Position numbers and translations under genes: made by a program
From: Actinomycetes bacterium
Lineage (GTDB): Bacteria; Actinomycetota; Acidimicrobiia; Acidimicrobiales; Palsa-688
Direction: 5' to 3'
DNA: 64,000 nucleotides
Assembly: GCA_021799445.1 (NCBI GenBank)
Contig: JAJZAM010000001.1
Coordinates: 30,634 to 94,633, forward strand
Notes under the pieces: model-generated
The model's input: only the letters and a program-made list of their open reading frames with translations
Told to the model about the DNA's origin: nothing
Database searches by the model: none
Shown: piece by piece, positions 1-64,000 of the stretch
Numbering within the stretch: position 1 is the stretch's first letter
Layout: each line of letters starts with the position of its first letter

Positions 1-1307
1 TGGACGAGATAGTCAGGCTGTGCAAGCAGCGCGGGTTCGTTTTCCCCTCAGCGGAGATATACGGGGGGTTCCGGTCCACCTACGACTACGGGCCGCTTGG
101 GGTTCTGATGCTAAGGAACGTGAAGAACGCGTGGTGGCGTTCCATGGTGCAGTTACGCCACGACGTCGTGGGGCTTGACGCTGCGATCCTTTCTGCCCCT
201 AGGATCTGGGAGGCTTCGGGGCACCTCGCGAACTTCACGGACCCGCTCGTGGACTGCCGGAGTTGCAAGGAGCGCTGGAGGGCCGACCATTTGGAGGTCG
301 ACCCCGCCGACGGGAAGGTCCACTGCCCCAAGTGCGGGAGCACGGACCTGACCGAGGCGAGAGCGTTCAACTTGATGTTCAAGACTCACGCCGGCCCGGT
401 CGAGGACGAAGGCAGCGTCGCCTACTTGCGTCCCGAGACGGCGCAAGGGCATTTCGTGAACTTCTTGAACGTGCTTCAGACGTCGCGTAAGCGCCCGCCG
501 TTCGGCATCGCGCAGATCGGCAAGTCTTTCCGTAACGAGATCACCCCGGGTAACTTCGTGTTCCGCACCAGGGAGTTCGAGCAGATGGAGCTCGAGTTCT
601 TCGTGCCGCCCGAGGAAGGCCCGAAATGGTTCGAGCATTGGTGCGCCGAGCGTCTCGCCTGGTACGTCGAGCTCGGAATACCCTCCGGCATGCTGAGGCT
701 GAGGGCGCACGAACCCGAGGAGCTGTCGCACTACTCGGCGGGCACATCCGACGTCGAGTTCGCCTTCCCGTGGGGCTGGGGTGAGCTGGAGGGCATAGCC
801 AACAGGACCGACTTCGACCTCAAAGCGCACTCCGCGGCGAGCGGCGTGAAACTAGAGTACTTCGACCAGGCGACCAACACCCGTTACGTCCCCCACGTGA
901 TCGAACCGGCAGCCGGGGCGACGCGCACGATGATGGCCTTCCTCCTCGCAGCCTACGACAAAGACCAGGTCGGCGGCGAGGAGCGCACCGTGCTGCGCCT
1001 ACACCCGCGGATCGCCCCCTACCAGATTGCGGTCCTTCCACTTTCGAAGAAGGAGACACTCTCGGCTGTCGCAACCGAGGTGCTCGACCTTTTGTCCCCG
1101 CAGTACATGTGCGACTTCGACGAGACCCAGTCGATAGGACGCCGTTACCGCCGCCAGGATGAGATCGGCACGCCTCTGGCGGTGACGGTCGACTTCGACA
1201 CCCTCGAGGACCGGGCGGTCACCATCCGCGACCGTGACAGCACCGCGCAGGTGCGCGTGCCGATCGCCGGGCTTTTGGAGGAGGTCCGCTCCCGCCTGGG
1301 CATGTGA
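1..1307 (+). CDS. glyS: glycyl-tRNA synthetase, 5' partial
   Basis: Class II glycyl-tRNA synthetase of the dimeric bacterial/archaeal type, charging tRNA-Gly with glycine in the cytoplasm. The open frame enters from the window edge: codons read from base 3 give the family N-terminus (CKQRGFVFPSAEIYGG, then YDYGPLG), so only the first codon or few codons are missing. A zinc-binding insert (CRSC, later CPKC) is followed by the class II motif around FRNEITPG and a C-terminal anticodon-binding domain ending in EEVRSRLGM. The first in-frame ATG inside the window, at 108, is not the true start. ppdK follows 27 bp downstream on the same strand. Confidence 0.95.
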   Translation, partial: DEIVRLCKQRGFVFPSAEIYGGFRSTYDYGPLGVLMLRNVKNAWWRSMVQLRHDVVGLDAAILSAPRIWEASGHLANFTDPLVDCRSCKERWRADHLEVDPADGKVHCPKCGSTDLTEARAFNLMFKTHAGPVEDEGSVAYLRPETAQGHFVNFLNVLQTSRKRPPFGIAQIGKSFRNEITPGNFVFRTREFEQMELEFFVPPEEGPKWFEHWCAERLAWYVELGIPSGMLRLRAHEPEELSHYSAGTSDVEFAFPWGWGELEGIANRTDFDLKAHSAASGVKLEYFDQATNTRYVPHVIEPAAGATRTMMAFLLAAYDKDQVGGEERTVLRLHPRIAPYQIAVLPLSKKETLSAVATEVLDLLSPQYMCDFDETQSIGRRYRRQDEIGTPLAVTVDFDTLEDRAVTIRDRDSTAQVRVPIAGLLEEVRSRLGM

Positions 1308-1334
1308 CCTCCCGGGCGGACTTAGACTGTGGTC

Positions 1335-3962
1335 ATGCCGTTCGTCTACGCCTTCGACCACAAGCACCGCAAGCCTCCGATGGAGATGAAGGACCTTCTC
1401 GGGGGTAAAGGCGCCAACCTCGCCGAGATGACCTCGGTGCTGGGCCTGCCGGTGCCACCCGGCTTTACGATCACCACAGACGCGTGTCGCGCGTACATGA
1501 GCGGAGGCTGGCCCGAAAGCCTCGACGCTGAGGTCGCCAAGCACGTAGCGCGACTCGAGAAGGCGATGCACAAGAAGCTGGGAGACGCCGCCGATCCTTT
1601 GCTGGTCAGCGTGCGCTCCGGTGCCAAGTTCTCGATGCCGGGGATGATGGACACCGTGTTGAACCTCGGTCTAAACGACGCGTCGGTCAAAGGACTCGCG
1701 GAGCAGACCTCAGACGAGCGTTTCGCCTACGACTCGTACCGGCGGTTCATCTCCATGTACGCCAGGATCGTCCTCGGCCTCGAAGGGGCGCTGTTCGACG
1801 GACCCTTCGAAGAGGCCAAGCGTGACGCCGGCGTGGCCAGCGACGCCGAGCTACCCGCCGGCGCCCTAGCCGGGCTGTGCGAGACTTTCAAGGCTGTAGT
1901 GGAGGCCCAGACCGCAGAGCCGTTCCCCCAAGAACCCGCAGCCCAGCTTCGCGGGGCGATCGAAGCCGTGTTCCGCTCCTGGAACGGACCCCGGGCGGTC
2001 GCATACCGGGTCCGTGAGCGCATACCCCACGACCTTGGCACCGCGGTCAACGTGCAGACGATGGTCTTCGGAAACCGGGACAACACTTCGGGCACCGGTG
2101 TCGGTTTCACGAGGGACCCGGCCAGCGGAGCCCCCGGCGAGTACGGCGACTTTTTGGTGAACGCTCAAGGCGAGGACGTGGTAGCGGGCATCCGCAACAC
2201 GCTGCCCCTCGCCGAGCTCGGCCGGATCTTCCCGGACATCTTCAAGGAGCTGAAAGACATCTTCGCCCGTCTCGAAGCCCACTACCGGGACATGTGCGAC
2301 ACCGAGTTCACGATCGAGCAGGGCAAGCTTTGGATGCTACAAACCAGGGTCGGTAAGCGCACAGGCCGGGCTGCGCTTCGTATGGCCGTGGACATGACCC
2401 GTCAGAAGGGCTGGAAGATCACCCGTGAGGAGGCGGTCAGCCGTGTGAGCGCCGACCACCTCGACCAGGTGCTGCACCCGCAGTTCGCCGAGGAACCTTC
2501 GGTCGTGCTCGGCAAAGGCCTAGCCGCGTCGCCGGGTGCTGCAGTGGGAAGCGTCGTGTTCGAAGCCGACGAGGCCGCAGCCGCCGCGGCTCGGGGTGAG
2601 AGGGTGATCCTCGTGCGTAACGAGACCTCCCCCGAGGACGTGCACGGCATGATCGCAGCCCAGGGTGTCCTAACCACCAGGGGTGGGCTGGTCAGCCACG
2701 CAGCGGTCGTCGCCCGGGGTTGGGGCAAGCCGGCGGTGGTAGGGGCCGAAGCCGTTCGCATCACCGGCGAGGCTTTCACCATCGGGTCGCACACGATCCG
2801 AGCCGGAGACTTCATCTCCATAGACGGCAGCAGCGGGCTCATCGCCCTCGGAGAGGTTCCTCTCAAAGACGCAAGCCCCCCCGAGGAGTTCGACACGATC
2901 CTGTCCTGGGCCGATCAGATACGCAAAGGCCACCTCGCCGTCCGGGCGAACGCGGACAACGGTCCCGACGCTGCCAAGGCGCGTGAGTTCGGCGCGCAGG
3001 GTATCGGGCTGTGTCGCACCGAGCACATGTTCCTCGCCGAGGACCGCCTTCCGATAGTACGGCGGATGATCCTCGCAGCAGACCCTGAGGAGGAAGCGGC
3101 CGCCCTGGAGCAGCTCAGGGTGGCTCAGAAGCAGGACTTCGTCGCCATCCTCGAAGCCATGGACGGCCTGCCGGTGACGGTGCGCCTTTTGGACCCGCCT
3201 CTACACGAGTTCCTCCCCTCGACGTCGGAGCTTGAGATCAAAGAGGCCACGGTCGGCTTGGACGCCGAGGAGCGCCGGATGCTTCAAGCTGCGCGCGAAT
3301 GGCACGAAGCGAACCCGATGCTCGGAACGAGAGGTGTCCGCCTGGGCGTGGTAAAGCCAGGTTTGTACGCAATGCAGGTACGTGCGCTGCTAGAAGCCGC
3401 CGCCGAGCGGACGGCTGCGGGAGGCAAGCCGAAAGTCGAGGTGATGATCCCTCTCACCGTCACCCGCCAGGAGCTGGGCCTCGCACGCTCGTGGGTGGAG
3501 GAGGCGATAGCCGAGGCGTCCAAAGGTTTGCGAAAGAAACTTGACGTTGCGATCGGCACCATGGTGGAGACGCCCAGGGCCGCGGTGAGAGCCGACGAGA
3601 TGGCGGAGGAAGCCGACTTCTTCAGCTTCGGAACCAACGACCTGACCCAGATGACTTTCGGTTTCTCCCGCGACGATGTCGAAGGCCGGATGATGGCCAC
3701 CTACCTGGCCGAAGGCCTGCTAGCCAGGAACCCGTTCGAGACCATAGACCAGACCGGCGTAGGCCAACTGGTACGCGACGCCGTGCAGCGGGGCCGGGCC
3801 ACCCGCCCAGACATCAAGCTCGGCGTGTGCGGGGAGCACGGAGGCGACCCCGAGTCGATCGACTTCTTCTACCGTGTCGGGCTGGACTACGTGTCGTGCT
3901 CGCCGTTTAGGGTGCCCATAGCGCGGCTGGCCGCGGCTCAAGCGGTCGTAGCGAACCGCTGA
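1335..3962 (+). CDS. ppdK: pyruvate, phosphate dikinase
   Basis: Interconverts pyruvate, ATP and phosphate with phosphoenolpyruvate, AMP and pyrophosphate. The N-terminal ATP-grasp domain begins LLGGKGANLAEM. The swivelling phospho-His domain contains GGLVSHAAVVARGWGKP, whose histidine is residue 455 when translation starts at the ATG of 1335, the same number as the catalytic His of the Clostridium symbiosum enzyme. The C-terminal PEP-binding barrel has FGTNDLTQMTFGFSRDD and the CGEHGG motif. 875 residues is full length. A GTG two codons earlier (1329) is possible, but TAGACT at 1323-1328 lies six bases before the ATG, which suits a leaderless mRNA starting at 1335. Confidence 0.96.
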   Translation: MPFVYAFDHKHRKPPMEMKDLLGGKGANLAEMTSVLGLPVPPGFTITTDACRAYMSGGWPESLDAEVAKHVARLEKAMHKKLGDAADPLLVSVRSGAKFSMPGMMDTVLNLGLNDASVKGLAEQTSDERFAYDSYRRFISMYARIVLGLEGALFDGPFEEAKRDAGVASDAELPAGALAGLCETFKAVVEAQTAEPFPQEPAAQLRGAIEAVFRSWNGPRAVAYRVRERIPHDLGTAVNVQTMVFGNRDNTSGTGVGFTRDPASGAPGEYGDFLVNAQGEDVVAGIRNTLPLAELGRIFPDIFKELKDIFARLEAHYRDMCDTEFTIEQGKLWMLQTRVGKRTGRAALRMAVDMTRQKGWKITREEAVSRVSADHLDQVLHPQFAEEPSVVLGKGLAASPGAAVGSVVFEADEAAAAAARGERVILVRNETSPEDVHGMIAAQGVLTTRGGLVSHAAVVARGWGKPAVVGAEAVRITGEAFTIGSHTIRAGDFISIDGSSGLIALGEVPLKDASPPEEFDTILSWADQIRKGHLAVRANADNGPDAAKAREFGAQGIGLCRTEHMFLAEDRLPIVRRMILAADPEEEAAALEQLRVAQKQDFVAILEAMDGLPVTVRLLDPPLHEFLPSTSELEIKEATVGLDAEERRMLQAAREWHEANPMLGTRGVRLGVVKPGLYAMQVRALLEAAAERTAAGGKPKVEVMIPLTVTRQELGLARSWVEEAIAEASKGLRKKLDVAIGTMVETPRAAVRADEMAEEADFFSFGTNDLTQMTFGFSRDDVEGRMMATYLAEGLLARNPFETIDQTGVGQLVRDAVQRGRATRPDIKLGVCGEHGGDPESIDFFYRVGLDYVSCSPFRVPIARLAAAQAVVANR

Positions 3963-3990
3963 GGGTACTTCAGGGTCGTAGGCTCTGGCT

Positions 3991-5865
3991 GTGGGGATAG
4001 TCGACGAGGACATCGCCAAGGTCAGAGCGGCCACCGACTTCGTCGCCGTGGTGAGCGAGCACCTGGCTTTGCGCCGGGTCGGTACCCGCTGGGTTGGGCT
4101 CTGCCCTTTCCACACAGAAAAGTCCCCGTCGTTCTCCGTGAACGCAGAGATGGGCTTGTACTACTGCTTCGGCTGCGGGGCGAAAGGCGACGCCATCTCT
4201 TTCGTGCGTGAGATGGAACACCTCGACTTCGTAGACGCCGTCGAGAAGCTCGCCGGACGCGCCGGTATAACGTTGCGCTACGACGACGCTTCGGGCGGCC
4301 GGGACCGCAGCAGGCGCAGCCGGATCCACGAGACCCTCGAAGCGGCGATCGCCTGGTACCACGAACGGCTGTTGTCGTCGCCCGATGCCGCCGCCGCACG
4401 GGCGTACCTGCGACGCGAACGCGGTTACGACGCCGACGTGGTCCGCCGGTACCGTCTCGGCTGGGCGCCCCAAGGCCGCAACGAGCTTATAAAGGCGTTG
4501 CCCGTTCCCGCGGCTGCCCTGGTCGACGCCGGGTTGGCGACACTCGACGAGGCCGGAAGCTACGTCGACTTTTTCCGGGGGAGGATACTGTTCCCTATCT
4601 TCGAGCCGGGCGGTAAACCGGTCGGCGCCGGCGGGCGTCTCCTGCCGGGCGGGCGAGGACCGAAGTACAAGAACACGTCCAACACCGCCGTCTACGACAA
4701 GAGCCGCACGCTTTACGGTCTCAACTGGGCCAAGGAGGCGATAGTCGCCCGCGGGAGGGTGGTCGTATGCGAGGGTTACACCGACGTCATAGGTCTGCAG
4801 CGTGCCGGGGTGGAGGAGGCGGTCGCGACGTGCGGGACCGCTCTTGCTGAGGGTCACATCAAAGCCCTCACCAACTTCGCCCGGCGCGTGGTCCTAGCCT
4901 ACGACGCTGACGCAGCCGGGCAGACGGCGGCTGAGAAGTTCTACGGCTGGGAGTCGCGCTTCGAAGTTCACATAGGCGTCGTCGACATGCCTCCGGGTTC
5001 GGATCCGGCGGACATGGCAAGGCAGCACCCTGAGCGGCTCCTAGCCGGCGTCGACGCTGCCACCCCTTACCTTGGGTTCCGCCTAGAACGCCTCTTCGCG
5101 TCGAGCGACCTGACGCACCCCGAGGGACGGGCCAGGGCGGCCGGGGTGGCGATGTCCATGATCGCGCAGCATCCCGACCCGCTGGTGAAAGACCAGTACA
5201 TCATGGTCGTCGCCGACCGTTGCGGGGTTGCACCGGAGCGTCTGCGGACTATGAGCGCACCGCGCGAGGACCGGCCGGTGGCGGTCGTGCGCTCACGGGC
5301 TGTCGCGGTCGCGGGCCCGGAGATGGAAGCTCTGCGCCTGCTCGTGCAGAAACCCGCCGAGATAGCCGGCCTGCTCGACGCTTCCATGTTCTCCCCGGGC
5401 GTGGCGTTGGAAGCCTACAGAGCCCTGACAGCTTCGCCCGACGTCTACGCGGCGATAGAAGCGTCGGTGCCTCAAGTTGCGGAGCTCCTGCAGCGGGCGG
5501 CAGTGGACGAGTCCGACGCGGAACCCCTCGACGTGGTCAAGCTGTTGTTGGAGCGGGCGGTGGACAGGGAGCTGGGCGCCCTCAAAGCCGAGATGCGCCG
5601 GGCGGCGCCGGGGGATCAGGCGGCGTACCCGGCGACGATCGCATGGCTCAAGCTGGCCTTGGAGACTTTGCGCGCCGACACTTCCAGGGACGCGTCCGCT
5701 GCGCTGGACGCGGCGGACGCTCTCGTCGGTTGGCTCGTCGCGCGGCGGGAGGCGTCGAGCTCTCAGGACCGGACGAACCTTCCTGATCAGCCACCCTCCG
5801 AGAACCCGACGGTTTCCGAGGACCAGGTGCTGTCCGGCGGGCCCCGGCAGGAGCTGGTGCCGTGA
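3991..5865 (+). CDS. dnaG: DNA primase
   Basis: Synthesises RNA primers at the replication fork. The N-terminal CHC2 zinc ribbon has ligands C38, H41, C59 and C62. The TOPRIM core follows from about residue 256 ([10 protein letters not shown]) with the acidic YDADAAGQ motif. The C-terminal DnaB-interacting part is poorly conserved and ends in a Ser/Pro-rich tail. 624 residues is normal. The start is GTG, with TAGGCT at 3979-3984 six bases upstream and no Shine-Dalgarno, suggesting a leaderless message. The stop overlaps the rpoD start by 4 bp (GTGA), so primase and primary sigma factor are translationally coupled. Confidence 0.96.
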
Positions 5866-7226
5866 GCGCGCCGAACGCCGGGACTGAAGGAGCCGGGCGG
5901 GAAGGTCCGGGGTCGTCTCCCCGTCCGGGGATGTTCCCCGAAAGCGAGTTCGTGGCTTTGCTGCTCGTCGGCCGGGAGCGAGGCTACCTCGACGCCGACG
6001 ACGTCATCGGCGTCCTCGAAGGCGTAGAGCTCACGCCGGAAGTCATCTCGACGGTCATCGCCAGGGTCCGTGCGGCCGGTATCGACTACCGGGGTGAGGA
6101 CGCGCCCGCACCTGACGACGGGGACGTGACCGAGATGCCCGGAGCCGAGATGCCCGGAGCCGAGCTGCCCACAGCCAGGGAGGCAAGTCCGGGGACCTTT
6201 CCCGCTAGGGGGACACGACCCGACAGCCACGCAGGACAGCCGGCGCGAAAGCGGCCCGCACGAAGCCGAAACGTCGGGTTCGACGCCGCGTTCGAATCCC
6301 CCGGAGGCGAGGATCCTGTCAGGCTCTACCTCAAGGAGATCGGCAAAGTTCCGCTCCTCAGCGCCTCCGACGAGGTGTTCCTCGCCCGGCGTGTCCAGGC
6401 CGGCCTGGCAGCCTCAGAGCGTCTCAGCACCCGCGTCGGGGAACCTGAACCCGACGCTCACGCTGCGAGGCTCGAAGACGAAAGGATCCGCCTCGAAGGT
6501 CTCGCCGCGAAGCGCCTTCTGATCGAGGCGAACTTGCGCCTCGTGGTGTCCATAGCTAAGCGCTACCGCAACAGGGGTATGGCCTTCTTGGACCTGATAC
6601 AAGAGGGCAACGTGGGCCTGATGAGAGCAGTCGACAAGTTCGACTACTCGAAAGGCTTCAAGTTCTCGACCTACGCCACTTGGTGGATACGCCAGGCCAT
6701 AAGCAGGGCGATAGCTGACCAGGCCCGCACGATCCGCATACCGATCCACATGATCGACACGATCAACTCGGTGATAAGAGCTCAGCGGCAACTGCTGCAG
6801 GACCTCGGTCGCGACCCGAGCGTAGAAGAGGTAGCGGGGCGAGTGGGTATGACGCCCGGCAAGGTACGCGACATCCTCCTCGCCAGCCAGGAGACCATCT
6901 CTTTGGAGCAGCCGATGGGCGACGACGACTTCAGCTTGTTCGACCTGATCGAAGACCCCGCAGCTGTAGCTCCCGTTGAGGCCGCAACCCAGGCGATGCT
7001 CAACCAGGCCCTCAACGAGGCGTTGGAGGACCTACCCGAGCGGGAGCGCAGGGTGCTCCAGCTTCGTTTCGGTCTCGTAGACGGGCGGATGCACACCCTC
7101 GACGAGGTGGGTCGAGAGATAGGAGTCACCCGGGAGCGGATACGCCAGATCGAGATCAAGACCCTCGCCCGGCTGCGCAACCCGGTGCACTCGGGGCACC
7201 TGCGAAGCTACCTAGAGCTCGAATAG
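5862..7226 (+). CDS. rpoD: primary RNA polymerase sigma factor (sigma-70 / RpoD)
   Basis: Housekeeping sigma factor directing RNA polymerase to -10/-35 promoters. A region 1.1-like N-terminus ([19 protein letters not shown]) is followed by a low-complexity linker with a repeated MPGAE unit. Region 1.2 is [16 protein letters not shown]. Region 2 is nearly canonical ([22 protein letters not shown], then [13 protein letters not shown]). Region 4.2 is [21 protein letters not shown], ending [10 protein letters not shown]. 454 residues. The GTG start overlaps the dnaG stop. The linkage to dnaG and tRNA-Asn is typical of actinobacteria. It probably recognises the TANNNT -10 elements seen throughout this window. 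Confidence 0.96.
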
Positions 7227-7278
7227 GCGGGGTCGCTTGTGGGGGCCGGGAGTTTTCCTGATATCGTTGGGCGTCCTT

Positions 7279-7351
7279 TCCGGGGTAGCTCAATCGGCAG
7301 AGCGGGTGGCTGTTAACCACTAGGTTGGGGGTTCGAGTCCCTCCCCCGGAG
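7279..7351 (+). tRNA. tRNA-Asn (anticodon GTT)
   Basis: The acceptor stem TCCGGGG (7279-7285) pairs fully with CCCCGGA (7344-7350), with discriminator G at 7351. The D-arm region is GCTCAATCGGCAGAGC, the anticodon loop is CTGTTAA giving GTT, and the T-arm contains GGTTCGAGTCC. CCA is not encoded. A plausible promoter lies upstream (TTGTGG at 7237, TATCGT at 7262). Confidence 0.96.
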
Positions 7352-7360
7352 CGCCTTCGG

Positions 7361-7702
<342 letters not shown>

Positions 7703-9004
7703 CTACCGCTCCCGTCGCTCGGTTTGATGGGATAAGCCGGCTGATCGCGTGCCGGCCGACGCGTCGAAGTCGTAGGCGCTCTCCTCGAAGAGACTGAGGT
7801 CCAGACCCGCCTGCTCGTCGGGCTCGGAGACCCTGAGACCGACCGTCTTTTTGATCACCCAGGCGATCGCCGCCGTCACGACGAGCGAGTAGCCGCCGAC
7901 GGTCACGACCGCCAGCGCCTGATGGCCGAGCAGTGTCAGGCCTCCGCCGTAGAACAAGCCGTTCGCCCCCAAGGCGGCGGAAGTTCCGAGCAGGCCGACC
8001 GCCAGGGTCCCTATGAGCCCGCCGACACCGTGGACGGCGAGCACGTCGAGGGAGTCGTCCAAGCCGAGGCGGAACTTGAGGCTTACAGCCAGAGCGCACA
8101 GCCCCCCGGCGGCCACTCCGATCAGCGTGGCGCCGAGCGTGTCGACGTAGCCGCAGGCCGGGGTGATCGCGACAGCCCCGGCGACGGCACCGCTGACAGC
8201 CCCGAGGGTCGTCGGCTTGCCGGTGCGGAGCTTCTCGACTGCGATCCACGACAGCAGAGCGGCTGCGGTGGCGGTGTTGGTGTTGACGAACGCGACTCCA
8301 GCCCCGACCGAGCTCAAAGCCGAGCCGGCGTTGAAACCGAACCAACCGAACCACAAGATCCCCCCGCCCAGCACTGTGAGGGGGATGTTGTGCGGCCGCA
8401 TCAGCGATCTCGGCCAGCCGCGACGGCGGCCCACCACAAGCGCCAGGGCGGCTCCCGCCAGGCCGGCGTTGAGCTCTACCACGGTGCCGCCGGCGAAGTC
8501 CTCGGTGCCCATCTTCGCCAGCCAACCTTGGGGGGAGAACACCCAGTGGGCGATAGGAGCGTACACGAGCACCGACCAGGCCACGATGAAAGCGAGGAAA
8601 GCCCCGAACTTCATCCTGTCCGCCCCTGAACCGGTGAGCAAAGCCGGGGTGATGATAGCGAACATCATCTGGAATGCGATGAACGCCACCGGCGGGATGT
8701 GCTGGGCGTGCGTGCCGGTGAAGCCCGGCACCGGCTGGTTCAGATGGCCAAGACCAGCGAAGTGCAAGGTGCCGATCAGCCCGACGCCGCCGGCGTCAGG
8801 GCCGAAAGCGAGGCTGTAGGTGACCCACACCCACACCAGGCTCACCACCGCCATCACCGCGAAGTTCTGGATGAGCATGCCCAGGACGTTCTTACGTCTG
8901 ACCATCCCCCCGTAGAACAGCGCGAGACCCGGTGTCATGAAAAGCACCAGGGCGGCGCTCACGAGGACCCAAGCCGTGTCCCCAGAGTTGTAGTGCACGT
9001 GCAA
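7703..9004 (-). CDS. amtB: ammonium transporter (Amt/MEP/Rh family)
   Basis: Integral membrane channel for ammonium uptake. 433 residues with about 11 hydrophobic segments and family motifs (GLALFYGGMVR near residue 27, NTNTATAAALLSW). The pore histidine pair is altered: the second His is present (VHGVGG, His325), but the first position in DFAGGTVVE is Glu177 rather than His. Such Glu variants exist in some fungal and bacterial Amt proteins. The TTG start at 9004 is chosen because GGAG lies six bases upstream; a GTG two codons in is the alternative. The long C-terminal tail could contact PII. Confidence 0.94.
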   Translation of the reverse strand: MHVHYNSGDTAWVLVSAALVLFMTPGLALFYGGMVRRKNVLGMLIQNFAVMAVVSLVWVWVTYSLAFGPDAGGVGLIGTLHFAGLGHLNQPVPGFTGTHAQHIPPVAFIAFQMMFAIITPALLTGSGADRMKFGAFLAFIVAWSVLVYAPIAHWVFSPQGWLAKMGTEDFAGGTVVELNAGLAGAALALVVGRRRGWPRSLMRPHNIPLTVLGGGILWFGWFGFNAGSALSSVGAGVAFVNTNTATAAALLSWIAVEKLRTGKPTTLGAVSGAVAGAVAITPACGYVDTLGATLIGVAAGGLCALAVSLKFRLGLDDSLDVLAVHGVGGLIGTLAVGLLGTSAALGANGLFYGGGLTLLGHQALAVVTVGGYSLVVTAAIAWVIKKTVGLRVSEPDEQAGLDLSLFEESAYDFDASAGTRSAGLSHQTERRER

Positions 9005-9094
9005 AGGAGTCTCCGTCGAGGTTCACGTCGACGCGGCGGCGCAGGTCGAACTGCGACAAGATAGCGCCTCGGGATCTCGGCTACGATATCAAGG

Positions 9095-9766
9095 GTGCAC
9101 AACGTTGAGTTTTACTTCGACGTGATGTGCCCTTGGGCTTACCAGTCCTCCAAGTGGATCCGCGAGGCCCGAGCCGTGCGTCCGATAGAGGTCACCTGGC
9201 GTTTCTTCTCCTTGGAGGAGGTCAACCGGGAGGAAACCAAGAAGCACCCTTGGGAACGCCCGTGGTCCTACGGTTGGTCGATGCTGCGGGTCGCGGCGCT
9301 GCTGCGGCGGGGTGATCACGGCAACGAACTGGTCGACCGCTTCTACGGGGTTGCCGGGCGGGTCCTGCACGAGGAGGGAGTCAAAGTGCACACCCCCGAC
9401 GGCCTCGCCGGCGTCTTGGAGGAGATCGGCCAGGATCCGGGTCTTGTCGAAGCCGCAGTGGCGGACGCCACCACGAACGCTGACGTCCTCGCAGACCACG
9501 AAAGTCTCGTGGCCCAAGGGGGTTATGGGGTGCCGACGCTGGTGATAGACGGCTCCTGCGTGGTCTTCGGCCCGGTCATCACCCCAGCCCCGACCGGTGC
9601 TGCCGCCGGGCGGCTTTGGGACGCCGTCGCGGCATGGGCGGAGTTCCCCCACCTGTACGAGATGCGCCGCCCCAAGACGGACCACGACTGGCGGCACATC
9701 GAGAGCTCCTTCGCCCCATACCTGAACGCGCGCGACTGGCGTAGCGTGCAGAACCCGGTGCCGTGA
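9095..9766 (+). CDS. DsbA-family oxidoreductase (mycothiol-dependent nitroreductase-like)
   Basis: Thioredoxin-fold DsbA-family protein of 223 residues. The N-terminus (YFDVMCPWAYQSSKWIREA) closely resembles the mycobacterial Rv2466c group. The active-site motif is CPWA: only Cys12 is present, and the resolving cysteine of CPWC is Ala, which fits one-cysteine chemistry with a low-molecular-weight thiol such as mycothiol. The cis-Pro loop GVPTLV is near residue 145. GTG start; TACGAT at 9082-9087 is seven bases upstream and no Shine-Dalgarno is visible, so the mRNA is probably leaderless. It overlaps the next gene by 4 bp. Confidence 0.82.
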   Translation: MHNVEFYFDVMCPWAYQSSKWIREARAVRPIEVTWRFFSLEEVNREETKKHPWERPWSYGWSMLRVAALLRRGDHGNELVDRFYGVAGRVLHEEGVKVHTPDGLAGVLEEIGQDPGLVEAAVADATTNADVLADHESLVAQGGYGVPTLVIDGSCVVFGPVITPAPTGAAAGRLWDAVAAWAEFPHLYEMRRPKTDHDWRHIESSFAPYLNARDWRSVQNPVP

Positions 9767-10623
9767 GCGTGCCCACGCCCACCCCGGGCATCCTGGCCGA
9801 CAACTCGGCCGGCGGGCTTCGCCGCCAGCTTGAGGAGGTGTGGACGAGCCTCTCCGGCCTAGGCGAGAGCATCAGCGACGCCGAGTGGAACCTGCCTACG
9901 ACCTGCCCGGGCTGGGATGTCGCCGCTCAGTTCGCCCACATGATCGGCACTGAAAGCTCGCTTCTCGGACGGCCGGTCCCCGAGGCTCCGGCCCAGGTCC
10001 CGTCGCACGTCCGCAACCAGATCGGCGGTCTCAACGAAGCTTGGGTGCTCAGCCTCGCCCCGGCAAGCCGGACAGAGGTCCTCGAACGCTTCGGTGAGGT
10101 GACCGCCGCTCGCCTCGAAGCTCTCAATGCCATGAGCGAGGAGGACTTCTCCCGGCCGTCGTGGACGCCCGTCGGGCAGGCCGACTACCGGCGTTTCATG
10201 CAGATCAGGGTCTTCGACTGCTGGGTGCACGAGCAGGACATCCGCGACGCCGCAGGCCGCCCAGGGCACGGGACCGGCCCGGCCGTGGAGCAGTCCCTCG
10301 ACGAGATCGTCCGCGCCGCCGGCTACGTCGTCGGCAAGCTCGGCAAGGCTCCGACGGGCTCTACGGTGCTCTTCGAGCTGACGGGCCCGGCTCGCCGTGC
10401 GGTCAAAGTGTCGGTCGCTGACGGCCGGGCCCGGGTCGTGGCCGACCTCCAAGCACCTCCTACTACTACGCTGCGGCTCAGTTCCGACGCGTACGCCCGT
10501 CTTTCCTGCGGGCGGGTGGACCCTTCGGCGGTACTAGAAGGAGGGGCTCTCGGCGGGGTGGAGGTCGCCGGCGACGTCGAGCTCGGCCGGCGAATAGTCG
10601 CGCACCTGGCGTTCACTATCTGA
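9763..10623 (+). CDS. maleylpyruvate isomerase family mycothiol-dependent enzyme
   Basis: Two-domain protein of 286 residues. The N-terminal DinB-like four-helix bundle shows the family pattern (TTCPGWDVAAQFAHMIGTES, later DCWVHEQDIRDA with likely metal-binding histidines). The C-terminal domain (from about residue 200) is of the MDMPI/SCP-like type and ends in LGRRIVAHLAFTI. Family members are mycothiol-dependent isomerases or S-transferases; the substrate is unknown. It is translationally coupled (GTGA overlap) to the DsbA-like gene, so both may act on mycothiol adducts. Confidence 0.8.
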   Translation: MSVPTPTPGILADNSAGGLRRQLEEVWTSLSGLGESISDAEWNLPTTCPGWDVAAQFAHMIGTESSLLGRPVPEAPAQVPSHVRNQIGGLNEAWVLSLAPASRTEVLERFGEVTAARLEALNAMSEEDFSRPSWTPVGQADYRRFMQIRVFDCWVHEQDIRDAAGRPGHGTGPAVEQSLDEIVRAAGYVVGKLGKAPTGSTVLFELTGPARRAVKVSVADGRARVVADLQAPPTTTLRLSSDAYARLSCGRVDPSAVLEGGALGGVEVAGDVELGRRIVAHLAFTI

Positions 10624-10656
10624 CTAACCCCGCGGGGCTGACTAACCTCCTTGGAT

Positions 10657-12261
10657 ATGACAGATGTCACACCTTCTTTCCCGGTGACGACCGCCGGCGC
10701 AGGCGGCGCCTCAGGGGATCAGCCACTCAGCACCGCTGACATCCTCCGCCGCTGGGCGACGCTCAGGCCTGGGCATCCCGCTCTGCGCTGGGAGAAGGGG
10801 GAGCTGTCCTACTCAGAGCTCGACGAGCGGGCTAACAGGGTCGCCCAGGCGCTCGCAGCGGACGGGATCGGCCCCGGCGACAGGGTTGCTTTCTTGGACA
10901 AGAACAGCCCAGAGCAGGTCGAGTTGTTCTTCGGCGCGTCCAAGCTGGGGGCGGTGCCCTGCCCAGTCAACTACCGTCTCGCAGCGCCTGAGGTGGCTTT
11001 TATAGTCGGCGACGCTAAAGCCAAAGTGTTCGTCGTTGGCGAAGAGTTCGCAGCCCTCGCGGACAAGATCGCAGGGGACCTCCAAGGTGTTCACATCCTC
11101 ACGACCGGGGCCTCCTACGATCGCTGGCGGGACCGACAAGAAAACCAAGACCCCGCCGTCGAGCTTGCGCCCGGCGACGTCGCCTACCAGCTCTACTCGT
11201 CGGGCACTACAGGCAGGCCCAAAGGCGTGCAGCTCACCCACGCCAACCTGACCGCTGGCATTGGCCTGTACCCGGCGGTCATGGGCCTGGGGCCGGAGTC
11301 GGTGAGCGTCGTGCCGATGCCGCTGTACCACATAGGAGGTGGCGGTTGGGCGCTCGCGGGGATCTCCCAGGGGGCTACCAACGTGCTCGTACGTGAAATA
11401 GTCCCGGACCGTTTCGTCGACACCCTCGTCGACGAGCGAGTCACCCACGGGTTTCTTGTGCCCGCGGTCCTCGGGTTCATGCTGGCCGTGCCCGACGTCG
11501 AAAAGAAGGACTTCTCTGCACTTCAAGCCTTCCTCTACGGGGCGTCGCCGATATCGGAGAAAGTCCTCGCCGCGTCCGTGCGAACATTCGGCTGCAAGTT
11601 CGTGCAGGCCTACGGCCTGACCGAGTCGACCGGGACGATCATCTACCTTCCAGCCGAAGACCACGACCCCGACGGCCCCAACCGGCACCGTCTGCGAGCG
11701 GTGGGCGTCCCCACCCCCGGCTCCCAAGCCAAGATCGTCGACGCAGCGACCGGCGAGGAGCTCGCCGTAGGGGAGGTAGGGGAGATCTGGGTGAAAGGCC
11801 CGACCGTCATGGCGGGCTACTGGAACCTCGACGACCAGACAGCCGAGGTGATAACCCCCGACGGCTGGTTGCGAACCGGCGACGCCGGTTACGTCGACGC
11901 CGACGGGTATTTCTACGTCCACGACCGGGTGAAAGACATGATCGTCTCGGGCGGCGAGAACGTCTACCCGGCGGAGTTGGAGAACGCTTTGATGGCGCAC
12001 CCAGGCGTAGCCGACGTTGCGGTAATAGGCGTCCCGAGCGAACGCTGGGGTGAGACGCCGCTGGCAATGGTCGTGCGGGCGCCGGGCTCGGAGGTGACCG
12101 AAGCCGAGCTCATCGCTTTCTGCCGGGAGCGCCTCGCCGGCTTCAAGGTTCCAAGCGGCGTCGTGTGGCTGGACTCGCTTCCCCGCAACCCGAGCGGCAA
12201 GGTCCTAAAAAAAGACCTGAGGGAACCCTACTGGCACGGACGTTCCCGGATGGTCGGTTAG
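10657..12261 (+). CDS. acyl-CoA synthetase (FadD-like AMP-forming ligase)
   Basis: ANL-superfamily enzyme activating a carboxylic acid to its CoA thioester via an acyl-adenylate. It has the P-loop YSSGTTGRPKG near residue 180, the A5-type motif YGLTEST, the adenylate-binding DGWLRTGDAGYVDADGY, the hinge region VHDRVKDMIVSGGENVYPAE, and the catalytic lysine in PRNPSGKVLKKDLR. The closest known style is actinobacterial FadD3/FadD13; chain length cannot be predicted. Start placed at ATG 10657 because TAACCT (10643-10648) lies eight bases upstream; an in-frame TTG at 10651 is possible. Confidence 0.88.
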   Translation: MTDVTPSFPVTTAGAGGASGDQPLSTADILRRWATLRPGHPALRWEKGELSYSELDERANRVAQALAADGIGPGDRVAFLDKNSPEQVELFFGASKLGAVPCPVNYRLAAPEVAFIVGDAKAKVFVVGEEFAALADKIAGDLQGVHILTTGASYDRWRDRQENQDPAVELAPGDVAYQLYSSGTTGRPKGVQLTHANLTAGIGLYPAVMGLGPESVSVVPMPLYHIGGGGWALAGISQGATNVLVREIVPDRFVDTLVDERVTHGFLVPAVLGFMLAVPDVEKKDFSALQAFLYGASPISEKVLAASVRTFGCKFVQAYGLTESTGTIIYLPAEDHDPDGPNRHRLRAVGVPTPGSQAKIVDAATGEELAVGEVGEIWVKGPTVMAGYWNLDDQTAEVITPDGWLRTGDAGYVDADGYFYVHDRVKDMIVSGGENVYPAELENALMAHPGVADVAVIGVPSERWGETPLAMVVRAPGSEVTEAELIAFCRERLAGFKVPSGVVWLDSLPRNPSGKVLKKDLREPYWHGRSRMVG

Positions 12262-12415
12262 CCGCCAGGCCCTCCCACAGATCCGGGCTTTCGACGCTCC
12301 GAACCGGCTCGACCCGGCGCCCCCCTACGTGTTGCGCAGGGCGAGCCTGTGGATGGGGCCGCACTTTGGTGGATACAGGTGCAACAGTTCGTGCTCGTAG
12401 GGCGTCTGTATTGAT

Positions 12416-12874
12416 GTGAGAGACCTGGCGACACAGGACGCGGTTCTGTACCGGGCCTATTACAGCGAGTTGTTGAAGACGGCTTTCTGCTTGACCGGGT
12501 CGAGGGAGACGGCCGAGGACATGGTTCAAGACGTCTTCGTGCGCTGCTCGGGGCGTCTGGAGGGGATGGAAGACCCCGCCTTTTATCTAAGGCGAGCGGT
12601 GGTGAACGCTACCCGCTCTCTGTTCCGTCGCCGCTTGGTCGCGCAGAGGTGGGCTACTACGGTGTCCGCGTGGGACGAGATGCCGGACGAGCTCGTCGAA
12701 CTACGGGATGTGCTCATGCGGCTGCCAGTCCGTCAGCGCAGCGTGGTCGTGTTGCGCTACGTCGTCGGCCTAGACGACGACGAGATCGCCGCGACGCTTG
12801 AATGCTCCCGCTCGACCGTGCGCAGTTCGGCCCGCAGGGGCCTTGGACGTCTAAGAAAGGAGCTGACACCTTGA
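12416..12874 (+). CDS. ECF (extracytoplasmic function) sigma factor
   Basis: Short sigma-70 of 152 residues with region 2 (YYSELLKTAFCLTGSRETAEDMVQDVFVRC) and region 4 (LPVRQRSVVVLRYVVGLDDDEIAATL, then RSTVRSSARRGLGRLRKEL), close to the SigE/SACE group of actinobacterial ECFs. GTG start with TATTGAT immediately upstream. The stop overlaps the TTG start of the following membrane kelch protein by 4 bp, the position usually held by an anti-sigma factor. Confidence 0.9.
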   Translation: MRDLATQDAVLYRAYYSELLKTAFCLTGSRETAEDMVQDVFVRCSGRLEGMEDPAFYLRRAVVNATRSLFRRRLVAQRWATTVSAWDEMPDELVELRDVLMRLPVRQRSVVVLRYVVGLDDDEIAATLECSRSTVRSSARRGLGRLRKELTP

Positions 12875-14337
12875 TATCGGAAGAAGAGGTAGCCAAGCGT
12901 ATGGTCAGATTGGCCGAACACGCGCTGGTCGAACACGCGCTGGCCGGGCCAACTGCAGGGGGCCGCCTCGTCGAGAGCCGGCCTAGACGTCGCCCGGGGA
13001 GGGTCCTGGTGCCACTGGCGGCAGTCGCCGCCTTGGCGTTAGTGCTCGCAGTAGCAGCAGCACACATATACCGGCCGGGGGGATCAACGAGTGTCAGCAT
13101 GTCTTCCAGGCTTCAGCAAGGCGTGTTCAGCGCCCTGCCCGGCGCGCCGATACCGCCGTTAGGCTACTCGGCTTCGGCTTGGACGGGATCCGAGTGGCTG
13201 ATATGGGGCGGTGTCGACGGTCCAGTCGGTCCAAAGGAAACCACTCCCGACGTGGGTGCCGCCTACCGACCCTCCACTTCGACTTGGACTTCGCTGCCCC
13301 CGGCCCCCATATCAGGGCGTCACAGCGCCGTGTCGGTGTGGACTGGCTCGGAGTGGATCATCGCCGGCGGCGCCGGCTCAAACGGGGCCGCGCTTACTAG
13401 CGCCGCCAGTTTTGACCCTAGCCTAGACCGATGGTCGGTGCTGCCCCCAATGCCAGACGCTCCGGGGCCAAATGCCGCCGCAGTTTGGACCGGCAAAGAG
13501 ATGATCGTCGTGACCGGCTACTCGCCGGGGCCAGGTGTTCCCACCGGCGGGAGCGGTGCAGCGGAAGCGTACAATCCCGCTACACGACGCTGGACGCTGC
13601 TGCCTACACCGCCCGGCAACCTCATCTTTGGACAAGTGCACCTGGCCTGGTCGGGATCGAAGCTGTACGTTCTGCGCTCCCCGGCGGGCGTGTACCTGTC
13701 AGTGTCATTTGCGGCGAACCCCCCGGGTAAAACAATTGGCTCACTGCCGATGGGACCGATACCCAACCCGGTGGTAGCGGTCTTCGATCCATCTACCGAC
13801 ACGTGGGCGACGCTGACTATACCCACAACCATCCGAGGTTATCCTGTCTTGGCGGCCTACGACGGCAGACTGCTCGTCGTCGCCGGCCCGGGAGGGGGAA
13901 GTCTTCTGCAGGTGAACGACAGACAGGTGCTCATATCGGCTCCGAAGCCGTACCGGCAAACAGAGAGCTACTCCTATGACCCCGCCAGCGGGGCTTGGGA
14001 GCCGCTGGCAGGGTCGGTCCTAACCGGAACCGATTTGAAACCCGGCGAAGCTTACGACTACGGCGGCGGACAGGCGGTGTCGACCGGGACTGTCTTATAC
14101 TTCTGGTCGGGTGCCGGATATGGTTCCGCTTTTGACGCCGCAACTGACAGCTGGACCGTCCTACCAGCCGGATTGGACAATCAGCCCGACGAGTCGGTGA
14201 TCGGCAGCGTCGTGGCCTGGACGGGCAAGGACCTCTTGGCGTGGGGCGGCCAAAAGCTAGACCCATCGCCTTCGGGGGAGAATCCTGTCGTGAACGGGAC
14301 TCCCTTCGGCGGAGCCTCCTATCGCCCCGAAAACTGA
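12871..14337 (+). CDS. membrane-anchored kelch-type beta-propeller protein, putative sigma-factor partner
   Basis: Residues 1-45 are cytosolic and basic, followed by one membrane helix (VLVPLAAVAALALVLAVAAA, about 47-66) and a large outside domain. That domain has repeated kelch-like blades, recognisable as AWTGSEWLIWGG, VWTGSEWIIAGG, VWTGKEMIVVTG, AWSGSKLYVL, AYDGRLLVVAG and AWTGKDLLAWGG, compatible with a six- or seven-bladed propeller. The start is TTG 12871, in frame, eight bases after AAAGGAG and overlapping the ECF stop; an upstream ATG lies inside the ECF gene. No HxxxCxxC zinc anti-sigma motif is seen, so an anti-sigma role rests on context and topology only. Confidence 0.78.
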   Translation: MISEEEVAKRMVRLAEHALVEHALAGPTAGGRLVESRPRRRPGRVLVPLAAVAALALVLAVAAAHIYRPGGSTSVSMSSRLQQGVFSALPGAPIPPLGYSASAWTGSEWLIWGGVDGPVGPKETTPDVGAAYRPSTSTWTSLPPAPISGRHSAVSVWTGSEWIIAGGAGSNGAALTSAASFDPSLDRWSVLPPMPDAPGPNAAAVWTGKEMIVVTGYSPGPGVPTGGSGAAEAYNPATRRWTLLPTPPGNLIFGQVHLAWSGSKLYVLRSPAGVYLSVSFAANPPGKTIGSLPMGPIPNPVVAVFDPSTDTWATLTIPTTIRGYPVLAAYDGRLLVVAGPGGGSLLQVNDRQVLISAPKPYRQTESYSYDPASGAWEPLAGSVLTGTDLKPGEAYDYGGGQAVSTGTVLYFWSGAGYGSAFDAATDSWTVLPAGLDNQPDESVIGSVVAWTGKDLLAWGGQKLDPSPSGENPVVNGTPFGGASYRPEN

Positions 14338-14457
14338 CAGCAGGAGACGGGTCGCTGTAGTGGTTGCCGATATCGAAGAAACGTTGTTCGTCGACTACGA
14401 AGTTTAGGGCTTGTCAGAGCTCCACTTTTCCGGCGAGCCACACTTGCGCAAAAGGGG

Positions 14458-15150
14458 CTACAGGTGGAGTCCGCATTCGGTCTTCTCGCTGTCTGCCCAC
14501 CGGCCCGCCCTTGGATCCTCGCCGGGTTGCACCGGGCGGGTGGTGGGTGCGCAGCCGATGGAAAGATAACCCTTGGCGCTGAGAGGGTGTAGGGGTAGGT
14601 CGTTCGCGGCGACGTAGGAGGCTATGTCTTCGTCGGTCCAAGTGGCGAGCGGGTTGACTTTGACCATATTTCGGTTGGCGTCCCAAGATACGACCGGAGT
14701 GTCACGGCGTGTGGAGGCGTCGACGCGCTTCAGCCCTGTAATCCAGGCGCTGCGACCTGCCAGTGCCCGCTCTAGTGGTTCTACCTTGCGGAAATCGCAG
14801 CATCTAGCGGTTCCGCACGGCCACGCCAGCGCGGGCGGGCCGGGTTCGACCACGCGCAGGTTGAGTTCGTAGCGCCGGCGTATGTCCTCGACGTAGCGGA
14901 GCGTCTCGGGAAAGTGCGCGCCGGTGTCTAAGAAGATGACCTCGACGCCGGGGTCTGCCTTGACTGCAAGGTCGACCAGGACGGGGTCCTGGAACGAGCA
15001 GGCGACCGACACCGAGCCCTCGAAGCGCTCCACCGCCCACGCCAAAACTTCGGACGCACCGGCCGTCTCAAGGTCAGCCGATCTGAGGGCGAGCTCTTCT
15101 TGCAGGAGCGGTGGCGCAGCGAGGCCGGTAGGTGAGGCGGGGGATTCCAT
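14458..15150 (-). CDS. cysH: adenylylsulfate (APS/PAPS) reductase, variant Fe-S motif
   Basis: Reduces APS or PAPS to sulfite in assimilatory sulfate reduction. 230 residues: a nucleotide-binding start (CSFQDPVLVDL from residue 51), C117-C118 in ARCCDFRKVEPL, and the catalytic Cys226 in TECGLHL. APS reductases bind [4Fe-4S] with CC-X~80-CxxC; here C117, C118 and C200 are present but the fourth position is Thr203 (SIGCAPTTRP). Absence of an APS kinase in this cluster favours APS as substrate. ATG start seven bases after AAGGA. Divergent from cysDN across a 112-bp AT-rich spacer. Confidence 0.9.
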   Translation of the reverse strand: MESPASPTGLAAPPLLQEELALRSADLETAGASEVLAWAVERFEGSVSVACSFQDPVLVDLAVKADPGVEVIFLDTGAHFPETLRYVEDIRRRYELNLRVVEPGPPALAWPCGTARCCDFRKVEPLERALAGRSAWITGLKRVDASTRRDTPVVSWDANRNMVKVNPLATWTDEDIASYVAANDLPLHPLSAKGYLSIGCAPTTRPVQPGEDPRAGRWADSEKTECGLHL

Positions 15151-15219
15151 CGGTTCATCCTTGTCGTGTCGGAGGTGGAAGGAGGGCAGGGACTTGCGCG
15201 AGCCTTGGCCTGCGGAACT

Positions 15220-15262
15220 CAATATATGACTAAGTAGATCATAATAGTGATATATTTGGCGC
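15220..15262. promoter_or_regulatory. divergent cysH/cysD promoter region with AT-rich inverted repeats
   Basis: An AT-rich block in otherwise GC-rich DNA. Arms AATATAT (15221-15227) and ATATATT (15250-15256) are inverted repeats and place a TATATT-like hexamer on each strand; a second pair is TATGA (15225-15229) and TCATA (15239-15243). TATATT at 15251-15256 is exactly six bases before the cysD ATG, consistent with a leaderless cysD mRNA. The repeats are a candidate operator for a sulfur regulator; which one is unknown. Confidence 0.6.
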
Positions 15263-16189
15263 ATGGAAACAGGATTCCGTGTAGCCCCCGCCCGGCGTCT
15301 CGGGCATCTCGACGTGCTGGAGTCCCACGCTGTGTTCGTCATAAGAGAGGTTGCCGCCGAGTGCGAACGTCCCGTGCTTCTATTCAGCGCTGGTAAGGAT
15401 TCGGCTGTGCTAGCGCACCTCGCGTACAAGGCTTTCAGCCCCTCGCCCATTCCTTTCCCCCTGCTGCACGTCGACACCGGTGACAACTTCGACGAGGTGA
15501 TCGACTTTCGTGACCGTCGGGTGTCCCAGCTCGGAGCGGACCTCGTGATTGCCTCTGTGCAGCAGTCGATCGACGCCGGCCGTGTAGCCGATCCCGGCGC
15601 GGGCGCTTCGAGGAACCGGCTTCAAAGTGTGACTCTCCTAGACGCTATCGCCCTGCACGGCTTCGACGCTTGCCTTGGCGGGGCTCGCCGCGACGAGGAC
15701 AAGGCGAGAGCCAAGGAGCGAGTCCTTTCGTTCCGTGACACTTTCGGCCAGTGGGACCCGCGCAGGCAACGCCCTGAGCTGTGGCAGCTCTACCACGGCA
15801 AGGTCAACCAAGGCGAGCACCTGCGGGCCTTCCCTCTGTCGGATTGGACCGAGTTGGACATCTGGTCCTACATCCAGCGGGAGTCTATTGAATTGCCCTC
15901 CATCTACTTCGCGCACCGCCGGCGGGTCGTCGAGCGGGACGGGATGCTCCTCGCAGTGTCGCCGTCGGTGTCGCCGAGACCAGGCGAGCCAGTAGAAGAC
16001 GCTCTAGTGCGTTTCCGGACGGTCGGGGATGCGACGTGCACTGGAGCAGTCCGTTCCCAGGCGAGAAACGTGGCTGAGGTCATCGCCGAGGTTCGCAGCA
16101 CGCGGGTCAGCGAACGCGGTGCCACTCGCGCCGACGACAAGGTGTCGGAATCCTCCATGGAGGACCGCAAGAGGGAGGGCTACTTCTAA
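15263..16189 (+). CDS. cysD: sulfate adenylyltransferase subunit 2
   Basis: Catalytic subunit of the heterodimeric ATP sulfurylase, forming APS from sulfate and ATP. 308 residues. PP-loop motif FSAGKDSAVLAHLA near residue 45; LHVDTGDNFDEVIDFRD and GGARRDEDKARAKER are family hallmarks; C-terminus SSMEDRKREGYF is typical. The stop codon overlaps the cysN ATG by one base. No Shine-Dalgarno is seen; the -10-like hexamer sits six bases before the start codon. Confidence 0.96.
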   Translation: METGFRVAPARRLGHLDVLESHAVFVIREVAAECERPVLLFSAGKDSAVLAHLAYKAFSPSPIPFPLLHVDTGDNFDEVIDFRDRRVSQLGADLVIASVQQSIDAGRVADPGAGASRNRLQSVTLLDAIALHGFDACLGGARRDEDKARAKERVLSFRDTFGQWDPRRQRPELWQLYHGKVNQGEHLRAFPLSDWTELDIWSYIQRESIELPSIYFAHRRRVVERDGMLLAVSPSVSPRPGEPVEDALVRFRTVGDATCTGAVRSQARNVAEVIAEVRSTRVSERGATRADDKVSESSMEDRKREGYF

Positions 16190-17544
16190 TGTCCCAGCTC
16201 CTCAAAGGCGCCGACCGGTGTGAAGCCTACACCGGGCGGCTGGCGCCAGATCCCCTGCCGGCGCCGGAGCGGGGGCACTCCCCGGAGTCGGAGTTGCTCC
16301 GCTTCGCAGCGGTTGGATCAGTCGACGACGGCAAATCCACGCTCATCGGCCGGCTCTTGTACGACACCAAACAGCTATTCGACGACCACATCGAGGCGCT
16401 GTCCTCGGTGAGCCGACGCCGCGGTGCAGGCGAGATGGACCTGTCCCTGCTCACCGACGGGCTCAGAGCCGAACGTGAACAGGGCATCACGATCGACGTC
16501 GCCTACCGCTACGCAGCCACGCCTAGGCGCAAATTCATCATCGCCGACTGCCCTGGGCACTTGCAGTACACGCGCAACATGGCCACCGGCGCATCCAACG
16601 CCGACCTGGCCTTGGTCGTGGTGGACGCATCCGTCGGGGTGCGAGACCAGACCCGCCGCCACCTGTGCATCGCTGCCATCCTCGGAGTGCGCCACGTGTT
16701 GGTAGCGGTGAACAAGATGGACCTCGTCGGCTGGGATCCCTCGGCCTACCAGGTCATCGCTGAGGACCTGGCGAACCTCTCGTCGCTGCTGGGCGTCAAG
16801 TCTCTGCAAGCCGTCCCGGTATCGGCGCTCGACGGCGACAACGTCGCCGAGCGCTCGCAGAACTGCCCCTGGTATAGCGGACCGACGGTTCTGGATGCGC
16901 TCCACCAGGCGGACGCCGGGGTGTGGTCCCATGAGGAGGACGGCTCGGGCGGGGCTCGTCTCCCCGTCCAGATCGTAGCCAGACGTCCCGGTGGCGGGAG
17001 ATGCTACAGCGGGTTGCTGAGCGGTGACCGGCTCGCTGTGGGCGACGAGGTGGTCGTGCTGTCGAGCGGACTTCGCAGCCGGATTGCCGAGATATGGGGG
17101 CTCGACGGACCGAAAGAGCGAGCTGTGCCGGCTGAGTCGGTTTCAGTGACACTCGCAGACGACCTGGATGTGTCGCGAGGTGACCTGATCGCCGCCAGAG
17201 ATGGCGCACCTCATCCAGTGCGAGACGTCGAAGCTACCGTCTGCTGGTTCGGTCAGGACCCGCTTCGAACCGGAGGGCGCTACCGGATCAAACACACGAC
17301 TCTTCTAACCCGGGCCGAGGTCATAGCTGTCGACGGGCGACTCGATGTCAGTGACCTTCGCCTCGTCGCCAGCGACCAGCTGGCCGACAACGAGATCGGC
17401 GTTGTCCGCTTCCTGACAGCCGCGCCGCTAGCCGTTGACCCTTACCGTCGCAACCGGGTTACGGGCAGCTTCATAGTCGTCGACGAGGTAACGAACGTTA
17501 CCGTCGGCGCAGCCCTGGTCGGACTCCCGTATGTCGCCGGGTGA
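16189..17544 (+). CDS. cysN: sulfate adenylyltransferase subunit 1 (GTPase)
   Basis: EF-Tu-like GTPase subunit that drives APS synthesis. G1 is GSVDDGKSTLIGRLL, switch II is DCPGHLQYTRNM, G4 is NKMD; beta-barrel domains follow. 451 residues, so this is CysN alone, without a fused APS kinase (CysC). The ATG lies downstream of GAGGGAGGG and overlaps the cysD stop. The operon ends here; no sulfite reductase gene is nearby. Confidence 0.95.
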   Translation: MSQLLKGADRCEAYTGRLAPDPLPAPERGHSPESELLRFAAVGSVDDGKSTLIGRLLYDTKQLFDDHIEALSSVSRRRGAGEMDLSLLTDGLRAEREQGITIDVAYRYAATPRRKFIIADCPGHLQYTRNMATGASNADLALVVVDASVGVRDQTRRHLCIAAILGVRHVLVAVNKMDLVGWDPSAYQVIAEDLANLSSLLGVKSLQAVPVSALDGDNVAERSQNCPWYSGPTVLDALHQADAGVWSHEEDGSGGARLPVQIVARRPGGGRCYSGLLSGDRLAVGDEVVVLSSGLRSRIAEIWGLDGPKERAVPAESVSVTLADDLDVSRGDLIAARDGAPHPVRDVEATVCWFGQDPLRTGGRYRIKHTTLLTRAEVIAVDGRLDVSDLRLVASDQLADNEIGVVRFLTAAPLAVDPYRRNRVTGSFIVVDEVTNVTVGAALVGLPYVAG

Positions 17545-17602
17545 TCTCAGCGGCCAGCCAGCCTTTAGTGCAGCGGGATGGTCCTTGGCGCAGCTGTGAG
17601 TT

Positions 17603-18397
17603 TCAGGGCCGGCGGCCCGCCTGGGCTTGGGAGATCATCTTGGAGGTGGAGCCGGCTATGCGTGCCTGGAGGTGGGCTGCGAGGCCGGGTGCCAGCCCGC
17701 CGAGGGCGGCGCCGAGGCGCAGGCCTACAGGGGCGACGTCGATCTCCGCCCGGTTCGTGCGGATCGCCCGGATCACAGCGCCGGCCACCTGCTCGGGGCT
17801 GACCGTGCCGACACCGGCCGGTAGCGCAACGCCGGTATCGGCGAACATGCCGGCGTCGCGCACGAAACCCGGCGAGATCACAGAGCAGCCGACGCCGCTT
17901 CCGTGAAGGTCGCAGCGCAGCCCTGAGGCGAAACCCCTGAGCCCGAACTTTGTGGCCGAGTAGAGGGCTCCGCCAGGGGACCCGACCTTTCCTGCCAGCG
18001 AGGACACGTAGACGAGATGCCCGCGGCGGGCTTCGAGCATGCCCGGAAGCAAGGCCCGCGTCGCTGCGATGGGACCGGCGAGGTTGATCTCGAGCGCCCG
18101 GTCTATCTGGCCCTGCTCCCAGGCGCAAAGGTCCCCCGATGCGGGAACCGCTGCGTTGAACACGGCGATGTCGAGCTCGCCGGCTTCCTCTAATAGCTTC
18201 TCCAGCTCACGCCTGTCGGAAAGGTCAGCAGCGACGGTCCTCGCCCCGGTTGTCGAAGCGAGACGCTCTAACACGCCACGATCCCGCCCGGTGAGCACCA
18301 GGTCGCATCCGCTAGACGACAAGGCGGAGGCGATAGCACCGCCCAAGCCGCCTGTAGCACCGGTCAGCAGCACCCTAGCCCCGCGAAGTTCGGTCAT
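17603..18397 (-). CDS. SDR family NAD(P)-dependent oxidoreductase
   Basis: Classical short-chain dehydrogenase/reductase of 264 residues: cofactor loop TGATGGLGG near residue 13, NAA-type motif FNAAVP, active-site YSATK with an upstream serine in YVSSLAG, and SPGFV after the active site. The C-terminus is extended and hydrophobic. Start at ATG 18397, since TATGTT on this strand lies exactly six bases upstream (18404-18409), suggesting a leaderless message; a longer frame upstream overlaps the divergent gene and is less likely. Substrate unknown. Confidence 0.85.
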   Translation of the reverse strand: MTELRGARVLLTGATGGLGGAIASALSSSGCDLVLTGRDRGVLERLASTTGARTVAADLSDRRELEKLLEEAGELDIAVFNAAVPASGDLCAWEQGQIDRALEINLAGPIAATRALLPGMLEARRGHLVYVSSLAGKVGSPGGALYSATKFGLRGFASGLRCDLHGSGVGCSVISPGFVRDAGMFADTGVALPAGVGTVSPEQVAGAVIRAIRTNRAEIDVAPVGLRLGAALGGLAPGLAAHLQARIAGSTSKMISQAQAGRRP

Positions 18398-18439
18398 GGG
18401 ACCAACATAATGGTCTAGCCTCACAACGGTGCCTAGAAC

Positions 18440-20005
18440 ATGAACGGAGCCCAAGCCCTGCTGCGGACGCTGGTCGCTTCGGGCGTCGACACGTGCTTCA
18501 TGAACCCGGGGACCTCCGAGATGCACTTCGTGGCCGCGTTGGACACAGTGGCGGAAATGCGGCCGGTCCTGGCGCTCTTCGAAGGCGTCGCGTCCGGGGC
18601 CGCTGACGGTTACGCGAGGATGTCCGGCCGTCCCGCTAGCGTACTTTTGCATCTCGGCCCTGGTCTCGCCAACGCCGGTGCGAACTTGCACAACGCCAGG
18701 AGAGCCGCGAGCCCCGTCGTGGCCGTCGTCGGGGACCATGCGACCTACCACGAACGCTTCGACGCCCCCCTGCAGTCCGATATCCGCTCGCTAGCGTCCA
18801 ACTTTTCCGGCTGGTACGCGAGGCCGGCGAGCGTCGACGAGCTGTCCGCGTCGGCGTCGGCCGCGGTCGCCGCCGCTTACGGGCCGCCCGGCAGGGTAGC
18901 GACGCTCGTCCTGCCGGCGGACGTGTCTTGGTCGGACGGCGCCCTAGTGTCACCCCCCGCCCAGCGTGAGCGGCCAGCGAAGATAGACGACGCCACCGTC
19001 GAACGGGCGGCTGCGGCCCTGCGAAGCGGCAGGCCAACGGCTTTCCTTGTCGGCGGGCCGGCCTGCCGGGCCGATCTTCTCGGCCGGGTAGCCTCCGTTG
19101 CGGCGCTCGCCGGCGCTCGGGTGATCTGCGAGACCCTCCCCGCCCGCTTGGAGCGCGGCGGGGGGCGCTTCGAACCGGAACGCCTCGCGTACCTGGCTGA
19201 GATCGCGATGACGCAACTGGAGGGCTTGGAGCACCTGATACTGGTCGGGGCAGCGCCTCCGGTGTCTTTCTTCGCCTACCCGTCCAAGCCGAGCTGGCTT
19301 GTTCCGCCGGGCTGCGAGGTCCACCACTTCGCCAGCAGCTCCGAGGACTGCTCGGCGGGGGTGGACGCGCTGGCCTGCCTGGTCGGTGACGGCAACACCC
19401 GGGGCGCGACGCGGCGGGTTGGCGTCGAGCCGCGGCCGCAAGCGCCCGAGAGCGGTCCCCTGGACAGTCGGACGCTCGGCCAGGCGGTCGCGGCTCTCCT
19501 CCCCGACGATGCGATCGTCTCGGACGAGTCGATAAGCTCCGGCCTCGCGGCGTTCGTCGGGTCGGCATCCGCCGGTCCCCACGACTGGCTGACCTTGAGC
19601 GGCGGGGCTATAGGCCAGGGCTTGCCGCTCGCCCTCGGCGCGGCTGTCGCCTGTCCTGGGCGCAGGGTGCTCGCATTGCAGGCCGACGGGTCGGCGATGT
19701 ACACCCCGCAAGCGTTGTGGAGCATGGCACGCGAAGGGGCAGACGTGACCGTGGTCATCCTCTCCAACCGCAGCTACGCCATCTTGAACATGGAACTTGG
19801 CCGCGTGGAGGCCTCGGCTGGAGGTGACCGGGCGCGCCGGATGCTCGACATAGGCGATCCCGACATCGACTTCGTGGCTCTAGCAGCGGGTTTGGGAGTA
19901 CCGGCCCGCCGCGCTAGCGACGCCGGGGAGCTGTCGGCGGCGCTGGCGGAGTCGTTCGCTACCCCAGGCCCTTCGCTGATCGAGGCTGACCTGCGACGCC
20001 GCTAA
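18440..20005 (+). CDS. thiamine diphosphate-dependent enzyme (acetolactate synthase / benzoylformate decarboxylase-like)
   Basis: 521-residue ThDP enzyme with the three-domain order of the pyruvate oxidase/decarboxylase group. The N-terminal PYR domain contains the catalytic Glu (LFEGVASGAADGYARM) after FMNPGTSEMHF. The C-terminal PP domain has the ThDP/Mg motif beginning ADGSAMYTPQALW and ending ILSNRSY, where the usual GDG is ADG. The central FAD-type domain is poorly conserved. It is commonly annotated as an acetolactate synthase large-subunit homologue, but with no small subunit or ilv genes nearby a 2-keto acid decarboxylase or carboligase is more likely. Confidence 0.8.
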   Translation: MNGAQALLRTLVASGVDTCFMNPGTSEMHFVAALDTVAEMRPVLALFEGVASGAADGYARMSGRPASVLLHLGPGLANAGANLHNARRAASPVVAVVGDHATYHERFDAPLQSDIRSLASNFSGWYARPASVDELSASASAAVAAAYGPPGRVATLVLPADVSWSDGALVSPPAQRERPAKIDDATVERAAAALRSGRPTAFLVGGPACRADLLGRVASVAALAGARVICETLPARLERGGGRFEPERLAYLAEIAMTQLEGLEHLILVGAAPPVSFFAYPSKPSWLVPPGCEVHHFASSSEDCSAGVDALACLVGDGNTRGATRRVGVEPRPQAPESGPLDSRTLGQAVAALLPDDAIVSDESISSGLAAFVGSASAGPHDWLTLSGGAIGQGLPLALGAAVACPGRRVLALQADGSAMYTPQALWSMAREGADVTVVILSNRSYAILNMELGRVEASAGGDRARRMLDIGDPDIDFVALAAGLGVPARRASDAGELSAALAESFATPGPSLIEADLRRR

Positions 20006-20103
20006 TCCTTGACGGTTACTCTAATCCTGGGCGGTAACTCTAGGAGCCAAGGTGACCTTCGGCCCTAGAAAAAAGCCCTACGGTGCCGTATCTTCGGTTA
20101 GCG

Positions 20104-20598
20104 ATGGCAGCAGCGGCAACGGAGCCTCGACGCAGCGCAGTGTTCCTATTCGAGTCGGTCGACGTCGACCGGCCCGCGGGTTCGATCTCGGAGCGGATCT
20201 GCGGAGACGGGCTGTGGTTGGCGCCCCTGGCGACGAGGGCGACCGAGGATGGCACAGCGTTGATATTGAGGATCGGCCCGACGCCGTCCACGTCGGCTGT
20301 CGGCCCGAAGGTGCGGATACTCCTAGGCGGTTGCCGCACACGTGGATCGTCGACGGCTGTGGCCATACGCTGGGAAGCGACCGAATTGCGGTCTGTCTTC
20401 CCGGTACTCGACGGTGACCTCGTGGTCGCGGCTGTGGACGCCGCCAAGAGCAGGGTTACCTTGCAGGCTTCGTACCGGCCGCCGCTCGGACGGCTCGGCG
20501 AGAGGTTCGACCAGGCGCTGATGCACCGTCTGGCCCAGGCGACGGTGCGGTCTTTCCTAGCCCGGGTCGCCGAAAGACTCGAAAGTCAGCCAAACTAG
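20104..20598 (+). CDS. conserved hypothetical protein, possibly SRPBCC-fold
   Basis: Not recognised with confidence. About 164 residues, mixed beta segments followed by a C-terminal amphipathic helix (RLAQATVRSFLARVAERLE), the layout of polyketide-cyclase/SRPBCC-like proteins. The tail resembles the end of the Rrf2-family protein at 40108-41187. Start placed at ATG 20104, with TATCTT at 20089-20094 upstream; an in-frame GTG at 20083 would add seven residues. It is followed after 4 bp by the RNA methyltransferase gene. Confidence 0.55.
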   Translation: MAAAATEPRRSAVFLFESVDVDRPAGSISERICGDGLWLAPLATRATEDGTALILRIGPTPSTSAVGPKVRILLGGCRTRGSSTAVAIRWEATELRSVFPVLDGDLVVAAVDAAKSRVTLQASYRPPLGRLGERFDQALMHRLAQATVRSFLARVAERLESQPN

Positions 20599-20602
20599 CG
20601 GT

Positions 20603-21778
20603 GTGGGTGCCGGCCAGCTCGAGCTCGAAGCCTCGACCATGGCCTCCGACGGAAGGGCGGTAGCCCGGGCGCTCGACGGCAAGGTCACGTTCATCGAAGG
20701 AGCCCTGCCAGGGGAGGTGGTCAGCGTCGAGGTCGTCGACGAGCGCTCTTCGTACCGGTCGGCGGTGCTGCGACGGGTGCTCGAAGCGTCCCCTGACAGG
20801 GTTGAGCCCTCCTGCCCGGCTGTGGCTATGGGATGCGGAGGTTGCCGCTGGCAGCACGTGTCTGTCCAAGCTCAGCGGCGCCTCAAAGAGCTCATGGTCG
20901 GGGAGTCACTAAGACGCATCGCCAGGATCCCCGGACCCACCCCGGCGCTGGTGAAGCCGACTGTCGAGTTGACGCCGTGGCGGTACCGGACCACGGTCCG
21001 GGCGGGAGTCGCCGGCGGCCGGCCGGGTCTTCGTCGAGCGGGCTCGCACGACCTTGTGGCGGTCGCGGACTGCCCGGTGGCTGACGTACCGGTCGCCCGG
21101 ATGCTCGCCACTTTGGAGTTCCCCGGGGCGAGGGAGGTCGTGCTTAGAAGCGGCGCCCGGACCGCCGAGCGGATGGCAGCGCCGACACCGAAAGCCGGCT
21201 TTTCGTCTCTTCCCCCTGGCGTCTCCACCACCCACATACACGAGCGGGCAGGCGGAAGGTTGTGGCGGGTGTCCGCCGGCTCTTTCTTCCAGACCAGACC
21301 AGACGGCGTGGACGCTCTCGCTTCGATGGTGACCGAACTGGCAGGGGAGCTTCCCACGCCGGGACGCGCAGCAGACCTCTACAGCGGCGTCGGGGTGTTC
21401 GCCGGGGTTCTCGCCCAAGCGGGCTGGCAGGTCGCTGCGGTGGAGTGGTCACGGTCGTCTGTCCGTGACGCCCAGCGCAACCTTTCGGGGTTGACAGCCC
21501 GAGTCGTACGTTCCAAGGTGGCCGATTGGACACCGTCGGCGGCGGACTTCGTCGTAGCCGACCCTAGCCGCCAGGGCCTCGGGGTCGGGGGCGCGAGGAC
21601 CGTCGTCGCAACCGGGGCGCCGCTGGTCGCCCTGGTCAGCTGCGACGTGGCGAGCCTCGGACGTGACGCCAAGCTCCTCGTCGACGCCGGGTACCAGCTG
21701 AGGTCGGCCACCCCGGTCGACATGTTCCCCCACACAGCTCACGTGGAGGTTCTGAGCGTGTTCCAAAAGCCGGCTTGA
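20603..21778 (+). CDS. TrmA/RlmD-family RNA (uracil-5-)-methyltransferase
   Basis: SAM-dependent methyltransferase of 391 residues. An N-terminal TRAM-like beta-barrel (about 1-60) is followed by an iron-sulfur cysteine cluster (CPAVAMGCGGCRWQH). The SAM-binding region is AADLYSGVGVFAGVLA, and the catalytic Cys lies in VALVSCDVASLGRDAKLL near the C-terminus with the general-base region FPHTAHVEVLSVF. Usual DPPR is DPSR here. The target could be rRNA or tRNA U5; the Fe-S motif favours the RlmD/RlmCD branch. GTG start; TAGCGGT lies just upstream. Confidence 0.87.
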   Translation: MGAGQLELEASTMASDGRAVARALDGKVTFIEGALPGEVVSVEVVDERSSYRSAVLRRVLEASPDRVEPSCPAVAMGCGGCRWQHVSVQAQRRLKELMVGESLRRIARIPGPTPALVKPTVELTPWRYRTTVRAGVAGGRPGLRRAGSHDLVAVADCPVADVPVARMLATLEFPGAREVVLRSGARTAERMAAPTPKAGFSSLPPGVSTTHIHERAGGRLWRVSAGSFFQTRPDGVDALASMVTELAGELPTPGRAADLYSGVGVFAGVLAQAGWQVAAVEWSRSSVRDAQRNLSGLTARVVRSKVADWTPSAADFVVADPSRQGLGVGGARTVVATGAPLVALVSCDVASLGRDAKLLVDAGYQLRSATPVDMFPHTAHVEVLSVFQKPA

Positions 21779-21806
21779 CCGGGCTTTCGCTCAGGTCCGC
21801 TCCAAA

Positions 21807-22763
21807 TCAGATCCTCTCCAAAGCAACACCGTCGAAGAGCGGCGCGACGTTCAGGCTCTCCAAGTCGGCTTGCATCTCCGCTTGCGAGGGGACCGGCCAA
21901 GGGTTAGAAGCTGCCTGCAGAGTCATTTCGAGCAGGCCCATGTCGCTGGACGAGTTCAAGAACACCTGAGGGTTGCCGAGCACGAAGCGTACAGCTCGGG
22001 TCAGTTCCTCCCCGGGGGGCAGCGGCTGGTACCAGCTGTGGCGGACACCGTCGTGATCGGCCGGCCAGCGCCGCCGGGCCAGCGACTTGATCGTCTGGAC
22101 AGCGACGTTACGCTCGGCGCAGACCTCCAGCAGCGCTTCGGCGTCGCGGCGGTAGTCGGCGTTGGAGAGCAGTGCGAAGTTGTAGGGCAACAGCACCGAG
22201 TCGAAGTCGTATCGTTGCAGGCTGCGCAGATGCATGCCGGGTATGCGCAGACCGTGCCCGGTGACCCCGACGAAGCGGGTGAGCCCCTCCCGCTTGGCGG
22301 CGAGAAGCCCTTCAAGAGCCCCGCCGGGGGAGAGGGCCAGCTCCCACTCGTCGTCCTCGACGAGGTTGTGAAGTTGTATCAAGTCGACCGAGTCCACACC
22401 GAGACGCTCAAGCGACCGCTCCAGGCTTCTGCGCGCTCCGTCAGCGTCGCGCTGTCCAGTCTTGGTCGCCAGGAAAACCTCGTGGCGGTGCGTAGCTAGC
22501 CAAGGAGCCAGGCGAAGCTCCGACTCGCCGTAGTCGGCAGCAGTGTCGATGTGGTTCACACCGTAGGAGGCGATTAGCTCCAGGTAGCGGTCCGTGGTCT
22601 CTTGGCTGGCTCTGCCCAGGCCCGCAGCTCCGAAAATGACCCTCGTGCTTAGATGCCCGGTCCTGCCGAAAGGGACCTTTGCGATCCCCGACGCGGTTTC
22701 GCCGACCTGGCCGGCGTTCGGTTCGCTTCGTTGGGGTCCACTGGTCCGCGTTGAGTCGGTCAT
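21807..22763 (-). CDS. aldo/keto reductase
   Basis: NADPH-dependent aldo/keto reductase of 318 residues with catalytic Asp-Tyr (HIDTAADYGESE), Lys (FLATKTG) and His (DLIQLHNL) in the expected order. The C-terminal third is that of the shorter bacterial AKRs. The ATG overlaps the hrpA stop by 4 bp (ATGA), so it is translated as the third gene of the XRE-hrpA-AKR operon; a TATGGT hexamer six bases upstream could also give a separate leaderless transcript. Substrate unknown. Confidence 0.87.
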   Translation of the reverse strand: MTDSTRTSGPQRSEPNAGQVGETASGIAKVPFGRTGHLSTRVIFGAAGLGRASQETTDRYLELIASYGVNHIDTAADYGESELRLAPWLATHRHEVFLATKTGQRDADGARRSLERSLERLGVDSVDLIQLHNLVEDDEWELALSPGGALEGLLAAKREGLTRFVGVTGHGLRIPGMHLRSLQRYDFDSVLLPYNFALLSNADYRRDAEALLEVCAERNVAVQTIKSLARRRWPADHDGVRHSWYQPLPPGEELTRAVRFVLGNPQVFLNSSSDMGLLEMTLQAASNPWPVPSQAEMQADLESLNVAPLFDGVALERI

Positions 22764-25700
22764 GCCCCCACCATAGAGCCCGATGGGGGTGCCGCGCTCC
22801 TCAAAGCACGCCAGATGCGCTCCTCGCTGACCGGTACGGCGGTGCCGAGCGGCTGGGCCCACAGCGAAACCCTCAACTCCTCGATCATCCAGCGTGCCTC
22901 GGCAAGCGCCGCCGAAGCGTGGGAGTCCAGGAGCTTCTCGTAAAAGTCCGTAAGCCGGTCCGTCACCGCCTGGCGGGCCTGATCCCGTCGCAGGTCCCCC
23001 GGCAGCAGCTCAAGGCGTCTCGACGCGGCGTCGAGGTAGCGGGGAAGGTGCTCGACGCGCTGGGTTCCGGTCACCGTTATAAAACCGGGGAACACGAGGC
23101 CCCTCAACTGGCGTCGGACGTCGGAGAGGCTCGGCGTCAGCCGACCGGAGTGCTCAGAGGACTCGAGCGCTGTCAAAGCCGCCTCAACGGCGACCGCTTT
23201 GCGGTAGACGGACGCAGCCAGCCTTACGAGCGCTTCGAGCCGGGTGGTGTAAGCCTCGCTCACCTGGGCTGCGAGAAGCTCGAAGCTGGCTCGACGGAAG
23301 GTGGGTCCCCCGTTGGCGATGAGGGCGTCGTCGACTAGCGCTGAAGCGGCGTCGTGGATGACCTCTTTCGGGGAGGTTCCGGCTCGGCGAATACAACCAA
23401 CCGCGTCTTTGGGCAGTCGCCGCTCGATGTGATCGACGGGCGGGGGGGTTGTTAGTTGCAGCAGGCGCCGGGTGCCTTGCCACATGTTGAGCGCTTGATC
23501 CCGCCGCGAAGCGAAAAGGCGAACCCCGACCGTCAGCCCTTCGTCGACGAGCCCCGGGAAGACCCGGAGGGTGTCGCGTTCTAAGATGTCTGGCAGGTCG
23601 TCTAGCTCCCAGGACACGAGACCGGAGCTTTCGACGCCCGGAAGCTGCGCTCTCGCCGCGGCCAGGAAAGATTCGGTCAGGTCCTGCTGGGCCGCTGCGA
23701 GATCTTTGGTGTAGCACAGCGTCGACCCGTCCACTCCGATCACCTCGAAGCCGACCCTGAGATGACCCGGAAGGCGATCGAGGTCGAACATGTCAAGCGT
23801 GACAGCTTCGCCGCTGATGCGCGAAAGACCTTCGGCTATCGCCGCCAGGAAGCCCCGGCCGTTCCTTGCGCTGACATCCCCGGTGGTCTCGGCGGCTTCG
23901 ATGAGCATGTCCGCCGTGTCGTCGGTGCCGGCGATGCTGCGCCGGACGGACTTGGGCGCGAGGTGTATCAAGGCGCGCACCAGTTCGCGGCGCAACCCGG
24001 GGATGTGACCTTCGAACGCTGCTGCGTCGAGGCGGTTCAACGCCACCAGAGGCGTCTGGACTGTCACCCCGTCGTCGGCTTCGCCTGGGGCGTACCGGTA
24101 ACGAAGTCGAAGTCTGAGCCCGTCGGTCTCCCACCAGTCCGGGTAGTCCGAAAGTCGCAGCGGAAGGACCTCGGGATCGACTATCACCGACAGAGGCGGT
24201 CGCAAAGGGTCGAAGTCGGCGGTCTTGGTGTGCCTCCACCACCGCTCGAGACGGCGGGTGCCTGTGACGTCGGCCGGTAGGATCGTATCGTAGAAGGCTT
24301 GGAGGGCGTCGTCGCCGGCGTACACGTCCCGGCGGCGTAGCCGATCTGCCAGGCGGCCGAGTGCCGCGATCCGCTTGCGGGTGTCTTCTAGCACCGAGAG
24401 ACGCAGAGGCGATTCTCCCTCGATTAGGGCGTGGTATATCAGCAGCCTTCGGGCTTCGGCGGGGTCGACGCGAGCCAGAGCGGCTCTGCGCCCGTCGACT
24501 ACTACAAGCCCGAGAATGGTGACGCGTTCGGTGGTGAAGGCCTCGCCGCGCGACGCGTCCCAAAGGGCGTCCCCGTAGGAGCGCTGCGCAAGGTGAGAGC
24601 CGGCCGCTTCCACCCAGGAGGGCTGCACGGCCGCTGCGCTGTGAGCCCAGATGCCCTCGGTCTCTACCAGCGAGCCGGCGAGCACCCATGGGGCGGAGCG
24701 TTTCGCCAGGCAAGAGGCTCTGCTAATCCTCCACCTCGTGTTGCGAGTCCCCTGATAGTCCCTGCGAAGGCGGTCGCGCCTGCCGACGTTCGACAAAAGA
24801 CCGGGGAGCATCGCCCGGTGGATGCTGTCGGACGGCGCCGGAGCCGAGTTCGCGTGAAGGCCCTCGGCGCGGTAGGCCTGGCGTATCTGGCTGACAAGAT
24901 CCTGCCATTCGCGAACCCGCAGGACGTTCAGGAACTCCGCCCGGCAGCGCCGCCGGAACGCGTTGCCTGACATGCCCGTCCCCACTTCCGAGAGGTACTC
25001 CCACAGTCGCAGCAGCCCGAGGAAATCGGAGTCGCCAGCGTCGAAGCGGCTGTGCATCTGCTGGGCCTTGTCTCGCTCGTCGGCGGGAACCTCGCGGGGA
25101 TCTTGTATCGACAAAGCAGCGGCTATCACCGTCACTTCTCTAAGGCAGCCCAGGCGGTCGCCTTCTACGACCATCCGAGCGAGCCGCGGGTCCAACGGCA
25201 GCCGTGCCATGCGCCGGCCGACCGGCGTGACCCGCCATTCGCCGCCGTGGTGTTCTATCGCCCCTAACTCTTGGAGCACGCCTCTAGCGTCGGAGATCGA
25301 ACGCCTATCCGGGGGCGTCATGAAGGGGAAGTCCTCGACGGCCCCGAGTCCCGTGGTGATCATGGTCAAAAGCACTGACGCCAGGTTCGTTCGAAGGATC
25401 TCAGGGTCGGTGTACTCAGCCCTGGACAGGTAGTCTTCGCGTGAGTAGAGCCTGACGCAGATTCCCGGGGCGACCCGGCCGCAGCGACCGGCCCGCTGGT
25501 CGGCAGAGGCGCGGGAGATCGCCTCGATCGGCAGACGCTGAACTTTGCTTCGATGACTGAACCGCGAGATCCTCGCAAGCCCGGTGTCCACTACGAAGCG
25601 GATGCCCGGCACCGTGAGAGACGTCTCAGCGACGTTGGTGGCGACAACCACCCGCCGCTTGTCGTGAGGTCGGAACACTTTGTGGGACTCCGCCGTCGAC

Positions 25701-26674
25701 AGCCGAGAATAAAGGGGCAGTATTTCCAGTTCGCCTGCGCTGCGGGATCGCAATGCCTCTGTGGCGTCGCGAATGTCGCGCTCGCCGGGTACGAAAACGA
25801 GCACGTCTCCCGGTCCCGTAGCGCACAGCTCGCCTACCGCATCGCAGATCGCCTCGTTGATGTCGGCGTTTTTGTCGAAGCTGCCGTGCGCACCGCCGGC
25901 GGTGCGAGCTCGGCTCGTCTCCGCCTCAAAAGTGCCGGAGCCCGACGGGAGATCAGAGTCCTCTAAGGGGCCACCGGGCGGTCGGTAGCGGATCTGTATC
26001 GGATAGCTGCGGCCGGAAACCTCGATGACGGGAGCATCGAAGTGGCTGGCGAAGCGGTAGGTGTCGATGGTCGCCGAGGTGACGATCAGCTTCAAGTCGG
26101 GCCTGCGGGGCAGGATCCGGGTCAGGTAACCGACAAGGAAGTCGACGTTGAGGCTTCGCTCGTGTGCTTCGTCGACGATGATCGTGTCGTAAGCCCGCAG
26201 AAGTCGGTCCCGGCGGACCTCGGCGAGCAGCACGCCGTCGGTCATCACCTTCACCATCGTGGCCGGACTGACGCGGTCGTCGAATCGGACGGCGTACCCT
26301 ACTGCGCCGCCGAGCGGCACTTTGAGCTCCTCTGCGAGGCGCTCGGCGACCGACCGGGCCGCTATCCTCCGGGGCTGCGTGTGTCCTATCATCGCGGCCC
26401 GTCCCCGGCCCAGCTCCAGGCACATCTTGGCCAGCTGGGTGGTCTTGCCCGAACCCGTCTCGCCTGCGACGATGACCACCTGGTTGTCGGCTAGGGCCGC
26501 TTTGATCTCGGCTCGTTTCGCCGCCACGGGGAGGTGCTCGGGATAGGAGATCGGTGGCGGCTCGGGCGGATCAGCCGACCTTGGCGGGCGCTGGGGCCGA
26601 CCGGAGAGCGAACCCGCCCGTGGCTGGCGGCGGCGGGGAAGGCCGGGGCTTTCGGGTTGTCGGTCCTGGCTCAC
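22760..26674 (-). CDS. hrpA: ATP-dependent RNA helicase HrpA
   Basis: DEAH-box RNA helicase of 1304 residues, the full HrpA length. Walker A is GETGSGKTTQ near residue 72, the DEAH box is DEAHERSLN, motif III is TSATID, and motif VI is SADQRAGRCGRVAPG. The winged-helix and ratchet domains are followed by the large C-terminal HrpA-specific region (DUF3418). HrpA resolves stalled or collided ribosomes in Escherichia coli. GTG start four bases after the upstream regulator stop. A basic, Pro/Arg-rich N-terminal 40 residues precedes the helicase core. Confidence 0.95.
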   Translation of the reverse strand: MSQDRQPESPGLPRRRQPRAGSLSGRPQRPPRSADPPEPPPISYPEHLPVAAKRAEIKAALADNQVVIVAGETGSGKTTQLAKMCLELGRGRAAMIGHTQPRRIAARSVAERLAEELKVPLGGAVGYAVRFDDRVSPATMVKVMTDGVLLAEVRRDRLLRAYDTIIVDEAHERSLNVDFLVGYLTRILPRRPDLKLIVTSATIDTYRFASHFDAPVIEVSGRSYPIQIRYRPPGGPLEDSDLPSGSGTFEAETSRARTAGGAHGSFDKNADINEAICDAVGELCATGPGDVLVFVPGERDIRDATEALRSRSAGELEILPLYSRLSTAESHKVFRPHDKRRVVVATNVAETSLTVPGIRFVVDTGLARISRFSHRSKVQRLPIEAISRASADQRAGRCGRVAPGICVRLYSREDYLSRAEYTDPEILRTNLASVLLTMITTGLGAVEDFPFMTPPDRRSISDARGVLQELGAIEHHGGEWRVTPVGRRMARLPLDPRLARMVVEGDRLGCLREVTVIAAALSIQDPREVPADERDKAQQMHSRFDAGDSDFLGLLRLWEYLSEVGTGMSGNAFRRRCRAEFLNVLRVREWQDLVSQIRQAYRAEGLHANSAPAPSDSIHRAMLPGLLSNVGRRDRLRRDYQGTRNTRWRISRASCLAKRSAPWVLAGSLVETEGIWAHSAAAVQPSWVEAAGSHLAQRSYGDALWDASRGEAFTTERVTILGLVVVDGRRAALARVDPAEARRLLIYHALIEGESPLRLSVLEDTRKRIAALGRLADRLRRRDVYAGDDALQAFYDTILPADVTGTRRLERWWRHTKTADFDPLRPPLSVIVDPEVLPLRLSDYPDWWETDGLRLRLRYRYAPGEADDGVTVQTPLVALNRLDAAAFEGHIPGLRRELVRALIHLAPKSVRRSIAGTDDTADMLIEAAETTGDVSARNGRGFLAAIAEGLSRISGEAVTLDMFDLDRLPGHLRVGFEVIGVDGSTLCYTKDLAAAQQDLTESFLAAARAQLPGVESSGLVSWELDDLPDILERDTLRVFPGLVDEGLTVGVRLFASRRDQALNMWQGTRRLLQLTTPPPVDHIERRLPKDAVGCIRRAGTSPKEVIHDAASALVDDALIANGGPTFRRASFELLAAQVSEAYTTRLEALVRLAASVYRKAVAVEAALTALESSEHSGRLTPSLSDVRRQLRGLVFPGFITVTGTQRVEHLPRYLDAASRRLELLPGDLRRDQARQAVTDRLTDFYEKLLDSHASAALAEARWMIEELRVSLWAQPLGTAVPVSEERIWRALRSAAPPSGSMVGA

Positions 26675-26677
26675 CGG

Positions 26678-27328
26678 CTAGTCCTCGGCTGGCCCGGCTT
26701 CGCCGGGGCTCCCGGCAGGTCCGCTAGCTTCGAAGGCCCCGACGTTTCGTGTCGCGGTGTTCGTCACGAGCCTGGTGAAAGCAACCGTAATGGCGGTCGG
26801 GTTGACGTAAGAGTAGTTACGGTCCGACGGCAGCCTAAGGTAACTGCCCGAGGCGAGCGGGTAGCAGCGCCCTTCGACCTCGACGTGGAGCGTGCCGGCC
26901 GACACGAGGAGGCACTCCTCGCTGCCGGGGGGGTCCGGGTCGGCGTCGTAGCGAGCTCCGGGGGCCAGTTCCCAACTCCACATCTCCGCACCGCTAAGCG
27001 ACGCGTACGAGACCAAAAGTCGGGCGCTGCTGCCCGCATCGTCCTGCCAGATCGGGGACACCTCGCCGAAGCGCTCCGCTACAAAGGGGGCCGCCTCTCG
27101 TTCGGTTACGAGCTCGCCGAAGGTGCTCCCCAAAGCGAGGGCGAGCTTGTCCAAGGTCCCGAGGCTGACGTTGGCTTCTCCAGCTTCGAGTGAGATTATC
27201 GTGCGGCGACTCACTCCTGATTGACGGCTGAGCTTGTCCAAGGTGAGGCCCTGGTCCAAGCGCATAGCTCTGATACGGCGTCCTACTTGTTGTATCACAG
27301 GCGTAACGTGTCTTTCGGGGGAGGGCAC
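26678..27328 (-). CDS. XRE-family transcriptional regulator with C-terminal cupin domain
   Basis: 216 residues. The helix-turn-helix spans about residues 14-70 (IRAMRLDQGLTLDKLSRQSGV, then ISLEAGEANVSLGTLDKLALAL). A cupin domain follows (PDPPGSEECLLVSAGTLHVEVEG), which probably binds a small ligand as in PuuR-type regulators. It is first in an operon with hrpA and the aldo/keto reductase, and divergent from the EamA exporter, whose promoter carries an 18-bp near-palindrome. GTG at 27328 is used; GTG at 27298 is an alternative. Neither has a clear Shine-Dalgarno. Confidence 0.85.
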   Translation of the reverse strand: MPSPERHVTPVIQQVGRRIRAMRLDQGLTLDKLSRQSGVSRRTIISLEAGEANVSLGTLDKLALALGSTFGELVTEREAAPFVAERFGEVSPIWQDDAGSSARLLVSYASLSGAEMWSWELAPGARYDADPDPPGSEECLLVSAGTLHVEVEGRCYPLASGSYLRLPSDRNYSYVNPTAITVAFTRLVTNTATRNVGAFEASGPAGSPGEAGPAED

Positions 27329-27420
27329 CTAAAGAGTCTGTCGCATCGCCGACCTGCGAAGAGCTGGTCGGAGCAACCGTCGGGATCGCAACCGCCAACT
27401 AGCGGCCGGTTCCATCAAAA

Positions 27421-27438
27421 AGTGTAATATACTGCACT
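27421..27438 (+). promoter_or_regulatory. near-palindrome over the EamA transporter promoter
   Basis: AGTGTAATATACTGCACT is symmetric at most positions and contains TATACT (27428-27433), which ends eight bases before the transporter ATG. An operator overlapping the -10 element is expected for repression, with the divergent XRE-cupin protein the obvious candidate. Confidence 0.5.
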
Positions 27439-27441
27439 GCT

Positions 27442-28389
27442 ATGAAGCGGGAAAGTTCGGCGGTCGCTGTGGCGGCCCTGCTAGCGGTCACGGCCGCGTG
27501 GGGTTCGACGTTCGTCGTAGTCCAAAACGCGGTTGTCAACTTGCCAGTAGCGAGTTTCCTGGCCTGGAGGTTCGTGATTGCCGGCGCCATCTTGACGGCG
27601 GCCCGGCCGAGGAGCTTGGCGGCACTCGGCCGCGACGGCTGGGCCAGGGGTGCGCTCATAGGTCTGGCGCTCGGAGCGGGCCAACTGCTACAGACCGCCG
27701 GCTTGCGCTACACGACTGCAGCGGAATCTGGCTTCCTGACCGGCCTGGCGGTGGTCTTTACCCCTCTTTTGGCGTGGGCGTTGTTCGGAGCGCGCCCTGG
27801 GCGCCGAGTCCTGATCGGGGCTGGTGTCGCAAGCCTGGGCCTGGCGGTCATGTCGTCGAGCGGGCTCAGCGTGGGCAGGGGTGAGCTTCTGACCCTCGCC
27901 AGCGCCGTGTTGTTCGCCGGTCAGGTCGTCGGGCTGGGACGCTGGTCCTGCAAGGACAACGCATACGCACTAGCAACGGTACAGATACTTACCGTCGGGG
28001 CGATGAGCAGCGTCATCGGTGTGTCGCAAGGCCTAGTTGTACCTTCTAGTGCGTCGCAGTGGTGGCCGATCCTCTTGACGGCGGTGGCTGCCACCGCGTT
28101 CGCTTTCGTGGTCCAAGGCTGGGCGCAGGCGAGGCTCTCGCCCAGTCGAACCGCCGTCGTGCTCACCATGGAACCCGTCTTTGCGGCGCTCGTCGCGTGG
28201 CTAGCGGGTCAGCGCATCGGCTTGCCGGTCGTGGTAGGCGGAGCGATGGTGGTCGGAGCCATGCTGGTGGTAGAGGCCATGCCCACGAGGGTGGCGTCGA
28301 GCCCGGCGGGCACCGCCGGGGATGGTGCTGCGCCCGGCAGCACTGGCGGCGGGCTCCCAGCGCTGAGCCGTCAGGCTTCGACGTGCTGA
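27442..28389 (+). CDS. EamA/DMT-superfamily transporter
   Basis: Drug/metabolite transporter with about ten membrane segments in two EamA repeats, 315 residues. First repeat signature: AAWGSTFVVVQNAVVNLP, then FLAWRFVIAGAIL. Second-repeat end: PSRTAVVLTMEPVFAALVAWL. A 35-residue Gly/Ala/Ser-rich tail follows the last helix. Probably an exporter of an amino acid or other metabolite; the substrate is unknown. Promoter TATACT is eight bases before the ATG and no Shine-Dalgarno is present. Confidence 0.88.
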   Translation: MKRESSAVAVAALLAVTAAWGSTFVVVQNAVVNLPVASFLAWRFVIAGAILTAARPRSLAALGRDGWARGALIGLALGAGQLLQTAGLRYTTAAESGFLTGLAVVFTPLLAWALFGARPGRRVLIGAGVASLGLAVMSSSGLSVGRGELLTLASAVLFAGQVVGLGRWSCKDNAYALATVQILTVGAMSSVIGVSQGLVVPSSASQWWPILLTAVAATAFAFVVQGWAQARLSPSRTAVVLTMEPVFAALVAWLAGQRIGLPVVVGGAMVVGAMLVVEAMPTRVASSPAGTAGDGAAPGSTGGGLPALSRQASTC

Positions 28390-28455
28390 ACGCGGATCCA
28401 GGCGCCGGCGCCGGCCCGCCCTGATACGCAGGTCAACGCGACAGGCCAAGACCAG

Positions 28456-28513
28456 AGTGAATCTATTCTTTCATACGATTGACAGGTGTTGAATGATCTG
28501 ATTCACTAGGGTC
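28456..28513 (+). promoter_or_regulatory. hut operon promoter with paired inverted repeats
   Basis: TTGACA at 28479-28484 and TTCACT at 28502-28507 are separated by 17 bp, and the hutU ATG follows six bases later, consistent with a leaderless transcript. AGTGAATC (28456-28463) and GATTCACT (28500-28507) are perfect inverted repeats 36 bp apart. A 16-bp palindrome (TGAAT at 28490-28494, ATTCA at 28501-28505) sits between -35 and -10. These are likely operators for the RpiR-family regulator at the operon's end. Confidence 0.6.
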
Positions 28514-30196
28514 ATGTCTGCTCCTACGAACCACAGAATCCTGCGCAGTCCCGTGGGGACAGAGATGTCCTGCAAGACCTGGGAAGCGGAGGGCGCGCTG
28601 CGAATGCTCCACAACAACCTCGACCCTGAGGTGGCCGAGCACCCCGACGAGTTGATCGTCTACGGCGGTAACGGCAAGGCGGCTAGGAACTGGAGCAGCT
28701 TCGACGCGATCACGGCTTGCCTTAGAACCCTAGAAGCCGACGAGACGCTCCTGGTGCAGTCGGGTAAGCCGGTTGGTGTCCTGCGCACCTGGGAGTGGGC
28801 ACCAAGAGTCCTGATAGCCAACTCGAACCTCGTACCGCAGTGGGCCACGTGGGAGGAGTTCCGCCGGCTTGACTCACTAGGCTTGACGATGTACGGGCAG
28901 ATGACCGCAGGCTCGTGGATCTATATAGGCTCCCAGGGCATTCTCCAGGGTACCTACGAGACTTTCGCAGCCGTCGCCGAGAAGCGCTTCGGTGGGACCC
29001 TGGCAGGCACGCTGACCCTGACAGGCGGTCTCGGAGGGATGGGAGGAGCCCAACCGCTCGCCGTGACCATGAACGGCGGTGTTGTCATCGCCGTCGACTG
29101 CGATCCCAGCCGCATCCGCAGGCGGGTAGAGACCCGCTACCTCGACGAGCACGCCTCCTCACTCGACGAAGCCGTGGAAAAAGCGATGATCGCCCGAGCC
29201 ATAAGGCGGCCACTGTCGATCGGGGTTCAAGGCAACTGCGCCGAGGTCGTGCCGGAGCTGCTTCGCAGGTCCGTTCCGGTAGACGTCGTCACCGACCAGA
29301 CGTCCGCTCACGACCCGCTCAGCTACCTTCCGGTCGGGATCGCCTTCGAGGACATGGCCGACGCGCGCCGCGCCGACCCTGCTGGCTTCACCCGCGCCGC
29401 GAGAGAGTCGATGGCGCGCCACGTCGAGGCGATGGTCGGCTTTGCCGACGCAGGAGCAGAGGTCTTCGACTACGGCAACTCGATCCGCGCCGAAGCCCAA
29501 CTGGCCGGCTACCACCGAGCTTTCGACTTTCCTGGGTTCGTCCCGGCTTATATACGCCCGCTGTTCTGCGAGGGCAAAGGCCCTTTCCGGTGGGCCGCTC
29601 TTAGCGGCGACCCTCACGACATAGAGGTAACCGACCGTGCGGTGCTCGAACTTTTCCCCGACAACGATCCTCTCGCCAGGTGGATCCACAGCGCTGCTGA
29701 GAAAGTGGCCTTCCAGGGTCTGCCCGCCAGGATCTGCTGGCTGGGTTACGGAGAGCGAGACAAGGCCGGTCAACGCTTCAACGAGCTGGTCGCCAGCGGA
29801 GAGCTCGCCGGGCCGATCGTGATCGGCCGGGACCATCTCGACTGCGGATCCGTAGCGTCGCCGTACCGCGAGACCGAAGCGATGCTCGACGGGTCCGACG
29901 CGATAGCGGACTGGCCTCTGCTTAACGCCATGGTCAACGTGGCCTCCGGTGCGTCGTGGGTTTCGATACACCACGGCGGCGGCGTCGGCATGGGACGTTC
30001 CATACACGCCGGGCAAGTCTGCGTGGCGGACGGCAGCTCTCTAGCAGGCGAAAAGATCGCAAGGGTGCTGACAAATGATCCGGCGATGGGGGTGCTGCGC
30101 CACGCGGACGCCGGCTACGACACCGCAAAGCAGGTCGCGTCGAGTCGCGGGGTGAAGGTCCCCGTATCGCACACCGCAGATAGGGTTCGGCCGTGA
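28514..30196 (+). CDS. hutU: urocanate hydratase
   Basis: Converts urocanate to 4-imidazolone-5-propionate with tightly bound NAD+, the second step of histidine degradation. 560 residues with the family N-terminus ([18 protein letters not shown]), the cofactor region [21 protein letters not shown], and the conserved [17 protein letters not shown] near the C-terminus. First gene of the hut operon; its stop overlaps the next GTG start by 4 bp. Confidence 0.96.
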
Positions 30197-31491
30197 GCTA
30201 CGCGCAAGGCGACGATTTCGAGGAGATGTGGACGTCTCTTGCGCCTCTCGGCAGGGCCCCCGACGGCAGCTACCAGCGTCTCGCATGGAGCGACGCGGAG
30301 CTTTCCTGCCGGGACTGGTTCCGCCGCCAGGCCCGACTGCGGAACATGCTCTTAGACGAGGACCGCAACGGGAACCTGTGGGCGTGGTGGGGTGAACCCG
30401 GAGCTGGAGCGATCGTCACGGGCAGCCACCTAGACAGCGTCCCCGGTGGAGGGGGCTTCGACGGGCCGCTCGGTGTCGTGTCGGCGTTCGCCGCCGTGGA
30501 CCGTCTCGCTCGACGTTACGGCCAGCCGCCCAAGCCGCTGGCCGTAGTCGACTTCGCCGACGAGGAGGGCGGACGCTTCGGCGTGGCGTGCGCAGGCAGC
30601 CGCCTCATGACAGGGCAGGTGGACCCGTGCGCGCTCCTCGCCCGGACGGACCGTTCGGGCGTCACACTGGCCGAGGCCATGACAGCAGCCGGTTTCGACC
30701 CGAGCCGCTGCGGAGCTGATCCGGGGCGGGTCTCGAAAATAGCCGCGTTCGTCGAGCTTCACATCGAGCAGGGTCGAACCCTCGACCACCTTGGTGCGCC
30801 CGTCGGGGTCGCCGCTGCCGTCTGGCCGCACGGACGGTGGCGTTTCGACTTCACGGGGCAGGCAGACCACGCTGGCACGACACGCATCGTCGACCGGCGC
30901 GACCCGCTGATCCCAGCCGCGCACCTGATCCTCGACGCGCGCGCGCAGGCCGAAGCCGCCGAAGCTCTCGCTACCGTCGGACGCGTCGAGGTGAACCCGG
31001 GAGCCACCAACGCAGTGGCGTCGCGAGCGTCGGTGTGGCTTGACGCTCGCGCCCCGTCCGCTGAAACTGTCCGCAACCTCGTCGAGTCGATCCGGGTCGC
31101 GAGCGTGCAGCGTTGCAGCCACCACCGCGTGGCCTTGGTGGCCTCCGAGGAGTCTTGGAGCGACGGTGCGAGCTTCCCCGCCGCCCTGCAGGAGCGTCTC
31201 GTGGCGTCTGTGAGGGCGGTCCTGGGTGACGTCCCCAGGCTGACGACCGGGGCTGGGCACGACGCCGCGGTGCTCGCAGCCCAAGTTCCGACCGCCATGC
31301 TGTTCGTGCGCAACCCGACGGGCGTGAGCCATGATCGAGCCGAATCCGCCAGCATGCAAGACTGCCTCAGAGGGGTGGACGCTCTCAGCGCGGTCCTGGC
31401 AGCGCTGCTCGACGACGCCGGCGGCTTGTCGGACGTTCCGGCGCCCGCCGCCGACCGAGCTGGATCGCCGAGCGCGGTGGCGACAAGATGA
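30193..31491 (+). CDS. M20-family amidohydrolase, candidate N-formylglutamate deformylase of the hut operon
   Basis: Zinc peptidase-family (M20, allantoate amidohydrolase/N-carbamoylase type) enzyme of 432 residues. Metal-binding motifs are [41 protein letters not shown] and, near the C-terminus, [10 protein letters not shown]. Dimerisation-domain motif: [13 protein letters not shown]. The neighbours supply HutH, HutU, HutI and the deiminase HutF, whose product is N-formylglutamate, but no classical HutG is present. This enzyme therefore probably releases formate from N-formylglutamate; that is inferred from context. GTG start overlapping hutU. Confidence 0.8.
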
Positions 31492-33023
31492 TCGTCGAGC
31501 TGTCCACGTCAGGGTTGCGTCCCGAAGACGTCCTTGCGGTCGCGCGGGGCGGTGCCCTGGTCGAGCTGAGCCGGGAGGCGGTCGCCGCCATGAGCCGCTC
31601 ACGCTTGCGCGTCGAGGAGCTGGCGGCCTCACAGACGCCCGTGTACGGGGTCTCTACCGGCTTCGGGGCTTTGGCGACACGTCACATCCCCCCGTCGCGA
31701 CGCAAGGACCTTCAGCGCAGCCTGATCCGCTCGCACGCTGCGGGCACCGGAGACGAGGTGGAAGTCGAGGTGGTACGCGCGATGATGCTCCTCCGCTTGG
31801 CGACTTTGGCGTCGGGGCGCACAGGCGTCAGGCCGTCGGTGGCGGCGTCATACGCGTCTGCCCTAAACGCGGGTATCACCCCCAAAGTTCCAGAGTACGG
31901 GTCTTTGGGCTGCAGCGGGGACCTGGCCCCCCTAGCCCACACGGCCCTATTTATGATGGGAGAAGGACAAGGCCGTGACCGCGACGGTGTGCTGCGCCCG
32001 GCTGATGAGCTTCTATGCCTGGCGGGGATCGAACCGCTCGAGCTCGAAGAAAAAGAAGGCCTGGCTTTAGTCAACGGTACTGACGGCATGCTTGGCATGC
32101 TGGTCATGGCGGTGAGCGACATGTCAACCCTTTGCAAGACGGCTGACCTTACGGCGTCGATGAGCGTCGAAGCGCTCCTTGGAACTGACCGTGTCTTCGC
32201 CGCGGACCTTCACGCGCCTTTGAGACCCCATCCAGGCCAGGCCGCAGCGGCGGACAACATGTGGCGTCTGCTGCGACACTCTCAGATCGTCGGGTCGCAC
32301 CGGGTGGGCGACACACGAGTCCAGGACGCGTACTCGCTGCGTTGCGCCCCTCAGGTGTCCGGGGCTGCACGCGACACGCTGTCGCACGCTTCGATGGTCA
32401 TCGGGCGAGAGCTCGCCGCTACCGTCGACAACCCCGTCGTGCTTCCCGACGGACGTGTAGAGTCCAACGGTAACTTCCACGGCGCTCCGCTCGCCTACGT
32501 GGCGGACTTCTTGGCGATCGTAGCCGCTGATCTCGCGTCGATGAGCGAACGGCGCTGCGACCGGATGCTAGACCCCGCCCGGTCGCACGGGCTTCCGCCT
32601 TTCCTCGCCGACGATCCGGGAGTCGACTCTGGTTACATGATCGCCCAGTACTGCGCTGCGGGCATCGTCAGTGAGCTAAAGCGGCTCGCTTCCCCGGCGA
32701 GCGTCGACTCCATACCGAGCTCGGCCATGCAGGAGGACCACGTGTCGATGGGCTGGGCGGCCGCCCGCAAGCTTCGCAGGTCACTGGACGGCTTGCGCCG
32801 GGTCGTCGCCATAGAGCTGCTCGTAGCCGCACGGGCTTTGGACTTGCGGGCTCCGCTGGAGCCCGCCCCGGCAACAGGCGCAGCCAGGCGAGAGCTGCGT
32901 TTGAGCGTTCCGGGACCGGGGGCCGACCGCTGGGTTGCGCCGGAGGTCGAAGCCGCCGTGCAGGCCGTCGCGTCGGGGCGTGTGCTCAAAGCGGCGGAAG
33001 CCGTCTGCGGGGAGTTGGGATGA
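31488..33023 (+). CDS. hutH: histidine ammonia-lyase
   Basis: Deaminates L-histidine to urocanate. 511 residues. The MIO prosthetic group normally forms from Ala-Ser-Gly; here the motif is Cys142-Ser143-Gly144 (GSLGCSGDLAPLAH), with the serine at the usual position 143. Tyr53 in PVYGVSTGFG and the FHGAP motif are conserved. The enzyme is probably active, since the Ser and Gly are kept. ATGA overlaps at both ends bind it into the hut operon. Confidence 0.95.
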   Translation: MIVELSTSGLRPEDVLAVARGGALVELSREAVAAMSRSRLRVEELAASQTPVYGVSTGFGALATRHIPPSRRKDLQRSLIRSHAAGTGDEVEVEVVRAMMLLRLATLASGRTGVRPSVAASYASALNAGITPKVPEYGSLGCSGDLAPLAHTALFMMGEGQGRDRDGVLRPADELLCLAGIEPLELEEKEGLALVNGTDGMLGMLVMAVSDMSTLCKTADLTASMSVEALLGTDRVFAADLHAPLRPHPGQAAAADNMWRLLRHSQIVGSHRVGDTRVQDAYSLRCAPQVSGAARDTLSHASMVIGRELAATVDNPVVLPDGRVESNGNFHGAPLAYVADFLAIVAADLASMSERRCDRMLDPARSHGLPPFLADDPGVDSGYMIAQYCAAGIVSELKRLASPASVDSIPSSAMQEDHVSMGWAAARKLRRSLDGLRRVVAIELLVAARALDLRAPLEPAPATGAARRELRLSVPGPGADRWVAPEVEAAVQAVASGRVLKAAEAVCGELG

Positions 33024-34447
33024 CCCCCCGATCTTGGTGGGCTGAGATGGCATGGCTCGGAGGACCCGACGCGGCAAGCGGTGTTCGCATCGACTGCGAC
33101 GCAAACGGGACCATACTTGCGGTCGAGCCGGGAAGCCCACGCCCGGAAACCTCCGGCGTCGGGATCCTGCCGGGGCTGACGGTCCCAGGCCTCGTCAACT
33201 GTCACTCCCACGCGTTCCACCGGGCGTTGCGGGCCTGGACCCAGTCTGGAGGCGGCGACTTTTGGACGTGGCGTAGCCTCATGTACCGAATCGCCGAGCG
33301 GATCAACCCGGACGCTTACTTGGAGCTCGCTACGGCTGTCTACGCGGAGATGCTGCTGGCCGGCGTCACCACTGTGGGCGAGTTCCACTACCTGCATCAC
33401 GATCAAAGCGGCCGTGCCTATGAGAACCAGGCGATGGAAGCAGCGATAGTCGAGGCGGCACGCGTCGCGGGAATCCGGATAACCGTGCTCGACGCCTGCT
33501 ACCTGACGGGGGGCGTCGCCCCGTCAGGGGAGGTTGTCACGGGCCTCGGGGCCGACGTTGGGACGCCAGCGGCCGTTGCGCTTCAAGGGGCTCAGAGGCG
33601 CTTCAGCGACGGCAGCGTCGAGGGCTGGCTGTCCCGCCTGGGCGAAGCGTCGCGATCTCTCAGCGGACCCACGGTGCGCTTCGGGGCTGCGGTGCACTCA
33701 GTCCGGGCGGTGCCCCGAAACGCTCTCGCTGAGATAGCAGAAGCGGTGGCGCCCGCGGGAGCGCTCATCCACGCGCACGTCAGCGAGCAGCCGGCCGAGA
33801 ACGCAGCCTGCGAGCGTGCCTACGGGCTCACCCCCACGCAGGTCCTGGCCGAAGCGGGCCTGCTCGGACCTGCCTTCACCGCTGTCCACGCCACCCATCT
33901 CGAAGCCGGGGACGTCAAGCTCCTCGGATCGTCGGGGTCGTCGGTGTGCATGTGCCCGACAACCGAGCGTGATCTCGCCGACGGGATCGGGCCTACCGTC
34001 GCCCTCCGAGGCGCCGGGGTGCCGCTTTGCCTCGGAAGCGACTCGCACGCGGTGATAGACCTCCTAGAAGAAGCGCGTGCCGTCGAGCTCGACGAGCGCC
34101 TGGCCAGCGGTCGCCGCGGATCCCACGACCCGGCGGATCTGCTCCAAGCTGCCACCCGAAACGGCTCGGCCTCTTTGGGATGGCCCGAGGTCGGGCGGAT
34201 CGAAGTGGGCGCCCAGGCTGACCTTTGCAGCTTCGACTGTTCGAGCGTCGAGATGGCTGGCACCTTCGGACCTGGGGGTACCAATGCGCCGGCCGCCTTG
34301 ATCTTCGCTGGCCGCGGTAGTTTGGTACGCGACGTGATCGTAGCCGGCAGGACGATCGTGAGAGACGGCCATCACCTGGGTGTTAATGACGTGGCAAGGC
34401 GAATGTCAGACGCGATCTCCGGGGTCATGGACCGTGGCGAAAGATGA
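33020..34447 (+). CDS. hutF: formimidoylglutamate deiminase
   Basis: Amidohydrolase-superfamily enzyme converting N-formimino-L-glutamate to N-formyl-L-glutamate and ammonia. 475 residues. Metal motif [12 protein letters not shown] near residue 60, later [13 protein letters not shown] and the terminal [13 protein letters not shown]. Its presence defines the five-step hut pathway, which needs a deformylase afterwards. ATGA overlap with hutH and with hutI. Confidence 0.93.
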
Positions 34448-35697
34448 GCAACCGACACGACACGCCAGACGTTCGGCGTCGAGAGGATACCAACTGCACG
34501 GGGGAGGGCAACGACGGAGCTAGCTTCGTGATCACAGGGATCGGCGAGTTGTGCGACGGCACGGGGTCGCCGCCCGCCGAAAACATGGCCATGGTCGTCG
34601 AGTCCGGCCGGATCGCGTGGGTCGGTCCGGAGACAAACCTGCCCGAGGCGTCGGGGGCCGCACTCCTAGACGTCGACGGAAGGGCTGTCATTCCAGGCTT
34701 CGTCGACAGTCACACGCATCTCGTTTTCGCCGGGGACAGAGCCCGCGAGTGGGAGGCGCGCATGGCGGGACACCCCTACGGCGCCGGGGGGATCGTCAGA
34801 ACCGTCGAGGCGACGCGCGCCGCGACGACGCAGGAGCTGTCGAGGCGGGCGGCGGGCCTGGCGGCCGAAGCGCTCGCCGGGGGCACGACGACCATCGAGG
34901 TAAAAAGCGGCTACGGCCTCGACGTTGCCAACGAAGCGCGTCTGGTTCGCGTCGCAGCGACGCTCACCGACGAGGTGACGTTCCTCGGAGGTCACGTGGT
35001 CCCCCCGGAGTACGCCGGGCGCTCTGACGACTACGTGAGCCTGGTGTGCGGGCAGATGCTGGAATCCTGCCGTTCGCAGTGCCGCTGGATTGACGTGTTC
35101 TGCGAAGAGGGAGCCTTCGACGCGGACCAGGCTAAAGCGGTGCTCGAAGCTGGGCGGGAAGCGGGTCTTGGTCTCAGGGTGCACGCAAACCAGCTTCGCC
35201 ATGGCCCTGGCGCGTCGCTGGCGGTGGCCGTCGGTGCCGCGTCGGTGGACCACTGCACCCATCTGGCCGACTCCGACGTGGAAGCCCTCGCTGGATCGTC
35301 GACGGTAGCGACGCTGCTACCGGCGGCTGAGTTCTCTACCCGTTCGGCCTACCCCGATGGCCGGCGGCTCCTCGACGCCGGGGTGAGGTTGGCGCTGGCT
35401 ACCGACTGCAACCCCGGAACGTCTTTTACCACGTCTATGAGCTTCGTCGTGGCTTTGGCGGTGCGAGAGCTCGGGATGACCGTAGCCGAAGCGCTTCACG
35501 CCGCTACGGGCGGAGGCGCTGACGCACTGCGCCGCGACGACATCGGCAGGCTCCAGCAGGGCAAGAGAGCGGACTTCTCAGTCCTCGACGCGCCGAGCGT
35601 GTCGTGGATCGCCTACCGTCCGGGAGTGCCGTTAGTAAGTGCCGTGTTCCGACTGGGAGAGCTCGTAGCCGGAACGTCACCCGGGTTGCACCCGTGA
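34444..35697 (+). CDS. hutI: imidazolonepropionase
   Basis: Hydrolyses 4-imidazolone-5-propionate to N-formimino-glutamate. 417 residues. Metal-binding [12 protein letters not shown], the substrate loop [19 protein letters not shown], and the terminal [14 protein letters not shown] are conserved. A divergent N-terminal stretch of about 28 residues precedes the family start. ATGA overlap with hutF; GTGA overlap with the regulator that follows. Confidence 0.95.
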
Positions 35698-36626
35698 GCT
35701 GTCGCGAAGAGCCCCTGCCGGCCCAACCGGCCCAACCGGCCTCTGCTGGCGGGCTAGTTTTGCCGGCCCCGGCCCCGGCCCTTTCACCTGGCGAGGAGCT
35801 ACGTCACCTCGCCTCTGGCACCAAACTGAGCCCGACGTCGCGAAGGATCCTCGCTTTGTTGCTGGAGCACCCCCAGCAGCTCGCATGGTTGACGGCGCGG
35901 GAGCTCGCAGAGCGGGTCGGCGTCAGCCAACCTTCGGTTAGCCGTCTCGCGGCGTCGCTCGGCTTCGACGGCTACGGTGCCCTCCGGGACCACCTTCGAT
36001 CCGTGCTCGTCGACGACGTGGCGTCTCCATGCGGGTCCCGGGGTGAGACACACGCCCAGGCGGTGGTCGCTGAAGAAGCCAGACACGTCGCAGAAACAGC
36101 CAGGATCGTAGACGGCGTCGTGCAAGCCGAAGGAATCGCCGCAGCTCTTGTCGCTTCGAAGCCGCTGGTAGTTGCAGCGGTCCGGGCGTCCGCCTACCTG
36201 GGTGAGTATTTCACCTATCTAGCTGCCAAAGTGCATCCCCATGTGCTGTCGGTGGCGCAAGGAGACTCCAAATCTTTAGACGTACTGTTAGGGGCCAAGG
36301 CGGCCGGTGCGGATGTCCTGCTGGTCGTTTGCATGCCCCGTTACCCGTCTGAGATGATCCGCATGATCCAGTCGGCGGCAGGTATGGGGTATCGGATCGC
36401 GTTAGTGTGCGACCGGGCGATGCCTCCTATACCGGGCGTGGAGCCCACGTGGAGCCTTGCGCTCCCGGTCGGCTCAGGGTTGACGTTCGACGCTCACCCG
36501 GCCGTGCTCGTAGCGTTGGGGCTGCTGGTGGACGCTATGTGCGAAGCCGATCCGCTGACCGCCGAGTCCCGCATGGAGATGCTCGACGAGGCAGCGGAGG
36601 CTTCGGGAACTTATTGGACCGGCTGA
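35694..36626 (+). CDS. RpiR/MurR-family transcriptional regulator (hut regulator candidate)
   Basis: 310 residues. A Pro/Ala-rich N-terminal tail (about 35 residues) is followed by the RpiR helix-turn-helix ([20 protein letters not shown]) and a SIS domain (about 130-280; [14 protein letters not shown] and [15 protein letters not shown]) that would bind a pathway intermediate. The start is GTG 35694, overlapping the hutI stop, rather than the longer open frame upstream. Last gene of the hut operon; probably binds the inverted repeats before hutU. It ends 5 bp from a convergent gene. Confidence 0.85.
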
Positions 36627-36631
36627 GGGTT

Positions 36632-38389
36632 TCAGCGCCGCCCGTCGGGTTCGCCAGGAGACAACGATGCGAGTATGGCCGCTGCTGCGACCTTGCCCTG
36701 GGCCATCGCTTCGACGACTGTCGACGGTCCGACCAGGGAGTCCCCGGCGAACCAAGTGTGCTTACCCCGCGGGTAGGCGGCCTGGGCTTCGCCCTTCTCC
36801 CGCCCGAGCGCCAGGAGACCCACCGGTTGGTATCTAGCGGCGGGCGGAGCCGGGTTCGCTAGCAGCCCGCTGGCCAGCCAACGGCGGTCGGGGAAGCCTT
36901 GGGTCTTCTTGGCGACGGGCACATCGCCTCCCAGCTTGGCTATATCAGAGTCGATTCGATAGCCCATTGCCATAACTACCATGTCGACTTGTATCCTCGA
37001 CGTCTTGGATTCGAGCACCTTGGGACGTTTAGAAGCTTTGTGCTGCACGGTCTCGGCGAGCTCGGCTTCGCTGACGTGGCCGTCTTCGCCGAGCAAACGG
37101 CGCAGCGTGGTCGAGAAGCGCACCTCCACCCCTTCGGTGGTCGCTTCGTCCAGCTCGTCGGGGCGCACCGGCGCGAAGCGGCGGTCCATCCAGTCGATGC
37201 AGGTGGCTTGAGCGCCGAGACGCCGAGCGCTGCGAGCGACGTCCATGGCGGTGTTGCCGGCTCCGAGCACCAGGACTCTGGCAGGCCTCGTGTCGGCGGG
37301 AGCGGAGGCGCTGAGCGCTTTGGGAGCTAGGGCGGCCATGGGAGTGCCGCTGGCGATAGCCAGACGGGCCGCTTGGAGGAACTCGGTGGCGTCGCAGACG
37401 CCTTCGAGGTCTGACCCGGGGACCGGTGCTCGCATAGCTACGCTAGCGCCGGCTGCTACGACAACCGCGTCGAAGTCATCAGCGAGCGACTTGAGCTCCT
37501 CGGCGTTCACGTTGTGGTTCGTGTGCAGGTGCACACCGGCTTCGAGCAGGTGTTCCCAAGGCCGGCGAGCGACCTGCTCGGGCAGCGTGAAGTCGGGTAT
37601 GCCCCATATGAGAAGCCCTCCGGGTGTGGAGTCGCGTTCGAACACGGTCACGTCGGCTCCACCGGCGCGCAGCGTGGCGGCTGCTGCGATGCCCGCAGGA
37701 CCGGACCCGACTATCGCTACCCGGGGCGCCCGGTCGGTCTTTGCGGCTTCGGCCACTTCGATGGGCGGGACGGGAGCGTTGTCGGCGATGAAGCGCTCCA
37801 GGGCGCCGATAGCGACAGGGCTGCTCCCGGCGAGGGACCAACTGCAGGACCCTTCGCATTGCACCGCCTGATCGCAGACCCTCGAACAGATGTCAGGCAG
37901 GTAGGTGGTGCGGCGAAGCACTTTGTGAGCTTCGTCGAGGTCGCCTGAACGTAACGCTCGGATGAAACCCGGGATGTCGTTGTGTGCTGGGCAGCCGCGA
38001 ACGCAAGTCGGGTCCGGGCAGTCGAGGCAGCGGCTCGCCTCGTCGAGGGCTTCGTGCCAGTTTGTTATGGCCCTGCGAGTCTCGCTTCGGTCGAAGGTGA
38101 GCTGATCAGGATGTACGGTCTCAAGGCTCACCCTGGCGGCTACTAGCTGGGGCCCGTCCACGAATATCGCCGAGTAGGGGCACGTGCGCTCGCACTGGCG
38201 GCATCCGACGCAGAGCTGGTCGTCGCCGACGGCGGTCCAAGTGACCGGGTCCATGTGCAGGGCCTGGGTCGGGCATCTCACGATGCACTCCTGGCAGCCG
38301 GCGCAACGGTCGATCAGAACGTGGATAGTCGGCGAGAGCATGCTCTCCTTTACAGGCGAGGAGAGATCAGATGGAGCAGTGATTGTCAT
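36632..38389 (-). CDS. FAD/NAD(P)-dependent oxidoreductase with N-terminal ferredoxin domains (GltD-like)
   Basis: 585 residues, multidomain. Residues about 24-80 hold two [4Fe-4S] motifs (CAGCQECIVRCP and CVGCRQCERTCP). A Fer4_20-type segment follows (CLDCPDPTCVRGCPAHNDIP, CSRVC, CEGSC). Then come an FAD-binding Rossmann fold (VGSGPAGIAAA) and an NAD(P) fold (LGAGNTAMDVARSARRLGA), as in the glutamate synthase small subunit. No GltB partner is nearby, so it probably passes electrons between NAD(P)H and an Fe-S partner, most likely the polyferredoxin encoded 13 bp upstream. ATG start after AGAGGA. Confidence 0.85.
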   Translation of the reverse strand: MTITAPSDLSSPVKESMLSPTIHVLIDRCAGCQECIVRCPTQALHMDPVTWTAVGDDQLCVGCRQCERTCPYSAIFVDGPQLVAARVSLETVHPDQLTFDRSETRRAITNWHEALDEASRCLDCPDPTCVRGCPAHNDIPGFIRALRSGDLDEAHKVLRRTTYLPDICSRVCDQAVQCEGSCSWSLAGSSPVAIGALERFIADNAPVPPIEVAEAAKTDRAPRVAIVGSGPAGIAAAATLRAGGADVTVFERDSTPGGLLIWGIPDFTLPEQVARRPWEHLLEAGVHLHTNHNVNAEELKSLADDFDAVVVAAGASVAMRAPVPGSDLEGVCDATEFLQAARLAIASGTPMAALAPKALSASAPADTRPARVLVLGAGNTAMDVARSARRLGAQATCIDWMDRRFAPVRPDELDEATTEGVEVRFSTTLRRLLGEDGHVSEAELAETVQHKASKRPKVLESKTSRIQVDMVVMAMGYRIDSDIAKLGGDVPVAKKTQGFPDRRWLASGLLANPAPPAARYQPVGLLALGREKGEAQAAYPRGKHTWFAGDSLVGPSTVVEAMAQGKVAAAAILASLSPGEPDGRR

Positions 38390-38402
38390 TGTCGTATTCC
38401 TC

Positions 38403-40004
38403 TCAAGAAGCTGCGTGCATGATCACGTACAAGAACCCGGCAACTCCCGCTGACACGAGGACCATGGCGATCCCGGTCAGCTCGGCGGCGACCGGGCGGG
38501 TCGCCGAAGGGCGGATGTCTCTGAGCGCAATCTTGTGAGTCGCCCACAGCGACGCGACCATCCCAAGCCCGACGACGACTACTTGGGCTATCACGATCTG
38601 TGGGTTGGTGAGGATGTGGGTGTGATAGAGGCTGGAGTGGGTGGAACCCGCGCCGAACCACGAACCGATCGCAGGGATGATGCGCAGCGAATGCTTGAAG
38701 AACTTCGGCAGCTGGCGGGCCAAGTAGTCCGCGCCGACTACGGGGATGAGACCGTAGGCGACAGGGACGAAGAACGAGCGGAACTGGCTGGCACGGTCCA
38801 CGAAGGACTTGGAGCGGGCGAGCGCCGCGAGCCTGTCGGTGACGGGAAGCTGGGCTGGGTCCTTCATGAAAAGCCTGCTTGGTATCCATGCGAGCCCAGC
38901 GACGAGGAAGCCCAGGCCGACGATCATTCCCAGGTAGTCGATCGGATTTGGGTAGGGGCCGATGTGGGTGACCCGGTTTAGCCAGTTGTCCAAGCTCGCG
39001 TAGGCGCTGGTGGCGTTGATCTGCTGGTAGAGGACGAGGCCGAACAGGAACGCCACCGCCCAGGCCAGGTCTGCCCGGCGCCGCTGCGGGGCTATCACCG
39101 ACTTGAGCGGCGGTTGGATGAAAAGCCCGACGTTACCCGAAGGGCAGCCTTTGTAGCATTCGCTGCACAGCCCGCAGGTCAGGTTCGAGTCGGCGCTGCC
39201 TGGCCAGGTGTACCACGGGCAGCCGTAGCCTTCCTCCCCGCCTCGCATGCAGTCCTTGGTCTGGCATGTAAGGCACACCTCCCGGTCCCGCGTGCGGAAC
39301 CCTGCGGCCGATCCCATCGCACCAACACTGCCGATAAGAGCTGACAAGGGGCACAGGTAGCGACAGAAGGTCCGCCGTTCGAACACCAAGAACACCGCCA
39401 CTGCGCTAGCGACGATCCCGATGACCATCAGGCCTGTGTCCGCGGGGTTGCCCGGCCCGGCGATGTTGAAGCGCTCCTCGATCCACGTGAGCCCGACGAA
39501 GGTGCCGACGGACAGGAGCAGCCCGTACCGGGCGATCGGCTCGGGTAGCTTACGCCCGAGCCCGAGGGTCTTCTGTGTGCGCTGCCAGAAGGTGCGCCGT
39601 TGGAGCCATTCGGCGAACCCGCCGAACGGGCACATTGCGCACCAGCCGCGCCCGACGACGACCATCAAGACGAAAACCAGGCAGAACCAGATGTACCAGG
39701 TGATCGCCGTTGCGAAGTTGAGGCCGGGTACGACCGTGCCCAAGATCCCGAGGAAGATGACCGTCCAGAAGATGATCTGGTTCGGCAGGATCAAAAGGAA
39801 CTGGAACTTGCGGTTGCGGACCAGCTTCGCCACCCGCGGATTGCGTGTCAGGTCCCAAGCTTTAGGGGGGTCGGTCGGCGCGAAGTGCTCGACCAAGCCC
39901 TCACGGCTCGGGGGTCGCAGCCTGACGGTCACGGGCGCTGGGCGTGCCAGCGGTGGTGCTTGCGCCGCTTGGGGACGCTGGTCATCGGGGGCGACGATCG
40001 TCAT
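38403..40004 (-). CDS. membrane polyferredoxin (NapH/NosR-like 4Fe-4S protein)
   Basis: 533 residues. Several transmembrane helices alternate with cysteine motifs: GWCAMCPFG and FCRYLCPLSAL (the NapH/CcoG-type CxxxCP pair), then a cytosolic ferredoxin-like segment with CLTCQTKDC, GCPW, CGLCSECYKGCP. The C-terminal half has about four further helices (FLFGLVLYQQ, LGMIVGLGFLVAGLAW and others). It could carry electrons through or along the membrane. ATG start after AGAGAGG, first gene of a two-gene minus-strand operon, divergent from the Rrf2 gene. Function not established. Confidence 0.82.
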   Translation of the reverse strand: MTIVAPDDQRPQAAQAPPLARPAPVTVRLRPPSREGLVEHFAPTDPPKAWDLTRNPRVAKLVRNRKFQFLLILPNQIIFWTVIFLGILGTVVPGLNFATAITWYIWFCLVFVLMVVVGRGWCAMCPFGGFAEWLQRRTFWQRTQKTLGLGRKLPEPIARYGLLLSVGTFVGLTWIEERFNIAGPGNPADTGLMVIGIVASAVAVFLVFERRTFCRYLCPLSALIGSVGAMGSAAGFRTRDREVCLTCQTKDCMRGGEEGYGCPWYTWPGSADSNLTCGLCSECYKGCPSGNVGLFIQPPLKSVIAPQRRRADLAWAVAFLFGLVLYQQINATSAYASLDNWLNRVTHIGPYPNPIDYLGMIVGLGFLVAGLAWIPSRLFMKDPAQLPVTDRLAALARSKSFVDRASQFRSFFVPVAYGLIPVVGADYLARQLPKFFKHSLRIIPAIGSWFGAGSTHSSLYHTHILTNPQIVIAQVVVVGLGMVASLWATHKIALRDIRPSATRPVAAELTGIAMVLVSAGVAGFLYVIMHAAS

Positions 40005-40072
40005 CTGGTACCTCTCTTAGAACACTATTCCTATGGTGTAGCACTAAACGTAGATAAGACTAGCTAAGGTGA

Positions 40073-40107
40073 TGACTTATGTCAAGTCTTCAGCTATACT
40101 TATTGTT
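40073..40107 (+). promoter_or_regulatory. promoter of the Rrf2-family gene
   Basis: TGACTT (40073-40078) and TATACT (40095-40100) are spaced by 16 bp, and the GTG at 40108 follows seven bases later, so the message is probably leaderless. AAGACT just upstream and AGTCTT (40085-40090) form an inverted repeat across the promoter, a possible autoregulatory site shared with the divergent polyferredoxin gene. Confidence 0.55.
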
Positions 40108-41187
40108 GTGAATATGACGTTGTCGAAACGGGGGGACTACGTGGTCCGCTCGGCCCTGTCTCTCGCCAGGGCCTATCCGAGCGGGGAAGCGCGCAAAATC
40201 CGCGAAGTGGTGGCCGAGATGGGCGTGCCCCAGACCTTCGCATCGCAGATACTCGCCGACCTGGTACGGGCCGGTTTGGCGACCTCCAAGGCCGGCAAGG
40301 ACGGCGGATACCGTCTCGCCTCTCCTCCTGAACAGGTGAGCCTCGTCGAGGTGGTCGAAGCCGGCGAGGGTCCGCTGCGAGCCGAGAGGTGCGCACTAGG
40401 AGAAGGACCGTGCCGTTGGGACGCCGTGTGCCCGCTGCACGAAACGTGGCGTTCGGCGACCGAGGCCCTGCGCGAGGTGCTGCGCTCGACGTCCCTCGCC
40501 GACTTGGTGCGCCGCGACGAAGACATAGAAGCCGGTCGGGTGGAACGCCCGAAGGACTCCCACAGGGCGGGAGACCACAGTGTGGCGGTCGCCGACTCGA
40601 TACAAGTCGAAGCGGGAGTCCCGCAGCTTCTAGCCGTTCTCAGACGCGAACAGGTCTTTGCTACCGCTTTGGTCGGTGCGTTCGGCGAGGTTGACGAGTT
40701 GCGCAAGCGGATCCTCGGTGATCCAGCACCGTGGTTGCCGGTGCACGTGGCCTCGTCGACTTCTCTTGGACGAGCCGAAGGCGCGGATACGCTCGGAACT
40801 CGAAACGCAGAGGACGCCGCTCAGCTGGGCGTCTCGTTTGAGGCTTCCATGCCGGGGGGTTTGGGCGCTCACGGCGAGATCTCAATAGCCGTCGTCGCTT
40901 TGGACCCCGAGCGCTGCGAGTTGCGCGCCGGCGCGAGGATACGACTTCCCGCGCTTGACGTGTCAGTCGCGCCAGGGCCTACGCTGGGCTTGGAGGTCAC
41001 GCAATCGGGAACGGAAGCTGACCAGCTTCCCCTCGGGGACCGTCTAGCTCAGGTTCTCGTCAGGACAGTGCTCAGACGGATAGCCAGAGTTGCTGACGCC
41101 GCCGCGAGCCAGGGTCGTTCGGTGTCGACCAGCGCGCCGGACCGCCACCCCCGTGGTGGCAGGCCACGAAAAGCTGCTGTCAGCTAG
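40108..41187 (+). CDS. Rrf2-family (NsrR/IscR-type) regulator with a long C-terminal extension
   Basis: The N-terminal 140 residues are a typical Rrf2 winged helix (LSKRGDYVVRSALSLA, VPQTFASQILADLVRAGLATS, KDGGYRLA) with a Fe-S ligand set C-x6-C-x5-C (CALGEGPCRWDAVC). Rrf2 proteins normally end near residue 150-160; here about 200 more residues follow, with beta-rich sequence ending in an amphipathic helix (DRLAQVLVRTVLRRIARVAD), possibly SRPBCC-like. Start at GTG 40108 from promoter spacing; ATG 40114 is also possible. Likely regulates the divergent polyferredoxin/flavoprotein operon in response to redox, NO or iron-sulfur status. Confidence 0.8.
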   Translation: MNMTLSKRGDYVVRSALSLARAYPSGEARKIREVVAEMGVPQTFASQILADLVRAGLATSKAGKDGGYRLASPPEQVSLVEVVEAGEGPLRAERCALGEGPCRWDAVCPLHETWRSATEALREVLRSTSLADLVRRDEDIEAGRVERPKDSHRAGDHSVAVADSIQVEAGVPQLLAVLRREQVFATALVGAFGEVDELRKRILGDPAPWLPVHVASSTSLGRAEGADTLGTRNAEDAAQLGVSFEASMPGGLGAHGEISIAVVALDPERCELRAGARIRLPALDVSVAPGPTLGLEVTQSGTEADQLPLGDRLAQVLVRTVLRRIARVADAAASQGRSVSTSAPDRHPRGGRPRKAAVS

Positions 41188-41212
41188 GCGGCTGTGAGTA
41201 ATATCTGCGCTT

Positions 41213-42031
41213 GTGGGTAAGGGCACTGCGGTTGACTGGGACGAGCTGGCTCGTAGGCTGCCTGTCCGTCCGTCGACGGCAACACGACTCTTCGAGCTGA
41301 TCGACGACCCGGACGCCTCGCTTTCCCAGTTCGCTGAGATCGTCGAGATTGATCCTGTCCTTTCCACCAGAGTACTGCGGATGGCCAACTCGGCAGCCTA
41401 CGGAGGTCGGGGAGGCGTTGCGTCTGCCACTAGGGCCGTGATGATGCTCGGCGCTTCGGCAGTTCAAGCGATAACCGCCGCGGCCGCCTTCCCGCTACTA
41501 TCCGACGGCGTAGACCTAGGACCGGACACATTCTGGCCTCACGCCATGGAGGTTGGCGCCGCGGCGTCTACCATCGCGGCCGAGTTGGAGGTGGGTGCGG
41601 GGGAGGCGTTCACCGCCGGCTTGCTCCACGACATCGGCGCCGTCCTGCTGCACCTTCGTGATCCAGCCCTCTACGCTGACGTGGTGCGCCGCGGCGGGGA
41701 GCGACTCCTCGACCACGAACGTTCCGCCTTCGGCACCGACCACCCCGAAGTCGGGGCGGCGGCCCTCGCCAAATGGGGTTTCCCTAAGAGCCTCGTCGAA
41801 GCGGTGCGGGACCACCATCTTCCGCTCGTAGGCGCCGGAAAGTTGACTAAGGCGGTTGCTATCGGAGAAGCCGCGGTCGCGGAGGCCGTCGGACTTTCCT
41901 GCCACGAGGTTTCCAGGTCCCTTGAGGAAGTCATCGACGAATGCCGCCTCTGGGTGAAACCCGCTCAGGTTCTTCGAGCCACCCAGAAGTCGTTCGATCG
42001 GGTCAGCACCAGGCTCGGCGCGAAGATATGA
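41213..42031 (+). CDS. HDOD-domain protein
   Basis: 272 residues, almost entirely an HDOD domain: RLFELIDDPDASLSQFAEIVEIDPVLSTRVLRMAN at the start, then LLHDIGAVLL and FGTDHPEVGAALAKWGFP-like motifs. HDOD proteins are signalling scaffolds, usually without phosphodiesterase activity. GTG start, with TAATAT (41199-41204) eight bases upstream. The stop overlaps the following GGDEF gene by 4 bp, so they form a signalling pair. Confidence 0.9.
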   Translation: MGKGTAVDWDELARRLPVRPSTATRLFELIDDPDASLSQFAEIVEIDPVLSTRVLRMANSAAYGGRGGVASATRAVMMLGASAVQAITAAAAFPLLSDGVDLGPDTFWPHAMEVGAAASTIAAELEVGAGEAFTAGLLHDIGAVLLHLRDPALYADVVRRGGERLLDHERSAFGTDHPEVGAAALAKWGFPKSLVEAVRDHHLPLVGAGKLTKAVAIGEAAVAEAVGLSCHEVSRSLEEVIDECRLWVKPAQVLRATQKSFDRVSTRLGAKI

Positions 42032-43341
42032 CCGCTTTGAGAGCGCTCGCCGAACGAGAGACTGAGCGTCTAGAACAGTTTCGCAACTCGGACCGGGCCC
42101 AGCTGATGATCCGGCTCGCTCACACCGAGTGCCTCTTAGAACTCGCCCGGCTGTCCGTGCACGTGACCGATGTTTCCACCTTCTCGGAGGCGGCGGTGTC
42201 CATCGTCGACCAGTTCCTGCCAGTCCGGTGGAGCCAGCTCAGCTGCGAGATAGTCGGCGTGCCTCCCATATCGGTTCGGCGAGGTGACGGAGCCGACGGG
42301 CAAACGGCGGGGGGACTTCCGCTAGGAGCGCTTTGCAGCCGGCTGGCCCTCGGCGATCAGGGATCCGGAGTCCTGACGTGTCTTTTCGAGTTTCCCGACC
42401 TCGGGTCGCAGGAGTTGGTCGACGCCGTCAGCGAGCAGGTAGCTTCCGGATTGCTCATAGTGTCGGAGTCCGAGCGCATCCGCCGCCAGGCGGCGCTCGG
42501 GGACGCTGCGAGGCTCATCCACGGGCTGGGAGACGAGCCGACCGGGCCGGACCTGCGAGACCTCGTCGAGGCCATGTCCTACTTGCCGAAACTGTCCGGG
42601 GTCAACTTGCGGATAACGCATCCTGCGGTGGGAGGCCACATAACTCTCGCTTCGGGTCAAGATCCCCAAGAGCAGCTGCCGGTGCTGGTACTGCCCGACG
42701 GCACGATAGAAGCGGGCGTGGCTTGGGCGGTCCCTCCACAACCTGAGGATGAAAAGACCGTGACCGACATGATCGGGCTGCTCGCCGCAGCGATCACTCG
42801 CGCCGCGGAACGCCAGCGCCTCCTCGCCGAGGCTCAGACCGACCCGCTGACAGGCGTCGCCAATCGACGACACGGCATCTCGGTCCTGAACCGCGTTCTC
42901 AAACTGGCGGAGATGTCCGACGACTACGCATGCGTCGTCTACTTGGACCTTGACAACTTTAAGCAGGTAAACGACACGTTCGGTCACGCAGCCGGTGACG
43001 ACGTGCTGCGAAGGTTCTCCGATCTCCTCCAAGGAAGTGTCCGAAAAGCGGACACGGTCATACGGATGGGAGGGGAGGAGTTCATGGTCGTCTGCCCCGG
43101 CATGAGCCAAAGGGAGGCTCTGCGCGTGAGCGAGGCGATCGTGTCAGGCTGCGTCGCAGCGTGCGCGAGCCCGCTCGCCCCGGGATGGGAGCAGAAGACC
43201 TCGATCGGGCTGGCGGTGTACCCTCTCGCAGCCCGGGACGCCGAAGCGTTGATGAAAGCTGCTGACATGGCGTTGTACGAGTCCAAAGGCAAAGGCGGCA
43301 ACACGGTGAGCGCTGCGGCCGAGCTTCGCTCGAAGCTATAG
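42028..43341 (+). CDS. diguanylate cyclase (GGDEF domain)
   Basis: 437 residues. The N-terminal 270 residues include a GAF-like region (residues 40-260, low similarity) and coiled segments. The C-terminal GGDEF domain has the active-site GGEEF and an upstream RKAD five residues before it, matching the RxxD inhibitory site that binds c-di-GMP. DPLTGVANRR marks the domain start. All catalytic features are intact, so c-di-GMP synthesis with product inhibition is expected. ATG 42028 overlaps the HDOD stop; an earlier in-frame ATG lies within that gene. Confidence 0.92.
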   Translation: MTALRALAERETERLEQFRNSDRAQLMIRLAHTECLLELARLSVHVTDVSTFSEAAVSIVDQFLPVRWSQLSCEIVGVPPISVRRGDGADGQTAGGLPLGALCSRLALGDQGSGVLTCLFEFPDLGSQELVDAVSEQVASGLLIVSESERIRRQAALGDAARLIHGLGDEPTGPDLRDLVEAMSYLPKLSGVNLRITHPAVGGHITLASGQDPQEQLPVLVLPDGTIEAGVAWAVPPQPEDEKTVTDMIGLLAAAITRAAERQRLLAEAQTDPLTGVANRRHGISVLNRVLKLAEMSDDYACVVYLDLDNFKQVNDTFGHAAGDDVLRRFSDLLQGSVRKADTVIRMGGEEFMVVCPGMSQREALRVSEAIVSGCVAACASPLAPGWEQKTSIGLAVYPLAARDAEALMKAADMALYESKGKGGNTVSAAAELRSKL

Positions 43342-43388
43342 GCGACCTCAAGTTCCCAAACAGTCGGCGAATTTTCGGGGTCCGGTCT

Positions 43389-43442
43389 GCCGGGAAGCCC
43401 CGCCGGGAAGCCCCGCCGGGCTGCGAAGCCTAGAGCTCTAGG
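43389..43442. repeat. 13-bp tandem repeat and 14-bp palindrome between convergent genes
   Basis: GCCGGGAAGCCCC occurs twice in tandem (43389-43401, 43402-43414) followed by a partial third unit. CCTAGAGCTCTAGG (43429-43442) is a perfect palindrome at the end of the minus-strand SDR gene. The palindrome may help terminate transcription of the two convergent genes; no T-tract is present. Confidence 0.55.
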
Positions 43443-43445
43443 CCC

Positions 43446-44192
43446 TTACAAGACCATGCTCCCACCATCTACGGTCAATACCTCACCGGTGATCCAAGAC
43501 GACAGGTCACTGCTCAAAAACAGCGCTGCCTGGGCGATGTCGACAGGCAGACCTAGACGTCGCAGCGGCCAGGGGCGCTCGGCGTCCTCCCCGGTCGGCT
43601 CCCACAACGCCCTGGCGAAGTCGGTCTTGACCAGCCCGGGGGCGATTGCGTTGACCCTCACCTTGGGTCCAAGCTCGGACGCAAGATGCTTGGTCAGGTG
43701 TATCAGCGCAGCCTTACTCGTGTCGTAGATACCGATCGGACCGCTGAATTTGAAACCACCGACCGACGAGATGTTGATCACGACCCCGCCCTTTTCGGCC
43801 ATCGTCTGCTTCCAAGCCTCCTGGGTCCACACGAGCGGACCGCGCAGGTTGACCTCCAAGATCTTGTCGAAACGGGGAAGGTCTATGTCGATAGAACGCC
43901 CGTAGTAGGGGTTGGTAGCGGCGTTGTTGACAAGGACGTCTAGGGAGCCGAACCGCTCGATGGTCGCCGCCACGGCGGCTTGAGCCTCGTCTGGCCGTCC
44001 CGCATTAGCGGCGAAACAAGCTGTGCTCCCGTCGATCCCGGCCGCCGCTTGCTCCAAAGCGTCCATCTTGCGTGACGAGAGCATGACGTTCGCCCCGCTC
44101 TCAGCCAGCAGCTTTGCTATCGCGGCGCCGATGCCCTTCGAGGCACCGGTTACCAGCGCTGTCTTTCCGCTCAGGTCGATAGTAGTAGTCAC
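43446..44192 (-). CDS. SDR family oxidoreductase (FabG-like)
   Basis: 248 residues, classical SDR: TGASKGIGAAIA near residue 16, NNAATN, catalytic Ser in NISSVGG, YDTSKAA, and the C-terminal ITGEVLTVDGGSMVL. It resembles 3-oxoacyl-ACP reductase and dehydrogenase/reductase members acting on steroid or acyl substrates; the exact substrate is unknown. GTG start with no clear Shine-Dalgarno. A 15-bp direct repeat (TTGGTCCCGCCGAAA) occurs twice upstream, around 44234 and 44259. Confidence 0.88.
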   Translation of the reverse strand: MTTTIDLSGKTALVTGASKGIGAAIAKLLAESGANVMLSSRKMDALEQAAAGIDGSTACFAANAGRPDEAQAAVAATIERFGSLDVLVNNAATNPYYGRSIDIDLPRFDKILEVNLRGPLVWTQEAWKQTMAEKGGVVINISSVGGFKFSGPIGIYDTSKAALIHLTKHLASELGPKVRVNAIAPGLVKTDFARALWEPTGEDAERPWPLRRLGLPVDIAQAALFLSSDLSSWITGEVLTVDGGSMVL

Positions 44193-44282
44193 CAGAGAGA
44201 TCTTGTCCGCCGGTCACTGGCGGCGCAACTTGTTGGTCCCGCCGAAAGGTCTCGCCGCTTGGTCCCGCCGAAACATGCAAGG

Positions 44283-44555
44283 ATGTCCAAGGTGAGCGCT
44301 CGCGGACCCGACGACCCGTCTACCCGACAGTCGGTGCCGACTCTTAGCGACCAGTGGGCAGCACTACGAGTCGGAGTGAGGGTAGCCATCATCGGGATAC
44401 CGTTGGCCGTGGTGGCGGTAGTCGCCGCTTTGAGCCCGACGTTCGGACTGGTCTTAGCAGTGCTGGTGGTCGGCATGGGACTGGCCACCGCGACCTACGT
44501 GAAAAACAGGGCTGACCGCCTCAACGCCGTCAGCCGCGACGACCACACCCCCTGA
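44283..44555 (+). CDS. small membrane protein, unknown
   Basis: 90 residues. A hydrophilic N-terminus of about 28 residues is followed by two closely spaced hydrophobic helices (VAIIGIPLAVVAVVAAL and FGLVLAVLVVGMGLATATY) and a basic tail. No family recognised. ATG 44283 has only a weak AAGG directly in front; an in-frame TTG at 44259 is an alternative. It stands alone between the SDR and an opposite-strand gene. Confidence 0.6.
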   Translation: MSKVSARGPDDPSTRQSVPTLSDQWAALRVGVRVAIIGIPLAVVAVVAALSPTFGLVLAVLVVGMGLATATYVKNRADRLNAVSRDDHTP

Positions 44556-44595
44556 GCAGGCGCCCCCGCTAGGCGAGGTGTGCCGGCGAAGCCGA

Positions 44596-45156
44596 TCAGC
44601 TTCCCAGCCAGGCCGGGGCGCGTTCGAGAAGGTACTGGCTGACAGCGAGAGCCTTGTCGAAAGTCTCGCAGAGCAACTCCTCGCCGGCTAAGACCCTGGC
44701 GAGGGACACTTGCTGGCGGGCGACGATCGTTATGCGCCGCTCTGCGGGATCGGTCGCGGAAGCGTAGCTGTCGATCGCCGAGGACTCCAAGGGCAGCTCT
44801 ATGCCCCCTATGCCAGCCAGGTCGATGGCCAGGCGGAGGAGATCCGGACCCTGCGGCAGGGGGGGAAGACCCCAGGTGAACGTCAAGGGAAAGTGGAAAG
44901 TGTCAGGGGGGTCGTCACCGTCGGGCAGATCCACCACGACGTCCTCGAAAGCGAGCAGCACCCTCGGGTCGACCTCCAACGCCAGGTGTAGGTCCAAGGG
45001 GCCGTTGCAGGCCTCCTCGGGGTGCACGTCGACCTCCCAGGCTTGGCGCAGCGAGTAAGTCTCCACGAAGTGGCGTTCGTCGTGCACGTGGAACCCGTGG
45101 TCCACCGCATGGTCTTTAAGCTCGGCTACGTAACCAGCGACGTCGATGACCGCCAT
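44596..45156 (-). CDS. conserved hypothetical protein
   Basis: 186 residues, acidic, no membrane segment, family not recognised. Conserved-looking segments are VDVHPEEACNGPLDLHLALEVDP and DDPPDTFHFPLTFTWGLPPLP. ATG 45156 is chosen because TATCGT lies seven bases upstream on this strand (45164-45169), suggesting a leaderless mRNA. It is divergent from the inositol monophosphatase gene with only 57 bp between. Confidence 0.65.
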   Translation of the reverse strand: MAVIDVAGYVAELKDHAVDHGFHVHDERHFVETYSLRQAWEVDVHPEEACNGPLDLHLALEVDPRVLLAFEDVVVDLPDGDDPPDTFHFPLTFTWGLPPLPQGPDLLRLAIDLAGIGGIELPLESSAIDSYASATDPAERRITIVARQQVSLARVLAGEELLCETFDKALAVSQYLLERAPAWLGS

Positions 45157-45213
45157 GCACACGACGATACCGGGACGGCGGGACTTCCAGCGACCGGATT
45201 CCGCTAGCTTGCC

Positions 45214-45999
45214 ATGTCGGTGACCCTACACGACGAAAAAATGAACCCCGCTGGCGTCCTCCAAGTCCTTGTCGAAGCAGCGTCCGCGGTCAAAAAAGCC
45301 CTAGGCGGGCTGGCCGACTGGGGTTTGGCCGGAACCCGTGAAGGCCAGTACCGAAGCGACTTGGTGGCTGATGCGGCGGCGGTCGAGGTTCTGTCGGCTG
45401 CAGGCCTGGGGGTGTTCTCGGAAGAGTCAGGGCTGCACCACCCGCAACGGCCCATCAGGGTCGTGGTGGACCCCGTCGACGGTTCCACCAACGCGTCGCG
45501 TGGCTTGCCGTGGTGGGCTACCAGCCTGTGCGCGCTCGACGGCGAGGGCCCTCTCGCAGCTGTCGTCGTCAACCAGGCGACGGGGCAGCGCTTCGAGGCC
45601 TTGCGCGGCGAGGGTGCGACCTGCGACGGCCGCCCGGTACGTCCCAGCGCATGTGCGGCCATCGAAGATTCGATCGTGGCGGTGTCGGGTTATCCCGGTT
45701 CGGACCTGGGATGGTCGCAGTTTCGCTCCCTGGGCGCGTCCGCGTTGGACATATGCTCCGTGGCGTCGGGAGCCCTAGACGTGTTCATCGACTTCGCAGA
45801 GCGCTCTCTGGCCCCTTGGGACTACCTCGGGGGTCTTCTGGTGTGTCGCGAGGCGGGAGCGTGCGTCGAGGACGCCGAGGGCCGGGATCTGATCATCACC
45901 TCAGGCGACGAGCGCCGGACGGTCGTCGCAGCCGCGACCAGGGAGCTGCTCGACTCGGCGCTCGCCGCTCGCCGCCGTGGCGGCACGAAGGGAAGTTAG
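45214..45999 (+). CDS. inositol monophosphatase family protein
   Basis: Mg-dependent phosphatase of 261 residues. Metal-binding motifs EESG (near residue 70) and DPVDGSTN (near 90), and the C-terminal APWDYLGGLLVCREAGA, are intact. Family substrates include inositol phosphates, 3'-phosphoadenosine 5'-phosphate, fructose bisphosphate and histidinol phosphate; sequence alone does not choose. ATG 45214 has TAGCTT three bases upstream. Confidence 0.88.
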   Translation: MSVTLHDEKMNPAGVLQVLVEAASAVKKALGGLADWGLAGTREGQYRSDLVADAAAVEVLSAAGLGVFSEESGLHHPQRPIRVVVDPVDGSTNASRGLPWWATSLCALDGEGPLAAVVVNQATGQRFEALRGEGATCDGRPVRPSACAAIEDSIVAVSGYPGSDLGWSQFRSLGASALDICSVASGALDVFIDFAERSLAPWDYLGGLLVCREAGACVEDAEGRDLIITSGDERRTVVAAATRELLDSALAARRRGGTKGS

Positions 46000-46040
46000 A
46001 GTCCTCTGAGCCAACTTCAAGCCAGGGAGCCTGTGATCAC

Positions 46041-47567
46041 ATGAACGTGCCGACGCTTCTAGAAATGGTCGCCGAGGCCGCCGGAGACCGCGTCGTCGTC
46101 GGCAGCCGGACGAAAGGCATGACAGCAGGTCAGCTACTTGAGGCGTCTCGTCGCTCTGCCCAGGCGTTCACGTCCTCGGGCGCGCGCAACGTCGTGTGGT
46201 TGGACTACAACTCCGACGCCCTGCCCGTGGTCTTCTTCGGTGCCGCCCTGGCGGGGTTGGCCTTCGTGCCGGTCAACTACCGTCTAGCGGACCCCCAGCT
46301 CAGGGCTATCCTAGGCAGGGTAACGCCTGGAGTGGCCGTGGTCGGAGAGGATATGGCTTGGCGGGCGAGCGGGCTCGAGGGCCTTGACGTCGTCGTCACC
46401 GACACCGTCATGTCGGACCCGGTCCCGGTCTGGCAGGGCGGTGACAGCACAGCGGGGGCATCCCCGGCGAGCGGGGAGCTACAGTGGGTTGACCCCGAGG
46501 TGGTGGCGGTCCTCCTCTTCACGAGTGGAACGACGGGCGAGCCCAAAGCGGCGGTTCTCCGCCACCGTCACCTCGCCTCCTACATCCTCTCCAGCGTCGA
46601 GTTCCTGTCCGCCGGCGAGGACGAAGCTCAGCTGGTGAGCGTCCCCCCCTACCACATCGCCGGCGTGTCGTCGATACTGTCAAGCCTCTACAGCGGAAGG
46701 CGCATCATCTACCTGCCCGGCTTCGACGCGGGCTCGTGGGTGCGCACCGTCGAGACCGAAGGTATAACCCAGGCGATGGTCGTGCCTACGATGCTAGGAA
46801 GGATCCTCGACGAGATCGAGACCTCGGGCTGTGACGTATCGACGCTGCGTCACGTCTCCTACGGTGGCGGTCGGATGCCGGTCGAGACCATCGAAAGGGC
46901 GATGATCCTCCTGCCCGACGTCAACTTCGTCAACGCCTACGGCCTCACCGAGACCTCGTCGACTGTCGCCGTGCTAGGCCCGGAGGACCATCGAGTCTCG
47001 ATGTCAAGTTCGGACCCAGCGGTGCGCGCCCGCCTCGGGTCGGTCGGACGCCCGCTTCCCTCGGTGGAGGTTTCGATTCGCGACGCCGACGGCAACGAGG
47101 TGGCCGCAGGCGAGCGCGGCGAGGTGTGGGTCAGGGGAGACCAGGTGGCGGGCGAGTACCTCGGCAGGAGCGTGCTCAACGACCAAGGCTGGTTTCCGAC
47201 GCGCGACTCAGGCTGGCTCGACGGGGGCGGGTTCTTGTTCCTCGATGGCCGGCTCGACGACGTCATCGTCAGGGGAGGCGAGAACCTCTCCCCGGGTGAG
47301 ATAGAGGCGGTTCTGATGGATCACCCAGCGGTTGCGGAAGCGGCCGTGGTCGGTGTGCCCGACCCGGAGTGGGGCGAAACGGTCGCAGCTGCCGTCGTCG
47401 TCGAACCGGGCGCCTCGGTGAGCGTCGAAGAGCTTCAAAGTTGGGTGAGGGAACGCCTGCGCTCCACGAAGGCGCCCACCGTGGTGCAGTTCCGCCCGGA
47501 GATGCCCTACAACGAGACGGGAAAGCTCCTCCGCCGCGTGATCCGCGACGAACTGGCCGGCAGCTAA
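46041..47567 (+). CDS. acyl-CoA synthetase (AMP-forming)
   Basis: 508-residue ANL ligase: P-loop LFTSGTTGEPKAA near residue 165, YGLTETSS, RDSGWLDGGGFLFLDGR, the hinge LDDVIVRGGENLSPGE and the catalytic lysine in MPYNETGKLLRR. The P-loop ends in PKAA rather than PKG. Its start at ATG 46041 follows the inositol phosphatase stop by 41 bp, so the two may be cotranscribed. Substrate unknown; fatty or aromatic acids are possible. Confidence 0.87.
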   Translation: MNVPTLLEMVAEAAGDRVVVGSRTKGMTAGQLLEASRRSAQAFTSSGARNVVWLDYNSDALPVVFFGAALAGLAFVPVNYRLADPQLRAILGRVTPGVAVVGEDMAWRASGLEGLDVVVTDTVMSDPVPVWQGGDSTAGASPASGELQWVDPEVVAVLLFTSGTTGEPKAAVLRHRHLASYILSSVEFLSAGEDEAQLVSVPPYHIAGVSSILSSLYSGRRIIYLPGFDAGSWVRTVETEGITQAMVVPTMLGRILDEIETSGCDVSTLRHVSYGGGRMPVETIERAMILLPDVNFVNAYGLTETSSTVAVLGPEDHRVSMSSSDPAVRARLGSVGRPLPSVEVSIRDADGNEVAAGERGEVWVRGDQVAGEYLGRSVLNDQGWFPTRDSGWLDGGGFLFLDGRLDDVIVRGGENLSPGEIEAVLMDHPAVAEAAVVGVPDPEWGETVAAAVVVEPGASVSVEELQSWVRERLRSTKAPTVVQFRPEMPYNETGKLLRRVIRDELAGS

Positions 47568-47617
47568 CCCGACCAGTTCGCCCGAACGTCGGCTAGGAGC
47601 TCTCCGGCCGGACCTGC

Positions 47618-48340
47618 CTAGGCCCCAGCTGGCCCGAGCAGGTTGTCGGAGAACCACGAGAGGCAGCAGCCCCAAGCGTCCTTTGCCGAAGCCTCGTGGT
47701 AGGAGTCCCTTGCGTCGCAGTGGAAGCCGTGCCCGGCGTCCGCGTAACGCACCACCTCGGTCCTCACGCCTGAACGGGCAGCGGCTTGGCGAAGCGTCTC
47801 CACCTCGGCGACGGGAATGCTCTGGTCGAGATCCCCGTACAAGCCGAGCCAAGGGCATTTCAGGTCCCCGGCGACGTCCGTCTGGGCTGGAAGGCCGAAG
47901 CGCCCCTGCGCTATCCCCCCGCCGTAGAAGCTGACCGCCGCACCCAGCGGGTAGCGGGTGGCGGCTATGAACGCGACCGTTCCGCCCATGCAGAACCCGA
48001 CGATTCCGATCTGGTTGGCTTCGAGACCCTCCTTGGCCAGGAAGTCGAGGGTTGCGTCGAGGTCATTAGCGATACCCTCGGAGCTCAGAGCCTGCATGTG
48101 GGGCATCACCTGGCTTATGTCTTCGTAGGAGAGCTTCGGGTCGCCGGAGCGGTGGAACAGGTGTGGTGACACAGCCAAGTACCCTTCGCCGGCGAAACGG
48201 CGGGTGACGTCCTCGATGTGGTCGTTCACCCCGAAAGCCTCCTGGATGACCACGACGGCCGCTTTAGCTGCGGTCGCAGGCCGGGCCATGTAGAGACCCA
48301 TCTTGGCGTCGGCGGTGTCGATTTGGACGGTGTCTGGCAT
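47618..48340 (-). CDS. dienelactone hydrolase family protein
   Basis: Alpha/beta hydrolase of 240 residues with the dienelactone hydrolase triad: nucleophile Cys in GFCMGG, Asp in YGDLDQSIP, His in DAGHGFHCD. The N-terminal half contains VVVIQEAFGVNDHIEDVTRR. Family members hydrolyse dienelactone in chlorocatechol degradation or have other esterase roles; there is no aromatic degradation cluster here. ATG start after GGAAGGA, with an AT-rich promoter region upstream. Confidence 0.88.
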   Translation of the reverse strand: MPDTVQIDTADAKMGLYMARPATAAKAAVVVIQEAFGVNDHIEDVTRRFAGEGYLAVSPHLFHRSGDPKLSYEDISQVMPHMQALSSEGIANDLDATLDFLAKEGLEANQIGIVGFCMGGTVAFIAATRYPLGAAVSFYGGGIAQGRFGLPAQTDVAGDLKCPWLGLYGDLDQSIPVAEVETLRQAAARSGVRTEVVRYADAGHGFHCDARDSYHEASAKDAWGCCLSWFSDNLLGPAGA

Positions 48341-48477
48341 TGTGGTTCCTTCCGGTAAAGACAGGCCTGAGAATAGTTAGCTAAGTTCAGCATCTACTTC
48401 TACCAGACTGGGGTGTTGCCGCACCTGCGGGTGGGGGTAGCGCGCTTGTGGTGTCGCGCCTATCATTATTGGCTCCC

Positions 48478-48551
48478 GGGCGCTTAGCTCAGTTGGTTAG
48501 AGCACCGCCCTTACAAGGCGGGGGTCGGGGGTTCGAGTCCCTCAGCGCCTA
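48478..48551 (+). tRNA. tRNA-Val (anticodon TAC)
   Basis: Acceptor stem GGGCGCT (48478-48484) pairs with AGCGCCT (48544-48550) with one G-U pair; discriminator A at 48551. The anticodon stem CCGCC/GGCGG encloses loop CTTACAA, giving TAC. T-arm GGGTTCGAGTCCC is intact. CCA is not encoded. A repeat that recurs 3.3 kb away begins at the discriminator base. Confidence 0.95.
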
Positions 48552-48573
48552 CTATTTTTGTCACGGCGCGAGA
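48551..48573 (+). repeat. repeat copy A, adjacent to tRNA-Val
   Basis: 23 bp, starting ACTATTTTTG and ending GGCGCGAGA, identical to 51857-51879 (part of copy B). It begins at the tRNA-Val discriminator base. This placement is what one would expect of an attachment-site remnant, though the tRNA 3' end itself is not duplicated. Confidence 0.75.
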
Positions 48574-48587
48574 ACTCCGCGGACCTG

Positions 48588-49306
48588 TCAGGCGCTCCAC
48601 GTCAGGAGCGCGCGTGCCAGATCGGCACGCCGCTCGGCGTACAGGCGGGCCCGGTGTCCGTTAGCTCCCGACGGGTGGGGGACGCCGAGCAGGCACCGTC
48701 GCCGGTCTAGGAGGTCCTGGCGGGCCAAGAAGTCCACTGCAGCCTCGGCGGCCTTTCCCAAGGGCACGACGAGCTCGTGGGGGGCCATCGCCACCCTGGC
48801 CCTCAGGCAGGCGCGCACCAGCGACGCCAGCACCGGGTGTCCGACCAGGGGCGGGTTCGCCCTGCCGTAGGTGCGGCCGGGCACGAAGACGGGGTAGTCG
48901 ATGGCGGCGGCGAGCCCGATCTCGTCGATCATCGTGACCGGGTTGGCCCGCATCGGCCCTGAGAACGACCCCACGGCGTCGGCTCGGCGGAGCGCGTCGT
49001 CGGGCGACAGGCCGTTCGCCAGGGAGCGTCGGGCCTCGGCGAGCGCCTCACTCGCCTGGTACATGCCGGCGTGATCCCGACCAGCATCACTCTGGCCGAG
49101 GTGTTGACCCAGTCCCATGGGGCGTAGAAAACGCGCAGCGCTTCCTGCTGCCATAGCAGCAGCTCGGGCGCCATGGCGTGGATCGGCTCCAAGCCCATCA
49201 GGGTGTCCATCTGGTGCGACAGGCACCAGGATCGATCGACCGGTGAGCCCTCCAGCAAGCCGTGGTCGGCAGCCCAAGCCACCGGACAGGTGTGGTCGAT
49301 CGTCAT
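48588..49306 (-). pseudogene. uracil-DNA glycosylase-like protein, frameshifted
   Basis: Two overlapping reading frames together give one protein of about 239 residues. The upstream frame (from ATG 49306) encodes an N-terminus ending in VMLVGITP; the downstream frame continues MYQASEALAEARRSLANGLSPDD through PFVFVPG-like and GVPHPSGANGHR segments. The VGITPG active-site-like motif would be restored by one extra G at about 49066-49069, so a 1-bp deletion in a G run has split the gene. The rest appears undamaged, so a sequencing error cannot be excluded. Family assignment is moderate. First gene of the island after tRNA-Val. Confidence 0.65.
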
Positions 49307-49382
49307 ATCCGAGGATGGTAGCCCGCCTTGCTTCTGCCGAAGCGCTACCGGCCGTCCCGCACGGAGCTGGGGGCCGGTGTTG

Positions 49383-49933
49383 TCACGCCGATCCCGAATC
49401 GGGCGAAAGATCTTCGAGGAAGTCGTCTGGCAGGTTGAGGCCGGCCTTGCTTAGCGCGTCGCGAACTGACCAGGCGAGGTCATCGGTCACGTCACGTCCG
49501 GGTCAGCGTAGGCGATGACAGTCCCGTCCTCGACGCCCTCGTGACAGTTTGCGAGGCCGCAGAGCAGCCCGAGCGCCAGCTGGCGTGCGGCATCGTGGAG
49601 ACCGAGCGCGGCCCGCCGGGAAAGGTCGTCGAGTGCTCGCTGCAGGATCTCTTCAAGGATCTCGTAGGCGGCCTCGTTTTCATGCACGTATCCGCGCCCG
49701 CGGACTCGCCCGGCCCGGTGAGCGAGCTGATCGACCTCGGCCCCACGAAGTGCTCGCTCGAGCGACTCGGCCACCTCGTCCACGTCGACGATGGCCAGCC
49801 CGGCCAGAGCGAGACGTTCGGCCTCGGCGACCTGCTTGGGATGGGCAACGAGCAGTTCGCCCAGTAGCTGGCCTTGCTCGTCATCCGTGAGCCGCTCGAG
49901 GGTGGGGGTGGATGGACGGCGAGGTCTGCTCAT
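49383..49933 (-). pseudogene. unknown protein, disrupted by a 5-bp tandem duplication
   Basis: From ATG 49933 the frame runs MSRPRRPSTPTLERLTDDEQ through QLALGLLCGLANCHEGVEDG to AYADPDV, then meets TGA at 49487. Immediately after, another frame continues DDLAWSVRDALSKAGLNLPD and ends at a TGA at 49383. The junction reads GTGACGTGACC, a tandem copy of GTGAC; removing one copy restores a single frame (DPDVTDDLAW). The protein is helical and Leu/Glu-rich; family not recognised. Its start overlaps the end of the next pseudogene by 4 bp (ATGA), so they were once an operon. Confidence 0.6.
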
Positions 49934-50282
49934 GGTTCGGGCCATGCCCAACCCGAGGGACGTTCGGTGGGGAACGGTGGGAGGCAGAGCCAGGTTCGGT
50001 AGGCGGCGTCAGGCCATTAGGCGACCGTGTTCGGTCCGAAGTGAACGTCGGCAATTGATAGGGCGTCTTCGGTCTCCTGGTGCCGGCAGTGGGCCACCAG
50101 GCCCCGCCGTTCGTCTCCCTCCAAGTCGAACCCGGTGACCTGCACGGCCACGCCGAGCACGGTCGCAGCAACGGGGACGGCCACCTCGTCTTGGAAGACC
50201 TGGAGGAACCCCTACATCTGCTCGTCGGTGTCTTGGCATCGACGGTGATCTCCTCGATGAGCCGGGCGAGGGACTGCACCAT
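49930..50282 (-). pseudogene. unknown protein, decayed (frameshift plus two stop codons)
   Basis: Reconstructed from two frames. ATG 50282 begins MVQSLARLIEEITVDAK; after an apparent 2-bp insertion (AC repeated in AAGACACCGAC) the frame continues TDEQM, a TAG stop, GFLQVFQDEVAVPVAATVLG, VTGFDLEGDERRGLVAHC, DALSIADVHFGPNTVA, a TAA stop, then WPDAAYRTWLCLPPFP, and ends with a TGA that overlaps the following ATG. The order of conserved-looking segments and the ATGA junction show this was one gene of about 118 codons upstream of the 49933 gene. Function unknown; the original start is uncertain. Confidence 0.55.
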
Positions 50283-50404
50283 GGTGGGGACGGTACTGCC
50301 TCGACAGGACGCTGTGGCGAATGCCCTCGTGTTCGAGCGGGCCTTGCTTTGGGACGGGGCCGGCGGGCTGGGCTGGGAGATCATCGCCAGTGTCGCTGGA
50401 GCCT

Positions 50405-50441
50405 CTAAACTGCTAATCTGAACTGTAATTAGCATGTTTAG
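50405..50441 (+). promoter_or_regulatory. 37-bp inverted repeat, putative operator of the Fic gene
   Basis: Arms CTAAAC-T-GCTAAT (50405-50417) and ATTAGC-AT-GTTTAG (50428-50441) are inverted copies flanking a 10-bp centre. The repeat is AT-rich, lies 15 bp upstream of the Fic ATG and must overlap the promoter. The Fic protein's own C-terminal winged helix is a candidate ligand, giving autoregulation. Confidence 0.6.
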
Positions 50442-50455
50442 CGGAAGGCTAGCAG

Positions 50456-51505
50456 ATGCGGAGCTTCGCCGAGGTTGATTCCTTGATCGGCACAGTGCCA
50501 GCGGGTGTTGTCACGCGCCTGAGTGTCGTTGATGCCGGGCGCGGCGCCGAGGCATTCTATGCCGACCAGCTCCCCGGGCTGCTGAGAGAGCTGGCCGACG
50601 CGGCGAGGGTCGAATCGGTGATCACCTCTTCGGCCATCGAGGGGATCGTGGTCGAACAGGCCCGGGCGGAACGGATCGTCCGAGGTGCTGACCAACGACT
50701 CCGCGTCCGCAACGAGAAGGAGCTGGCTGGCTACCGTGACGCCCTCGACTACCTGTTCCACGACCGACCGGGTGATCTCTCCGTCGGTCTCGTCATCTAT
50801 CTCCACCGACTCCTCTTTGGTCGGACGGGTGGTGGAGGAGGTCAGTTCAAGACCGTCGACAACCTCGTCGTGGACCGCCACCCCGACGGGACGTCGAGCG
50901 TTCGGTTCGTCCCGACGTCGCACCAGGACACGCCGTTCTTCATGTCCGAGCTCGTCGATCGGTATCGCGCTGAACAAGGCTCCGGGCGTCACCACCGTGC
51001 GCTGCTCGTGGGACTGTTCGCACTTGACTTCCTCACGATTCACCCTTTTGTCGACGGCAATGGGCGGCTCTCTCGCCTGCTCAGCACGCGCCTGCTGTCC
51101 GAGGTCGGCTACGGCGTCGGGCGTTACGTCTCCCTCGAGGGGCTCATCTACGAACGACGCGACGCCTACTACGATGCCCTGGCGGCATCGACCGTCGGCT
51201 GGCAAGACGGTAGCCACGACCCCTGGCCGTGGCTCAGCTTCTTCGTCGAGGTGATCGCCCATGCGTATGAGACCTTCGCGGCTCGTGCCGCTGATCATCG
51301 TTCGGGCGTCACTAAGCAGGACCGGGTCCGGAACTACGTGCTCAACCACGCCGGAACGTCTTTCGAGATGGCGGACGTGAGACGAGCCGTGCCTGGAGTG
51401 AGCGATCAGACTGTCCGCCTCGTGCTGCGGGAGTTAAAGGACGAGGGGCTCGTACGTCCTAGCGGTGTCGGCCGGGGAACGAGGTGGGTGCACGTTGGCC
51501 AGTAG
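50456..51505 (+). CDS. Fic-domain protein with C-terminal winged helix
   Basis: 349 residues. Fic AMP-transferase core motif HPFVDGNGRLSR starts at His196. An N-terminal inhibitory motif SSAIEG (Glu62) of the S/TxxxE(G/N) type identifies the class II, self-inhibited form. FKTVDNLVV and the flap region before the core are present. The last 60 residues are a winged helix (FEMADVRRAVPGVSDQTVRLVLRELKDEGLV). All key residues are intact, unlike most island neighbours. ATG lies seven bases after GGAAGG. Probably modifies a host protein by AMPylation; the target is unknown. Confidence 0.92.
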   Translation: MRSFAEVDSLIGTVPAGVVTRLSVVDAGRGAEAFYADQLPGLLRELADAARVESVITSSAIEGIVVEQARAERIVRGADQRLRVRNEKELAGYRDALDYLFHDRPGDLSVGLVIYLHRLLFGRTGGGGGQFKTVDNLVVDRHPDGTSSVRFVPTSHQDTPFFMSELVDRYRAEQGSGRHHRALLVGLFALDFLTIHPFVDGNGRLSRLLSTRLLSEVGYGVGRYVSLEGLIYERRDAYYDALAASTVGWQDGSHDPWPWLSFFVEVIAHAYETFAARAADHRSGVTKQDRVRNYVLNHAGTSFEMADVRRAVPGVSDQTVRLVLRELKDEGLVRPSGVGRGTRWVHVGQ

Positions 51506-51706
51506 CCGGGCCGAGCCGGAGCCTTTGCTCCGCGATGTCCAACGGAGAGACAGCGTCCTGTCATCTCGCCGTTGCCGTCCTCCAGGCCGCATGGTGACGC
51601 CAGCCTCTTTCAGGGCACGCCGGACCGTGCTTGCAGCGACCCCCAAACGCTCGGCTACCCGGTCGGCCGATTGACCCTCAGCGTAGAGCCGGGCGGCCCG
51701 ATCCAC
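51434..51706 (-). pseudogene. helix-turn-helix fragment, recombinase C-terminus-like
   Basis: The first 45 residues (DRAARLYAEGQSADRVAERLGV then VRRALKEAGVTMRPGGRQ) match the HTH at the C-terminus of serine recombinases and similar proteins. The remaining 45 residues overlap the 3' end of the Fic gene on the other strand and look non-functional. The catalytic domain of a recombinase is absent. GTG at 51706 is a nominal start; the open frame extends slightly upstream toward repeat B. Best read as the leftover of an integration or excision gene. Confidence 0.45.
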
Positions 51707-51777
51707 CTCGTCGCCCAGGAGTGCCTGGCGGTCTCGCTGCGGTTCTGCCGTAGCACCGTCCCAAGGGCAGGCAAGCA

Positions 51778-51879
51778 GAGCAAAGGGCCATCTACCTGGG
51801 CAAACGCACTACCACCCGCCGTCGAAGGTGGTCTCGTACTGTGACAAGATAAGACCACTATTTTTGTCACGGCGCGAGA
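51778..51879 (+). repeat. repeat copy B
   Basis: About 100 bp aligned to copy C (53161-53261) with shared blocks CATCTA-CT, GCAAACG, GTGACAAG, TAAGACCACT and GGCGCGAGA, roughly 70 percent identical by eye. Its last 23 bp are identical to copy A beside tRNA-Val. GTGACA (51841-51846) and TGTCAC (51865-51870) form an internal inverted repeat. Confidence 0.7.
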
Positions 51880-51925
51880 TCATGTCTGACGGCGTGTCCT
51901 ACCGCCGGGGAAGGCTGGCGTCGTC

Positions 51926-52291
51926 TTGGGTTTTGCTGGTGTGCTGGTGGGACTCGGCGCCACCGCACAGGCCGCTGTCTCGGATGGGATCGTCTTCCAG
52001 ATAGGACTCGCGGTTGCCGTCGTAGCTGCCCTTCTCGCGGCGTGGGCGTTCCTCCCTCGTCGCTTCCCAGTGCTGGAGGTGGAGCGACTCCGGCAGGCCA
52101 ACCTCACCGCGTCGGAGGCGGAGACGCGCCTGGAGTTGTTGGACACCCAGATTGTGATGGTCAAGGAGGCTGCGACGTTGGTCAGGCAGAAGGGGTGGCG
52201 GGTTCGTGCCGCCGTCGTCTCTTTGGCCGCCGCTGCCGCTCTGGTCGTCGCCGGTATACTCACTGTAATGAGGGGTCGCTTGCATGCCTGA
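51926..52291 (+). CDS. small membrane protein, possibly N-terminally truncated
   Basis: 121 residues: two hydrophobic stretches at the N-terminus (AGVLVGLGATAQAAV, FQIGLAVAVVAALLAAWAF), a coiled segment (EVERLRQANLTASEAETRLELL), and a final helix (AAVVSLAAAAALVVAGIL). TTG 51926 is the first usable start, with no Shine-Dalgarno. The frame is open a further 10 codons upstream, to a TGA just past repeat B, and that part also looks coding, so the original N-terminus may have been lost at the repeat. It overlaps the next small ORF by 8 bp. Confidence 0.5.
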   Translation: MGFAGVLVGLGATAQAAVSDGIVFQIGLAVAVVAALLAAWAFLPRRFPVLEVERLRQANLTASEAETRLELLDTQIVMVKEAATLVRQKGWRVRAAVVSLAAAAALVVAGILTVMRGRLHA

Positions 52292-52442
52292 CGACAAGGC
52301 GCCTCAAAGCGCACCGGTCCCGCAACCGGAGAAGAGCCGGCCTGAGCCGCCTCCCTTCCGGCCGGACAAGGATCTCATCGGCTATATCGAGAAGGGCCAG
52401 AAGCCGCCCGTTCGGCCCGCTTCGCCGTCCGAGAAGCCATAG
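52284..52442 (+). CDS. 52-residue proline-rich protein
   Basis: A short ORF overlapping the end of the membrane-protein gene. Sequence starts MPDDKAPQSAPVPQPEKSRP and continues with FRPDKDLIGYIEKGQKPP; 12 of 52 residues are proline. The overlap and composition suggest a real downstream gene of the same unit, but no family is recognised and no strong Shine-Dalgarno is visible. Confidence 0.4.
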   Translation: MPDDKAPQSAPVPQPEKSRPEPPPFRPDKDLIGYIEKGQKPPVRPASPSEKP

Positions 52443-52512
52443 CCACCGCTTGCCCTGAGGGCTTCGTAACAGGTCCTAATTGCTGGATCCTCGCCGCGCC
52501 TGGCACCAGCCG

Positions 52513-52821
52513 TCAAAGTGCTGGTCGCAGGCCACGGATGACATTCTCGGCCAGGCGGGGTAACGCGAACTGTGACCGCTCGCGCAGGAGCGTGCACATC
52601 CCGTCGAGTCCTGCCGCGGGGATTGCGTCCCAACCTGCCCCGTGGAAGTGGCCCTGGTACGCGTCGATGATCAGGTGTCGGATGCCTGTCGTGCCTTCGG
52701 GGACCAGCGCTTCGGCGATGACTCGGTCCCGCCAGGTGCCGTGCGCGTCCCAGGAGAGCAGAAGGACGAGGTGACGATAGCCAGGCGGACGTTCCGCCTA
52801 CCAGATCTCAGCTCGGCGCAC
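52513..52821 (-). pseudogene. MazF/PemK-like toxin remnant with internal stop
   Basis: GTG 52821 overlaps the end of the upstream antitoxin gene and begins VRRAEIW, then TAG at codon 8 where MazF proteins usually have Trp, then AERPPGYRHLVLLLSWDAHG. This matches the MazF/PemK N-terminus (RRGxIWWAE-PP-G-RPVVLLS). The remainder (RDRVIAEALVPEGTTGIRHL to RLAENVIRGLRPAL) is open to a TGA at 52513 but diverges from MazF. Without readthrough the toxin cannot be made. Confidence 0.5.
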
Positions 52822-53101
52822 CGGCGGCCTGATCGTCGTCACCCCAACTGATGTCGTTCTCGCCGAAGTGGTCCTTTGCTGCCTCGTCGGCCCAAGCGTG
52901 TTCGGCGTCGGTCTCGAGTTGTATCTGGTAGGCGGCTCGCGAGCGTTCTTCGCGCTCTTCGGCCTCAACTTGGCGCCGGCCGCTCCACAACAGCTCGGAG
53001 ACGACCTCGGACCGACTGGCCTCCTCGTCGTGGCGCCGGCGCTCGATCCGAGCCAACAGCTCAGCGGGGAGGCTCACGGTCACCATCTCAGCACGACTCA
53101 T
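52808..53101 (-). CDS. ribbon-helix-helix antitoxin-like protein
   Basis: 97 residues. The first 45 form a CopG/RHH pattern (MVTVSLPAELLARIERRRHDEEASRSEVVSELL-type, read here as TVSLPAELLARIERRR then SRSEVVSELLWSGRR). A long acidic tail follows (EEREERSRAAYQIQLETDAE, then WADEAAKDHFGENDISWGDD), as in antitoxins that wrap a toxin. It overlaps the broken MazF-like gene by 14 bp, the order antitoxin then toxin. Intact, so possibly now orphan. Confidence 0.7.
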   Translation of the reverse strand: MSRAEMVTVSLPAELLARIERRRHDEEASRSEVVSELLWSGRRQVEAEEREERSRAAYQIQLETDAEHAWADEAAKDHFGENDISWGDDDQAAGAPS

Positions 53102-53160
53102 ACCGGTAGCATGCCGGTTCCCTTACCGCGTCTGGGGCCTCTTTGGAGCAGCGGCAACCG

Positions 53161-53261
53161 CAGCGCAGGGGCATCTATCTGCGCAAACGGTCGGGATCTC
53201 GCCGCCGAAGATGGTCTTGTCCCGTGACAAGGTAAGACCACTTCCTTGGCAGGGCGCGAGA
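53161..53261 (+). repeat. repeat copy C (in the 53.1-53.4 kb gene-free stretch)
   Basis: The 330 bp between the antitoxin gene and the small zinc-ribbon gene hold this divergent copy of repeat B. It contains CTTGTC-CCGT-GACAAG (perfect inverted repeat) inside a larger GGTCTT...AAGACC pair. Nothing else is recognised in the stretch. The ending GGCGCGAGA is shared with copies A and B. Confidence 0.6.
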
Positions 53262-53430
53262 CCCTTCGCGGAGCTCCCGTTACCAGGTCACGCAGCCGCT
53301 GAACGTCAAACCGACGTCGTAGCCGCCGCGTCCGTCCTCCACAACGAATGTGACCGATTGCACACTGTCAGCCCGCCTCCCAGACCACGTAAGGGATGGA
53401 GCGACCGCTCCGGAGCGGAGGTGATGAGTC

Positions 53431-53628
53431 ATGACAACCATTCATTGCGATGCCTGCGGCCACCCGGCCGTCCACGCCCAGGCGCTGCCGCCTGGCACTG
53501 GCTTCGCAGCCACATGCGACCAGTGTCCCCGCTGCGTCGAGTTAGGATCACGCAGAACGCGACCAGATCTCCTTGTTCGAACTGCTAACTCGTCAACATC
53601 AGCAGGCGAGCGCGTAACTTATCGCTGA
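53431..53628 (+). CDS. small zinc-ribbon-like protein
   Basis: 65 residues: MTTIHCDACGHPAVHAQALP, then CDQCPRC, so two CxxC-type pairs (CDAC, CDQC) suggest a metal-binding ribbon. A strong Shine-Dalgarno, GGAGG at 53417-53421, lies nine bases upstream. The C-terminal 25 residues are Arg/Ser/Thr-rich and overlap the convergent toxin pseudogene by about 30 bp, so the true end may have been altered. Function unknown. Confidence 0.5.
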   Translation: MTTIHCDACGHPAVHAQALPPGTGFAATCDQCPRCVELGSRRTRPDLLVRTANSSTSAGERVTYR

Positions 53629-53906
53629 GCAGACCCGTTGCATAGTGTCGCCGCCGACCTGTCCAACCGGGCCGGTTAGAGATGCCCTTCGACGGTATGG
53701 AGACCGTCGCAGTTGATGACCGACGGTCGGTCCAGCCCGACCTCGATGTGGTCGATGTCGACTTCGGCGGCGAGATCACGGATAGAGGTGGTGATCTCGG
53801 CAACCGTCACGAGGCTGCGCGCGTCGAGCACTCCGGATCGGGTCAACACTACAACGGGCCGCGTCTTGCGACCGGCCTCGGCCAACCACACATCCCCGCG
53901 TTTCAA
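53599..53906 (-). pseudogene. MazF/PemK-family toxin, C-terminally frameshifted
   Basis: TTG 53906 begins MKRGDVWLAEAGRKTRPVVV, a clear MazF-family start, and continues to NCDGLHTVEGHL, where TAA ends it at residue 76. In another frame directly after, LTGPVGQVGGDTMQRVCSAI to SYALAC and TGA gives the expected MazF C-terminal helix. The junction CATCTCTAACC contains a duplicated CT; one CT fewer restores the full protein of about 102 residues. The start overlaps the antitoxin stop by 4 bp. The mRNA-cleaving activity is probably lost. Confidence 0.7.
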
Positions 53907-54121
53907 GGCTCACCCCATGCTTCGGCGTCGGTCCAGAAGGCGTCGGCGCGTTCCGGCCGTCGCAGATATGCGTAACTGTCGGCTCGCGCCAAGGCGGCAC
54001 GTACGGCGTCGGTGACTCCTTGGCGGGCAGCGGCCGAAATGTTGACACCAAGCTGCCTGGCGCTTCGCGCCAACTCCTCGTCGAGCGTGAAAGTCGTACT
54101 CGATGAAGCCGTATCGGAGTG
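53903..54121 (-). pseudogene. antitoxin partner of the MazF-like toxin, no normal start codon
   Basis: Open frame between a TAG and the toxin start: DTASSSTTFTLDEELARSAR, then QLGVNISAAARQGVTDAVRA and the acidic end ADAFWTDAEAWGEP. The middle is typical of CcdA/RHH-type antitoxins (RxLGVNxSxxAR). No ATG or GTG precedes it in frame; a TTG at 54073 would give 56 residues with GAGGAG directly in front, too close for normal initiation. Probably decayed together with its toxin. Confidence 0.5.
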
Positions 54122-54311
54122 CTAGCAGTCCCCGATGCATTAACTGCTGTCATCTTGGGCTGACTGGCTGCAAGATGCATCGGTCGGTGAAGGACTGAAG
54201 GTGCTTGCGTACCCGGAGCGCGCCGCGAGCGCCACCTTCGGTAACCCCGCGGTCTGATGGCTAGCGACTTCACTTGCGCGCACGGTTGAGTCCAGGATGG
54301 GGGTTTCCGAG

Positions 54312-54356
54312 TTGACCCAAGCCTCCCGAAGTAAATACTGTTGAGCAGTTCGTAAC
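54312..54356 (+). promoter_or_regulatory. icd leader/icd promoter and repeated motif
   Basis: TTGACC (54312-54317) and TACTGT (54336-54341) are 18 bp apart, a plausible sigma-70 promoter for the leader ORF and icd. AGTTCGTAAC occurs at 54347-54356 and again at 54467-54476 inside the leader ORF. The 190 bp before this (54122-54311) contain no gene that I can support, only two copies of GATGCATC-like sequence. Confidence 0.5.
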
Positions 54357-54372
54357 TTAAGGAGCGTATTTT

Positions 54373-54501
54373 ATGAGATTGTTCTCTGCGACCGAACCTC
54401 TTGTTCCATCCATAGGGGGTATCTCCTCGGTGATGGTGGACCTCGACGAGGGCTTTTTCGCTGGTAAGTTCGTAACGCAACCTGCGAGGAGGTCGAGTTA
54501 A
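54373..54501 (+). CDS. 42-residue leader ORF coupled to icd
   Basis: ATG 54373 lies eight bases after AAGGAG. The peptide starts MRLFSATEPLVPSIGGISSV and ends FVTQPARRSS; its TAA overlaps the icd ATG by one base (TAATG). GACCTC (54439-54444) within it is complementary to GAGGTC (54489-54494), part of the icd Shine-Dalgarno, so ribosome passage could open the icd start. No family recognised. The good ribosome site and exact junction argue for a real leader peptide or small protein. Confidence 0.6.
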   Translation: MRLFSATEPLVPSIGGISSVMVDLDEGFFAGKFVTQPARRSS

Positions 54502-55997
54502 TGGCACAGTCGAGCGTTGACGTCCGGGCCGGGGCCGCCCCGGCTGCTCGGTCGGAGGGAGGCACTCCGATCACCGTCGCCTACGGAGACGGGATTGGCC
54601 CTGAGATCATGAACGCCACTTTGGCTATCATCACTGCCGGTGGGGCGTCACTTGCACCTGAGACGATCCGGATCGGAGAGTCCGTCTACTCCGAAGGCGT
54701 TACTGCTGGCATTGAACCGTCGGCGTGGGAGTCGTTGCGCCGGACCAAGGTCTTCCTGAAGGCGCCGATCACGACCCCCCAGGGGGGAGGGTTCAAGAGC
54801 TTGAACGTGACCGTACGCAAGACGCTCGGACTTTTCGCCAACGTCCGCCCGTGCCCTTCTTACTCCCCGTACGTGGCGACCAAGCATCCCGGAATGGACG
54901 TCGTGATAATCCGGGAGAACGAGGAGGACCTCTACGCAGGCATCGAGCACCGCCAGACGGAGGACGTCACCCAATGCCTCAAGCTGATAACCCGCCCGGG
55001 CAGCGAACGTCTTATCCGCTACGGGTTCGAGTACGCCCGCCGCTACGGTCGTTCCAAGGTGACGTGCTTCACCAAGGACAACATCATGAAAATGACCGAT
55101 GGGCTGTTCCACCAGGTGTTCGACGAGGTGGCCGCAGAGTACCCAGATCTTGAGTCGGAGCATTGGATCGTCGACATAGGAGCAGCAAAACTGGCCGACA
55201 CGCCAGAAGCGTTCGACCTGGTCATACTCCCCAACCTATACGGGGACATCCTCTCTGACGTAACGGCCCAGATCGCAGGCTCGGTGGGTCTGGCCGGCAG
55301 CGCAAACGTCGGCCCAGACGTAGCCATGTTCGAGGCAATCCACGGCTCGGCCCCACGGCGCGCCGGACAGAACCTCGCTAACCCGTCAGGCCTTTTGCTT
55401 GGCGCTGTCCAAATGCTCGTCCACATAGGCCAAGGCGAAGCGGCAACCCGGGTTCACAACGCCTGGCTTCGCACGATCGAAGACGGAATCCACACCTACG
55501 ACGTCTTCGACCCGGCGGTATCCAAGGCAAAGGTCGGCACCGCCGAGTTCGCCGAGGCTGTCATCGCCCGCCTGGGAGAGACACCTTCCACTTTGAAGGC
55601 GGTGCAGTACCCGTCGTACGCCGAACCGATCTCGGTGAAGGTGTCGGAGCGTACCCCGGCGCGCAAGGAACTGGTTGGCATGGACGTGTTCTTGGACTGG
55701 CGTGGGCCTACCGACGAGCTCGGCAGACTGCTAGAAGACAACGCCGGGCCCGACCTTTCTTTGGTAATGATCAGCAACCGTGGCCAGAAGGTATATCCCG
55801 GAGGCCTGCCGGAAACGTTCTGCGTGGACCATTGGCGCTGCCGATTCCAAGCGGCTAAACCCGGAGACCCGGTAAACCACCGACAGATAATCGACCTTCT
55901 CTCCCGACTGGCTGAGGGCGGACTGGAGTTCATAAAGACAGAAGGCCTCTTCACCTTTGACGGCCAGCCCGGCTTCTCGCTTGGCCAGGGCCAGTGA
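54501..55997 (+). CDS. icd: isocitrate dehydrogenase (NADP-type, Thermus/Rickettsia-like)
   Basis: Oxidises isocitrate to 2-oxoglutarate in the TCA cycle. 498 residues. The beta-decarboxylating dehydrogenase core shows ITVAYGDGIGPEIM, VIRENEEDLYAGIEHRQT, the metal-binding NLYGDILSDVTAQIAG, and the cofactor loop EAIHGSAPRRAGQNLANP. A C-terminal extension of about 140 residues (after residue 350) marks the Thermus/Rickettsia type rather than the monomeric or E. coli type. ATG start follows GAGGAGGTC. A strong hairpin terminator lies after the stop. Confidence 0.95.
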   Translation: MAQSSVDVRAGAAPAARSEGGTPITVAYGDGIGPEIMNATLAIITAGGASLAPETIRIGESVYSEGVTAGIEPSAWESLRRTKVFLKAPITTPQGGGFKSLNVTVRKTLGLFANVRPCPSYSPYVATKHPGMDVVIIRENEEDLYAGIEHRQTEDVTQCLKLITRPGSERLIRYGFEYARRYGRSKVTCFTKDNIMKMTDGLFHQVFDEVAAEYPDLESEHWIVDIGAAKLADTPEAFDLVILPNLYGDILSDVTAQIAGSVGLAGSANVGPDVAMFEAIHGSAPRRAGQNLANPSGLLLGAVQMLVHIGQGEAATRVHNAWLRTIEDGIHTYDVFDPAVSKAKVGTAEFAEAVIARLGETPSTLKAVQYPSYAEPISVKVSERTPARKELVGMDVFLDWRGPTDELGRLLEDNAGPDLSLVMISNRGQKVYPGGLPETFCVDHWRCRFQAAKPGDPVNHRQIIDLLSRLAEGGLEFIKTEGLFTFDGQPGFSLGQGQ

Positions 55998-56035
55998 TCG
56001 GGGCCTGAGCCGGCACGCAGACACCGCCCCGTGAC

Positions 56036-56080
56036 TGTGAGTCCGGCCGGCCTAAGAGCCGTCCGGACTCACACTTTGCG
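56036..56080 (+). terminator. hairpin terminator between icd and the convergent phzF-like gene
   Basis: TGTGAGTCCGG (56036-56046) and CCGGACTCACA (56063-56073) form an 11-bp perfect stem with a 16-base loop, followed by CTTT. It can act for both convergent genes, although the T-tract is short. Confidence 0.8.
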
Positions 56081-56088
56081 GTTATAGC

Positions 56089-56862
56089 TCACAGCCCTGG
56101 AGCAGACATTTCCACCCGGGCGACACGTACCGCCCGTCCGGAAAGCCGGACCCTGTCCCCGTCTAAAGACATGCCAACCTCGCCCCCCCGGGCCGACGCC
56201 TGCTCTCCCAGCAGGACCCTCTTACCCAGCCTGTGACCCCACAGCACGGCAAGCGCACAGTGAGCAGAGCCGGTAACGGGATCCTCTGGCACTCCCACGT
56301 TGGGACAAAACACCCGGCTTACGCAGTCCACGCCCGGGCTGTCTCCTCCGGCGGTGAAGATCACTCCTCTAGTCCCCAGACCAGCGATAACACCCAGGTC
56401 CGGGACTAGGTTGCGAACGGCTTCAGCATTTGGCAGTTCCACTAGCAGGTCGAAGCGTCCCCTCCAACATGCGACGGCACCGATTGCGACGAGCCGGTTA
56501 TCAATAACCGCGGGGCTGGGCGGATCCGCCGGGAAGTCCAGTTCCACCCTTCCGTCAGCCAGGTTGCGGGCGGTTAGCAGCCCGCTCAGCGTGTGGAACC
56601 TGGGGTTTCCTCCCAAGACGCTGGCGGCGGCCAAAGTAGCGTGCCCGCAAAGCTCCACCTCTGCTGCGGGGGTGAACCAACGCAGGTCGTAATCGCCATC
56701 GGTACGGAGGCGCACGAAGGCTGTCTCCGAGAGGTTCATCTCCATTGCTACCAGTCGCATCATGTCGTCAGAGGGGTATTGCTCAACTAGCGCCACAGCA
56801 GCCGGGTTGCCAGTGAATGCACGTTTGGCGAAAGCATCCACGACGGTCAACTCCAAGCTCAA
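56089..56862 (-). CDS. PhzF family isomerase-like protein
   Basis: Two-domain PhzF-fold protein of 257 residues: VVDAFAKRAFTGNPAAV at the start, the catalytic-type Glu in MNLSETAFV, ELCGHATLAAA, and the signature PEDPVTGSAHCALAVLWG. Family members isomerise or epimerise small metabolites; no phenazine cluster is near. Start set at TTG 56862, six bases after GGGAGGG, giving the usual MSLELTVVDAF opening; an upstream ATG at 56898 overlaps a TATGAT promoter-like hexamer and is less likely. Confidence 0.82.
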   Translation of the reverse strand: MSLELTVVDAFAKRAFTGNPAAVALVEQYPSDDMMRLVAMEMNLSETAFVRLRTDGDYDLRWFTPAAEVELCGHATLAAASVLGGNPRFHTLSGLLTARNLADGRVELDFPADPPSPAVIDNRLVAIGAVACWRGRFDLLVELPNAEAVRNLVPDLGVIAGLGTRGVIFTAGGDSPGVDCVSRVFCPNVGVPEDPVTGSAHCALAVLWGHRLGKRVLLGEQASARGGEVGMSLDGDRVRLSGRAVRVARVEMSAPGL

Positions 56863-56981
56863 TCCAAGCCCTCCCTCTGTGCCATAAGTCACTATCATAG
56901 TGGCGAACCTGCCAGTCCTCTCCGTGTAACGCCGGTGCCGAGGCCTGCGGGAACGTTGCAGCTAAATCTTCAACCTAACTG

Positions 56982-58025
56982 CTATCGGGTGTTGAGGTTT
57001 GAGGTTGTGAGAGTGTGATTTGGTTTGCTGGTCACCTCAAGGTACCGGAGTATCCTGCGGAACGACTCGCTAAACGAGGTTTCGCAGTACGAGAGTTGTT
57101 GCGTTGCGCAGAACTCCTTGACCAGCGATTGAGCGCGCTTTAGGTTCGGCCGTGGCATCGACGGAAAGAGGTGGTGCTCTATCTGGTAGTTGAGACCGCC
57201 GAGTAGGGATGTGACTACCCATCCGCCGGTGACGTTGCGGGCGGTGATGATTTGGCGCTCTGCGAAGCCGAGCTCGGATCCGCGCGCGATGATCGGCATC
57301 CCCTTGTGGTTGGGAGCGAAGCTGACGCCGAGGTAGAGCGAGAAGACCGCCTGTTGTATCAAGACGAAAGCCAGGGCCTTCACGGGGCTGAGCACAAGAG
57401 CAAGGATCATCAAGTACATCGCGCAATGTAGCGCTATGAGCAGTGTCTCGCCGGCTGCAGCCCGGTTGTGGCGTCTGATCAGAAACCTGGCTCCCGAGAC
57501 GTGCAACCCGACGCTGCGTAGGAGCATCATCGGTGCGAACAGCGGAGCTTGCCAGCGCGCAAGGAACCGTCCAATCCTTGTGCTCAGAGTCGTTGCTGCA
57601 GTCGCCGATGGCGCACAGGTCGGATACTCGGCTACGTCTGGATCCCTACCTATCTCATTAGGATGCGCGTGATGAGCGCTGTGCTTTGGAACCCACCAGC
57701 CGTAGCACAGTCCGGTCAAAGTGTTGCCAACAGCTAAACCAAGGTAGCGGTTGGCTCGCCGCGATCTGAAGATCTGTTGGTGGCCTGCATCGTGGCCGAC
57801 GAACCCGAGCTGAGTGAACACAATCCCCAGAAATACGGCCGGCAGCACTGTGATCCACGAGTTGCCGACGCGGGCGAAAGCCATCCAACCCGCAACGTAA
57901 GCGAGAAACGTGACGCCGATCTTCAGGCTGTAGTAGACGGTCCTGCGCTCCAACAGACCAGCCGACGCGACCTTGTCGAAAAGGTCGCTAAACGAGAGCT
58001 CGGGTGTGTCTATGTGGTCTTGCAC
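56982..58025 (-). CDS. membrane fatty acid desaturase
   Basis: Acyl-lipid or acyl-CoA front-end-type desaturase of 347 residues. Three histidine boxes are HDAGH (near residue 78), HSAHH (near 115) and QIEHH (near 279, the glutamine-type third box), between about four membrane helices. No cytochrome b5 domain. GTG start four to five bases after GGAG. Probably introduces a double bond into membrane lipids; position unknown. Confidence 0.9.
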   Translation of the reverse strand: MQDHIDTPELSFSDLFDKVASAGLLERRTVYYSLKIGVTFLAYVAGWMAFARVGNSWITVLPAVFLGIVFTQLGFVGHDAGHQQIFRSRRANRYLGLAVGNTLTGLCYGWWVPKHSAHHAHPNEIGRDPDVAEYPTCAPSATAATTLSTRIGRFLARWQAPLFAPMMLLRSVGLHVSGARFLIRRHNRAAAGETLLIALHCAMYLMILALVLSPVKALAFVLIQQAVFSLYLGVSFAPNHKGMPIIARGSELGFAERQIITARNVTGGWVVTSLLGGLNYQIEHHLFPSMPRPNLKRAQSLVKEFCATQQLSYCETSFSESFRRILRYLEVTSKPNHTLTTSNLNTR

Positions 58026-58135
58026 GTTACTCCAAGGAGGTCGTCAGATGGACGCCACCGGGATCTAGAGCAACGCCGAGCCTAGGCTCTTACGACGATC
58101 ACTCTACTTGACTCGGCCGGTAAGCAGCGGTCGGC

Positions 58136-58376
58136 TCAGAGATCTTGTTGCGTGGCACCCTCGTCGAGCGCCGAGAGGAACGACCCTGCCCCCACGTGCA
58201 CGTTCTTTCTCCTCACTATGCGGTGAAGTCTCCCCATGACCTGCTTCTCTGCCGGTTGGGCTCGGACAACAGCCCTGGGGACAGCCTCGGTGATGCCGTC
58301 GACGCCGTGGAGGTTGATCGGCGTGGTCTCTTTTAGCCCGGCTGGTTCTCCGGCGAACTCGCTGAGGATAAGCCGT
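58136..58376 (-). pseudogene. duplicated C-terminal fragment of trehalose-6-phosphate synthase
   Basis: This stretch matches the 3' end of the otsA gene at 60018-60269 over about 250 bp. The frame is still open: LILSEFAGEPAGLKETTPIN, then VDGITEAVPRAVVRAQPAEK, MGRLHRIVRRKNVHVGAGSF, LSALDEGATQQDL and a TGA at 58136. No start codon or N-terminal part is present. Many substitutions are conservative, but HVWAESF has become HVGAGSF. The rest of 58026-58446 holds nothing else that I recognise. Confidence 0.8.
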
Positions 58377-58446
58377 TGATGTCCCTTCTGTTGGGCTGCC
58401 TAGCTCAGAGGCTGTTCGTGATTGCTGGGTGGCGCATCGGAGTTCA

Positions 58447-59913
58447 CTACGGACACCTCCTGGCGGAGGCTTCGGCGTCTGAGGCGAGCCCTGCCAGCAT
58501 CCCCGGGAAGACGAAGCGGTGGAACGGTGCGACGCCGAGCCAGTACAGGCGGCCGAGGAGCCCTCGCGGCCGGAAAAGAGCGGTCTGGGTGATCTTGGTC
58601 CCGCTCGCGAGCGGTTCGAGGTCCCAGCTCAGCCAGGCCTCGCCGGGGAGGCGCATCTCGGCGTGGAGGCTCAGCCGCCGACCCGGCGTTAGATCCTCGA
58701 CCCGCCAAAAGTCGAGCGCCTCGCCGACTCGAAGGGTCGCCCTACGGCCCCGGCGCAGGCCTGGACCACCTATGAGCTGGTCCATCACCCCGCGGACACG
58801 CCACAGCCACTCGCCGCTGTACCACCCTTTCTCACCGCCAATCTGCTCCAAGCAGGCGAACACCTGATCGGAGTCGGCGGACGTCATAACGCTACGGACG
58901 TCCTTTAGGACGGTGCCGCCGGACCAGTCCGGGTCCGTTGCCGCGGGCCGGAAATGGACGAGGTCGGCGTCGACGAAGGATGTAGGAACATTGTCGTCGC
59001 GAGTCGCCGCCAGCGCCCGGCGGATCGCCTCCCGTAGACCCATCGGCGCGACCGAGAAGGCTTCGGTGGCCGGTCGGCCTTGTACGGTCACCTCGTTGAC
59101 GAGAGACTCGACCAGTTCGCGGGCTAGTGGCACCGGAACAGGCGTGACCAGTCCAACCCAGTGAGAGGAGAGCCCGGGGGTGAGCAAAGGCACACGAATG
59201 AGGCGTCGACGGGCCAGTCCGGCAATGTCAGCGTATATCGCCATCATCTCGGCGTACGTCACGACATCGGGGCCACCCACGTCGTAGACACCACGGAGGT
59301 CTCCTGGGCGGCTGACGGCGTCCACCAGAAGAGTGACGATGTCGGCAATAGCGATCGGCTGGCACCTGGTCTCCACCCAGCGGGGCGTAACCATCACAGG
59401 GAGGACTTCGACCAGGTAGCGTAACATCTCGAAGCTCGCCGACCCGGATCCGATTATCACCCCGGCTCGCAGCTCGACGACCTCGACCCCCGTAGAAGCC
59501 AGAAGGCGGCCGACGTCGTGGCGGCTTTGCAGATGCCGGCTCAGAGCGTCCCCGTCCCGCCCGAGCCCGCCGAGGTAGACGATTCGCCGGACGTTTGCGT
59601 CGGCTGCCTCGCGGGCGAAGTTCCAGGCGTCTCGCTGCTCCCGGTCCGCCCACCCGGTCCCCTGTCCGATCGAGTGGACCAAGTAGACAGCCACGTCAAC
59701 GCCCTTCATGGTTTTGGCTAGGGGTCCGCCAACATCGCCTTGGGCGACCTCTACCGAAGACCGCCAGGTAGCGGCGTTAAGTTTCGCCGGGGTCCGGGCC
59801 AGGCAGCACACCTCGGCTTCCTGCTTCAGCAGCGCTGGGACCAGACGACCACCGACGTAACCCGACGCCCCCGTGACCAGAACCCGGAGACCGCTCAAGA
59901 CGCGAGGGCACAA
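58447..59913 (-). CDS. NAD(P)-binding SDR protein with C-terminal DUF2867-like domain
   Basis: 488 residues. The N-terminal extended-SDR Rossmann domain has VTGASGYVGGRLVPAL, AVYLVHSIGQG, IVYLGGLGRDG and a nucleoside-diphosphate-sugar-epimerase-like layout. From about residue 330 a second domain (VMTSADSDQVFACLEQIGGEKGW, LRVGEALDFWRVEDLTPGRR, LFRPRGLLGRLYW) fits DUF2867. Start TTG 59913 is nominal; a TTG six codons later is equally possible. Sits between the otsA fragment and intact otsA on the same strand. Confidence 0.82.
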   Translation of the reverse strand: MCPRVLSGLRVLVTGASGYVGGRLVPALLKQEAEVCCLARTPAKLNAATWRSSVEVAQGDVGGPLAKTMKGVDVAVYLVHSIGQGTGWADREQRDAWNFAREAADANVRRIVYLGGLGRDGDALSRHLQSRHDVGRLLASTGVEVVELRAGVIIGSGSASFEMLRYLVEVLPVMVTPRWVETRCQPIAIADIVTLLVDAVSRPGDLRGVYDVGGPDVVTYAEMMAIYADIAGLARRRLIRVPLLTPGLSSHWVGLVTPVPVPLARELVESLVNEVTVQGRPATEAFSVAPMGLREAIRRALAATRDDNVPTSFVDADLVHFRPAATDPDWSGGTVLKDVRSVMTSADSDQVFACLEQIGGEKGWYSGEWLWRVRGVMDQLIGGPGLRRGRRATLRVGEALDFWRVEDLTPGRRLSLHAEMRLPGEAWLSWDLEPLASGTKITQTALFRPRGLLGRLYWLGVAPFHRFVFPGMLAGLASDAEASARRCP

Positions 59914-60017
59914 CAGTTGACCATGATCTATGATCTCACGCTCCGGCGGCTAGTTCGCTAAAGCCGAACCGACCTGGTTGCGGTTTTGCTTCGCTGGGCT
60001 GAGCAGCGGCGGTCAGC

Positions 60018-61463
60018 TCAAGGGTTTTGTCCGGAGTGCCTTCCCAGGGCAGCCTCGTCGAGGGCCGAGAGAAATGACTCTGCCCACACGTGCACGTTCT
60101 TCTTCCTCACTGTGCGGTGAAGTCTCCCCATGACCTGCTTCTCTGCTGGTTGGTCGCGGACAACAGCTCTGCGGATGGCCTCGGCGATGCCGTCGACGTC
60201 GTGAGGGTTGATCAGCGTGGCTCCTTTGAGCTCGGCTGCTGCCCCAGCGAACTCGCTGAGGATGAGCCGACCCGCCAGTCCGTTGCGGGAAGCTACGTAC
60301 TCTTTGGCAACGAGGTTCATTCCGTCGCGCAGCGGTGTGACCAGCATGATGTCCGCCGCGAGGTACAACGCGATGAGCTCGAGGTTGGGTACGCTCTGAT
60401 TGAGGTAGTGGATTGCAGGATGCCCTACCGAGGAGTATTGGCCGTTGATCTCGCTCACGATCTGCTCAAGGTGGTGGCGTTCCTGCTGGTAGTGAGGATC
60501 TAGCTCCCGGCTTGGCACGGCGATCTGAACCATGACATGGCGGTCGGAGCTGAGAGTTCCGTCTTCGAAGAGCCGGCGCAGCGCCATCATCCGACGGTCG
60601 ATGCCCTTCGTGTAGTCGAGGCGGTCGACGCCTAACAGCACTATTTCTGGGTCGCCGAGATCCAGTCGGATCTGGCGGGCCCTGGCTATCACCTCAGGTT
60701 GAGAGGCCTGTCGCACGATCTGCTGTGTGTCAACTGATATCGGAAACGCGCCCAGTGCTACACGGCGGTCGCTGGTGTCGAGGCTCGTCTCGGTGCCGGT
60801 GATCCCGAGGAGTCGTCGAGCGAGACGCGAGAAGTTCGTCGCTGCGCCAGGGACCTGGAAGCCGATCAGATCCGCGCCGAGAAGCCCTTCGATGATCTCG
60901 GTGCGCCAGGGGAGCTGCATGAAAAGCTCCCGGGGAGGGAAAGGGATATGCAAGAAGAAGCCTATGCGAACGTCGGGTCGCAGCTTTCGTAGCATTGCCG
61001 GCACCAGCTGCAGCTGATAGTCGTGGACCCACACGGTCGCGCCCGGCGCCGACGCATCCGCTGCGGCCTCGGCGAAGCGTGCGTTGACGTCCCTGTATGT
61101 GCTCCACCAGACGCGGTCGAAGGTGGGGGTCCTTATGGCGTCGTGGTAGAGGGGCCAGAGCGTCGCGTTCGAGAAACCGGTGTAAAAGCCGTCACATTCA
61201 GCGTCGCTGAGGGCAACTGCCCTCAGGCCGATCCCATCCACCTGGGCTGGTATAGAGGTTGGCTCGCAACTTCCGCCGGGCCAGCCCACCCATATCCCAC
61301 TCGTCTCGCGAAGTACGGGAGTCAGGGCTGAGACCAGTCCTCCCGGGCTCGCCGGCCAGGAAGCACCGCGTTCGCCCTGCACCTGATGGACGGGTAGCCG
61401 GTTTGCGACGACGACAAAGTCGGACAGATTAGGGCTGTTCTGTTGAGGCGCACTAGCTGTCAT
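60018..61463 (-). CDS. otsA: alpha,alpha-trehalose-phosphate synthase (OtsA)
   Basis: GT20 glycosyltransferase making trehalose 6-phosphate from UDP- or GDP-glucose and glucose 6-phosphate, for stress protection. 481 residues. VVVANRLPV at the N-terminus, WVHDYQLQLVPAMLR, RIGFFLHIPFPP, GVDRLDYTKGI and PLRDGMNLVAKEYVA are hallmark segments. Start ATG 61463; a TTG 18 bases upstream is possible. A TAGAAT hexamer about 75 bases upstream of the ATG may be the promoter. The 3' end has a truncated copy at 58136. No OtsB phosphatase in the window. Confidence 0.95.
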   Translation of the reverse strand: MTASAPQQNSPNLSDFVVVANRLPVHQVQGERGASWPASPGGLVSALTPVLRETSGIWVGWPGGSCEPTSIPAQVDGIGLRAVALSDAECDGFYTGFSNATLWPLYHDAIRTPTFDRVWWSTYRDVNARFAEAAADASAPGATVWVHDYQLQLVPAMLRKLRPDVRIGFFLHIPFPPRELFMQLPWRTEIIEGLLGADLIGFQVPGAATNFSRLARRLLGITGTETSLDTSDRRVALGAFPISVDTQQIVRQASQPEVIARARQIRLDLGDPEIVLLGVDRLDYTKGIDRRMMALRRLFEDGTLSSDRHVMVQIAVPSRELDPHYQQERHHLEQIVSEINGQYSSVGHPAIHYLNQSVPNLELIALYLAADIMLVTPLRDGMNLVAKEYVASRNGLAGRLILSEFAGAAAELKGATLINPHDVDGIAEAIRRAVVRDQPAEKQVMGRLHRTVRKKNVHVWAESFLSALDEAALGRHSGQNP

Positions 61464-61632
61464 TGGTCCGTCGTCTACCAATTGGCAACCCGGCGTCGGT
61501 TGGACCCGGCCCGAATCAACCCAGGAGGCGAGGGAATCATTCTAATTGCCACGTTGTGTTGTTACCCCAAGGCCCGCTCGTTTAAACGTGGGTGTCCACG
61601 GGCCGGAGGATGCGCCTAGCGGCCCGGCCGGT

Positions 61633-62184
61633 TCAGTGGACTCCCGGCAGGCCGTCGATGCTCGAAGCGTTCTTCTCCTTCCAATACTGCTCGATGCCCT
61701 CTTTGCCTTTGCGTGCGGCCCATTCGTCCATCGTCGGGCGGTGGCCCGCGAAACCCATCAGCGGTACGCCGTAGCCGCAGGAGTCCGAAACGCGCTCCAC
61801 GTCTACGACTATCACGGAACGAACTCCCACCCCTGCTCCGCCGGCGAAGCGTGCGGACATCCCTGCCGCCGCCGCCGATCTGGCCAGCAACGCTCGCCCT
61901 CGACCGTGGACCCTAACGATACGGGGCGGTCCGTCGAACGCGCAGAACATCAAGACGATGCGACCGTTGTCGCCGAGGTGGGCGATGGTCTCAGTGCCGC
62001 TACCAGTCTGGTCGAGATAAGCGACGGTGCTCCCGTCGAGCACAACCAACTCGCCACGGTTACCTTTCGGAGAGCAGTTGACGTGCCCGTCCGTGGAGGT
62101 GGGAGCCGTCGCCACGAAAAATACAGGCTGGCTCTCGATCCACTTTGCAAGCTGATCGTCTAGGACGTCTCGTACTCTGCCCAT
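61633..62184 (-). CDS. pyridoxamine 5'-phosphate oxidase-family FMN/F420-binding protein
   Basis: Split-barrel flavoprotein of 183 residues. N-terminus VLDDQLAKWIESQPVFFVATA, then VNCSPKGNRG and VLDGSTVAYLDQTGSGTETI, IVLMFCAFDGPPRIVRVHG, all typical of the general PPOX class. C-terminus contains the GYGVPLMGFAGHRPTMDEW segment common in this subgroup. Cofactor and substrate cannot be told from sequence. ATG 62184 has TAAAGT five bases upstream (leaderless). Confidence 0.85.
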   Translation of the reverse strand: MGRVRDVLDDQLAKWIESQPVFFVATAPTSTDGHVNCSPKGNRGELVVLDGSTVAYLDQTGSGTETIAHLGDNGRIVLMFCAFDGPPRIVRVHGRGRALLARSAAAAGMSARFAGGAGVGVRSVIVVDVERVSDSCGYGVPLMGFAGHRPTMDEWAARKGKEGIEQYWKEKNASSIDGLPGVH

Positions 62185-62225
62185 GCGACACTTTAGGCCC
62201 CGCCGAGCGAGGCTCCCAAGCGGGA

Positions 62226-62354
62226 CTACGACCGGCGTCGGGTGCGCCTGGCCCTTTCGAGCATCACGTCGGCGGCTACTGCGAGCGCGCACACCGCAGC
62301 CGATCCGATCACCTCGATCAGGAGGGAGACTGCGCGGCTGGGGGGTTCGACCAT
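62226..62354 (-). CDS. possible 42-residue single-pass membrane protein
   Basis: MVEPPSRAVSLLIEVIGSAA, one hydrophobic helix, then a basic tail ending RRTRRRS. GGAG lies five bases before the ATG. It would be just upstream of the PPOX gene on the same strand. Length and lack of family make it tentative. Confidence 0.3.
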   Translation of the reverse strand: MVEPPSRAVSLLIEVIGSAAVCALAVAADVMLERARRTRRRS

Positions 62355-62565
62355 GGCTGCTCCGGTGTTACTGAAATCTGGCAGGGCAGTGATGCGCCCA
62401 CCTCCATCATCGGCCAAAACGAGCGGCAACTGTAAACACCGACGATCACATGGACTTGGCCAGCACCGACGTACTAGAACGTGGGTGAGAGCCGCCGTGC
62501 CACCAAATCTACAACGGCACCAAGCATTCTAAGTCGACCACTCACCGAGCAGGGAATATAACAAG

Positions 62566-64000
62566 GTGTCAGATAATATATCGTGGAACCTCGCAGATAT
62601 TTGGGAGGCTGTCGCCGAGGTGGTTCCCACCCGTCTGGCGCAGGTGTGCGGCTCCCGCAGCTTCACCTGGCTCGACTTCAACAGGAGATCCAACGCTCTA
62701 GCGGCCGACCTACTGTCTGCCGGTCTGTCTCACCAGGGCAAGGTGGCCGCCTATCTCACCAACGGCCCTGAATATCTTGAAACGTACTTTGCGGCGTTCA
62801 AGATCGCGGCCGTCCCCGTCAACGTCAACTACCGCTACGGGCCGGGAGAGCTTGAGTACCTTCTCGACAACTCGGACACGGAAGCTGTCGTCTTTCATGC
62901 CCGGTTCGCTCCGACTCTGGAAGCTGTGAGGAACAAGCTGGCCAAGGTCCGCAGATGGTACGTCGTGTCCGACGGTCACGGCGAGCCCGACTGGGCCGTG
63001 CGCTACGACGACGTGGTCGCGAGCCGTGATTGTCGACCCGACCCGGGCTGGCAACGTTGCGGAGACGACCTTCTCCTGCTCTACACGGGCGGCACGACCG
63101 GCATGCCCAAGGGAGTCATGTGGCGCCAGGACGATCTAGTTCGCGTCCTTGGGGGTGGCGGAAGCCCCTTTTTGGGTCTCGCCCCTGCGACAGGGCTCGA
63201 CGAGCTGAAGGAGCGGTTGCGAGCCGGCAACGGCCTGATCACGACCCTCCCGGCCTGCCCTTTGATGCACGGAACCGGCCAGTTCAGCGCCTTCATCACC
63301 ATGATCCTCGGCGGTTGCATCGTCACCCTACAGGGGTCGCGCTTCGCCGCAGAGGAGCTATGGGCAGCGGTTCAGGAGAACCGTGTCAACACAATCGCCA
63401 TCGTGGGGGACGCTTTCGCCAGGCCTATGCTCGACGCTTTGGACGCGCATCCCGGCAGGTGGGATCTCTCGTCTGTGATCCTCATCAACTCGTCGGGGGT
63501 GATGTGGAGCGAGGAGGTCAAGCATGGACTGTCAAGGCACATGCCCTCGGTTATCCTCTTCGACTCGCTCGGCTCCTCGGAGGCAGTCGGCATGGGAGCG
63601 AACATGAGCGCCGGGGCTTCTAGCGCAAAGACCGCAGAGTTCGCGCTAGGAGAAGGTGCTCGCGTCGTCGGTGAGGACGACCGAGACGTCAAACCCGGCT
63701 CCGGGGAGGTTGGCGTCATAGCCCTGCCCGGCTACATACCCGTCGGCTACTACAAGGACGAGGAGAAGTCTGCCCGAACTTTTCGGACCATCGACGGGGT
63801 CCGTTACACCATCCCTGGGGACTGCGCAACCGTGGACGCCGACGGGACGATCCGCCTTCTCGGTCGGGGGTCGGTGGTGATCAACACCGGAGGCGAAAAG
63901 GTCTATCCGGAGGAAGTCGAGGAGGTCATCAAGAAGATACCCGGCGTATCCGACGCTGTCTGCGTTGGAGTGGCCGACGCTCGCTTCGGCGAGAAGGTCT
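62566..64000 (+). CDS. acyl-CoA synthetase, 3' partial
   Basis: AMP-forming ligase running past the window end (478 codons visible). GTG 62566 begins MSDNISWNLADIWEAVAEVV. The P-loop LLYTGGTTGMPKGVMW is near residue 175, VNVNYRYGPGEL near 88, and the hinge LLGRGSVVINTGGEKVYPEE near 440. The C-terminal catalytic lysine lies outside. P-loop TGGTTG and this hinge are typical of FadD3-like or propionyl/fatty acyl ligases. TATAAC lies a few bases before the GTG. Third such enzyme in the window. Confidence 0.88.
   Translation, partial: MSDNISWNLADIWEAVAEVVPTRLAQVCGSRSFTWLDFNRRSNALAADLLSAGLSHQGKVAAYLTNGPEYLETYFAAFKIAAVPVNVNYRYGPGELEYLLDNSDTEAVVFHARFAPTLEAVRNKLAKVRRWYVVSDGHGEPDWAVRYDDVVASRDCRPDPGWQRCGDDLLLLYTGGTTGMPKGVMWRQDDLVRVLGGGGSPFLGLAPATGLDELKERLRAGNGLITTLPACPLMHGTGQFSAFITMILGGCIVTLQGSRFAAEELWAAVQENRVNTIAIVGDAFARPMLDALDAHPGRWDLSSVILINSSGVMWSEEVKHGLSRHMPSVILFDSLGSSEAVGMGANMSAGASSAKTAEFALGEGARVVGEDDRDVKPGSGEVGVIALPGYIPVGYYKDEEKSARTFRTIDGVRYTIPGDCATVDADGTIRLLGRGSVVINTGGEKVYPEEVEEVIKKIPGVSDAVCVGVADARFGEKV

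Follow-up and report, generated by a model that had tools for sequence, protein, structure and literature searches.

A probable ECF σ factor/membrane anti-σ factor pair with a kelch propeller head, and the family of short inside tails to which it points

Introduction

ECF σ factors share a set of hallmarks, namely a promoter with AAC and CGT elements, a two-domain architecture with a linker of under 50 residues, a co-transcribed anti-σ factor and autoregulation (PMC8103513). In the window analyzed here, a stretch of 64,000 nucleotides from an Acidimicrobiales genome, an ECF σ factor gene overlaps a gene encoding a membrane-anchored protein with a predicted kelch propeller outside the cell. The locus raises the question of whether the kelch protein is a sensor that restrains the σ factor or simply one of its target genes, and the preliminary description of this DNA had proposed either a new class of sensor or a target. 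Our literature search, outside whose scope lay the ECF reclassification (10.1093/nar/gkaa1229), found no paper joining an ECF σ factor, an anti-σ factor and a kelch protein.

Results

Architecture of the σ factor/kelch unit

The features of the unit are as follows, in positions of the window.

12380..12406, + strand: putative ECF-type operon promoter, an enriched motif with a −35 element TGCAAC (12380-12385), 16 bases and GCGTC (12402-12406)
12416..12874, + strand: ECF σ factor gene, 152 aa; GTG start 9 bases past the −10 element, possibly leaderless
12856..12862, + strand: RBS-like AAAGGAG for the partner gene, within the σ gene and 8 bases before the TTG; identical in the second genome of the genus
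12871..14337, + strand: gene of the membrane-anchored kelch protein, 488 aa; TTG start, 4-base overlap with the σ stop codon (TTGA)
12871..13002, + strand: inside tail, residues 1-44, made of the helix EEEVAKRMVRLAEHAL and a basic stretch; proposed σ-binding part
13003..13068, + strand: single membrane helix, residues ~45-66, from hydropathy and positive-inside charge; helix 46-67 in the structural model
13120..14328, + strand: outside kelch β-propeller, residues ~84-486, with seven blade motifs, from Pfam, phmmer and the model

Pfam searches placed Sigma70_r2 at residues 11-73 (4.7e-7) and Sigma70_r4_2 at residues 94-146 (5e-13) of the σ protein, which has no domains besides regions 2 and 4; these are joined by a linker of fewer than 50 residues, as in ECF σ factors. 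The best named subfamily was the SigE family (TIGR02983, SigE-fam_strep), with a score of 117.4 bits that falls below the curated cut-off of 141.55. The two-gene unit is preceded by an acyl-CoA ligase gene and followed, on the opposite strand, by a sulfate-reduction gene (named from its sequence, with no family search); neither neighbor is an obvious part of the unit. In the second genome of the genus (G001), the σ and kelch genes are both intact, with 96% protein identity, zero gaps and an identical overlap.

A longer open reading frame starting at ATG 12802 was considered for the partner gene and rejected; this codon lies inside the σ gene and, because the partners of relatives begin at the −4 overlap, TTG 12871 was taken as the true start. 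Since six lysines or arginines fall within the 15 residues before the membrane helix and only one within the 15 residues after it, the N-terminus of the partner is predicted to be inside the cell. The protein contains no cysteine, so its inside tail is devoid of a zinc motif. In the predicted structure, which is of low confidence, the tail was modelled with one inside helix at residues 4-24.

The outside part scored well above the Pfam cut-offs for kelch repeats (Kelch_1, 1.1e-12, 47.7 bits against 20.1; Kelch_4, 41 against 21.6), and phmmer comparison with solved kelch domains gave matches down to 4.6e-20. WTG-like blade motifs were located at residues 104, 157, 206, 260, 329 (YDG), ~397 (STG) and 450, and Y/F-x-P...W..L motifs at residues 132, 181, 234, 305, 369 and 421. 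The predicted structure showed β strands throughout and matched kelch structures with a TMt of ~0.55, at a mean pLDDT of 59, that is, with low confidence; in this model, the N-terminal strand 84-89 could close the last blade. The pair of an ECF σ factor and a membrane-anchored kelch protein claimed in the preliminary description is thus real, given the ECF domains, the overlap, the membrane helix and the Kelch_1 match, and the inside part of about 45 residues lacking a zinc motif agrees with the 44 residues delimited here. The kelch-like character that it proposed also stands, whereas its "six or so" WTG-x-E blades become seven motifs.

The pairing is conserved among relatives of the σ factor

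We searched 298 genomes of the order, 395 of the class and further named genomes for relatives of the σ factor, and read the gene that followed each relative. In 199 of 212 unique pairs, the next gene encoded a partner whose N-terminal membrane helix was preceded by a tail of 25-100 residues (median 50), and the exact 4-base overlap was present in 163 of the 212, counts that are to be read with the caveat that the partner-picking script favored membrane proteins near the overlap and missed true partners at two loci (L164 and L156). A second membrane helix was absent from 198 of the 199 tail partners, and the HxxxCxxC zinc motif was not found in any of the 199 tails. The same arrangement recurred in 79 of 85 further loci taken from across the phylum, where overlaps of 4, 8, 11 or 1 bases dominated. 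Judging from these loci, the σ-tail pairing is a conserved feature of the phylum rather than a peculiarity of the window. The anti-σ-like position and topology recognized beforehand are borne out by the conserved overlap pairing and by the charge pattern of a single-pass protein with its N-terminus inside.

No gene for a zinc anti-σ factor was found adjoining the window ECF gene. The window ECF differs in this respect from its siblings in the same genome, because two other ECF genes (L002 and L003, on contigs C224 and C4) are followed by genes for classical zinc-motif proteins (HLETCPKC and HVARCLRC). A rare arrangement was seen in Acidimicrobiales HKST-UBA09 (L203, 3989-6526), where the σ and tail genes lie in-frame, 12 bases apart and with no overlap.

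A putative ECF-type promoter precedes the operon

Bipartite words were counted de novo and blind in the regions preceding 196 σ relatives, and GCAAC-N17-CGTC was the top enriched motif, with 28 of 196 loci compared to 0.17 in dinucleotide shuffles; the broader form AAC-N16/17-CGTC was present in 96 of 196 loci, compared to 5.9 in shuffles. Among the phylum-wide loci added later, the motif preceded 21 of 79. The promoter of the window can equivalently be written as GCAAC-N17-CGTC at 12381-12406, 9 bases before the σ start. AAC −35 and CGT −10 elements are those of autoregulated ECF σ factors (PMC8103513), and the window operon carries such a putative site in front of its own σ gene. The ~60 bases before the σ start are ~93% identical in G001, compared to 79% for the intergenic part further upstream. 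The commonest spacing between the motif and the start codon was 8 bases (29 of the 73 loci with a close form of the motif), which suggests leaderless messages; leaderless ECF operons may be common among these relatives. A genome-wide search found no further promoter sites above chance, the strict pattern giving 3 hits compared to 6 for the reversed pattern, and the pattern combined with a start codon gave 10 hits compared to 5, none of them convincing besides the operon itself.

The promoter also bears on the direction in which the partner might act. The kelch protein could be a positive regulator, whose tail stabilizes or delivers the σ factor, as FecR-type proteins do for FecI-type σ factors, and whose kelch head signals action. 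Autoregulation and strict co-translation suit either sign, the genetic signature would be identical, and inhibition and activation are not separable by sequence alone. However, FecI-like ECF σ factors have been described as an exception to autoregulation (PMC8103513), whereas an ECF-type promoter precedes the window operon; moreover, most membrane partners co-transcribed with ECF σ factors are anti-σ factors (PMC8999054, PMC8103513). We consider a positive regulator unlikely and retain an anti-σ factor as the preferred reading of the partner.

The inside tails form a family

Alignment of the tails yielded the consensus LE-[DE]-R-L-R-x-A-L-x-x-x-A-D-x-V-x-P ... L/W-x-x-I ... R-R-R, situated before the membrane helix. 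Being short, basic and alanine-rich, such a tail might resemble its relatives by chance or composition and do nothing more than target secreted actinobacterial proteins to the membrane as a generic leader; the moderate score of the window tail (see below) would suit this explanation. Against it, the tail motif collapses upon shuffling, a simple form of it being present in 74 tails compared to 0.86 after shuffling. Furthermore, when a tail profile was trained without the test loci and compared with a background of ~2,490 other open reading frames from the same loci, 51 of 75 partners reached at least 12 bits, compared to 3 of 2,490 in the background. All three turned out to be ECF partners themselves, two that the script had overlooked and one that follows another ECF gene with the same overlap. 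A generic leader is highly improbable in the light of these results.

On a profile trained without it, the window tail scored 9.5 bits. Because ~0.5% of the 2,490 other open reading frames score as high, its membership in the tail family is likely, not certain. The tail profile matched none of the solved anti-σ factors, the only hits being unrelated chains with E values of at least 0.29. Only through the profile was a second ECF/short-tail membrane pair with a 4-base overlap (L173, minus strand, ~2388) picked from the background open reading frames, in a locus that already contained one such pair.

Covariation between σ factor and tail looked strong in 193 pairs (L93/L14, G118/A8 and R97/R10); in 79 held-out pairs, it was no better than in locally re-paired controls, and the membrane-helix control for covariation was weak, as this stretch varies little in residue class. 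The σ factor and tail of L203, modelled as one chain through the stop codon, gave two tail helices with a pTM of 0.57, no confident placement and no contacts. The σ domains of this model were nearest to σ factors solved with RsiW, NepR and CnrY, a comparison made at low confidence of placement and with no σ-only control.

The heads turn over while the tail is kept

Pfam matches among 94 aligned partners revealed a variety of heads: Gmad2 (9), kelch (6), RCC1 (4), YCF48/BNR (3), WD40-like PD40 (3), the FtsX extracellular domain (3), the SecDF P1 head (3), redoxin-like (1) and glycine-betaine-binding (1). TolB-like and unknown types were also found among the partner heads. A redoxin/AhpC-TSA-like domain ends a tail-family partner at L101:2643-3995 (minus strand) and matches with an E value of ~1e-5, just under the Pfam cut-off, which suggests a redox-sensing or redox-active head. 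The partner that matches the OpuAC/ProX glycine betaine binding family (1.6e-21; adjacency to a σ gene not re-checked) would carry a ligand-binding head.

Heads were detectably related in only 2% of pairs at 50-55% σ identity and in about half of those at 70% identity or above, some heads in this comparison being shortened by the fetched length. Kelch heads occurred in eight unique surveyed pairs, including that of the window, which together with G001 and a more distant family member (G003) makes ten genomes. On the σ tree, the kelch label must have changed four times or more along branches with good support, a count that may be up to one too high because G001 was unlabelled. The nearest outside relatives of the σ factor (L205 and L206) have small, unrelated heads.

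These results bear on whether the kelch protein is a mere target or effector of the σ factor, co-transcribed and exerting no regulation. As a member of the operon, it would be induced together with the σ factor, and kelch proteins may have enzymatic or binding functions. An effector, however, would be expected to conserve its head, whereas what all partners have in common lies inside the cell, in the tail, and not in the outside domain, and related heads are as rare as stated above among moderately diverged σ factors. A target with no regulatory role is quite unlikely on these grounds. Thus, of the two possibilities first entertained for the locus, the overlap pairing, the tail family and the promoter favor an anti-σ-like sensor, and the target-only possibility has little in its favor.

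Discussion

A co-translated partner that spans the membrane once with its N-terminus inside, an ECF-type promoter, a common inside tail and variable heads together point to a sensor that restrains the σ factor. The unit is quite probably an autoregulated pair of an ECF σ factor and a membrane anti-σ factor, the latter having a kelch head and a minimal tail that resembles class II. At the level of sequence, the genes, their overlap, the topology, the conserved pairing, the tail, the promoter motif and the turnover of heads all stand; the steps of the mechanism may be pictured as follows. The σ factor and its partner would be co-transcribed from the TGCAAC-N16-GCGTC promoter, probably read by the σ factor itself. 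The partner would span the membrane with its N-terminus on the inner side, where its 44-residue tail, in which a basic stretch is predicted to follow an amphipathic helix (some relatives have two helices here), would hold the σ factor in the unstressed cell, as short class II anti-σ domains do. Upon sensing of a ligand, polymer or protein by the outside propeller, the tail would let go, or the partner would be cut by regulated proteolysis, and the freed σ factor would transcribe its targets, its own operon first. Release by proteolysis would have a plausible parallel in RsdA, the anti-σ factor of SigD in Mycobacteriales, which is degraded by way of MarP, Rip1 and ClpXP (PMC11175481). The genome encodes a site-2 protease, which is uninformative because all 14 of 14 control genomes have one as well.

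Among the known systems, one precedent is CnrY, the class II anti-σ factor of CnrH, whose short, zinc-free membrane anti-σ domain wraps the σ factor with two helices (PMC7406223). In this class, to which NepR also belongs, the helices enclose σ2 and σ4. The window tail is likewise short, zinc-free and inside, and at 44 residues without cysteine it falls within the class II range of fewer than ~50 residues and no zinc. It differs from CnrY in its motif, its host phylum and its kelch head, and the tail profile has no sequence match to solved anti-σ factors. RsdA resembles the partner as an actinobacterial single-pass membrane anti-σ factor; no kelch head has been reported for it, however, and the window protein did not match the Pfam model of the RsdA σD-binding region up to E=1. 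The NCBIfam model CU044_5270, which in several relatives gives weak N-terminal matches touching the tail and the membrane helix, left the window partner unmatched up to E=1. ECF57 σ factors also couple an ECF to a propeller through WD40-like C-terminal extensions (PMC8999054), but these repeats lie within the σ polypeptide, whereas the window propeller belongs to a separate membrane partner and faces outside. With the class I anti-σ factors (RseA, RsiW, ChrR and RskA), the unit shares the operon logic and, for the membrane-bound ones, the topology. By contrast, the window tail is too short for this class (44 residues compared to at least 50 in four helices), has a single predicted inside helix and lacks HxxxCxxC; and whereas the members of one ECF group typically keep the domains associated with class I (PMC7406223), the heads surveyed here turn over among close σ relatives.

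The kelch head recurs in the ten genomes and the σ-tail pairing is phylum-wide; the absence of conservation that the preliminary description named as a refutation was thus not seen. What emerged is not, however, a new class restricted to kelch proteins: many other heads are borne by the same kind of tail, and CnrY is a precedent for a zinc-free anti-σ domain of 45 residues. What is new here is not so much the kelch pair itself as the tail family that it exposed. With a common tail beneath many outside domains in hundreds of relatives, the family has the look of a plug-in design for sensors that is in wide use. The tail may perhaps, with somewhat less than an even chance, represent a further, undescribed minimal anti-σ class, a membrane-proximal adaptor of 40-60 residues universal to Actinomycetota, on which heads are swapped while the σ factor and promoter type are kept.

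Published surveys, which leave out domains of fewer than 50 residues, have counted anti-σ factors mainly by class I domains (PMC7406223); for about two in three ECF σ factors, no class I partner lies nearby. The short tail would offer a simple way of assigning membrane partners to many actinobacterial ECF σ factors, on the basis of the motif, the gene overlap and the promoter signature. Should the tails prove inhibitory, actinobacteria would offer a ready-made set of natural sensor heads that share one adaptor and could easily be tested and reused.
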